Assembly (NCBI GenBank): GCA_031281025.1
Contig: JAITFY010000053.1
Coordinates: forward strand, 1 to 35,489
Direction: 5' to 3'
Length of the DNA stretch: 35,489 bases
Source: Treponema sp.
GTDB taxonomy: Bacteria; Spirochaetota; Spirochaetia; Treponematales; Breznakiellaceae
In this document: in pieces, positions 1 to 35,489 of the stretch
Layout: each line of letters opens with the position of its first letter
Numbering within the stretch: the stretch's first letter is position 1
Translations under genes and position numbers: made by a program
The notes under the pieces: model-generated
Database searches by the model: none
Seen by the model: the letters and a program-made list of their open reading frames with translations, nothing else
Told to the model about the DNA's origin: nothing

Positions 1-551
1 GTACCCAATGTTGCAGTGTAAGGAAAAGAGCCAAAAAACAGGTAATCATTTAAAAACGCTCTTAAATCAGCAGTTTTTTTTCTGGCATTAATTCCTTTAA
101 GAGTTAGATATTCTGCAAAAGACAAAGGCAGCATGTTTATTTCGATGTATCTACCGGAAAGCAAAGTCGCTAATTCTCCGGAAAGCATATAGGCATTAGA
201 GCCTGTAACATACAAATCAACCCTTTTTTTTAAAAAAAGCCCATCAATTGCTTTTTCAAAACCAGCGCACTGCTGCACTTCATCAATAAAAACATAAGTA
301 TATTTATTTTTACACAGGCGCTTTTGTATATAAGCATACAAAACCTTGTAATCCAGCAAAGATTCAAATTCGGGATATTCCAGATTGATCGAGATTATCT
401 GATCATCGCCAACGCCGGAAGCCTTGAGCCAATCGATATACTGCAACAAAAGCGTAGATTTCCCACACCGCCTGATTCCAGTGATTACCTTTATAACCTG
501 TTTTTCCCGCCAAGCCGTCAATTCAGCCATATATTCTTTTCGTTGTACCAT
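1..551 (-). CDS. AAA-type ATPase of the DUF4143 family, 5' part only (runs off the left edge)
   Basis: The reading frame opens at an ATG at 551 and stays open to base 1, giving about 183 residues of the N-terminal half. A Walker A motif GIRRCGKST lies at residues 25-33 and a Walker B motif YVFIDEVQ at about 86-93. A sensor-like VTGSN and the LSGRYIEI and LSFAEYL stretches follow. This order is typical of the large prokaryotic AAA_14/DUF4143 ATPase family, whose C-terminal DUF4143 domain would lie outside the window. The cellular role of this family is poorly known; many members are sporadic accessory genes, often in multiple copies per genome. The start has no Shine-Dalgarno but sits 7 bases after a TATAAT box, so the mRNA may be leaderless. 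An alternative start is Met8 at 530, preceded by a weak purine run. The family call is firm; the function is not. Confidence 0.85.
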   Translation of the reverse strand, partial: MVQRKEYMAELTAWREKQVIKVITGIRRCGKSTLLLQYIDWLKASGVGDDQIISINLEYPEFESLLDYKVLYAYIQKRLCKNKYTYVFIDEVQQCAGFEKAIDGLFLKKRVDLYVTGSNAYMLSGELATLLSGRYIEINMLPLSFAEYLTLKGINARKKTADLRAFLNDYLFFGSFPYTATLG

Positions 552-558
552 AAACCAA

Positions 559-586
559 ATTATACACGATTTTCTTAAAATGTCAA
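559..586 (-). promoter_or_regulatory. Near-consensus sigma-70 promoter of the AAA ATPase gene
   Basis: Read on the minus strand, TTGACA (586-581) is followed after 16 bases by TATAAT (564-559). Both hexamers are perfect. The ATG at 551 is 7 bases past the -10 box, so transcription should start at or next to the A of the start codon. The -35 box overlaps the edge of the palindrome at 585-612. Confidence 0.8.
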
Positions 587-652
587 GTTATTTCTCTGTA
601 GAGAAAAAACTTCTTAAAATACCAAGTTTTTTCTCTACAGAGAAATAACTTG
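584..652. repeat. Pair of inverted 28-29 bp palindromes upstream of the ATPase gene
   Basis: Two units, 584-612 and 624-652, are exact reverse complements over 29 bases. Each unit is itself an imperfect palindrome: 13-base arms AAGTTATTTCTCT / AGAGAAAAAACTT with one mismatch around a 2-base centre. The units are separated by 11 bases. The first unit touches the -35 box of the ATPase promoter and the second lies just upstream, which is the geometry of a double operator. It could also be a small mobile palindromic repeat. No regulator gene is visible beside it. Confidence 0.75.
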
Positions 653-697
653 GAAAAACAAATCAATCAGCATACATTTCTGCAAGAGTCCCCTGTC

Positions 698-726
698 TTG
701 AATTATCCCCATCCGCACACTACAAT
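698..726 (+). promoter_or_regulatory. Candidate promoter of xseA
   Basis: TTGAAT (698-703), a 17-base spacer, then TACAAT (721-726). The xseA ATG at 733 follows the -10 box by only 6 bases and there is no Shine-Dalgarno, so a leaderless transcript is predicted. Confidence 0.6.
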
Positions 727-732
727 AAACCA

Positions 733-1920
733 ATGTTACCAATTACTGTAACCGAGCTTACAGAACAGATTCGCAGCTGTCTTGAGGGGTCTTTTTCTGT
801 TGTCTGTGTTGAGGGCGAAATCTCAAATTGCAGGCCGGCAAGTTCGGGGCATCTTTATTTTAGCTTAAAAGATTCCAGCGCAAAAATTGATGCCGTAATG
901 TTTAAAAACAGGCTGCGGACTTTAAATTTTGAACCAAAAGACGGAATGTTATTGCGTGTACGCGGAAGCCTTTCTGTTTATGCGCCAAGGGGAACTTACT
1001 CCATCGTATGCGAAGAAATGGAAATTGCAGGACATGGCGAAATTCTTGCGCTGCTGGAAAAAAGAAAACAAAAGCTAAAACAGGAAGGCCTGTTTGATAC
1101 AGAGCGAAAAAAACCGCTGCCGCGTTTTCCTTTTACTGTTGGAGTTATCAGTTCTCCCACTGGGGCTGCTGTCCGCGATATTCTTAATATTTTGGCGCGG
1201 CGCGCTCCAAACCTAAAAGTGATAATCCTGCCCGCTGCAGTACAGGGCGACGATGCAGCCGCGCTTTTAACGGCAAGGATTAGGCAGGCAAACCAATGGC
1301 AGCTAACAGATGTATTAATCGTAGGAAGGGGAGGCGGCTCTTTGGAAGATCTGCTGCCGTTCTCCGAAGAAGAAGTTGTCCGCGCAGTAGCGGCATCGGA
1401 CATTCCAGTGGTAAGCGCAGTGGGGCACGAAATTGACTGGGCTTTGTGCGATTTTGCCGCAGACCTGCGAGCGCCAACACCATCCGCAGCCGCAGAGCTT
1501 GTCAGCGAAAACCTTTGCACGCTTACGGACACAATCAATGAGTATGCGGAAATTTTTACTGACGTTATGCGAACACGTCTGGAAAGAGCGCGTTTATTGA
1601 TAAAACCTTTTGACCCGCAGGATATGGAATACCGTATCCGCACCATTTTACAGCCGCGTCTTATCCGTCTTGATGATGCAAAAGATTCACTAATCACAGC
1701 CATGTCAGAAAAGTGTGTTACATTAAAAAACAGGGTAGAACTTACAAGCGCTGTAATAAAAGCCGCAAGCCCGTTATCTGCAATGGAAAAGGGATTTTCC
1801 GTTGTAACAGACAATACAGGCAAAGTGGTACTTGACGCTGCAAAAGTAAAAATAGGGCAACAGCTGACTATACGTCCATTAAAGGGAAAAATTACTGCAA
1901 AAATCGAGGCTATAATTTAA
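733..1920 (+). CDS. xseA: Exodeoxyribonuclease VII large subunit
   Basis: Catalytic subunit of exonuclease VII, which degrades single-stranded DNA into oligonucleotides in repair. Residues about 1-100 form the OB-fold ssDNA-binding domain, with the family signature GEISNCRPASSGHLYFSLKD. The catalytic domain follows with VGVISSPTGAAVRDI, then GRGGGSLEDLLPFSEEEVVRA (from about G198) and the GHEID box at 231-235, followed by RAPTPSAAAELV. At 395 residues it is shorter than the E. coli protein (about 456), with the shortening in the helical C-terminal part. It begins an operon with xseB (10 bases downstream) and mutL. The start is inferred from the close -10 box and the lack of any upstream in-frame alternative with a better site. 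Confidence 0.96.
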   Translation: MLPITVTELTEQIRSCLEGSFSVVCVEGEISNCRPASSGHLYFSLKDSSAKIDAVMFKNRLRTLNFEPKDGMLLRVRGSLSVYAPRGTYSIVCEEMEIAGHGEILALLEKRKQKLKQEGLFDTERKKPLPRFPFTVGVISSPTGAAVRDILNILARRAPNLKVIILPAAVQGDDAAALLTARIRQANQWQLTDVLIVGRGGGSLEDLLPFSEEEVVRAVAASDIPVVSAVGHEIDWALCDFAADLRAPTPSAAAELVSENLCTLTDTINEYAEIFTDVMRTRLERARLLIKPFDPQDMEYRIRTILQPRLIRLDDAKDSLITAMSEKCVTLKNRVELTSAVIKAASPLSAMEKGFSVVTDNTGKVVLDAAKVKIGQQLTIRPLKGKITAKIEAII

Positions 1921-1930
1921 GGAGAAAAGT

Positions 1931-2194
1931 ATGCCAAAAAAAACAATGCCAGCAAAAAACGCCGGTATGAAAAATTTTGAGGAAAGGCTTGAGCGGCTTG
2001 AAACTCTGGGCGAACAGATTCGCAAATCCGATATTCCTCTGGATGAAGCGCTTGCGGCTTTTGAAGAAGGTATACGCCTTGCGCGGGCTTTGGAAAACGA
2101 TCTGGAAAAAATAGAAAACCGCATCGAAATACTGATGAATTCCACAGAAGCGCCTGCGGACGAATCCCCCGATCTGGAACTCTTTGAGCAATGA
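1931..2194 (+). CDS. xseB: Exodeoxyribonuclease VII small subunit
   Basis: Eighty-seven residues, the normal size for XseB. The typical core is present: NFEERLERLETLGEQIRKSD, then PLDEALAAFEEGIRLAR and a C-terminal helix ending in IEILM. XseB binds along the helical stalk of XseA to form the holoenzyme. The start is set by a strong AAGGAG (from 1919) a few bases before the ATG. The stop overlaps the mutL start as ATGA (2191-2194), so xseB and mutL are probably translationally coupled. The short basic N-terminal tail MPKKTMPAKNAG is an extension before the conserved core. Confidence 0.95.
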   Translation: MPKKTMPAKNAGMKNFEERLERLETLGEQIRKSDIPLDEALAAFEEGIRLARALENDLEKIENRIEILMNSTEAPADESPDLELFEQ

Positions 2195-3942
2195 ACCGGA
2201 TACAGATTTTAGCGCCAGAGGAAGCTCGACGTATTGCTGCTGGGGAAGTTATCGATAGGCCTGCAGCGTTGGTTCGGGAATTTCTTGATAATGCCATAGA
2301 TGCCGGCTCTTTTAATATCGATGTCTCAATAGAAGAAGGCGGCAGCAAAAAGGTAGAAGTATCTGATGACGGCGCCGGCATGAACCTGGAAGATTTACAG
2401 TTGTGCTGGCTGACTCATGCCACAAGCAAGATACGCGGCCTTGATGATCTTGATACAGCCCTTACACTTGGCTTTAGGGGAGAAGCGTTAGCGGCAGCAG
2501 CGGCAGTTGCACGTATCGAGATTATTACAAGCACTGACGGCAGAGAGTCATGGCGCCTTGAAGCCGGCCCCACAGACAGTCATTCAACGAAGTTTGAAAT
2601 AACAAGGCGGACAAAAGGCACAACTGTAAGAGCGCTTAATGTTTTTGACAGTATCCCTGCCCGCAAACGATTTTTAAAAAGGGAAGGAAGCGAAGCGGTT
2701 CTTTGCCGCCAGGTCTTTATCGATAAAGCATGCGCTTTTAACACAATCAATTTCCGGTTTATTCAGGACGGCAAATTAAAAGATTTTTTCCCTGCTGTTT
2801 CATCAAAAAAGAAACGTTTTGCCGCAGCATTTTTACAGTCATCCTATGGCAGCGATAACTTCCTGCACGAGATAAATGTTACGGGTGAAAATTTTTCTGC
2901 AGAAATTGTAATCGGCGGGCCAGAATTGTATCGAAATGACAGGCGGCAATTATTTGTCTTTGTCAACGGAAGAAGAGTACAGGAATACTTTCTAATTCAG
3001 GCTATGGAGTATGGCGCTTCAGGCTGGTTTCCCAATGGCACTCATCCGGTAGGAGCTGTCTTTGTAGAGGTTGATCCATCTTATGCGGATTTTAACATTC
3101 ATCCAGCAAAACGCGAAGTGCGTTTCCGCGATCAGGGTGTTATTCACTCAGCAGTCTCTGGTGGTGTCAAGAATTTTTTTCATAGTTTGTTTTTAAGAAC
3201 TTCACACAAAGATGCAGAGACGAAGGAATACCATTTAAACTCTCGCCAAGACGCAGAGACGCCAAGAACGCAAAGAAATGAATTAAATTTTTCTTATAAT
3301 AATTATGAAATAAAACAAAACACGAATTTGAATGAGAAGATATCTAACAACAACTTTGCGTCTCTGCGTCTTTGCGAGAAAAATATAGAAAAACCTTTTT
3401 ATGAAGATATGCGCTACGCAGGTAGAGTTTTTGGACTCTTCATCTTAATCGAATGGGGAAATAAGCTCTACATAATCGATCAGCACGCTGCGCATGAGCG
3501 TATTCTTTACGATAAATTTCTTAAAGAGCCGATTCCCAAACAAGAGCTGCTGGCCCCAATACCATTTCTTACGGAAAGCAGCGAGGACGATGCGTATTTG
3601 GAATCAAAGAAGGAAGAACTGTCCCAACTTGGTTTGGATATAAAAAAAGATGGGAATGACTGGCTCATTGAAGCACTGCCTGCTGATTGGCGGCTGGGCG
3701 ATGCGGCAACCGTAAAAGAGATTCTGGAGCTGCGGACAGCAGGAGAAAACATAACGCAACGCTGGGCGGCTACTCTGTGCTGCCATGCAGCAATTAAAGA
3801 CGGAGATTCCCCCGACGACCAGACTGCCTTTGCTCTTGGGAAAGAAGCGCTGCAACTACCCAATCCACACTGCCCGCACGGACGCCCAATCTGGACAGAG
3901 ATCAGCAAAGAAGCGCTTTACAAGGCTGTCAGGCGGGAGTAA
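2191..3942 (+). CDS. mutL: DNA mismatch repair protein MutL
   Basis: GHKL ATPase that links mismatch recognition by MutS to strand removal. The N-terminal ATPase motifs are clear: REFLDNAIDAG with catalytic E30 and N34, DDGAGM, HATSKI and GFRGEALA. The transducer domain carries FVNGRRV and NIHPAKREVRF. The C-terminal domain has the endonuclease-type motif DQHAAHERILYD starting at D430, plus LCCHAAIK and CPHGRP near the end, so this is a nicking MutL. The last acidic position of DQHA-x2-E-x4-E is Asp rather than Glu. Between the domains, residues about 337-397 are encoded by a palindromic repeat inserted in frame. At 583 residues the length is normal. It overlaps xseB by 4 bases and is convergent with the gene at 3945, with only 2 bases between. 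Confidence 0.95.
   Translation: MNRIQILAPEEARRIAAGEVIDRPAALVREFLDNAIDAGSFNIDVSIEEGGSKKVEVSDDGAGMNLEDLQLCWLTHATSKIRGLDDLDTALTLGFRGEALAAAAAVARIEIITSTDGRESWRLEAGPTDSHSTKFEITRRTKGTTVRALNVFDSIPARKRFLKREGSEAVLCRQVFIDKACAFNTINFRFIQDGKLKDFFPAVSSKKKRFAAAFLQSSYGSDNFLHEINVTGENFSAEIVIGGPELYRNDRRQLFVFVNGRRVQEYFLIQAMEYGASGWFPNGTHPVGAVFVEVDPSYADFNIHPAKREVRFRDQGVIHSAVSGGVKNFFHSLFLRTSHKDAETKEYHLNSRQDAETPRTQRNELNFSYNNYEIKQNTNLNEKISNNNFASLRLCEKNIEKPFYEDMRYAGRVFGLFILIEWGNKLYIIDQHAAHERILYDKFLKEPIPKQELLAPIPFLTESSEDDAYLESKKEELSQLGLDIKKDGNDWLIEALPADWRLGDAATVKEILELRTAGENITQRWAATLCCHAAIKDGDSPDDQTAFALGKEALQLPNPHCPHGRPIWTEISKEALYKAVRRE
3202..3379. repeat. In-frame palindromic repeat element inside mutL
   Basis: Within the inter-domain linker of mutL lie a left arm at 3241-3275 (TCTCGCCAAGACGCAGAGAC and on) and an inverted right arm at 3354-3379 (CTTTGCGTCTCTGCGTCTTT and on). 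They are complementary apart from a few differences, around an AT-rich centre of about 78 bases. A third, weaker direct copy of the arm core (CAAAGATGCAGAGACG) sits at 3206-3221. The GCGTCTTTGCGTCTCTGCG type motif resembles a dispersed intergenic repeat seen in many bacterial genomes. Here it is translated, giving peptides such as DAETPRTQRNE and FASLRLCEK. Confidence 0.75.
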
Positions 3943-3944
3943 CG

Positions 3945-4718
3945 CTACAGCTTCACGATTTTTTGCGCGATTAGTTTTCCCAGATAAAAGCGTGTTTCAA
4001 GTTCGTCAGGGCTGATACTTAAAAAGGTTTGGAACTCGGCTACAAAAGAATCTGGTAAAACCGGTAATTCGCATACCTGGTTAAAATAAGCGCGATGAGA
4101 CGGTTCAAAACGTTTGTTAACACAAAAAAGAGTTAGACAGGCATTTTTAATAAATCCTGCGGAAGCAATAAGATAATGAAACTTGTCATCCTGAAAACAT
4201 GCGGCGCCTAAATCGGACAGGAAATGTTCCATTTTTAATTGAACTGCACTTCGCATTTCCTTCCAGAAATTATTACTGATATTTTTCAACAGTTTTCTTT
4301 TTTCGTGTATCCAGTTGGAACGGGAAAAAATTATATCACAATTTGCAAGACGGTAAAAACCATAAGTTCCCGAATCTTTTATAAACCACAATGATTCATG
4401 TTTAGTATACGCAATGTTTACAAGTTCATCAATTTTTTCTGTTTTTTTAAATTCAAAACGCACCGGAATATCACCGATTAAAAAGCGGTCTTTTTCACCC
4501 TGTGCGCTTTCAAAAGCAGCAACATCATCACCATAAAGGCGGCACCGCTCATTGGCATCGGGAATGGGAGCAGAATAAAAAACATCAAGGATAAGCGCAA
4601 AATACGGGTCAAGTACATCTGCCAATGCTGCTTCGTTTAAGGTTATACATTCAACACCTTCCCATGAGGAAACGATTCCTGTAAAGCGTTCTACTAGTTG
4701 TTTGGTCTTATATTTCAT
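3945..4718 (-). CDS. Unrecognised protein, possibly nucleotidyltransferase-like
   Basis: A 257-residue soluble protein with no signal peptide or membrane segment. I do not recognise it with confidence. The first 110 residues read as alternating strands and helices (YFALILDVFYSAPIP, then FLIGDIPVRFEFKKTEKIDELV). The second half is helical, with CLTLFCVNKRFEPSHRAYFN. That arrangement, especially the N-x-R-x-x-P-S stretch, recalls the helical half of nucleotidyltransferase-like proteins such as DUF4037, but a clear G-S-x-D catalytic motif is not visible. The start at 4718 is supported by GGAG about 8 bases upstream. It is divergent from the gene at 4745, with starts only 26 bases apart, and convergent with mutL. 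Confidence 0.75.
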   Translation of the reverse strand: MKYKTKQLVERFTGIVSSWEGVECITLNEAALADVLDPYFALILDVFYSAPIPDANERCRLYGDDVAAFESAQGEKDRFLIGDIPVRFEFKKTEKIDELVNIAYTKHESLWFIKDSGTYGFYRLANCDIIFSRSNWIHEKRKLLKNISNNFWKEMRSAVQLKMEHFLSDLGAACFQDDKFHYLIASAGFIKNACLTLFCVNKRFEPSHRAYFNQVCELPVLPDSFVAEFQTFLSISPDELETRFYLGKLIAQKIVKL

Positions 4719-4744
4719 GGTGATTCTCCGTATAATATTTTATC

Positions 4745-5347
4745 ATGAGTATTATTAAAGCACAACTCCAATCATATAAAAAACATTTCCTTGTTTTAGC
4801 GCCTCATAGGGATGTAAGGGTTAAATTACAAAAGTACAGCGATGCGTTTATCGACAGCGGATTAAAAGGAGTGTACAAATTTCCATTGGTGGCGCCGTTG
4901 GCTGTACTTTCAAAACCATTAACAAGCGAGGAATTAAAACAAATTGCCCATTCTTTAAGGGAAATCGTTGGAAAGAGCAAAATAAATGCGGTTGATGCAA
5001 CTACAGCCGATTTTCCGGCAGATTCACAAGAATTAAGGCTTTTAGGGCACTGTCTTGATTTGAATATCCCTATCAATGTATTTGAAAGCATAAAAAAACA
5101 GGTAAAAAGCTTCTTTTCTCCGTTAATAATCGGCAGTTTTCTGATACCGGAAGCTGATAGGGATACTATAAAAAAATTCTCACATAGAAAAGAAGAATTA
5201 TCTTTTCGCGCTGCCGCTGTTGCAAATATGTCATGGCAGCAAGTTCAACAGGACAGCGAAATTGTATATAGATGGGAAATAGGAAAACTTTGCTGGCTGC
5301 CCCGTATTGCGGAAAAAAAGGGCTTTACAAAATCAAAAATTATGTAA
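4745..5347 (+). CDS. Unrecognised protein resembling a 2H phosphoesterase without catalytic histidines
   Basis: A 200-residue soluble protein. The pattern FPLVAPLAVLSKPLTSEELKQ followed by an amphipathic helix, then a second strand region SPLIIGSFLIPE, and a C-terminal strand pair ending in YRWEIGKLCWLP, is laid out like LigT/2'-5' RNA ligase proteins of the 2H superfamily. In active members HxT/S motifs sit at the two inner strands. Here these positions read APLAV and SPLII, so if the homology is right it is a non-catalytic relative. This is inference from layout only. The gene has no Shine-Dalgarno, but TATAAT (4731-4736) lies 8 bases before the ATG. It may be co-transcribed with the acyltransferase at 5357, although that gene has its own candidate -10 box. 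Confidence 0.7.
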   Translation: MSIIKAQLQSYKKHFLVLAPHRDVRVKLQKYSDAFIDSGLKGVYKFPLVAPLAVLSKPLTSEELKQIAHSLREIVGKSKINAVDATTADFPADSQELRLLGHCLDLNIPINVFESIKKQVKSFFSPLIIGSFLIPEADRDTIKKFSHRKEELSFRAAAVANMSWQQVQQDSEIVYRWEIGKLCWLPRIAEKKGFTKSKIM

Positions 5348-5351
5348 TAAT
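5346..5351 (+). promoter_or_regulatory. Candidate extended -10 box of the acyltransferase gene
   Basis: TGTAATAAT (5343-5351) is an extended -10 element. A TTTACA -35-like hexamer lies at 5324-5329 with a 16-base spacer. The ATG at 5357 is 5 bases downstream and lacks a Shine-Dalgarno. The element overlaps the end of the preceding gene. Confidence 0.4.
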
Positions 5352-5356
5352 TAAAA

Positions 5357-6553
5357 ATGATGAAAATAAAAGGGAAAATGCGTCATAGTTTTATTTACAG
5401 GTTTGGGAGGGTTCTTTGTTTACCTTTTTTAGTCCGTAAATTTAATTTAAAGTACGATAAAATAAAAGTTCCACATACACCATACATAGTCGTAGCAAAT
5501 CATCTTACAAACTGGGATCCGCTTCTTATCGGAATGTCTTTTAAAAAAAGCATGTATTATGTCGCATCTGATCATATTTTACGGATGGGATTTAAAGGCA
5601 AGCTTCTTAGGTTTGCGGTTTCACCTATTGCACGTGTCAAAACAGCGCAGGAAACTCAAACTGTCATTACCATTTTCCGGCGGTTAAAAGAAAAATGCAA
5701 TGTATGTATTTTCGCGGAAGGCACCACCTCGTTTGACGGAGAAACAGGCGAAATACCTTTATCAATTGGCAAGTTGATAAAACGGGCGGGAGTAGCGCTT
5801 GTAACATACCGCTTTACCGGTGCATATTTTTCGCATCCCAGATGGACGCGTTTTACTCATAAAGGAAAAATGGAAGGGCGCCTTGTACAAGTATACAGCC
5901 CGGAAAAAATCGCCTCCATGTCCGAAGAGGAAATTTATCAGGTAATAAAAAACGACATTTATGTAAATGCGTATGATGACCAGAAAAAAGAAAAGATAGC
6001 CTTTCGCGGGAAAAACCCGGCGGAATATCTTGAAACGGTTTTGTACTGCTGCCCAAAATGCAAACAATTTGGAACATTAACAAGCTCTAATGATTTGCTT
6101 TTCTGCACATGTGGTTTTAAAGTGCGGTACAATGAATACTGCTATTTTGAATCACCAAATAACAAAGAGGGCCCCCCTTTTGAAACAATCATGGATTGGG
6201 TAAAATGGGAAAGAGAAGAAATTGACAAGCTTGAAGCGGCGTTAGCAGCTAATGATGCTGACAACAACACTGTAATTTTTACCGACATTAATCAGCAGCT
6301 ATTTGAAACAGCAAGAGCAAGCCACAATACGCTGATTGCAGAAGGAAATCTCATTATGTACAAAGACAGATTATCTGTTAATGGAACAGATATCCTGTTT
6401 AATGAAATTATAGAAATGGGTATTATTACCATGAAAACCATTGTTTTTGCAACCAAAGATAAAATTTACGAGATACACAGTAAACATCCCAGAAGCGCGT
6501 TGAAGTACTGGGATATGTTTAAAAAAATAAAACAAAAAACAGGGGGAAATTAA
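5357..6553 (+). CDS. PlsC-like acyltransferase with C-terminal zinc ribbon
   Basis: A 1-acylglycerol-3-phosphate acyltransferase (PlsC) family protein of 398 residues. Motif I NHLTNWDP gives H49 and D54 of the HX4D catalytic pair, and motif III FAEGTTSF carries E121-G-T. The acyltransferase domain covers about residues 1-220. It is followed by a zinc-ribbon-like segment with CPKC (232-235) and CTC (250-252), then a C-terminal domain of about 100 residues of unknown role. The family moves an acyl chain from acyl-ACP or acyl-CoA to a glycerolipid or related acceptor at the inner membrane. Typical PlsC proteins are about 240 residues, so the zinc ribbon and tail are additions, shared with the paralogue at 8101-9318. 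The true acceptor is unknown. ATG codons at 5357 and 5360 are both possible starts. Confidence 0.88.
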   Translation: MMKIKGKMRHSFIYRFGRVLCLPFLVRKFNLKYDKIKVPHTPYIVVANHLTNWDPLLIGMSFKKSMYYVASDHILRMGFKGKLLRFAVSPIARVKTAQETQTVITIFRRLKEKCNVCIFAEGTTSFDGETGEIPLSIGKLIKRAGVALVTYRFTGAYFSHPRWTRFTHKGKMEGRLVQVYSPEKIASMSEEEIYQVIKNDIYVNAYDDQKKEKIAFRGKNPAEYLETVLYCCPKCKQFGTLTSSNDLLFCTCGFKVRYNEYCYFESPNNKEGPPFETIMDWVKWEREEIDKLEAALAANDADNNTVIFTDINQQLFETARASHNTLIAEGNLIMYKDRLSVNGTDILFNEIIEMGIITMKTIVFATKDKIYEIHSKHPRSALKYWDMFKKIKQKTGGN

Positions 6554-6555
6554 TT

Positions 6556-8037
6556 ATGATGGGGAGTACTTTATTCGGAGGCTTATTTGGAAGCCATTCA
6601 TTCGAAGGAGTTATTACAGTATGCGCGGTTTGTGTGTTTATGTTATTGGCAAACATTATTCGCCGCAAGATACCATTCTTTAGGCGTTTATTGATGCCGA
6701 CAGCTGTTATTGCAGGTTTGCTGGGGCTTGTTGTCAAAGAAATTATTCAGGCAGTTTGGGGTTTCAATATGTTCAACGAACTCACACTTGGCGCGCTTAT
6801 TTACCATTTACTGCCGGTTGGATTTATTGCATTGTGCCTGCGGGAAAGGGACAATTATTCCAAAGAATTCGACAGTGGCAGAATGAAAATGGAGCGGGTT
6901 GCTGCGTCAAAATCAGGAAGTATCGTTATTAGCTATTACCTTATACAGGGACTTATCGGTATTGGCGTAACAGTTATTTTAGGAATTTTATTCATTCCAC
7001 AGCTGAATCAAGCAACAGGTATTATGCTGGCTCTTGGTTATGGTCAGGGCCCGCAGCAGGCAAATGCCACCGGTCTTATCTGGGATTTGGCAGGACACAT
7101 GGAACACTGGGGGCCTATGGCTGCCAGAAATTTCGGGCTTACTATAGCGGCAATGGGATTCCTTTGGGCGTCAATACCAGGCATAATTCTGGTTAACTGG
7201 GTTGCAAGGAAAAAGGGAATTACCAGAAAAAGAGATGAGTTTCAAAAAGCAGGCGACTTTCCCGCCAGCAACATTGAAGACCCGGATGAAGTTCCGCTTT
7301 CCGAATCCATCGATAAGTTCACCTTGCAGGTGTGTATGGTTGGCGGAGTATACATAATTACGATAGGGTTAATTTATGGAATTGAACAACTATTCCTTCT
7401 TTCCGGCCAAAAATTTCTTATAGACCTTATTACGGTATTTTGGGGTTTTGCATTTATGCTTGCGGCAGGTGTCGCTCTTTTAGTTAAAGCAATTTTACGC
7501 CGCCTGGTAAAAAATGGGATCATGCACAGAAAATATCCCAACAAATATATGATGAACCGTATCAGCGGCGTTTCATTTGACCTTGCAATCACTGCTGCCT
7601 TATTTTTGGTGTCTGTTACCACATTGGGTTCCCTTTGGATACCTATTATTACAATGACCACCATTGGCGGAATTGCATCAGCTCTTTTTATCTACCTTAT
7701 ATGTCCTGTTATTTTTAAAGGCTATAAAGATGAAGCGTTTTTGGCATTTTATGGTATGTCAGTAGGTACTATTGCGAACGGCATGATTCTAACCAGAGAA
7801 ATTGATCCTGATTTTTCAACACCGGCAGCAGACGATTTAGTATTGGGTTCGTCCGCTGCAATCATTCTGGGATTTCCACTGTTGCTGCTTATCGCTCAAG
7901 CGCCAAGGCCAGGAAATTTATGGTGGGTAACGCTTTTTATTTTTATCTACCTTCTGGTTTTGATTACTTATCTGTTAAAGGATGTGATATTTAAACGGAA
8001 AAAAGATAAAAAGAAACAAACAGCAGAGGCGGGTTAG
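6556..8037 (+). CDS. Sodium/glutamate symporter-like (GltS/ESS family) membrane protein
   Basis: A 493-residue polytopic protein with about 11-12 hydrophobic segments. The N-terminal LLANIIRRKIPFFRRLLMP followed by a GLLG turn is typical of GltS-type carriers. The central GYGQGPQQANATG and late YGMSVGTIANGMILTRE stretches sit where GltS proteins have their two inverted-repeat hairpins. Members carry out Na+-coupled uptake of glutamate or related anions; the substrate here is not shown by the sequence. It is longer than E. coli GltS (about 400), with an extra loop near residues 220-245. The start ATGATG is preceded by GGGGG about 10 bases upstream, 2 bases after the acyltransferase stop, so the two are probably co-transcribed. 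Confidence 0.65.
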   Translation: MMGSTLFGGLFGSHSFEGVITVCAVCVFMLLANIIRRKIPFFRRLLMPTAVIAGLLGLVVKEIIQAVWGFNMFNELTLGALIYHLLPVGFIALCLRERDNYSKEFDSGRMKMERVAASKSGSIVISYYLIQGLIGIGVTVILGILFIPQLNQATGIMLALGYGQGPQQANATGLIWDLAGHMEHWGPMAARNFGLTIAAMGFLWASIPGIILVNWVARKKGITRKRDEFQKAGDFPASNIEDPDEVPLSESIDKFTLQVCMVGGVYIITIGLIYGIEQLFLLSGQKFLIDLITVFWGFAFMLAAGVALLVKAILRRLVKNGIMHRKYPNKYMMNRISGVSFDLAITAALFLVSVTTLGSLWIPIITMTTIGGIASALFIYLICPVIFKGYKDEAFLAFYGMSVGTIANGMILTREIDPDFSTPAADDLVLGSSAAIILGFPLLLLIAQAPRPGNLWWVTLFIFIYLLVLITYLLKDVIFKRKKDKKKQTAEAG

Positions 8038-8044
8038 ATATACA

Positions 8045-8090
8045 AATACGCTTCAATACTCTGCTGTTTGGCGGAGTATTGAAGCGTATT
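8045..8090. terminator. 17-bp stem hairpin between convergent genes
   Basis: A perfect 17-base inverted repeat (arms 8045-8061 and 8074-8090, 12-base loop) lies between the stops of the symporter and the minus-strand acyltransferase. No long T tract follows on either strand, so it is either a non-canonical bidirectional terminator or an mRNA 3'-end stabiliser. Confidence 0.6.
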
Positions 8091-8100
8091 GATAAAAGGT

Positions 8101-9318
8101 TTAATACCCATATACTCTTTCAGAATCTTCGATATTTAATGCTGTGTTCCGTAAATGATATCCACAAACCATGTACTTCATTACATTCTTAAGCTTTGGA
8201 AAATCAACATCATATACACCTTCTTCTGTATAAATGGTCAATTTATACATCTTTTGAATAGCCATATCTTTAATTTTTTCAACTGGAAAATCCTGGCCGC
8301 ATACTGTAATTTTATCTCCATACAAAGAAATTTTCCCTTGACCAACAAATTTTGTCTTTTTTAAACTTACTACAAAATAAAGACGTACATTATCATCAGA
8401 AAACAATGGTTTATCAATACATTGTGAATAATCTATAGATTTAATATGTTCTAGTTGTAATTTACTCCATTCCAGTATGGTATCGGGGCATTTTTCGGCC
8501 ATTTTGATTTTCTCAAAAAAACCGGTACCATTTATAGTTACGCGCATTGTGCAAGAATTACAAAAAAAGTCATTCCCTTTTGATTTTACAGTGTTTATAC
8601 TGCTGCACTGCGGACAATAGAATATAAATATTTCCAGGTTTTCCGCTTTTTGCCGTCCATGAAAAACAATTTGTTCACGGCGATTCCATTCAAATTCATT
8701 AAAAGAAAGTTCTTTTATAATAATTTCATCAAGTTGTTCATGAGTGAGGGTTTTTAACTCTTCTACAGAAATGATTCTTGTTACGCTTCCGGTCATTTTT
8801 CCTTTATTTGGTTTTGTTTTCCACCGCGGTTTTGTATTATATCCGCCGCGTAAATTTACAATAATAACAGGTACTCCCAATTTTTGTGATAGTTTTCCAA
8901 GCCCTGGTTTTAGAGTACATTCGTCTCCAAAAAAACTCATATTGCCGGAAGCAAACAACCCAACTATACCGCCTCGTTTTATAATAGAAAAAATATGTCT
9001 GATTGCAGTAGAATCTGTGCTGCCTTTGGAAAATGGGATTGGGCGGACTAAAAAATTCGTAAGCCAGCCTTTTATTCCACCCCTTTGAATGGAATCGCTT
9101 CCAACATAATTGATACCAAACTTAAAACCAATGCCTACGGCAAATACATCAAAACTTGTCTGATGATTAGATAAAATCAAGCAGGGTGCTTTTATACCCT
9201 TTGAGGTTTTTTTATCAAACATATAATGATATCTAAGACAGAGAACCGGGAATAACAATATTCTAAGAAAGCCAAAAAACAAACTGCTTGTTTTTGGTAT
9301 TGGCTTCAGTTTACTCAT
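8101..9318 (-). CDS. PlsC-like acyltransferase paralogue with altered EGT motif and zinc ribbon
   Basis: A 405-residue homologue of the protein at 5357-6553, alignable along its whole length (shared PRW and KGKM stretches, CPxC ribbon, similar tail). The HX4D motif NHQTSFD is intact (H52, D57). Motif III, normally EGT, reads FASGNMSF with S124-G125-N126, so the glutamate thought to bind the glycerol-phosphate acceptor is missing. The ribbon has CPQC and CNSC, a more regular four-cysteine set than the other copy. It may use a different acceptor or be regulatory; the sequence cannot decide. It is convergent with the symporter and divergent from the CapA-like gene. The start has no Shine-Dalgarno but an extended -10 TGC-TAGAAT ends 6 bases before the ATG (5 bases between). 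Confidence 0.85.
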   Translation of the reverse strand: MSKLKPIPKTSSLFFGFLRILLFPVLCLRYHYMFDKKTSKGIKAPCLILSNHQTSFDVFAVGIGFKFGINYVGSDSIQRGGIKGWLTNFLVRPIPFSKGSTDSTAIRHIFSIIKRGGIVGLFASGNMSFFGDECTLKPGLGKLSQKLGVPVIIVNLRGGYNTKPRWKTKPNKGKMTGSVTRIISVEELKTLTHEQLDEIIIKELSFNEFEWNRREQIVFHGRQKAENLEIFIFYCPQCSSINTVKSKGNDFFCNSCTMRVTINGTGFFEKIKMAEKCPDTILEWSKLQLEHIKSIDYSQCIDKPLFSDDNVRLYFVVSLKKTKFVGQGKISLYGDKITVCGQDFPVEKIKDMAIQKMYKLTIYTEEGVYDVDFPKLKNVMKYMVCGYHLRNTALNIEDSERVYGY

Positions 9319-9323
9319 AATTC

Positions 9324-9332
9324 ATTCTAGCA
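9324..9332 (-). promoter_or_regulatory. Extended -10 promoter of the minus-strand acyltransferase
   Basis: On the minus strand TGC-TAGAAT occupies 9332-9324, with 5 bases before the ATG at 9318. The region 17 bases upstream (9352-9347, ATTCTC) is a poor -35 and directly abuts the dyad at 9353-9413. A leaderless message is predicted. Confidence 0.5.
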
Positions 9333-9352
9333 TATTGGGGCTTTAAGAGAAT

Positions 9353-9413
9353 AGCCTCTTGCATTGAACCGTCAGACCTATGGTCTGACGGTTCAATGTT
9401 TTTGCAAGAGGCT
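9353..9413. repeat. Long dyad filling the space between two divergent promoters
   Basis: Outer arms AGCCTCTTGCA (9353-9363) and TGCAAGAGGCT (9403-9413) enclose inner arms TTGAACCGTCAGACC (9364-9378) and GGTCTGACGGTTCAA (9382-9396) around a 3-base loop, with a 6-base bulge TGTTTT on one side. This makes a 26-bp stem. One end touches the -35 of the CapA promoter and the other the -35 region of the acyltransferase promoter. It may be an operator, an RNA structure or a mobile palindrome. Confidence 0.8.
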
Positions 9414-9441
9414 CGACATGAATGAAAAATATTTTTAGAAT
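9413..9441 (+). promoter_or_regulatory. Candidate promoter of the CapA-like gene
   Basis: TCGACA (9413-9418), a 17-base spacer and TAGAAT (9436-9441). The predicted start near 9448 leaves a leader of about 15 bases that holds the AAGGGAGG ribosome site. The -35 box shares its first base with the outer arm of the dyad. Confidence 0.55.
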
Positions 9442-9462
9442 ATAGAAAGGGAGGAAAAATCA

Positions 9463-10782
9463 ATGATTACCTTTTTGATAAAATCGCTCGTTTTTCTTTG
9501 TACTATGTTTCGCAGAAAAAACTACAAAACATCACGTCCGGTTGAAGGTAATTCCGCCGACTTTGCAAAAGGTGAAGCAATTTGGTGGGCATATAAGCAT
9601 TTTATAAAAGCCATAGAAGAACCGGAACATGGTAAGGGAATTGAGGAGTATTTTTTAAACAATGCGCCGGTTTTTTCCGCTCCGTCTGATTTTAATGTAA
9701 AGGATACTGTTACCATAAGTGCAGGCGGCGATATAATGCCTTCCGGGTATATTAATTCTAAAACTGCGGACCATCTGTGGGATGATATCTCGGATTTCTT
9801 TTTTTCGGCTGATTTATCCTGCGCCAACCTGGAAGCGCCTGTTAACATTGCCAAACCGCTTGGCCTTCCCGGAAAAAACATCGTAAAACCTCCTGCCATG
9901 AATATTTCCGAAGAAATTTTTGACATTTGTTGGCGCGGCGGCAAAGGTATCACTTTTTATTCAACAGCCAACAATCATTCCATGGATCAAGGTGAGGAAG
10001 GGCTTATCAAAACATTGGATTTTCTTGATAACAAAAAGGTGTCTTATGTTGGAACAGCCAGAACACCGGAAGAACAGGATGATATTCCTGTCCTTACATT
10101 TGGAAATTTGCGAGTTGCTTTTCTTGGATACACTTTTTCACTTAACCGCCAGAAAACGCCGTCTGGAAAGGAATATATGGCGAATTTACTGCGGCTCAAC
10201 CGGCCAGACTGCGATATTTCGCTGATTCGCCGTCAAATTGAGATTGCCAGAAATAAAAAAGCGGATGTAATTATCGCCAACATTCACTGGAGCCTTGAAT
10301 ATGAAAGTTTTCCGGTTCAAAATGTCATCGATATGGGGCATAAAATTCTTGAATCCGGGGTGGACATTATTCTAGGAAACCATCCACATACATTACAAAC
10401 AGCACAGCGGTATGAATGGAAAGAGCCAGTATCTGGTTATAAAAAGAGCGGATTAATCATTTATGCGTTGGGAAATCTTACAAATGTTGAAAGCCCTGTT
10501 GCAAACTGCTCTCTTGCCGCCCTTGCCAGTATTACGATTCAAAAAGGAGAATTAGCCGGAGAACAGCGGACACTAATTACGGATGTTAGACTGCTGCCGG
10601 TTTATCATTACCTGCGTTTATCAAATAACCGGTGTATCGAGGCACGGCTGCTTAACCTGTATAAACTTAAAAAATCAATTTTATCCGGGCAATGTCCATT
10701 CATATTAACAGACAAACAAAAGCGCGAAATTTTACGGCTTTGCCGTTTATCAGAGCGCCTTATGCCTTATGTGGGGTATTAA
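9463..10782 (+). CDS. CapA/PgsA-like metallophosphoesterase-fold protein
   Basis: A 439-residue protein of the CapA family, named for poly-gamma-glutamate capsule export/synthesis (CapA/PgsA). The metal-site motifs are visible in order: SAGGDIMPSG (near residue 87), CANLEAPV, STANNHSMDQGEEGL, then ANIHWSLEYES and GNHPHTLQ. Between residues 1 and 75 is a short hydrophobic start (MITFLIKSLVFLCTMF) that may anchor it. Many family members outside Bacillus act in unknown envelope or exopolymer processes, so a capsule role should not be assumed; no capB or capC homologue is present. A strong AAGGGAGG sets the start. The next gene, an OlsB-like acyltransferase, has its own candidate promoter and ribosome site. 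Confidence 0.85.
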   Translation: MITFLIKSLVFLCTMFRRKNYKTSRPVEGNSADFAKGEAIWWAYKHFIKAIEEPEHGKGIEEYFLNNAPVFSAPSDFNVKDTVTISAGGDIMPSGYINSKTADHLWDDISDFFFSADLSCANLEAPVNIAKPLGLPGKNIVKPPAMNISEEIFDICWRGGKGITFYSTANNHSMDQGEEGLIKTLDFLDNKKVSYVGTARTPEEQDDIPVLTFGNLRVAFLGYTFSLNRQKTPSGKEYMANLLRLNRPDCDISLIRRQIEIARNKKADVIIANIHWSLEYESFPVQNVIDMGHKILESGVDIILGNHPHTLQTAQRYEWKEPVSGYKKSGLIIYALGNLTNVESPVANCSLAALASITIQKGELAGEQRTLITDVRLLPVYHYLRLSNNRCIEARLLNLYKLKKSILSGQCPFILTDKQKREILRLCRLSERLMPYVGY

Positions 10783-10800
10783 TCATCTTATCTATTATGG

Positions 10801-10806
10801 TATAAT
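10801..10806 (+). promoter_or_regulatory. Extended -10 promoter of the GNAT acyltransferase gene
   Basis: TGG-TATAAT (10798-10806) is a perfect extended -10 box. Unlike the close boxes elsewhere, it leaves a leader of about 24 bases containing the AAGGAG site of the gene at 10838. Confidence 0.55.
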
Positions 10807-10837
10807 TAACTGATGTATAAAAAAGGAGATATGAACT

Positions 10838-11641
10838 ATGGCTTTTGATGAATATATAACTCCCATTATTTCCGGCAATTACACTGTACGGCTTTTAGAA
10901 AATGAAAAGGAATTACGGCAGTACCAGGATCTGCGGTATAAACATTTAATTTTGGAATTTGACCCGGAAAAAGCAAAAAACGCCGATCCTAACGCCACTG
11001 ATTATAACCTTGGTTACGATAAAAACACTGTACAATTATGCGCATTCTTCCGCGATCCCATTACCGGTGATGAAGAAGTAGTAGGCGGTTATATTATGAT
11101 GCGCTTTAAAAAAGAAGACGATTTTTGCAAAGCCACCCTTAAATACGATATAAGCAAAGTATTGGAAAAACACAAATACCAAATGTGCGAGATCTCTCGC
11201 GGCGTTGTACACCCCGAGCATCGTAATGGAGCCGTAACAAAAATATTATGGGATGGTATCCAAAACTATTTATTTGGAAATAATTTGCTGTTTAATATCG
11301 GTACAATGAGTTTTATGGGGCTTGATCCTTTAAAATATACACAGGCTGCCAGTCTTCTTCATCATTATTACCGCATGCCGGAAGACATTATGGTTCGTCC
11401 GCTTGAACCTCACGCATTTTACCACGATTACCTAAAAAAAGAAGATATCTGCCGTAAAACAGCCATCAGTCAACTCCCGCCTTTATTAAAAGGTTTACTA
11501 ATGGTAGGCGCAAAAACCGGCGATGGCTTTTACATTGATCGTGAGTTGGGTGTCGTGGAAACATTTGCTTTTTGCAACATGAAAAAAGACTTTAATTTTG
11601 ACAACTTTGGAAAACGAGACGTACTGTTAGATGAAAAGTAA
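10838..11641 (+). CDS. GNAT-fold acyltransferase, OlsB/hemolysin-like
   Basis: A 267-residue protein of the acyl-homoserine-lactone-synthase-like/OlsB branch of the GNAT superfamily. The N-terminal part YTVRLLENEKELRQYQDLRYKH, the central VGGYIMMRF strand, and CEISRGVVHPEHRNGAVTKILWDGI match the layout of ornithine N-acyltransferases (E-x-S/G-R-x-x-V-H-P-x-x-R). OlsB transfers a 3-hydroxyacyl chain from ACP to ornithine, after which a PlsC-family enzyme, OlsA, adds the second chain. Two PlsC-like genes lie within 6 kb, so an aminolipid pathway is possible but unproven. The substrate is unknown. The start is set by AAGGAG 8 bases upstream. It is convergent with the TRAP operon. Confidence 0.75.
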   Translation: MAFDEYITPIISGNYTVRLLENEKELRQYQDLRYKHLILEFDPEKAKNADPNATDYNLGYDKNTVQLCAFFRDPITGDEEVVGGYIMMRFKKEDDFCKATLKYDISKVLEKHKYQMCEISRGVVHPEHRNGAVTKILWDGIQNYLFGNNLLFNIGTMSFMGLDPLKYTQAASLLHHYYRMPEDIMVRPLEPHAFYHDYLKKEDICRKTAISQLPPLLKGLLMVGAKTGDGFYIDRELGVVETFAFCNMKKDFNFDNFGKRDVLLDEK

Positions 11642-11654
11642 GAGCGTCTTTTTT
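11617..11654 (+). terminator. Candidate terminator after the GNAT gene
   Basis: AGACG (11617-11621) can pair with CGTCT (11645-11649), with an adjoining TACT/AGTA pairing and a bulge, followed by a run of T to 11654. The stem begins within the coding sequence. The pairing is modest. Confidence 0.4.
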
Positions 11655-13617
11655 ACATAAAAAACTTTACAAGCCAGGTACTCAGTTCTGGAATAAATGT
11701 CACAATAAGAACAACCACTAACCTTGCAAGCAGGAATGGCATAACATAGCCACAAACATGCATAAATGGTTTATTAAAGCGATAACTGGCAAGGAATAGG
11801 TTAATTCCAACAGGGGGAGTAAGGAATCCTGCTTCAAGATTTATAACAAAGATGATTCCAAGATGCAGCGGATCAATACCATAAACAATGCCCAGTGGGA
11901 CAATTAAAGGCAGGAAAACCAGTATCGCAGAAAAAATATCCATAAAGAAGCCAATTATAAGCAGGGCAACATTTAACAGTAAAAGAAAAACAATCCTGGA
12001 CTGAATGGTATTCTGCATCCAGAAAGAAAAACTATCGGGAACGCCGGAATCAATAAACGCATAAGAGAGAGCTTTTGCCATTGCAAGAATGGCCAAAATC
12101 CCGCCGATTATCGGAACTGCTTTTTTAAAAACATCTGGAATACCGGTAATGGGTATATCTCTTTTAATAAAGACTTCAACTATTACAACATATACTACCG
12201 ATACAGCGCTTACTTGCACCAGGGTAAAAATACCGGAAAAATAACCAAAAACCAAAATTATCGGCAATAAAATTTCAAAAAACGAATCTTTCAGAGATCG
12301 CATTGCATCAGAAAATTTAAATTTTTCCTTTGGGATTTTAACTTTTCTGGAAAGAACAAAACTTGTAAAAATCATTGCCGCAATAAGAATTAACCCGGGA
12401 ATTAATGCTCCGATAAAAAAGTGAATATGATTATAATCGGTAGGGATGTTCATAAAATGCAGAATAGTCATGATGGAAGAAGCCACCAGTATGATAGGTA
12501 AGCTTGGGGGAAACATCAGACCAATTCCGCCGGCAGAAGTTAACATACCAATCGAAAGCTTTTCGGGATATTTATTCTCTTTTAAAATTGTAAAAAGAAT
12601 TCCTCCAAGGGCAAGAATTGTTACTCCCGACGCTCCCGTAAAAGAAGAGAAAAATGCGCAAATGATTATAGTTGCAATAATTATTCCGCCGGGCATCCAT
12701 CCAAAAAATATCTTAAAAGTACGAACAAGCCGCTCTCCGGCCTTGCTTTCGGAAAGGAAAAAACCTGTAAGGGTAAAAAGCGGAATTGCAATAATATCCC
12801 TTTCGGTTAATGCAGAATAAATTTCCTGGGCTACTCTATCAGGTTCCTGCCCAACAGCCTGCAGCATAACCATGGCAATGCCGCCAATAACCGCAAAAAT
12901 CGGCATTCCGGCAAGCCCTGCGAGAATCAAAAACAATATAACCGGGATGTTAAAAAGCATTGCAATATCATATTGGAAGTTCACTAAAGAATAAAAAGGT
13001 TCTGGTGTATCAAGCTCATTAACGCCCCATATTATTTTTGCAATTGCAGGCAATGCCGCAAAACATCCAAATAAAACAGCAGAAAATCCCAATGTTCTTT
13101 GAAGCCAGCCATGAAGCCCTAAAACAAAGCGAATAGCAATTACAGAAAATCCTAAAGGCATGGCAATGGCAAACACTTTATCTGTAACTGGACCTACACT
13201 TCTTCCCATTAAACCGTAAATAATGTAACTAACAGAATTCCATGCAAGGATAGTAACCAAAAATACAGAAATAACGGTACAACAAAGAGTAAGGATTTTT
13301 TTTACATTATCACTTTTAATATATTGAACAGCAGTTACTGAAATATGATTGCCGGTTTTAGCTGTAAGCATTGCGGCAAAAAGGCCTGCCACCAGAAAAA
13401 AATGCGAAATTAACGCATTAGGATCGGGAATTGCCAGACTAAACTGACGTAAAATAAGTTCTGTAAACGGTATCAGAGCCAAAATAGAAAGAGAACCGTA
13501 ACAGACAATATTCTCCAACCAGGAATTTTTATACGCTTTTTTTAACAACAATGAAGCCCTTGAACCGGTAGTTAGTTTAACTTGTTCATTGATGCTGGTA
13601 TCATTCATATTTTCCAT
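11653..13617 (-). CDS. TRAP transporter fused membrane subunit (DctQ-DctM)
   Basis: A 654-residue polytopic protein joining both membrane subunits of a TRAP transporter. Residues about 35-190 hold the DctQ-like part with four membrane segments. From about 215 onward is the DctM-like permease (about 12 segments), with IPLFTLTGFFLSES, FFSSFTGASGVTILALGG and GGIGLMFPPSLPIILVASS matching conserved DctM blocks. TRAP systems use a cation gradient to import solutes captured by a periplasmic binding protein. The fused arrangement is the same as TatQ-M of T. pallidum. It is the last gene of the operon, 4 bases after the second binding-protein gene. A second ATG at 13608 is an alternative start; both have weak ribosome sites, suggesting coupling. 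Confidence 0.9.
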   Translation of the reverse strand: MENMNDTSINEQVKLTTGSRASLLLKKAYKNSWLENIVCYGSLSILALIPFTELILRQFSLAIPDPNALISHFFLVAGLFAAMLTAKTGNHISVTAVQYIKSDNVKKILTLCCTVISVFLVTILAWNSVSYIIYGLMGRSVGPVTDKVFAIAMPLGFSVIAIRFVLGLHGWLQRTLGFSAVLFGCFAALPAIAKIIWGVNELDTPEPFYSLVNFQYDIAMLFNIPVILFLILAGLAGMPIFAVIGGIAMVMLQAVGQEPDRVAQEIYSALTERDIIAIPLFTLTGFFLSESKAGERLVRTFKIFFGWMPGGIIIATIIICAFFSSFTGASGVTILALGGILFTILKENKYPEKLSIGMLTSAGGIGLMFPPSLPIILVASSIMTILHFMNIPTDYNHIHFFIGALIPGLILIAAMIFTSFVLSRKVKIPKEKFKFSDAMRSLKDSFFEILLPIILVFGYFSGIFTLVQVSAVSVVYVVIVEVFIKRDIPITGIPDVFKKAVPIIGGILAILAMAKALSYAFIDSGVPDSFSFWMQNTIQSRIVFLLLLNVALLIIGFFMDIFSAILVFLPLIVPLGIVYGIDPLHLGIIFVINLEAGFLTPPVGINLFLASYRFNKPFMHVCGYVMPFLLARLVVVLIVTFIPELSTWLVKFFM

Positions 13618-13621
13618 GCAG

Positions 13622-14650
13622 TTATTGTCCGCTTCTTGAACGTTGCAATATTTGATTTATTCTATTGTAAATATCACGATCGTAGGTAGAAGTAGAAGTA
13701 TTACCAATAAACTGAGGCAAAAAACCCAATAACTCTGTCCGCCAAAGATCTTGTTGTGCCTGAGTAAGCGTATTTACAGAAAGCCCGCTCCGGCTCATGG
13801 ATGCTAATGCGTTTGCTTCGGTTCTGGTTACTGATTCATCAAATTCACCGGCTATTCGCCTGGTAATCCTTAGTAATTGCTGCTGATGCGCAGGGCTTAT
13901 TCTATTCCATGTGACACGGTTTATTACAATTGCTCCCATGATTGGCGCAATTGGCAGTTCCATCATATGATTAAGACTTCTGTGCAGCTGCATTGGAGCA
14001 ACGGCCGACGGGATCAAATAAATGGTATTAACAGCCCCGCTTGCAAGCCTTTGTCCAATAGCCGTTATATCCGTATCAATCAAATTGAATCCCATACCTC
14101 TAAAAACAGCATTCATTTCTGTTAATTCCGGGCTGGACGCAATTCTTTGACGGCGCAAGTCGGCCGGTGACAAAATTTGCTCTCTTGAAAATAAATAAAC
14201 CCAGCCGCCTTTGGACCAGGCAAGTATAATAAAATCATCTTTTACCCTTGTCTCCAGAACCGGCAGTATTTCCCTTAAAACAAGATCAAACTCGGCTTCA
14301 TTTCCAATCAAAAAAGGAATACTTAGATTAATAACCGCAGGGCAAATTTCTGAAATCCCGGCGGAAGTAAAAATACCAACCTGAATTGAGTTACTGGAAA
14401 GAGAAGAAAGCATTCTTAATTCGCTGCCTTCCCTTCCATCGTGGCTGACGACTACCTGAATCTGGTTGTTTGAGGCCTGCTGCCATTCGGCTGCAAGACG
14501 ATCAAGCGCTCTGCCCCACTCAGAATTTCTTGGTAACGGCGATGCAAACCTGATATTAATAACATCTTCGCGAGCAGTCCCGCGTTGGGCATAAACCATA
14601 CCAAGCGAGAAAATAATAAAAAGCGCAAAAAGAAATGCAATTTTTTTCAT
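13622..14650 (-). CDS. TRAP transporter solute-binding protein (DctP/TatP type), copy 2
   Basis: A 342-residue periplasmic solute receptor. A cleavable signal peptide ends at VYAQ (about residue 21). The DctP fold is recognisable from IRFASPLPRNSEWGRALDRL, the LAWSKGGWVYLFS strand, and PADLRRQRIASSPEL, where the family's conserved ligand arginine lies. The protein is very similar to its upstream neighbour at 14681-15697, down to an identical C-terminal SRSGQ tail, so the pair is a tandem duplication. Differences cluster in stretches such as PQFIGNTSTSTYD near the end. AGGAG upstream of the ATG supports the start. The ligand is unknown. Confidence 0.9.
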   Translation of the reverse strand: MKKIAFLFALFIIFSLGMVYAQRGTAREDVINIRFASPLPRNSEWGRALDRLAAEWQQASNNQIQVVVSHDGREGSELRMLSSLSSNSIQVGIFTSAGISEICPAVINLSIPFLIGNEAEFDLVLREILPVLETRVKDDFIILAWSKGGWVYLFSREQILSPADLRRQRIASSPELTEMNAVFRGMGFNLIDTDITAIGQRLASGAVNTIYLIPSAVAPMQLHRSLNHMMELPIAPIMGAIVINRVTWNRISPAHQQQLLRITRRIAGEFDESVTRTEANALASMSRSGLSVNTLTQAQQDLWRTELLGFLPQFIGNTSTSTYDRDIYNRINQILQRSRSGQ

Positions 14651-14680
14651 GTATACTCCTAAAACTGTAAGTTTAAATAA

Positions 14681-15697
14681 CTATTGTCCGCTTCTTGAAC
14701 GTTCCAGTATTTGAATTATTCTACCATAAATGTCTTGATCATAAATAGTACCCATAATCGGAGATAAAACACCCCGTAATTCCGTCTGCCATAAATTATG
14801 CTGCGCCGCAGTAGGCTTATTTATGGAAAGTCCATCCCTTCTCATCATTGAAATTGCATCAGTTTCTGTTCTGGACATTGATTCACTAAATTCTACGGCC
14901 ATTCGTCTGGTAATCCTTATTATTTCCTGCTGATGCGCAGGACTAATTTTATTCCATGTAACGCTGTTAATTACTACCGCTCCAATGATTGGCGAAATTG
15001 GTAATTCCAGCATATGATTAAGAGACCTATGAATCTGAAATGGAGCGACACCTATCGGGGTCATATAGATGGTATTAATTTCGCCTCTATCAAGACTTCT
15101 CATTACCATTGCTAAATCGGTATCTACTACAGTAAACCCCATAGTCCTAAATGCCGTATTCATTTCGGATAAATCGGGGCTGGTGGCGATTCTTTGCCGG
15201 CGCAAATCGGCTGGTGTAAGAACTTGCTCTTTTGAGAACAAGTAAACCCAGCCGCCCTTTGACCAGGCAAGTATGACAAATCTGGGATCTACTCTTGCTT
15301 CCAGAATAGGCATTAAATCATCAAGCACAAGGTCAAACTCGGCTTCATTTGCGATCAAAAAAGGGACGCTTAAATTTATTATCGCAGGGCAAATATTGGC
15401 AATTCCTACCGAAGTAAAAAGACCAGCTTGAATCGAATTGCTGGAAAGAGAAGAAAACATTTTTACTTCGCTGCCTTCTCTACCATCGTGGCTGATAATT
15501 ACACGTACCTGATTATTTGTAACCTGCTGCCATTCAGTTGCGAGGCGGTCAAGCGCCCTTCCCCATTCGGTATTTCTGGGCAAAATGGATGCAAACCTGA
15601 TAGTAACAACTTCTTCACGAGCGGTGCCGCGTTGAGCATAAACAATACCAGCCGATAAGAAGAACAAAAGCGCCAGGAAAAATGCAATTCTTTTCAT
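14681..15697 (-). CDS. TRAP transporter solute-binding protein (DctP/TatP type), copy 1
   Basis: A 338-residue paralogue of the protein encoded just downstream. Signal peptide MKRIAFFLALLFFLSAGIVYA, then the same DctP landmarks: IRFASILPRNTEWGRALDRL, LAWSKGGWVYLFSKEQ and PADLRRQRIATSPDL with the conserved arginine. Residues around 190-215 (VVDTDLAMVMRSLDRGEINTI) differ from copy 2, as does the residue run near the end, so ligand preference could differ. It follows tatT after about 30 bases and precedes copy 2 after 30 bases. AGGGG upstream of the ATG sets the start. One permease must serve both receptors unless another is encoded elsewhere. Confidence 0.9.
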   Translation of the reverse strand: MKRIAFFLALLFFLSAGIVYAQRGTAREEVVTIRFASILPRNTEWGRALDRLATEWQQVTNNQVRVIISHDGREGSEVKMFSSLSSNSIQAGLFTSVGIANICPAIINLSVPFLIANEAEFDLVLDDLMPILEARVDPRFVILAWSKGGWVYLFSKEQVLTPADLRRQRIATSPDLSEMNTAFRTMGFTVVDTDLAMVMRSLDRGEINTIYMTPIGVAPFQIHRSLNHMLELPISPIIGAVVINSVTWNKISPAHQQEIIRITRRMAVEFSESMSRTETDAISMMRRDGLSINKPTAAQHNLWQTELRGVLSPIMGTIYDQDIYGRIIQILERSRSGQ

Positions 15698-15728
15698 GTA
15701 ATACCCCTAAAAATTATTCAATTATACT

Positions 15729-16673
15729 TCAAAAATCACCTGGAATAGGAAGAAATGAAAAAGATAACCAGGCATTATCAAGCAGCCACCTCGCTTTTTG
15801 CTGATTTATAACATTTACCAGCCTTGTTGGAATATCATCATCGGGGTTTATTTCCAGGACTTTTTCCAGGTTATACTTGTAGCTATCATAGTCTTGTTCT
15901 GGAACACTTATAAACTGGGCATAAGATAAATATGCACCGGTTGAAGTTCCTCTGGATTTTTCCACTGCTTGATCAAAATGATATTTTGCAAGTTCCATGT
16001 CTCCTCCAAGCACTTCGGGCAGAGACGCATAAAAAATAATGAAAAATTCGTTTAAAGCCCAACCGCCATAGTTGGGATTAAGAGTATATGCTCTGTGGAT
16101 CATCGCATTCCATTCGGGTACATGGGTACTCAATTCAAAATCAAGAATATCGATGGAATAGGCGGAAAGCCCGCCTGCTACAGCCCAATAGAGAAGGTCT
16201 ACATCGTTTTTCTTTATCCTGCCAAGGAAACTTTCCCGGGTATCATCATTAGCGACAGCTTGTTTAAAACCACGGTACTTTGATTCCAGGGCATTATAGA
16301 GAATTTCGTATCCCCGCAGGTATAACTGCTTTGCCCGTGTTAAAGCGGCTTGACGTTCCTGCCATTCATAATGGGGAAACATTTCCGCCGGCCCCTGAAC
16401 AAAGGCATTGGCGTACATGATAAAAAGCGACCCTGTGGTTAACATCAACCCCTGATGAGTGGGATTTTGCGACAGTAACGCTTCATACATTTTTATGGTA
16501 AAAGGAATGGCATCCCCTACCAGCTGGGGGTCGGGATCCCCTGTAAAGACATCGGTGCCGCCATCGCCCGTAAGCGCATTTGCGACCATATTCATTGCCA
16601 TTTTATTAACACAGGATGGAAAGAGCAGGCAACAAAACAATAGAACTAAAACTAAAATATTTTGTTTTCTCAT
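15729..16673 (-). CDS. tatT: TRAP-associated TPR lipoprotein TatT
   Basis: A 314-residue lipoprotein of the TatT family. The signal ends in the lipobox LFPSC with C21 as the lipidated residue, followed by KMAMNMVANALTGDGG, a typical TatT start. The remainder is helical and consistent with the cryptic TPR repeats known from T. pallidum TatT, for example MYEALLSQNPTHQGL and the YHFDQAVEKSRG repeat unit. TatT partners with the TatP binding protein and is thought to pass hydrophobic ligands through a central pore. It is the first gene of tatT-tatP-tatP-tatQM. There is no Shine-Dalgarno; an extended -10 TGT-TATAAT lies 9 bases before the ATG. Confidence 0.9.
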   Translation of the reverse strand: MRKQNILVLVLLFCCLLFPSCVNKMAMNMVANALTGDGGTDVFTGDPDPQLVGDAIPFTIKMYEALLSQNPTHQGLMLTTGSLFIMYANAFVQGPAEMFPHYEWQERQAALTRAKQLYLRGYEILYNALESKYRGFKQAVANDDTRESFLGRIKKNDVDLLYWAVAGGLSAYSIDILDFELSTHVPEWNAMIHRAYTLNPNYGGWALNEFFIIFYASLPEVLGGDMELAKYHFDQAVEKSRGTSTGAYLSYAQFISVPEQDYDSYKYNLEKVLEINPDDDIPTRLVNVINQQKARWLLDNAWLSFSFLPIPGDF

Positions 16674-16682
16674 AGTTCAAAT

Positions 16683-16691
16683 ATTATAACA
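16683..16691 (-). promoter_or_regulatory. Extended -10 promoter of the TRAP operon
   Basis: On the minus strand TGT-TATAAT spans 16691-16683. The tatT ATG at 16673 is 9 bases past the box, so the leader would be about 2 bases. No good -35 is seen. Confidence 0.55.
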
Positions 16692-16770
16692 TATTTGAAT
16701 GAAAAAGATAACATCTATTTTTCATTATTTATTACCATTCAGGGAACTATTGGCAAAAGTAATAAAATGC

Positions 16771-16776
16771 GATAAT
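16771..16776 (+). promoter_or_regulatory. Candidate -10 box of the methyltransferase gene
   Basis: TGC-GATAAT (16768-16776) is an extended -10, with TTGGCA (16750-16755) at a short 15-base spacing. The ATG at 16787 follows by 10 bases without a Shine-Dalgarno. Confidence 0.4.
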
Positions 16777-16786
16777 TTTGAATTAA

Positions 16787-17893
16787 ATGCACCTTCCTGC
16801 AGCGGAAAAAAAAGAATACCTTACCCAACAACTCATCACTTATATAGGAAATAAACGGTCTTTATTGGATTTTATTGGCGATGGAATAAAAAAAGTTCAA
16901 AAAAAACTAAATAAAAACAAGTTAAAAATGTTTGATGTATTCAGCGGTTCGGGAATAACCGCAAGATATTTTAAGCAGTTTTGCGATCTGTTAATTGTAA
17001 ACGATCTGGAAAAGTATTCTTCTGTTATAAATGGCTGTTATTTGTCAAACGAAGATGAATTAAATTTAGCTTTATTACGTGAATTTTATCAGGAAATTAT
17101 TTCCAAAACAAACAAAGGTTTAAAAAAAGGAATAATTTCTGATTTTTATGCCCCTGTTGATGATACAAATATAAAATCTGGCGAACGTGTTTTTTATACA
17201 ACCAGAAATGCCATGTACATTGATACTGTAAGGCAATTAATAAACCAAATACCACAAGACGAACAAAAATTCTTTTTAGCACCGCTGCTTTCTGAAAGTT
17301 CCATACATACAAATACATCGGGGGTTTTTAAAGGTTTTTATAAAAATAAAAAAGGTATAGGACAATACGGCGGAAATAACAAAAACGCATTAAAAAGAAT
17401 TACCGGAGAAATCAATTTGCCGTTTCCTGTTTTTAGCAATTTTAATTGCGAGGCTATTGTACATAACAAAGATGCAAATACAATTATTGGCAGTATACCA
17501 GAAGTTGATATAGCTTATTTGGATCCTCCGTATAACCAGCATCCGTACGGCTCAAACTATTTTATGTTAAATTTAATTTTGGATTATGACTATCCAAAAA
17601 CAACAAGCAAAATTTCCGGTATACCGCAAAATTGGAATCGTTCTGTTTATAACAAAGGTACTCAAACCTTAAATGCGCTTACTTTTCTTGTAGAAAACAT
17701 AAATGCAAAGTACTTATTAATATCATTTAATTCGGAAGGATTTATTAATATAGAACAAATGAAGGATATGCTTAATAAATATGGAAAAGTTGAAGTATTG
17801 GAGACAAAATACAATACCTTTAAAGGAAGCAGAAACTTAAATTCCCGTGACATTCATGTTAAGGAGTATTTGTATTTACTGGAGAAGGCATAA
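16787..17893 (+). CDS. D12-class DNA adenine-N6 methyltransferase
   Basis: A 368-residue methyltransferase of the D12 (Dam/alpha N6-adenine) class. Motif X is ITYIGNKRSLLDFI near residues 18-31, motif I is DVFSGSGITARYF, and the catalytic motif IV is AYLDPPYNQ with DPPY. A C-terminal LLISFNSEGF strand completes the fold. It methylates adenine N6 in a specific DNA site that cannot be read from the sequence. No restriction endonuclease, specificity subunit or repair nuclease gene is adjacent, so it is a solitary enzyme here, flanked by tatT and a pectate lyase. Its coding sequence is visibly richer in A and T (many AAA, AAT and TTA codons) than its neighbours, suggesting horizontal acquisition. 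A canonical hairpin terminator follows directly. Confidence 0.9.
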   Translation: MHLPAAEKKEYLTQQLITYIGNKRSLLDFIGDGIKKVQKKLNKNKLKMFDVFSGSGITARYFKQFCDLLIVNDLEKYSSVINGCYLSNEDELNLALLREFYQEIISKTNKGLKKGIISDFYAPVDDTNIKSGERVFYTTRNAMYIDTVRQLINQIPQDEQKFFLAPLLSESSIHTNTSGVFKGFYKNKKGIGQYGGNNKNALKRITGEINLPFPVFSNFNCEAIVHNKDANTIIGSIPEVDIAYLDPPYNQHPYGSNYFMLNLILDYDYPKTTSKISGIPQNWNRSVYNKGTQTLNALTFLVENINAKYLLISFNSEGFINIEQMKDMLNKYGKVEVLETKYNTFKGSRNLNSRDIHVKEYLYLLEKA

Positions 17894-17926
17894 AAAAACG
17901 ACACAACTTTCGCTGTGTCGTTTTTT
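17893..17926. terminator. Bidirectional rho-independent terminator
   Basis: AAAAAACGACACA (17893-17905) pairs with TGTGTCGTTTTTT (17914-17926) around an 8-base loop. It lies between the convergent methyltransferase and pectate lyase genes, with T runs available on both strands. Confidence 0.9.
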
Positions 17927-17945
17927 ATTCAGTAAGAATCTACCA

Positions 17946-19691
17946 CTATCTTAACATATTCCTGAAATCGGCAGTACTTCTACGTGTAGCACCTGCGGCA
18001 CTCTGAACCGCTGATTGTTTGGTACTATTTGCAGTAGCTAAAGAGAAAGTGTAGGAATTTGATGGATTAAACGGTCTGTTATTATCCTGTGAACGGGTAC
18101 TTACTCTTCCGTTGGTGAGTCCAACACCTGTATTGCCTGCTGAGAATACTCTAGCAGAGCTAAAACCATTAAAGCCAGTATTCAGAACTCTGTTGTTGTT
18201 TACAGATACAAACATATTGTTTTCAATTACATAATCCGAGTTAATACCAGGACCCAAGACGTAATTTGCGATGTTTCGGAATACGTTGTTGTACATATGT
18301 ACCTGGCATCCGCGAGTTCTTGGCATACGATCACGTGCTGTATGGAAGTGGGAATTGTGTATAGTTACACGCCTATCGTTCTGGTTTGTGGCGGAGTCAG
18401 TGGTACCGATTAGCAATACTTCGTTAGCATTGGTAAATACGCTATTGGAAACGGTGACCTGTCCACGGACAATGCAAAGTAATGTGTCGTGCCAGTCGCC
18501 ACCATTGGCATAATTGGCTGAACCTGTGGTGAATGTTACATGGTCAATCCAAATACCGGTTCCGCCATCAATGTTAAGAGCATCAAGTCCGGGATCTGGC
18601 CTTGTATCACGGGCATCCCAGAAAGTAACGTTCTTGATAATGACGTTTTGTCTATTTTGGATTCGTAAGCCACCGAACATAATCCTTGCATTGTCTATAC
18701 CTATAATGGTAGTATTGGAGCCAATTTCGAATCTTCGGTTAGGAGTTCCGCTTGTAACATTTGTATCTGTTACACCAGGGCGATGTCCTGAGCCGTTGGT
18801 TATTCTTCCGTCAGAAAGATCGATGTCGCCAGAGATAACGATGAATTTTGCATTATTGTTGTTGATGGCATTTGTAAAAGCTGTGCGTTTTGCAACACTG
18901 CTTGTTCCACCAATGAAAATCACGCTTGAGGGGTTGGCATAAGAAATACCTTGGTTGCTATTTGCAATATCTGCAAAGCCGCCAGTGCGTACTCTGCGGC
19001 CTCTGAGATCGTTAAAAATAGCAGTGGCAGTTGAGTTGGTTCCAGTTCCGGTGCCGCTATTGGCATTGTTGTTATTGTTACTGCTATTGTTATTGTTTGA
19101 GGATCCAGCGTTAGGATTTGCAGCTAATATAACATCATAAAGTCTGATACCGCCAGAGCAGCCCAATTGGACAGTTACTCTGTCTGTTCCATTATAGTCA
19201 AAGTTTGATGTCAAAGTGTTTAAGCCGTTGGTTCCAGATGTCCGGTGCCGGCTTGTACCGTTAGTGAAAATTTCAATTTGACGTCCTGAGTTACCACTGC
19301 CAGTGTCGGTGTATCTAAGCGTAAGCCTGAACGGGCCCTGAACATTGGCAATTTGCAGGAAATATCTGCCTGATGCAGTTGCACCGCCGGTCTGGATACA
19401 ACCTCTGGTGGCGCTGCCGCCCGGGCTGGCTTGATTTGGCATCCAGCGGAAATCCCGCTGTGAACCCAATAGGGTCATGCTGTTCTGGTAAGTAACATTA
19501 GCTGTTATGGCCCTGTTGCCATTGGTGTTGTAATCCGTTAATCCGCTTGCGCTAGCCTGGAAATTCCAGGAAGTGCCGATAGTGTTACGCGCAGCAGCAT
19601 CATCCGCCGCACCCATTTCCGGCATTTCACTGCACGTAATGAATAACAATGACACAATCATTGCTAAAACTACTAGCTTTAATACTTTCAT
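17946..19691 (-). CDS. Pectate lyase (PL1 family) lipoprotein
   Basis: A 581-residue secreted protein. The signal ends at LFITC with C20 the likely lipidated cysteine, giving a surface or periplasmic lipoprotein. Residues about 40-195 look like a beta-sandwich carbohydrate-binding-type module (YFLQIANVQGPFRLTLRYTD). A low-complexity Asn/Ser/Gly/Thr linker follows (about 197-225). The rest is a right-handed beta-helix of the pectate lyase C/PL1 type, with NTTIIGI, NVIIKNVTFWD, WIDHVTF (near 380) and DRMPRTRGCQVHMYNN (about 453-468), the last holding the catalytic-type arginines. PL1 enzymes cleave polygalacturonate by beta-elimination using Ca2+. The start has AGAGGAT upstream. It appears monocistronic, with a terminator beyond its stop. 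Confidence 0.9.
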   Translation of the reverse strand: MKVLKLVVLAMIVSLLFITCSEMPEMGAADDAAARNTIGTSWNFQASASGLTDYNTNGNRAITANVTYQNSMTLLGSQRDFRWMPNQASPGGSATRGCIQTGGATASGRYFLQIANVQGPFRLTLRYTDTGSGNSGRQIEIFTNGTSRHRTSGTNGLNTLTSNFDYNGTDRVTVQLGCSGGIRLYDVILAANPNAGSSNNNNSSNNNNNANSGTGTGTNSTATAIFNDLRGRRVRTGGFADIANSNQGISYANPSSVIFIGGTSSVAKRTAFTNAINNNNAKFIVISGDIDLSDGRITNGSGHRPGVTDTNVTSGTPNRRFEIGSNTTIIGIDNARIMFGGLRIQNRQNVIIKNVTFWDARDTRPDPGLDALNIDGGTGIWIDHVTFTTGSANYANGGDWHDTLLCIVRGQVTVSNSVFTNANEVLLIGTTDSATNQNDRRVTIHNSHFHTARDRMPRTRGCQVHMYNNVFRNIANYVLGPGINSDYVIENNMFVSVNNNRVLNTGFNGFSSARVFSAGNTGVGLTNGRVSTRSQDNNRPFNPSNSYTFSLATANSTKQSAVQSAAGATRRSTADFRNMLR

Positions 19692-19856
19692 ACTGATCCT
19701 CTTTTTTTTAATAAATTTGTTTTAGAAAGAAAATAACATTTTCATCTATAGTATAATTTACACTATCCACATATTATATGTATTATAAAGACGTGTTTTT
19801 GTAAAATACCGTTGTTGTTATATTGCAAAAAAGGCGCAAAAATAGCAAAAAACTAC

Positions 19857-21623
19857 CTAATCCCCAATTACAGCGCGGATATCTTTTTTGATAAAATCCA
19901 GTTTGCGGGTTACTTCGGCTTTTGCCGCTTCAAGTCCGCCTTGATTAACTTCGGCACAGCATGACGCATAAAACTTTATCTTGGGTTCTGTGCCGCTGGG
20001 GCGTGCGCATACGACTGTGCCGTCTGTCAGGAAAAACTGTAATACGTCACTTGGGGGAAAACCATCTGCGCCGTTTTTTATGTCACGAACTTTTGCCACT
20101 TCTATGCCGCCAAGTGTCTTGGGCGGATTTTTGCGGTATTCTTCCATGATGCCGTTCATTATGGAAGAACCCTGCGGCCCCTGAAAATATTTGGAGATTC
20201 CCAATTCCTGCCAGTAACCGCAGATGGCGTAAAGTTCATCAAGGCGGTCAAGGAGGCTTTTTCCCAAACTCCGCCAGTAGAGAGTCATTTCTGCGGTAAG
20301 AGCTGCCGCAGATACTGCATCTTTGTCACGAACCTGGGTATCTATATTATAACCATAGCTTTCTTCTGTACCAAATACAAAGGTTTTTGCGTCTTTATCC
20401 CCGGCAGCAGCGGCAAGTTCCCATTTGCGCATAACGTCGGCAATCCATTTAAAACCGGTAAGGCATTCAACACAATCACCGCCGTAATACTGCGCAACTT
20501 TTTTTTGCATTCCGGTAGTAACAATTGAATTGATCATGGCGGCATTGGGCGGCAGCCTGCCAAGCTCTTTTAGCGAAAGGAAAATGTAATCGGCAAGGAG
20601 TACTCCCATTTGGTTTCCTGTAACCAATGTAAAACTGCCGGATTTATTTGGCACTGCAATACCAAAACGATCTGCATCAGGGTCGGTTGCCATTACAACA
20701 TCGGCTTTTTCCTTCGCGCCAAGCGCTAAAGCCATTTCAAGAGCAGCGGCTTCTTCCGGATTTGGGAACGCCACAGTGGGGAAATTACCGTCGCCTTCGC
20801 GCTGTTCGGGAACAGTGATCACATTTAAGCCAAATTCGCCAAGGATTTTTTCTACATGAAAAGCGCCTGTACCGTGAAGCGGAGTAAAAACTATTTTAAC
20901 TTCGTTTGCTTTTGCTTTTATTAATTCCGGCCTAAAAAGACATGCCTTTACCAATTCCTGATATGGCTCATCAACTTCTTTATCGATTATTACCAAAAGC
21001 CCTTTGTCCAGAGCTTCCTTGCGGGAGATTTCTTTTATATCTTTGACAGCGTTTACTTCATCTATGATACCGGCATCATGCGGGGGAATTACCTGAGAGC
21101 CGTCATTCCAATAAGCTTTGTACCCATTGTACTCGGGCGGGTTGTGGCTGGCGGTAACAACAATGCCGGTATCGCAGCCAAGGAAACGTATGGCATACGA
21201 CAACTGCGGCGTTGGTCTAAGCGCCGAAAAAAGATATGTCTTAATCCCGTTTGCACCAAATATTAAAGCGGCTGCTTCGGCAAACTCCGCCGAATAATGA
21301 CGGCTGTCAAAAGCGATAACGGCTTTAAGGCTGCCGGATGCGGCTTTTTCGGGAAATGTTTTAACGATGTACGAAGCAAGGCCCTGAGTAGCGCTTTTTA
21401 CAACCAGAGTATTCATGCGGTTATATCCGCCGCCAATTACCCCGCGAAGACCGCCTGTACCAAACTCAAGATTTTGATAGAAGCGGTCGGTTAGTTCCTT
21501 ATCTGCATCTTCGGTATTTTGCGACAAAAGCTTTTCAACTTCTTCCCTAAAGTGAGCGTCTTTTTCTTTTACGATATATTCGTTTGCTCTTTCCTTGATT
21601 TGTGACATGTTTAAATTATTCAT
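19857..21623 (-). CDS. Phosphoglucomutase/phosphomannomutase (alpha-D-phosphohexomutase)
   Basis: A 588-residue cytoplasmic mutase that interconverts hexose 1- and 6-phosphates. All four family sites are present: the phosphoserine loop TASHNPPEYNGYK (near 158), the Mg2+ loop DPDADRFG (near 312), the sugar loop GTEESYGYN (near 418) and the phosphate loop RPSGTEPKIKFY (near 540). Length and the extended N-terminus match the long PGM2-like/PgcA subgroup found in Firmicutes and spirochaetes. Whether it prefers glucose, mannose or ribose phosphates cannot be told. The ATG at 21623 lies 6 bases after an extended -10 and has no Shine-Dalgarno; an internal ATG at 21608 lacks a clear site too. Confidence 0.93.
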   Translation of the reverse strand: MNNLNMSQIKERANEYIVKEKDAHFREEVEKLLSQNTEDADKELTDRFYQNLEFGTGGLRGVIGGGYNRMNTLVVKSATQGLASYIVKTFPEKAASGSLKAVIAFDSRHYSAEFAEAAALIFGANGIKTYLFSALRPTPQLSYAIRFLGCDTGIVVTASHNPPEYNGYKAYWNDGSQVIPPHDAGIIDEVNAVKDIKEISRKEALDKGLLVIIDKEVDEPYQELVKACLFRPELIKAKANEVKIVFTPLHGTGAFHVEKILGEFGLNVITVPEQREGDGNFPTVAFPNPEEAAALEMALALGAKEKADVVMATDPDADRFGIAVPNKSGSFTLVTGNQMGVLLADYIFLSLKELGRLPPNAAMINSIVTTGMQKKVAQYYGGDCVECLTGFKWIADVMRKWELAAAAGDKDAKTFVFGTEESYGYNIDTQVRDKDAVSAAALTAEMTLYWRSLGKSLLDRLDELYAICGYWQELGISKYFQGPQGSSIMNGIMEEYRKNPPKTLGGIEVAKVRDIKNGADGFPPSDVLQFFLTDGTVVCARPSGTEPKIKFYASCCAEVNQGGLEAAKAEVTRKLDFIKKDIRAVIGD

Positions 21624-21629
21624 GAAATG

Positions 21630-21638
21630 AGTCTAGCA
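21630..21638 (-). promoter_or_regulatory. Extended -10 promoter of the phosphohexomutase gene
   Basis: On the minus strand TGC-TAGACT (21638-21630), with TTGTTT at 21658-21653 as a -35 after a 17-base spacer. The ATG at 21623 follows after 6 bases, predicting a leaderless message. Confidence 0.5.
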
Positions 21639-21670
21639 CACTTTTATAGAAAAAACAATGCTGGCAACAA

Positions 21671-21703
21671 AAAAAACACCCGGAGAAAGGAGTAACTCCG
21701 GGT
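21671..21703 (-). terminator. Rho-independent terminator downstream of the DUF4105 gene
   Basis: ACCCGGAG (21678-21685) and CTCCGGGT (21696-21703) form an 8-bp GC-rich stem with a 10-base loop. Read on the minus strand it is followed by G and eight T. It would end transcripts coming from the gene at 21799-23088, about 95 bases after that stop. On the plus strand the same hairpin precedes a 15-codon ORF. Confidence 0.75.
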
Positions 21704-21715
21704 AGAAGGAGAAAT

Positions 21716-21763
21716 ATGAGGAACACGATTCCACTTCCGTATGCTAACTACACAACCATATAG
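21716..21763 (+). CDS. Possible 15-codon ORF with a strong ribosome site
   Basis: ATG at 21716, preceded by GAAGGAG with good spacing, opens a 15-residue frame, MRNTIPLPYANYTTI, ending in TAG at 21763. It lies on the strand opposite the DUF4105 transcript and just after the GC-rich hairpin at 21678-21703. No clear promoter is seen and no homologue is recognised. It may be a chance ORF. Confidence 0.25.
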   Translation: MRNTIPLPYANYTTI

Positions 21764-21798
21764 GGGAAAAAAGGTTACAGCCAATATAGCAATTTATT

Positions 21799-23088
21799 TT
21801 AAATTCTTTTTCGCATAAAAATCTTTTCAAGACAAGCTTTAAGACCAACAGGTTGAAACGTAAAAAGTAACGCTAAAGGAAGCATCAACATTTGTTCTGC
21901 AAGGTTTTGTTGATAAAAACCTGTATTATTTATAGGACAACTTGGAAAAATTTTAACAACCATGGAAATAAAAATGCCGATTACGGTCATAAGCCATAAT
22001 AACCGCAATAATTCGCTGGAATTTACCAGTTTTTGCGGATTTTTTGTAAAAGCATAACGAATTCCTGCAGGAAAGGCAGCCAAAAGTAATGGCGTACAAA
22101 AAAACATGTTTGCATTCTGATATGTATAGTCATGGTCTGTGCAAATGTTCATAAAATAAAGAAGCAGGCCTGCCAAACCAAAAAAAAGACCGCAAAGGCT
22201 CATGCTGATACCGGCCAGAATTCTTCCAACACGAATGTTTTTATGGTACAGAAAAAAGAAAAATCCAAAAACAACTGATAATCCAATGCTGAATGTCAGG
22301 AATTGAAACCACGGAGATTTTGGAAATTCAAGTACAACAGGGCGTCCGCCTGATTCTATTATTTCCTGAATAGAATCTTCCGATGCTACCAGTTTTCGCT
22401 GGACTCCATTTACATCGGTATACCAAAAGTCCATTATATTTTTTGCGACTTCGGACGGCAAAAACATATCGTCCCATACAGTAATGGGCCTGTCAATTAA
22501 TTGCCCCATTAAAAAGTTTAAAAACCAGTTTGGTGCAGGAGAAAACCATATATGGCGGCGGACATGTTCCCTTAATGTAAAACGGCTTTGCATATTATCG
22601 AACTTTTCCTTAAACTGTCCGTCTGTGGCTAGATCAATTATTTCGATAATTCTTGTAGAACAATTATTCCTAAAATGATGGTAAGAATATTCTCGATTTT
22701 CGGGCAGCATGTCAGAATCGGCAATTTCTTTGACCTTTAATCTGGTTTCCGGTGGAAAATTAAGGGTGTAAAAAGCAAGGCTGCGGTTGTTTCTCCTGTA
22801 AAATTCGATGTTTGCTGCGGTAAGAGAAACTCCGCTGGAATATAACAGCCGTCCAAAGGCAAAGTTATAAAAAAAATGTTCAGAATCAAACGAAAAAATT
22901 CCATAATCATAAAAAAGGCTTCTGCCTGTATTGGAATCTTCGATCACAAGGGCAATATGCCCCCACCAAAAATAAAGCGGATCGCCAGGACCAAGTATTG
23001 CAACTTTAACAGTAAGATTTTCCCCCTGCGCAGAAAGCATAATCGTAAAGATACAAAACAACAGAATAAATAATGCTATTTTTTTCAT
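21799..23088 (-). CDS. DUF4105 family membrane protein
   Basis: About 429 residues from the preferred start at 23088 (MKKIALFILLFC, a signal peptide ending near SAQG); the longer frame to 23103 adds five residues without a better site. The N-terminal periplasmic domain shows the DUF4105 features LYFWWGHIALVIED, YDYGIFSFD and the HHFRNNCSTRI box, with a cysteine near residue 142 that is invariant-looking in this family and hints at a papain/NlpC-like fold. The last 170 residues contain about five membrane segments. Related domains occur in Bacteroides and Borrelia proteins of unknown function. It lies 46 bases after the last gene of the motility operon, with a possible -10 box (AAAATA) 5 bases before the ATG, so it may have its own promoter. 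Confidence 0.8.
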   Translation of the reverse strand: MKKIALFILLFCIFTIMLSAQGENLTVKVAILGPGDPLYFWWGHIALVIEDSNTGRSLFYDYGIFSFDSEHFFYNFAFGRLLYSSGVSLTAANIEFYRRNNRSLAFYTLNFPPETRLKVKEIADSDMLPENREYSYHHFRNNCSTRIIEIIDLATDGQFKEKFDNMQSRFTLREHVRRHIWFSPAPNWFLNFLMGQLIDRPITVWDDMFLPSEVAKNIMDFWYTDVNGVQRKLVASEDSIQEIIESGGRPVVLEFPKSPWFQFLTFSIGLSVVFGFFFFLYHKNIRVGRILAGISMSLCGLFFGLAGLLLYFMNICTDHDYTYQNANMFFCTPLLLAAFPAGIRYAFTKNPQKLVNSSELLRLLWLMTVIGIFISMVVKIFPSCPINNTGFYQQNLAEQMLMLPLALLFTFQPVGLKACLEKIFMRKRI

Positions 23089-23134
23089 GTTACTATTTTG
23101 CATTAAAACACAAAGTTTTTCAATCAGTTTTTTA

Positions 23135-23767
23135 TTACTTTCCTCTGCGCAGGTTTATTGCAAGCTCTACTTCGCCAATGCTGATGTTAAGACGTGATGC
23201 GATTTGCTGCATCGACAGGCCTTCGTCACAAAGGATATCGATGTGAGAGCGGATTTGCTTTTTAGTTGGAGGAGAGACAGGCGTTTCCGGCTCAATAGTT
23301 GCAGTAATCACTGGGGTTTCAAATAATGGCAAAGACGGCATTACATTACTGGGGGCACCAACCTTAGACGCAGTCGCTGCTTGCGGCGAAAGTTCAATTG
23401 TGTCAAGCGGAAAATCCTGCGCTGTTTCTACTTCGCTCAAAGGCGCATTTAATGCATCGCGAATCCCCTTTCCAAGACTTGTATACAACGCTTCGCCGCT
23501 GCGGCTTTTTTCAAGCTCTTTAACGTAAACTGCAATACGTTTATCTACTTCTTCTTTAATTTCATTTAACTTTTTTACCCTGTCTTCTACAATCTGAACA
23601 TCTCTGTCTGTAACTCTGTCTATTTCCGCGATTAGCCTTAAAAATTCATCACGGCGTTCATCAAGAGTTGAACCTACTGTACGTTTTTTGATAAGCCAGT
23701 TTAGATAAAAAAACATAATTAAACAAAGAGAAAAACAAACAATAGAAACAATATGTAAAAAGTTCAT
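23135..23767 (-). CDS. Membrane-anchored coiled-coil protein with C-terminal HTH-like segment
   Basis: A 210-residue protein with one N-terminal membrane segment (residues about 4-25). A charged coiled coil follows (about 35-110, DERRDEFLRLIAEIDRVTDRD to KELEKSRSG), then a proline/valine-rich linker. The C-terminal end, DILCDEGLSMQQIASRLNISIGEVELAIN, reads like a helix-turn-helix. This layout is like DUF6115-type proteins found near motility genes. It lies 14 bases after the small gene at 23782 in the motility operon, so a flagellar or envelope role is likely, but the exact job is unknown. The ATG is preceded by GGGA. Confidence 0.75.
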   Translation of the reverse strand: MNFLHIVSIVCFSLCLIMFFYLNWLIKKRTVGSTLDERRDEFLRLIAEIDRVTDRDVQIVEDRVKKLNEIKEEVDKRIAVYVKELEKSRSGEALYTSLGKGIRDALNAPLSEVETAQDFPLDTIELSPQAATASKVGAPSNVMPSLPLFETPVITATIEPETPVSPPTKKQIRSHIDILCDEGLSMQQIASRLNISIGEVELAINLRRGK

Positions 23768-23781
23768 GTATATTCCCGTTA

Positions 23782-24120
23782 TCAGTAACTAATATCTATC
23801 TTGTTGCCTTTACCGCTTTCACGCAGTGCCACTTGTTGAAAGTTTTCATCTTCTATGTCTTGCGAAGTTTTATCTTTTTTTTTGTCATTGTTTTTGCTTT
23901 CATTTTTCCGCCGTGCATCACGTTCATTAATTTTATCTACACCTTCCCCTGTATCCTGAGTTTCATTCACTTGCTGTATCTGTTCTTCTGTTTTCCGCTG
24001 AAGCTGGGCTCCATGTATTGCCTGCTGTATTGCCTGACCTTCCTTCTGCGCTTGCTGCGTCCGGCCAACCTTGTCAACCTGGGAAAAAAGCGTCTGAAGA
24101 TCAATTGGAGCTATAGCCAT
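23782..24120 (-). CDS. Small charged protein of the motility operon, unknown function
   Basis: About 112 residues starting at MAIAPIDLQTLFSQVDKVG. The protein is hydrophilic and rich in Gln, Lys, Glu and Asp, with a coiled-coil-like QKEGQAIQQAIHGAQLQRK stretch and a low-complexity basic/acidic second half. No signal or membrane segment. The start at 24120 is chosen because AGGGG lies just upstream (inside the end of fapA); the longer frame to 24138 lacks such a site. The start overlaps fapA by 20 bases, indicating coupling. I recognise no family; its place between fapA and the coiled-coil gene suggests a motility-linked role. Confidence 0.7.
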   Translation of the reverse strand: MAIAPIDLQTLFSQVDKVGRTQQAQKEGQAIQQAIHGAQLQRKTEEQIQQVNETQDTGEGVDKINERDARRKNESKNNDKKKDKTSQDIEDENFQQVALRESGKGNKIDISY

Positions 24121-26059
24121 CAAGCCCCTTCTGTGCAAGCTCGTCAGGTTCTTCGTATTTAGTTGCTCTGATAAGCCCGTTTTCTAAAATAAAAGTTGCA
24201 GCACGATATTCGGAATGTACATCTTCTTTTACATCACGAATCCATATTTTAACGCCCGGCCAAACTTTTGTGGATGCAGATACCTTTCCGCGAATCTGTA
24301 TATCCTTTAAGTAATTCTGAATAGTTTCGATACCTTCTATTGCTTTTTTTAAATCTTCGGTTAAAACCTGCCGCCTGTCCATTAATTCATTCAAATAAGC
24401 TTCTTTTTCTTCTGGCAGGGTCTTACGTTGTTTTTTTGTATTAATCAAATTTTGCATATCCAGTCTCATGTCTTCAAGTTCATCTTCTGCCGATGTTTTA
24501 ATATCAATAAGCCTTTCCAACTCTATTTTGCTTTTTGGATCAAAACCAACTTCGCAAATTGTTTCTGTGCCGCTTGTGGAATTGCCCAGGACTTTGGCAT
24601 TGATTTCCTCTCCGGCACGCAGCCTGCCGCCCATGATGTGAGCGCGCTTGCCTTGACAGATAATGCTCTTAATGGCATCTACCTGTGAATTGATAATACC
24701 ATCGGTTACAACAACCATATTTCCGGCTTCGACATTGGCATTCTCAATAAAGCGCGACCAAAGGGAGCGGCCTGCGCGTATTTTACCGCCGCTTTTTCCG
24801 TTTATTCCCTGATAAATAATTATGTCGCCTTCTGCATCAAGTTCCGCTTTTCCAACAGATCCTTTAACTTCGATATTGCCGGCAGCTTTAACATAAAAAC
24901 CATCTTCGATATTACCGCTGACAATAACAGTACCAAGGAATATAATATTTCCTGTTTTTAGGTTAACATCACCCTCAACTGTGTAAACCGGCTCTACATT
25001 GATCTTGCCGCTCGCCAGTATTACCTGTCCGTTAATATCTGCGATAATCGTATCTCCATCATCGGAACGGACATTGGTTCCCAAAGGCAAAGGTATATCA
25101 TGGCCTGCCTTTGCAGGAAGAATTTTTCCTGTAACAGTTGTTCCATCAACTCCGTTTTCCGGGGGGATTTTACTTGCAAGAGTCTGATTTTGAACAACAT
25201 TCTGAATGATATTAAGTTCTTTAAAGTTAACCCGCCCGTTGGCTCCTTCTTTTAACTTAATTTTTGTCTGATCAACTTCAAAATTATAATGTATATATGC
25301 ATCTTTGCCATTTTGCGGTTTTAACCCTTCGGCTACTTCAACCTTTTCTCTATATACAGGTTTATCCGCCAACTCGACCAAAAAATCTTCTTTTATGCCG
25401 TGATATACCCTATACTGAACAAGATAGCTTTTTAACGCATCAACTGTCAAATCGGCGCCGCCTTCTGATGGCGGCTCAATTGTCATGAATACATGCATCT
25501 CGGAATCATCAATTTCTACCTGCGCCATACTGTCATTCATTGGCTGGTGATCAAATTCCGCTACCTTTACATATACTCCAGAAGCTTCCCTTACAAGAGT
25601 TTCCACCATTTCTTTATCAAATTCAGTTATACTTCTATTATAAAGCGCTTGAAATGCGTATGTGGAAAAAACACCCCTGCCATCGCCAACAGGAGCAGTA
25701 ACCTTTAGATATACCCCATCCGGCCAGCATTGTACAAAAGCATCTCCATCTTTAGAGATTTTAACCTCGACATTGCTGTCATCTTCATCAAGTAAATCTT
25801 CATGTTCTTGTTTTTTCTTCATTGCTCTGGCACGTTCATAAGCACGAATAACCCAGTCCTTTTTTCCCACCCCCATAAAACCGGATGAGCCTCTTTCGGT
25901 TATTTCGTATTCAAGACGGCGAACTGAAGTATTTAAAAGGGCAGCCGCTTCATTTACAGCGGCTTCCAGAGTAGGCCCTGATGTATCTACAGATCTGATT
26001 GCCCTGTCCTGATCCAGATGCTGTTTAACAATTTCCTGCAACTGGATAAAATCAATCAT
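24101..26059 (-). CDS. fapA: FapA (DUF342) polymerisation protein with Jag-N domain
   Basis: About 652 residues. Near residues 20-75 is a Jag-N-like domain (AAVNEAAALLNTSVRRLEYE then SSGFMGVGKKDWVIRAY). The middle is the DUF342/FapA beta-helix, with repeated short strands such as GDVNLKTGNIIFLGTVIVSG, GNIEVKGSVGKAELDAEGD and GNMVVVTDGI. A coiled coil follows (about 515-590) and a short C-terminal beta domain. FapA proteins are linked to flagellar placement in Vibrio and Shewanella-type systems; the spirochaete role is not established. The start at 26059 has GAGG closely upstream; an upstream TTG at 26086 would overlap whiG and lacks that support. It sits between the sigma gene and two small motility-operon genes. 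Confidence 0.85.
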   Translation of the reverse strand: MIDFIQLQEIVKQHLDQDRAIRSVDTSGPTLEAAVNEAAALLNTSVRRLEYEITERGSSGFMGVGKKDWVIRAYERARAMKKKQEHEDLLDEDDSNVEVKISKDGDAFVQCWPDGVYLKVTAPVGDGRGVFSTYAFQALYNRSITEFDKEMVETLVREASGVYVKVAEFDHQPMNDSMAQVEIDDSEMHVFMTIEPPSEGGADLTVDALKSYLVQYRVYHGIKEDFLVELADKPVYREKVEVAEGLKPQNGKDAYIHYNFEVDQTKIKLKEGANGRVNFKELNIIQNVVQNQTLASKIPPENGVDGTTVTGKILPAKAGHDIPLPLGTNVRSDDGDTIIADINGQVILASGKINVEPVYTVEGDVNLKTGNIIFLGTVIVSGNIEDGFYVKAAGNIEVKGSVGKAELDAEGDIIIYQGINGKSGGKIRAGRSLWSRFIENANVEAGNMVVVTDGIINSQVDAIKSIICQGKRAHIMGGRLRAGEEINAKVLGNSTSGTETICEVGFDPKSKIELERLIDIKTSAEDELEDMRLDMQNLINTKKQRKTLPEEKEAYLNELMDRRQVLTEDLKKAIEGIETIQNYLKDIQIRGKVSASTKVWPGVKIWIRDVKEDVHSEYRAATFILENGLIRATKYEEPDELAQKGLDGYSSN

Positions 26060-26078
26060 AATAACCTCAATATCATAT

Positions 26079-26891
26079 TCATACAATACCTTTTCGTATA
26101 TTAGTAAGCTTTGATCTAAGGTGAAGAACAGCTTTGGTATGAAGCTGGGAAACTCTTGATTCTGTTACCTGCAACACACGTCCAATATCTTTTAGCGTTA
26201 AATCTTCGTAATAATAAAGAACAAGTATTTTCTTTTCTTTTTCTGGAAGTTCATTTATTGCTTCAACAATGACACGGCGGATTTCTTCGTTTACAACAAC
26301 CACATCGGGATTCATGCTGGAAGGAGATTCGATACTGTCGCCAATGGACACTTTGTCATTATCATCGCCGGAGTACCATAAATCGTTCAGGGAAATTACG
26401 GAAGTTCCCGAAATTTTTTGCATGGTTTTTAAATATTCCGATTCGTCCATGCCCATTGCACTGGCTATTTCCTGCTCGGTGGCTGTTCTGCCCAGTTGAG
26501 CTTCCAGGCCGGATACAGTCAGTTCTATCTCGCGGGTTTTCTGCCTGATAGAGCGCGGCACAAAGTCGATAAGACGCAGTTCATCAAAAATAGCGCCTCT
26601 TATGCGCGTAACAGCATAGGTTTTAAACTTTACATTTTTATCCGGGTCATATTTATCAATTGCATCAAGAAGACCAAAAACCCCATAACCTACAAGATCA
26701 TCAAACTCTACATTACTGGGCATTCCAACTGCTACTTTTCCCGCTACGTATTTTACCAGCGGGGCATATTGTTTAATAAAAGCTTCCCGTATTGCAGGGT
26801 CCCGGGTTTTACGGTACTGCTGCCAGAGTTCTTCTTCTGTCTTTTCTGTAGTGGGAACTTCATTTACTGGACTAATTGTTTGTACCGCCAT
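26079..26891 (-). CDS. fliA: Flagellar sigma factor, FliA/WhiG type (sigma-28)
   Basis: A 270-residue sigma-70 family protein of group 3. Region 2 is AFIKQYAPLVKYVAGKVAVG, DDLVGYGVFGLLDAIDKYD and FKTYAVTRIRGAIFDELR. Region 3 is VPRSIRQKTREIELTVSGLE. Region 4 is LPEKEKKILVLYYYEDLTLKDIG followed by the HTH VLQVTESRVSQLHTKAVL. Sigma-28 factors direct late flagellar and chemotaxis genes. Treponemal literature also names this gene whiG. It lies within the motility operon after the unknown gene at 26909 (17 bases between) and before fapA. The ribosome site is a weak GGGTGG. No flgM anti-sigma gene is in the window. Confidence 0.94.
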   Translation of the reverse strand: MAVQTISPVNEVPTTEKTEEELWQQYRKTRDPAIREAFIKQYAPLVKYVAGKVAVGMPSNVEFDDLVGYGVFGLLDAIDKYDPDKNVKFKTYAVTRIRGAIFDELRLIDFVPRSIRQKTREIELTVSGLEAQLGRTATEQEIASAMGMDESEYLKTMQKISGTSVISLNDLWYSGDDNDKVSIGDSIESPSSMNPDVVVVNEEIRRVIVEAINELPEKEKKILVLYYYEDLTLKDIGRVLQVTESRVSQLHTKAVLHLRSKLTNIRKGIV

Positions 26892-26908
26892 TTAAAAACC
26901 ACCCATAA

Positions 26909-27757
26909 CTATTTATCTTTTGCCAAAACCGATCTAAGTCCTTCTGCCAATTCCTTAGGATTAAAATCACCTTTTATCGGTTGAGGTTTATTCCCCCCTC
27001 TAAATTGCTTCTCCGGTTCAAATTCCTCCATTGCCGGCATAAACGAAGATTCAGCCGGAGTACTAACCGGCTCTGCAACCGGCGAAATAGGCACAGTTGA
27101 CTCAAAAGCAGGAATACTTCCGCCAAGACCGGGTGTAAAAGCCCTTGCCATCATATCTAAATCCGGCAAACCATTTAATCCCGAGTTTTCTCCGAAACTT
27201 GCTTCTCCAAAGCTTGGAGAAAACTGCGGCCTATCAACCGGCTGATTTTCCATCTGAGTATTATTAATTGCAGATCTTCCATTAAAACTGCTTTGCTCAA
27301 ATGTAAGTTCCTCCGGGAAAAAGCTTGAAACTTCTTGACCACTGTCTACACCATTATAACCCGCTTCTTTATTTCGGTCTATACCTTTTGATCCGCTGCG
27401 AGATTTGAAAGCGCCGGAAAGCAGGTCATCAATATTGCCTAATTCCTCAGGATCACCGGCTGTTTTGTACAATTCCGGAACTGCATATTCGCCCGTTTCT
27501 TCCTGAGCGACAATAACTTGCGAGCCGCCTTGATCATCCAGTTCACCTGCGGCATTTTCATCATCTTTATATAAAAACTCCGGAAAATATGCGTTAACAA
27601 GAAAACGAAGTCCAATACCAAGACCAAAAAAAAGAACCGAAAAGATCAAAGCTCTGATAAAAATATAAAATACTCTTACTTCAAAAATTATTCCCATTAA
27701 AATAGAAATAAAAGACGCGATGATTGCAGCTATTAACCCCCACTTAAATATAATCAC
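26909..27757 (-). CDS. Treponemal motility-operon membrane protein of unknown function
   Basis: A 282-residue protein with two N-terminal membrane segments (about 5-24 and 32-52), then a long acidic, Gly/Ser/Pro-rich and probably disordered cytoplasmic or periplasmic region. A short conserved-looking C-terminal block DFNPKELAEGLRSVLAKDK ends it. I recognise no named domain. It sits between flhG and fliA, in the place where treponemes have an unnamed gene, 9 bases downstream of flhG. Its position and membrane anchor suggest a role in flagellar assembly or localisation. Its disordered middle may bind partners; this is inference. Confidence 0.75.
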   Translation of the reverse strand: MIIFKWGLIAAIIASFISILMGIIFEVRVFYIFIRALIFSVLFFGLGIGLRFLVNAYFPEFLYKDDENAAGELDDQGGSQVIVAQEETGEYAVPELYKTAGDPEELGNIDDLLSGAFKSRSGSKGIDRNKEAGYNGVDSGQEVSSFFPEELTFEQSSFNGRSAINNTQMENQPVDRPQFSPSFGEASFGENSGLNGLPDLDMMARAFTPGLGGSIPAFESTVPISPVAEPVSTPAESSFMPAMEEFEPEKQFRGGNKPQPIKGDFNPKELAEGLRSVLAKDK

Positions 27758-27766
27758 TTAAACCTC

Positions 27767-28675
27767 TTATTGATTCGCCGGCCGGCCAAATAACCTTTTT
27801 AACATTGCCCCAAAACCGGATGTTACCGGCCTGTTTCTGTCCATTCGATCTACAATGTATTGAACGCAAATACTTGCATCACATTTTGGATTAACTACCA
27901 TAAAGGGTTTTTGTTTTAAAACAGCCTGCTGAACAGCCGAATCATCACGAATAAATCCCAGGTAATCTACTTTAAGATTTAAAAATTGACCAGCAATATT
28001 GATCATTCTGTCGGCAACTCTTTTGGCCTCCGCCGCCCCTTTTGCCCTGTTTACAACAAGTTTAAGCCCCATATTAAGCGAGTCATATTCTGTAGCGATT
28101 ATTTTAATAATCCCGTAGGCATCTGTTATTGCTGTCGGCTCAGGAGTGGTAATTATGATAGCATCATCAGCTGCGGCGATAAAATCCAATACATTGCTTG
28201 AAACACCTGCACTTGTGTCTATGATGATAATATCCGCACTGGAAAGCGTATTTAGCTCTGATATAAAATCCTTTCTGTCTTTTTCTCCCATATTGGCAAT
28301 TTGAGAAAATCCGGAAGCGCCGGCTACAATTGAAATACCGTACTCTGTTTCTACAAGAATTTCCCGCATTGTTTTTTGCTTTTTTATCACATGGTACAAA
28401 TTGAATTTTGGAATCATGTTGAGCATAACATTGACATTTGCAAGCCCCAAATCCGCATCCATTACAATTACTTTTTTTCCCAGCCGTGCAAATGCAAGCG
28501 CCATATTTACGGAAAGATTTGTTTTTCCAACACCGCCTTTCCCGGAAGTTACCGTAATTATTCTGGCTTTATCCGCCGGTTTTGTTTCCTGTTTTGTCTG
28601 GGAAGCTTTTGTTTGTCTGCCTGAGCTGTTTTTCCGCTTCATAATTTCCCGTAATTTTTCAGCTTGATCTTCCAT
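27767..28675 (-). CDS. flhG: FlhG (FleN/YlxH), MinD-like ATPase for flagellar number control
   Basis: A 302-residue ParA/MinD family ATPase. The deviant Walker A is SGKGGVGKT at residues 44-52, with MDADLGLANVNVMLN next and the Walker B region IIIDTSAGVSSNVLDFI. The first 35 residues are basic and polar, like the N-terminal activation helix of FlhG proteins, which stimulates FlhF GTPase activity. The C-terminal part ends with RPVTSGFGAMLKRLFGRPANQ, an amphipathic membrane-binding-like helix. It lies 15 bases after flhF, its functional partner. In spirochaetes the pair is expected to set the number and polar position of periplasmic flagella. Confidence 0.93.
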   Translation of the reverse strand: MEDQAEKLREIMKRKNSSGRQTKASQTKQETKPADKARIITVTSGKGGVGKTNLSVNMALAFARLGKKVIVMDADLGLANVNVMLNMIPKFNLYHVIKKQKTMREILVETEYGISIVAGASGFSQIANMGEKDRKDFISELNTLSSADIIIIDTSAGVSSNVLDFIAAADDAIIITTPEPTAITDAYGIIKIIATEYDSLNMGLKLVVNRAKGAAEAKRVADRMINIAGQFLNLKVDYLGFIRDDSAVQQAVLKQKPFMVVNPKCDASICVQYIVDRMDRNRPVTSGFGAMLKRLFGRPANQ

Positions 28676-28690
28676 TTAAGTAACCTCCAT

Positions 28691-29953
28691 CTATTTCCAT
28701 TTAAATTGATCGGCTTCTCCCGAAGGAAAACGTTTATCAATCATTTCACGGTTTATTTTAAAACCTTCAAGATTGATAAGAAAACGCACCACAGAAGCTT
28801 TTTTTATATCTACAGGTACAGTTTGCCCATCTGTAATATATGACACCGATTTTTTCTTTTCGGCAAGAGCCGATATTAAATTGCCAATCCGATCGGTTTC
28901 GTCCATTTTTGTAAGTACAACAGATTTATAGTTAAATGGCTCATATTGCTGCATAATATCCATTATATCACTTGTTTTAGTGCTTGCGCTGACTGCTAAA
29001 TGAAACTCTGCATTTCTTCCTGCTCCTTCGAGAATCTCTTTCATTTCACCTAATTTTGATGCATCCTTGGGACTCTTGCCAATGGTGTCAATCAAAAAGA
29101 GGTCTGTATCCTCACTGTGAAGGGCAATTTCTTTTCTTAGATCCTGTTTGTTAACTACACAACATACAGGAATCTGCATTATGTCCCCGATTTGCATCAA
29201 CTGTTCTTTTGCCCCAATACGATAAGCGTCGATAGTTATCATTCTAACATCTACTGCCGGGTTTTCTTCAGTTTCGATGCCAAAAATCGCGGCAAGTTTA
29301 GAAATTGTTGTTGTTTTGCCAACTCCTGTAGGACCAACAAGAATCATTATACGGGGTTTTCGCATAAAGGAATTTTCGGCAAGTTTATCAGAGTCTTCTT
29401 TATATATACTTATACTCTCCCCTATCCACAAAAGAAGCTTGTCCTGCATCAGGGCATGGTTTTCCAGCTGTTCCAAAGAGAGCTCTTTACGCAGCCGCTC
29501 AATCATTCCATTTATATAGCTGTCCGAAAAATCATTTGCTTTTAAAAGTTCTACCGCACGAACAAAAGCAGGATGTTCTTCTTTTTTTGTATTTCCTTCT
29601 ATTTTGTCCTTTAATTCCTTAAGAGTATTTAGTATTTCCTGCGAAGCTTCTTTTCCCTGCTGTGGATGTCTTAAGATAGGATGTCTTACGCTTGCAGCTG
29701 CAATTAGTTTTTTCTTTTCTTCTTCCAGAGCAATGGCTTTTATTACATCGGCGTTTTGTTGGGCCGGTACAGGTTTTCTAAGCGATGTAGAAAAACAAAA
29801 TTCAACCTGAACACCAGTCTTTGAAAAAAGACCCAAAAAGCCGCCGGTACTTATTTCCTTTTCTCTGAGTATTTGAAATGGCCGGTTATATTTTCTGGCG
29901 ATTTTAAGCTCACACTCCATTCTATTTTCGCCCTGCTCAATGTACATTTCCAT
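28691..29953 (-). CDS. flhF: FlhF, SRP-like GTPase for flagellar placement
   Basis: A 420-residue member of the SRP/FtsY GTPase family. The N-terminal B domain (about 1-110) is basic with the STGGFLGLFSKTG turn. The N domain helices run about 120-190, and the G domain starts with ILVGPTGVGKTTTISKLAA (P-loop near 206-214). Later G motifs include MITIDAYRIGAKEQL, DTIGKSPKD and LTKMDETDRIGN. In the G3 motif, DTIGKSP replaces the usual DTAGRSP. FlhF recruits early flagellar parts to the pole. It begins 4 bases after flhA; GGAG of its ribosome site overlaps the last flhA codons. A second ATG lies 6 bases inside. Confidence 0.94.
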   Translation of the reverse strand: MEMYIEQGENRMECELKIARKYNRPFQILREKEISTGGFLGLFSKTGVQVEFCFSTSLRKPVPAQQNADVIKAIALEEEKKKLIAAASVRHPILRHPQQGKEASQEILNTLKELKDKIEGNTKKEEHPAFVRAVELLKANDFSDSYINGMIERLRKELSLEQLENHALMQDKLLLWIGESISIYKEDSDKLAENSFMRKPRIMILVGPTGVGKTTTISKLAAIFGIETEENPAVDVRMITIDAYRIGAKEQLMQIGDIMQIPVCCVVNKQDLRKEIALHSEDTDLFLIDTIGKSPKDASKLGEMKEILEGAGRNAEFHLAVSASTKTSDIMDIMQQYEPFNYKSVVLTKMDETDRIGNLISALAEKKKSVSYITDGQTVPVDIKKASVVRFLINLEGFKINREMIDKRFPSGEADQFKWK

Positions 29954-29957
29954 TACT

Positions 29958-32102
29958 TTACTCCATTATTGTTTCTTCGCTGTCTGGATTTGCAGCGCCG
30001 ATTTTTATTATACCAACTGCTTCCGGTATAACTTCTGTAGATATTTCATGAGCGGATAAAACCGCTAAATCCGGCAGCTCTCTGTCTGTAGAACTTTTTA
30101 CAAGAACACGCGCTGCCTCGGAACAAAGAATAACAGGCATCCATCCTTTTCCTTTAACCGCCGCCACTGCTTTACTAACTGCCTGTATCCATGCTTTTTG
30201 AAGCGGCGGTTCAAGAGCGCAAGCTATGCCTGTAGGTGTTTCGTATTTCGAGCTGATGATTTTCTGCTCAAGAGGCGGATCGATTGCAAGAACACGAAGC
30301 CTCCTGTCGTCATCGGCATATTGCTGGCAAATTTGACTTGCAAGAGCCTGTCTTACCTTTTCTACGAGTATCCAGGTTCTTCTGGAAATAGGCGCGTACT
30401 CGGCGATTGCCTCCAGGATGGAAACCTTGTTGCGGATAGAAACTCTTTCTTTTAACAGGCCCTGGAATATTTTTTGAATCTCTGTTATTCGCAACCCTTC
30501 ATTGCCTGCCCTCATTACTTCTTCAACAACAGCAGGGTAATCTTTACGCAGGGCATCCATAATAGCCTGGGTATCCTGAAGCCCCAGAATATCTGCGGCA
30601 TGACGGCGGACAATTTCGGTTAGGTGAGTAGCGATAATTGAGGGCGGGTCTACCACTGTGTAACCTGCACGCTCGGCATCATCACGTCTTTCTGCAGTTA
30701 TCCAGATTGCCGGCAGCCCAAAGGCAGGATCAACGGTTTTTTCTCCATCAATTTCTGTTGTAACTGTTCCAGGGTTTATGCAAAGGAAATTCCCGATACG
30801 AATTTTACCCCGGCCAACATCAACTCCTTTTATTTTAAAGCGGTATTCAGAAGGCTCCAGCATTGCATTATCCTGTATGCGTACTTTGTGAAACACAAAA
30901 CCCAAATCGAATGCTGTTTGATGCCTTACATTTTGTATCCTGTCCAAAAGTTCTGCGCCTTTTTCTTTTTCTACAAGAGGAACCAAGCCGTAACCAAGAT
31001 CCAATGAAAGAATATCCAAAGGAACTACCGGTGGAATTTCCGCAGTTCTTTCATCTTTTTGTTCTTTTGTACTTGTCATCATCTTGTTAAGTTGAGCTTC
31101 TTTTGTTTGCTGCTTGCCAAGCCTGTAAGCATGAAACGCAACCAGGATTGCCATTGGAAGAAGCACATACCAGGGAAAACCGGGCAGCAATGAAAGAAAA
31201 ACAAGAACGCCTGCACAAATCCAATATACAATTGTCTGGCGGGAAAATATCTGTTCGATAACCTGATCGGCAAGATTCCCGGTTGCGGCGGCTCTTGTGA
31301 CAACAATACCCATTGCGGTAGAAATTAACAGAGCCGGCAGCTGCGTAACAAGTCCGTCTCCAATAGCCAAACCAATGTAAAGAGGCACTACATTTTGTTC
31401 GCCATGCAGCATGGAACCAATAATGAACCCGCCAAGCATTTCGACAATTATAATAAAAATACCTACTTTTACATTGCCGGAAATAAATTTACTGGCACCG
31501 TCCATAGCCCCGTAAAAATCGGATTCTTGTCTGATTTCGGCTTTTCTTTTTTGGGCTTCTTCTTCGGTTATGGAGCCGGAACTGAATTCGGTTTCAACAC
31601 CCATCATTTTAACCTGCATGGCATCCAAAGTAAAACGCGCTGCAACTTCCGAAACCCTGGTTGCTCCCTTTGTAATAACAATGAGCTGTACTGCAATTAT
31701 GATGACAAAGATAATAAACCCGATAACAATACCTTCGTTACCCCTGGTTGATCCTACAACAAAGCTGGAAAATGCCTTTATCATTCTGCCGTCAAAATTT
31801 TGTCCCTCGCTTAAAATTAACCTTGTAGATGAAACATTCAACGCTAAACTAAAAACTGTCGATATCAAAAGGACAGTAGGGAAAAGGCTGAATTCAATTG
31901 GCTTGTGGGTATAAAGCACAATCAACAAAACCAAAAGAGCAAAGACAAGGTTTAATGCCATAAGCGCATCCAGCAATATTGTGGGCATGGGAAAAATTAC
32001 AGCTATAACAATTGTTATAACCGCTGTTGCGGGAAAACTATCTTTGAGAAAACCTAAAGGGTTTCGTTGAGCTACATTTCCGCCCAATGCTGCATCAGCC
32101 AT
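29958..32102 (-). CDS. flhA: FlhA, flagellar type III export gate protein
   Basis: A 714-residue FHIPEP-family protein, full length. The N-terminal 330 residues hold about eight membrane segments and the conserved loop block (ITKGATRVSEVAARFTLDAM, then FYGAMDGASKFISGN). The C-terminal cytosolic domain, from about 350, includes GYGLVPLVEKEKG, VDPPSIIATHLTEIVRRHA and PISRRTWILVEKVRQALA, and forms the nonameric ring that receives export substrates and chaperones. It lies between flhB and flhF, with GAGAGG upstream of the start. Confidence 0.96.
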   Translation of the reverse strand: MADAALGGNVAQRNPLGFLKDSFPATAVITIVIAVIFPMPTILLDALMALNLVFALLVLLIVLYTHKPIEFSLFPTVLLISTVFSLALNVSSTRLILSEGQNFDGRMIKAFSSFVVGSTRGNEGIVIGFIIFVIIIAVQLIVITKGATRVSEVAARFTLDAMQVKMMGVETEFSSGSITEEEAQKRKAEIRQESDFYGAMDGASKFISGNVKVGIFIIIVEMLGGFIIGSMLHGEQNVVPLYIGLAIGDGLVTQLPALLISTAMGIVVTRAAATGNLADQVIEQIFSRQTIVYWICAGVLVFLSLLPGFPWYVLLPMAILVAFHAYRLGKQQTKEAQLNKMMTSTKEQKDERTAEIPPVVPLDILSLDLGYGLVPLVEKEKGAELLDRIQNVRHQTAFDLGFVFHKVRIQDNAMLEPSEYRFKIKGVDVGRGKIRIGNFLCINPGTVTTEIDGEKTVDPAFGLPAIWITAERRDDAERAGYTVVDPPSIIATHLTEIVRRHAADILGLQDTQAIMDALRKDYPAVVEEVMRAGNEGLRITEIQKIFQGLLKERVSIRNKVSILEAIAEYAPISRRTWILVEKVRQALASQICQQYADDDRRLRVLAIDPPLEQKIISSKYETPTGIACALEPPLQKAWIQAVSKAVAAVKGKGWMPVILCSEAARVLVKSSTDRELPDLAVLSAHEISTEVIPEAVGIIKIGAANPDSEETIME

Positions 32103-32140
32103 TAATACCTCTCATTCTACATAAAGCTCAAGACCAACGG

Positions 32141-33292
32141 TCAGGCAGCTTCGATTCCAGAATCGAGCCTCCTTCGTCTGTTTTCGTTCACATGCCAAAC
32201 CTGTTTTAAAACAAGAGCAACCGCATTCCAGTGTGCATAGGGGACTATCTGCCCCACAGTTGTTTCGCGGTACAGTGCCCAGGCAAGCGGTTTATTTTCC
32301 ACAAGCGGCACTTCATTTTCCTCTGCTACTTTTCTGATTCTTGCCGAAAGATCATCTTCGCCTATAGCGATAACCATTGGACCCGGCATGGATTTTGGAT
32401 CGTACTGCAAAGCAATAGCCAGGTGAGTCGGGTTTGTTATAACAACATCAGCTTTTGGAACTGTTGCTACAATATTTTGCTTTAACAAATCCCTAAAACG
32501 CGAACGAATTCTGCTTTGCACCTGCGGATCGGATTGGTATTGTTTCATTTCTTCTTTTAATTCACGAGGTGTCATCATATGTCTTTTTTTGAAACGCCAG
32601 CGCTGAAAAAAGAAATCCGCTATAGAAATAACAATTAATAAAATCGCAACAACAATTATCATCCGTATTGCAATACCGGCAATAATGGTAAGACTGATAT
32701 AAGGTTCTTCTTTTTGAAGATTGAGAAGTTGTTCTACATTCGCACGAATAAACAAAAAAGAGACCATCCCAATAATCACAATTTTTGCAAGGGATTTACC
32801 TAAATTAAAAAGCCCTTCACTCGAAAAGATTCGTTTAAAATATTTTCCAAATTTCGGCATTACTTTGGAAAAATTCGGCACAAGAGGTTTTGTTGTGAAT
32901 AACCATCCCCCTAACTGTGCCAAATTGGAAAAAATCGCCGCAATTACGGCTGCAAGCAGAATCGGCCAAACAAGCCGCACAAAGTAACCGTAAAAATTAC
33001 CCGCGACAATCCCACTGCTGCTTAGATCAATTTCTGCTGCCCGCATAAAGAAAAACCTTATCATTTCGCGGCAAGTACGAAACATATATGGCGCAAAAAA
33101 GACAATTACCAAAGCAGGTAAAAACAGCCCTATCGCCCCGCTTAGCTCCTGGCTTTTTGCAACTTGTCCTTCTTCCCGCAGCTTCCTGATTTTATGCTCG
33201 GTAGGATCAATCGTTTTTCCTGGAGCATTTTCATCATTGTCGTCATCAGAAAACCACTGCAAATCAATTAACAAAAACTTTTCTTCGGTCAT
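32141..33292 (-). CDS. flhB: FlhB, export switch protein
   Basis: A 383-residue FlhB. The start of the conserved region is TEHKIRKLREEGQVAKSQEL. Four membrane segments follow, then the cytosolic part with ITNPTHLAIALQYDP (NPTH near residue 287), the autocleavage site that lets FlhB change substrate class from rod/hook to filament. An N-terminal acidic extension of about 30 residues (LQWFSDDDNDENAPGK) is spirochaete-like. AGGAGG at the end of fliR precedes the start, and the genes are separated by 3 bases. Length is normal. Confidence 0.96.
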   Translation of the reverse strand: MTEEKFLLIDLQWFSDDDNDENAPGKTIDPTEHKIRKLREEGQVAKSQELSGAIGLFLPALVIVFFAPYMFRTCREMIRFFFMRAAEIDLSSSGIVAGNFYGYFVRLVWPILLAAVIAAIFSNLAQLGGWLFTTKPLVPNFSKVMPKFGKYFKRIFSSEGLFNLGKSLAKIVIIGMVSFLFIRANVEQLLNLQKEEPYISLTIIAGIAIRMIIVVAILLIVISIADFFFQRWRFKKRHMMTPRELKEEMKQYQSDPQVQSRIRSRFRDLLKQNIVATVPKADVVITNPTHLAIALQYDPKSMPGPMVIAIGEDDLSARIRKVAEENEVPLVENKPLAWALYRETTVGQIVPYAHWNAVALVLKQVWHVNENRRRRLDSGIEAA

Positions 33293-33295
33293 TGA

Positions 33296-34168
33296 TTATA
33301 GCCCTCCTGTTGTGATTTGCCGGCCAATTTGGGTGTAAAGGACTTGGATATTGCGAAAACCGGAATCAAGGACACGGGTAAATGCTTCAATCATGAATGG
33401 AAGTGATGCTAAAAGAAGCAGGAAAGCTGTCATTATCGAGATTGGAAAACCTTCGGAGAGGATGTTAATCTGGGGCGATGCTTTAGAGATTAACCCGGTT
33501 GTAAGTGATGTTAAAAACAGAGTGCCGATGATCGGCATTGCAATTATAATTGCATCCAAAAATAACCGGGAAAGCCCTGATGCGAGCATCCAAACAGCAT
33601 GTTCCCTGCCTTCGAGAAGTGAAATGACGTTTATCGTTTGCACGGAACGCCAGAAACCGCCAAGGAACAACTGGTGAAAACCGCCGATTGTTAAAAAAAT
33701 CAACATGGAAACCAGATTAAAGTATTGCCCCATCAGCGGATTCTCTACTTGTGCTACAGGATCAAAGGTTTCGGATGCGCCAAAACCCATCTGCAATGTA
33801 AAAAACTGCCCCGCGGTTGAAAAAGTAGCAAAAATAATTGTTAGATAAAATCCAATAATGATGCCGATAATTGCTTCACCTACAACAAGCAGCCCAAAGC
33901 GCAACGAAAAAACTTCGTGACGCAAGTCGCTCAAAGTACCGCCCGGCAATGTTACAACTCCGCCGGGAGAATTTGCTGCCATAAATACTTCTGCTGTTGG
34001 AATAACCGCAAAAGCAGCAAGACCTGCAAGAGCCAACTTGACAACAATGGGGATTGCTTCGTTGGAAAGAAGCGGAGAAACCTGAATCATAGCAAGAGCG
34101 CGGGCTGCGATCAGCAAAAACACCGGCCCAAAAACGAGAATACTATTTAAGATTCCTCCATCAATCAT
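33296..34168 (-). CDS. fliR: FliR, flagellar export gate protein
   Basis: A 290-residue membrane protein with about six segments matching FliR: ALAMIQVSPLLSNEAIPIVVKL, the FFTLQMGFGASETFDP block and a late RASPQI-like KASPQINILSEGFPI motif. FliR forms a core complex with FliP and FliQ. It begins 28 bases after fliQ; the spacer is a run of TTAGAGG-like heptamers that also serves as its Shine-Dalgarno (GAGG). The ATG at 34168 is the only reasonable start. Confidence 0.95.
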   Translation of the reverse strand: MIDGGILNSILVFGPVFLLIAARALAMIQVSPLLSNEAIPIVVKLALAGLAAFAVIPTAEVFMAANSPGGVVTLPGGTLSDLRHEVFSLRFGLLVVGEAIIGIIIGFYLTIIFATFSTAGQFFTLQMGFGASETFDPVAQVENPLMGQYFNLVSMLIFLTIGGFHQLFLGGFWRSVQTINVISLLEGREHAVWMLASGLSRLFLDAIIIAMPIIGTLFLTSLTTGLISKASPQINILSEGFPISIMTAFLLLLASLPFMIEAFTRVLDSGFRNIQVLYTQIGRQITTGGL

Positions 34169-34202
34169 CTAACCTCTAACCTCTAACTTCCAACTTCTAA
34201 CG
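34169..34202 (-). repeat. Degenerate heptamer repeat between fliQ and fliR
   Basis: The spacer, read on the minus strand, is four to five copies of a 7-base unit: GTTAGAA, GTTGGAA, GTTAGAG, GTTAGAG, GTTAGAT. It includes the fliQ stop codon and the fliR ribosome site. Slippage would change the fliQ-fliR spacing in steps of 7. Confidence 0.7.
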
Positions 34203-34466
34203 AGCTACATCTGGAATTCGCTCGAACAAATTCAATGTGTATTGTCCAAGTGTGGTAAACATTAATCCGCCAAAGACAGCAAGCATAACAAGAATTACAA
34301 TCATCTTTGGTACAAATGTAAGCGTCTGTTCCTGAATAGATGTAGCTGCCTGTAAAATAGCAACAAATAAACCAACTGCCAATGCAGATAACAACAATGG
34401 AGCCGCCATCCGTAAAACCTGAAAAATACCACCCTGTAAAAGTGTAACAATTTCACCTATACTCAT
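34197..34466 (-). CDS. fliQ: FliQ, flagellar export gate protein
   Basis: About 89 residues with two membrane segments, the standard FliQ size. Key stretches are APLLLSALAVGLFVAILQAATSI-like helix 1, QEQTLTFVPKMI in the turn (the FliQ signature), and VFGGLMFTTL in helix 2. The ATG at 34466 is preferred because AGGTG is just upstream; a GTG at 34472 is an alternative that would begin immediately after the fliP stop. Confidence 0.95.
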   Translation of the reverse strand: MSIGEIVTLLQGGIFQVLRMAAPLLLSALAVGLFVAILQAATSIQEQTLTFVPKMIVILVMLAVFGGLMFTTLGQYTLNLFERIPDVAR

Positions 34467-34472
34467 ATTCAC

Positions 34473-35321
34473 CTACATATTAAAAGAACGAACAATTTGC
34501 TGAGTTAATAAACCCCATCCATCAACAAGGATAAACAAGGTTAACTTAAATGGCATGGATATCATAACAGGAGGAAGCATAATCATGCCCATTGACATGA
34601 GAGTGCTTGCCACAACCATGTCGATTACAATAAACGGAATAAAAAGCAGTATCCCGATTCTAAATGCTATAGTTAGTTCGTTTAAAATGAACGCGGGAAT
34701 TAAAATATACATGGGAACATCATCCGGCCCGTTGGGTTGTTCAAGGCCGCGCATAGCCATAAAGAGTTCAATATTACTGTTACGCTGGAATACACCGCTG
34801 CGGCCTTCCAGCTCGCGGGTCATCTGCCGGAACATAAAACTTCTTAAAGGAGTTTCCGCTTCCCTGTACGCGTTTTCCACCGAAAGTTCTCCTGCAGAAA
34901 GAGGCCTTATGGAATTGGTATAAATTGTACTAAATGTTGGCCACATGATAAGCACAGTAAGAAAAAACGCAATTCCCATTAACACCTGATTGGGCGGAAC
35001 CTGCTGTAACGAAAGAGCACGTTTTATAAAGTCCAGAACAATAGCAACCCTTAAAAAACTTGTCATTAAAATGATAATACTGGGTGCAAGAGACAGAACA
35101 GTTAACAATAATAGTAGCTGCAAAGAAAAAGCAACTTCCTGCCCCGTTTGAGGATTACGCACGGACAGATCGATAAATGGCACAACAGGCGGCTGCGGAG
35201 GCGCTAACATCTCCATTGTTCCCTGAACCGATAAACCAGGAAACGGATCTACCTGCGCATTAGCTGCAATTGGAATGAGAAAGAATAAAACAGCGAACCA
35301 CACCAACACCACATTCCTCAT
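34473..35321 (-). CDS. fliP: FliP, flagellar export gate protein
   Basis: A 282-residue FliP with a cleavable-type signal peptide (VLVWFAVLFFLIPIAANAQ), as is usual for this subunit. The conserved blocks LLLLTVLSLAPSIIILMTSF, RVAIVLDFIKRAL, QVPPNQVLMGIAFFLT and the late FILNELTIAFRIGILLFIPF with MSMGMIMLPPVMISMPFKL are all present. FliP forms the pentameric core of the export pore. AGGGG overlaps the end of fliO, whose stop is only 2 bases before the ATG. Confidence 0.97.
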   Translation of the reverse strand: MRNVVLVWFAVLFFLIPIAANAQVDPFPGLSVQGTMEMLAPPQPPVVPFIDLSVRNPQTGQEVAFSLQLLLLLTVLSLAPSIIILMTSFLRVAIVLDFIKRALSLQQVPPNQVLMGIAFFLTVLIMWPTFSTIYTNSIRPLSAGELSVENAYREAETPLRSFMFRQMTRELEGRSGVFQRNSNIELFMAMRGLEQPNGPDDVPMYILIPAFILNELTIAFRIGILLFIPFIVIDMVVASTLMSMGMIMLPPVMISMPFKLTLFILVDGWGLLTQQIVRSFNM

Positions 35322-35323
35322 TT

Positions 35324-35489
35324 TTAAAGCCCCTTCAGCCTTTCGCGGCGTTTACGGATATCATCAGCGCCGGGGTTTTTTGCAGTAGTACGAATACCCA
35401 CACGGCGCAATGCAGACATAAAATCACCAAAACGCGATGTCGTTCTCTCGCTTTTTCTTGATTCTTCAAGCAGCATTTCATCGATTATT
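35324..35489 (-). CDS. fliO: FliO (FliZ-type), C-terminal tail only
   Basis: The last 54 codons of a gene that enters from the right edge, ending in TAA at 35326-35324. The visible peptide is charged and soluble (MLLEESRKSERTTSRFGDF, then DIRKRRERLKGL). There is no conserved motif here; the call rests on position directly before fliP and on the basic cytoplasmic tail expected of FliO, which helps assemble FliP. Confidence 0.75.
   Translation of the reverse strand, partial: IIDEMLLEESRKSERTTSRFGDFMSALRRVGIRTTAKNPGADDIRKRRERLKGL

Follow-up and report, generated by a model that had tools for sequence, protein, structure and literature searches.

What is a pair of long palindromes doing at the promoter of an ATPase gene? 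The question is raised by the start of the window, by which we mean the whole stretch of DNA that was analysed: the entire contig C123, 35,489 bp, of a draft genome that is 82% complete. A first-pass annotation had described two exact 29-base reverse complements, each itself palindromic, one of which touches the -35 box of a TTGACA-16-TATAAT promoter. Each part of that description is borne out by the measured features, which are as follows.

3 to 551, minus strand: N-terminal 183 amino acids of the ATPase, the proposed autorepressor; matches AAA_14 (7.5e-35) and, via its orthologues, the PADLOC family PDC-S01
559 to 564, minus strand: -10 box TATAAT, reading 564-559, with a 16-nt spacer to the -35 box
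581 to 586, minus strand: -35 box TTGACA, reading 586-581; in the same register in orthologue L025, and TTTACA in orthologue L104
585 to 612, no strand: proposed operator O1, the proximal 28-bp palindrome AAGTTATTTCTCTGTAGAGAAAAAACTT, in arm 584-612; has 2-3 bases in common with the -35 box
613 to 623, no strand: 11-nt spacer between the 29-nt arms
624 to 651, no strand: proposed operator O2, the distal 28-bp palindrome, in arm 624-652; reverse complement of O1 and 39 bp from it
733 to 1920, plus strand: xseA, exonuclease VII large subunit, a divergent neighbour; outside the system and absent beside the orthologues

The two arms are 100% reverse-complementary over 29 nt, and each is internally a 13+13 palindrome about a 2-nt centre. 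Because each unit is nearly palindromic, the two are inverted and direct copies at once: read as direct repeats, they form 39-bp units at 572-610 and 611-649 that match at 85%. The direct and inverted repeats of the window lie 19 and 17 s.d., respectively, above 60 dinucleotide shuffles, none of which (0/60) reaches them, and a chance origin is excluded. The ATG of the ATPase gene is at 551-549 on the minus strand. Both dyads are upstream of the -35 box and hence outside the ATPase transcript, which rules out an RNA hairpin of that transcript. An element belonging to xseA is likewise ruled out by the absence of xseA beside the orthologues. An autoregulatory operator should overlap the core promoter of its regulator's own gene, and the dyad does so if the ATPase is that regulator.

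The promoter had been assigned to a DUF4143 ATPase, and this assignment is supported by the AAA_14 match in the reading frame at 3-551. The gene is cut at the contig end, and the remainder, including the DUF4143 part, is on contig G000:C87. The two contigs overlap inside the gene (window 1-276 with G000:C87:1-276) at about 99% protein identity, though several silent differences separate them; strain variation is the probable reason that the assembly broke there. Elsewhere in the window, a gene for a D12-class N6-adenine DNA methyltransferase (16787-17893, plus strand) is flanked by a TRAP transporter cluster on one side and a pectate lyase gene on the other; the neighbours scanned include no obvious restriction enzyme.

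We searched for the window palindrome with up to three mismatches. In its own genome it occurs at the window locus alone, and across 40 genomes of the genus it is found only in the window (two copies) and directly upstream of the two closest orthologues; a reversed control pattern had no matches in the same 40 genomes. The random scatter without link to ATPase genes that would have refuted the first-pass annotation is therefore not what these genomes hold. The two orthologues are encoded at G030:C25 (77% identical over the first 183 residues) and G011:C32 (71% identical; locus L104, from Spirochaetia bacterium MS502-93), and the palindrome copies before them, with one and three mismatches, are at the same position. 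In orthologues L025 and L104 the register of proximal palindrome, -35 box and -10 box is kept and a degenerate distal half-site is retained at a spacing of 39 bp. The flanking genes differ, with no xseA, and no neighbour gene is conserved beside the orthologues. An operator tied to one gene should be present only where that gene is, which holds for the window palindrome and, within the window's genome, for the operator of a paralogue, L014, found at its own promoter alone.

We extended the analysis to 228 distinct DUF4143 ATPase promoters, 144 from the window's order and 84 from named genomes of many phyla, with 212 control promoters taken from 20-kb stretches of similar contig types. Strong repeats (z>=3) are present at 78% of the 144 own-order and 52% of the 84 named-genome ATPase promoters, compared with 16% of the 212 controls (p 2.5e-33). 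The far-upstream and 3' flanks of the same ATPase genes are at control level, with strong repeats in 12% and 14%. Thinning the set to <70%, <60% or <50% identity leaves 67-68% of ATPase promoters with strong repeats. The repeats extend from about -100 to -20 and end before the start codon. Three paralogues in the window's genome illustrate the pattern: L014 carries CTTTTTGCCCCTATCCTACTTAG three times at 23 bp, L010 carries TTTTCCCTGTAAAAAGGTGTTGT four times at 33 bp, and L009 carries TTTTGATACTGAAAA at 33 bp. About a third of ATPase promoters, more of them in named genomes, have no clear repeat by the z measure. Core promoters, too, tend to be near consensus: a score of 9.7 out of 12 or higher is reached by 51% of own-order ATPases versus 10% of controls (p 1e-18).

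Several features of the sampling bear on these figures. ATPase starts were inferred through homology and control starts were set at the most upstream codon, which may understate control scores; when ATPases were rescored from their most upstream start, 60% still reached z>=3 and 39% still had near-consensus promoters. The genomes are mostly MAGs, sampling is biased to strong family matches, and archaeal members are left out, including two Methanosphaera plasmid matches. The feature may be absent from distant members. Thermus TT_P0211, a distant DUF4143 gene of T. thermophilus HB27 plasmid pTT27 (probably L342:9854-11074), is reported to be 6.6-fold up in the joint presence of a plasmid and Argonaute (PMC4406477), expression data of this kind being rare for the family. 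Its promoter has no significant repeats, and it was dropped as an outside supporting case. Relatives are found on 230 plasmid records, 173 of them from Acinetobacter (about 45% identity, mostly at full coverage), and on 17 phage records; the copy on Listeria plasmid pLIS51 has a perfect inverted repeat with 17-bp arms at its promoter. Three consecutive, same-direction DUF4143 ATPase genes lie within a stretch of 4.5 kb in Verrucomicrobia UBA3624 (L165, 1280-5778), a genome with 19 matches. The culturable anaerobe Blautia schinkii DSM 10518 has 8 copies.

The repeats are common to the family, but their sequences are not. Among 143 pairs of ATPases that are at least 70% identical and have unrelated far flanks, 134 have a promoter element in common. 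Promoter similarity then falls with protein identity, from 56% of pairs at 65-70% through 26% at 60-65% and 9% at 50-60% to about 1% below 45%, whereas similarity in a control stretch (-330 to -210) is 0-8% at all identity levels. Paralogues within one genome have an operator in common in only 0.5% of 366 pairs. The operator sequence is thus private to the gene and travels with it; two genes have it in common only if their proteins are at least roughly 65-70% identical. The suggestion in the first-pass annotation that one cis-element is common to DUF4143 genes is consequently wrong as to sequence, because operators are private to subfamilies, and right as to architecture, iterated repeats being present at most promoters. 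Within the window's clade the outer parts of the palindrome follow a plan, AAGTTTTT/AAAAACTT, around a gene-specific centre: AGTTTT-N10-16-AAAACT occurs in 25 of 120 promoters against none of the 212 controls (shuffled mean 0.18), and the most frequent distance from the dyad centre to the first base of TTGAC is 12.5 nt, which is the window's register. Across 32 genomes of the genus encoding 135 ATPases, no same-genome pair is at least 65% identical, where about six would be expected by label permutation (p 0.001). That is the identity range in which operators start to be common to two genes, and the lack of such pairs may be a sign that copies with one and the same operator are incompatible, although vertical descent or the assembly of MAGs could produce it too.

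Spacing between repeats behaves differently from sequence. Direct-repeat spacings cluster at 23 (46, 69), 32-33 (64-66), 39-41 (80) and 58-60 bp, and on the protein tree of 97 promoters these classes require only 6 changes, compared with a mean of 49 and a minimum of 39 when shuffled (6 versus 26.7 after thinning to <70% identity). A held-out set of 28 genes came from 12 named genomes that span several phyla. Repeats were present in 71% of them. In the 11 cases that could be called, the nearest protein (28-51% identical) predicted the period correctly in 9. The repeat period is thus inherited with the protein. Periods of 23, 32.5, 40 and 59 bp correspond to about 2.2, 3.1, 3.8 and 5.6 helical turns; since these are not whole turns in all clades, we infer that the periods more likely reflect the size of a bound oligomer than helical phasing alone.

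What kind of protein is encoded behind these promoters? The full-length orthologue L104 matches AAA_14 (3.7e-32) followed by DUF4143 (5.1e-18), and PADLOC assigns the window gene's orthologue to its profile PDC-S01 with an E value of 1.5e-143. PDC-S01/DUF4143 ATPases, in which an ATPase is fused to a PD-(D/E)XK-type domain, are reported to rank fourth in frequency among the candidate defence genes of prokaryotes (PMC12988326). PDC-S01 is an unvalidated label for a phage-defence candidate, with anti-phage activity not shown. No sequence relative of the ATPase was found in the PDB. An AlphaFold2 model of L104 (pLDDT 90.9) has an AAA+ domain and an alpha/beta C-terminus, and we read the three predicted helices at 220-268 together with the strands at 272-294 as a winged helix. 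The best fold matches are the archaeal ATPases 2QEN (Z 18.6) and 2FNA (Z 18.3), over about 271 residues, followed by plant NLR NB-ARC proteins (Z about 16) and CED-4 proteins. In the model, at least, the protein therefore has the AAA+ plus winged-helix arrangement expected of an NB-ARC-like ATPase. The winged helix is the likely reader of the operator, although no single segment tracks operator similarity much better than the rest: when segment identity was compared with operator similarity in a sliding window, residual correlations were weak (best 0.16) and no segment stood out. By analogy with NLRs, it could instead be a structural domain. In the window's clade the nuclease motif reads E(V/I)DF...QV(A/S/C), with A, S or C at the lysine position (for example, L104 residues 339-369), whereas the 23-, 32- and 59-bp clades often keep EVK; arrays occur with or without the lysine. 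A model of the C-terminal domain alone was unusable (pLDDT 36), so the relationship to nucleases rests on the literature and on our reading of the motif.

We consider it likely that the pair is a two-site autoregulatory operator through which the ATPase represses its own gene, and the paired palindrome is probably a private 'off switch' at that gene's own promoter. Binding by the ATPase, repression and release are all inferred, with no binding or expression data behind them. Autoregulation by the ATPase had been one possibility in the first-pass annotation, and we favour it given that the palindrome is confined, in the genomes searched, to this gene and its orthologues and that most relatives have repeats of their own. 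That most genes of the family carry private repeats points to ATPases that recognise DNA and turn off the genes encoding them. Autoregulated genes typically combine a strong promoter with a tight operator, and we interpret the near-consensus promoters and their operators in this way.

In the mechanism that we propose, a near-consensus sigma-70 promoter would drive expression of the DUF4143 ATPase, an NB-ARC/STAND-like AAA+ protein with a putative winged helix. A dimer of the ATPase would probably bind each palindrome, placing two dimers 39 bp apart, and the bound protein would cover the -35 box, turning off its own gene and limiting its own synthesis. A change in nucleotide state, a ligand or a signal might then release the ATPase and derepress the gene. 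Most family members would follow the same plan, with operator sequence set by subfamily and spacing by clade. With private sequences and clade-specific spacings, paralogues within one genome would therefore be wired separately.

The arrangement could also arise if a separate regulator, encoded by the host or travelling elsewhere, binds the repeats and controls the ATPase genes. Direct proof of binding by the ATPase is lacking, and genes for helix-turn-helix proteins lie near some plasmid-borne relatives, such as those on A. johnsonii plas1 and pRUMAL01. However, such a regulator would have to contend with a different operator at each gene, only 0.5% being common within genomes, and with a window operator that is present nowhere else in its genome. 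It is not encoded by any conserved neighbour at the orthologues, and both operator sequence and period track the phylogeny of the ATPase, such that one private partner would be required per ATPase. We regard this explanation as unlikely.

A further possibility is that the array serves mainly to store or silence the ATPase as a DNA-tethered sensor, for instance of invading or damaged DNA, with promoter control being secondary. The NLR-like fold, the phage-defence-candidate label PDC-S01 (PMC12988326) and the many private arrays per genome would suit such a role. The arrays nevertheless lie on the core promoter and accompany near-consensus promoters, a placement that transcriptional control fits best, and we think a primarily tethering function very unlikely. 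Least credible is the proposal, also made in the first-pass annotation, that a mobile element (a MITE, cassette end or recombination site) brought the promoter, or that the pair is a site for movement of the ATPase gene: gene and operator do lie in differing contexts across genomes and the family does occur on 230 plasmid and 17 phage records, but the window palindrome has no further copy in its genome and is found in 39 other genomes only at orthologues, repeats are not raised on the 3' side (14%), the register of the dyad to the -35 box is fixed, and spacing is clade-specific. A MITE-like element should have dispersed copies and be independent of any one gene; the single locus in its own genome and the restriction to orthologues of one ATPase meet neither expectation.

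Autorepression by the ATPase through an iterated operator has partial parallels in known systems. Iterated-operator autoregulation is itself already known, for example from RptR (PMC12255303); there, as in toxin-antitoxin autorepression, the gene of the binder has tandem palindromes across its core promoter. RptR has three direct repeats over the -10 box and is a small dedicated repressor that uses one 6-bp palindrome (TAGCTA, with some variants) across genomes (PMC12255303). Here, in contrast, we propose that the binder is the ATPase itself; each subfamily has a sequence of its own and each clade its own period. The AAA+ plus winged-helix arrangement resembles that of Sso1545 (2FNA), PABY2304 (2QEN), plant NLR NB-ARC proteins and CED-4, although the DUF4143 C-terminus differs from these STAND/NLR-like ATPases, for which we found no link to private operator arrays. 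The mycobacterial transcription factor IniR (PMC5760070) is likewise an Sso1545-like ATPase that acts at a promoter, but its target is another operon, which it activates by way of a C-terminal SdiA-like DNA-binding domain, and it also possesses a MalT-like sensor domain; a Pfam scan found neither domain in the DUF4143 ATPase orthologue. Closest in domain content are the PDC-S01 candidates (AAA_14 plus DUF4143), whose profile the window orthologue matches, with the difference that the window's clade has A, S or C for the catalytic lysine of the nuclease motif. In the literature that we found, no mechanism, regulation or operator arrays are described for PDC-S01. In the open-access literature we also found no description of iterated-operator autoregulation for DUF4143/AAA_14 ATPases, nor for any family whose members each possess a private operator and whose clades each have a spacing of their own.

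DUF4143 ATPases are a huge family with no known mechanism. A private DNA target per gene offers a direct assay, with hundreds of predicted protein-DNA pairs. If the ATPase does bind, an NLR-like ATPase would be a sequence-specific autorepressor, and the family would provide many mutually distinct repressor/operator pairs. More tentatively, and with less confidence than we place in autorepression at this locus, DUF4143 ATPases may constitute a very large class of NLR-like DNA-binding switches that address themselves, each with a private iterated operator whose spacing is set by the oligomer geometry of the clade. If so, a cell could hold dozens of mutually insulated, autorepressed modules, and, as with incompatibility groups, mutual repression or exclusion would be expected between copies that have one operator in common.
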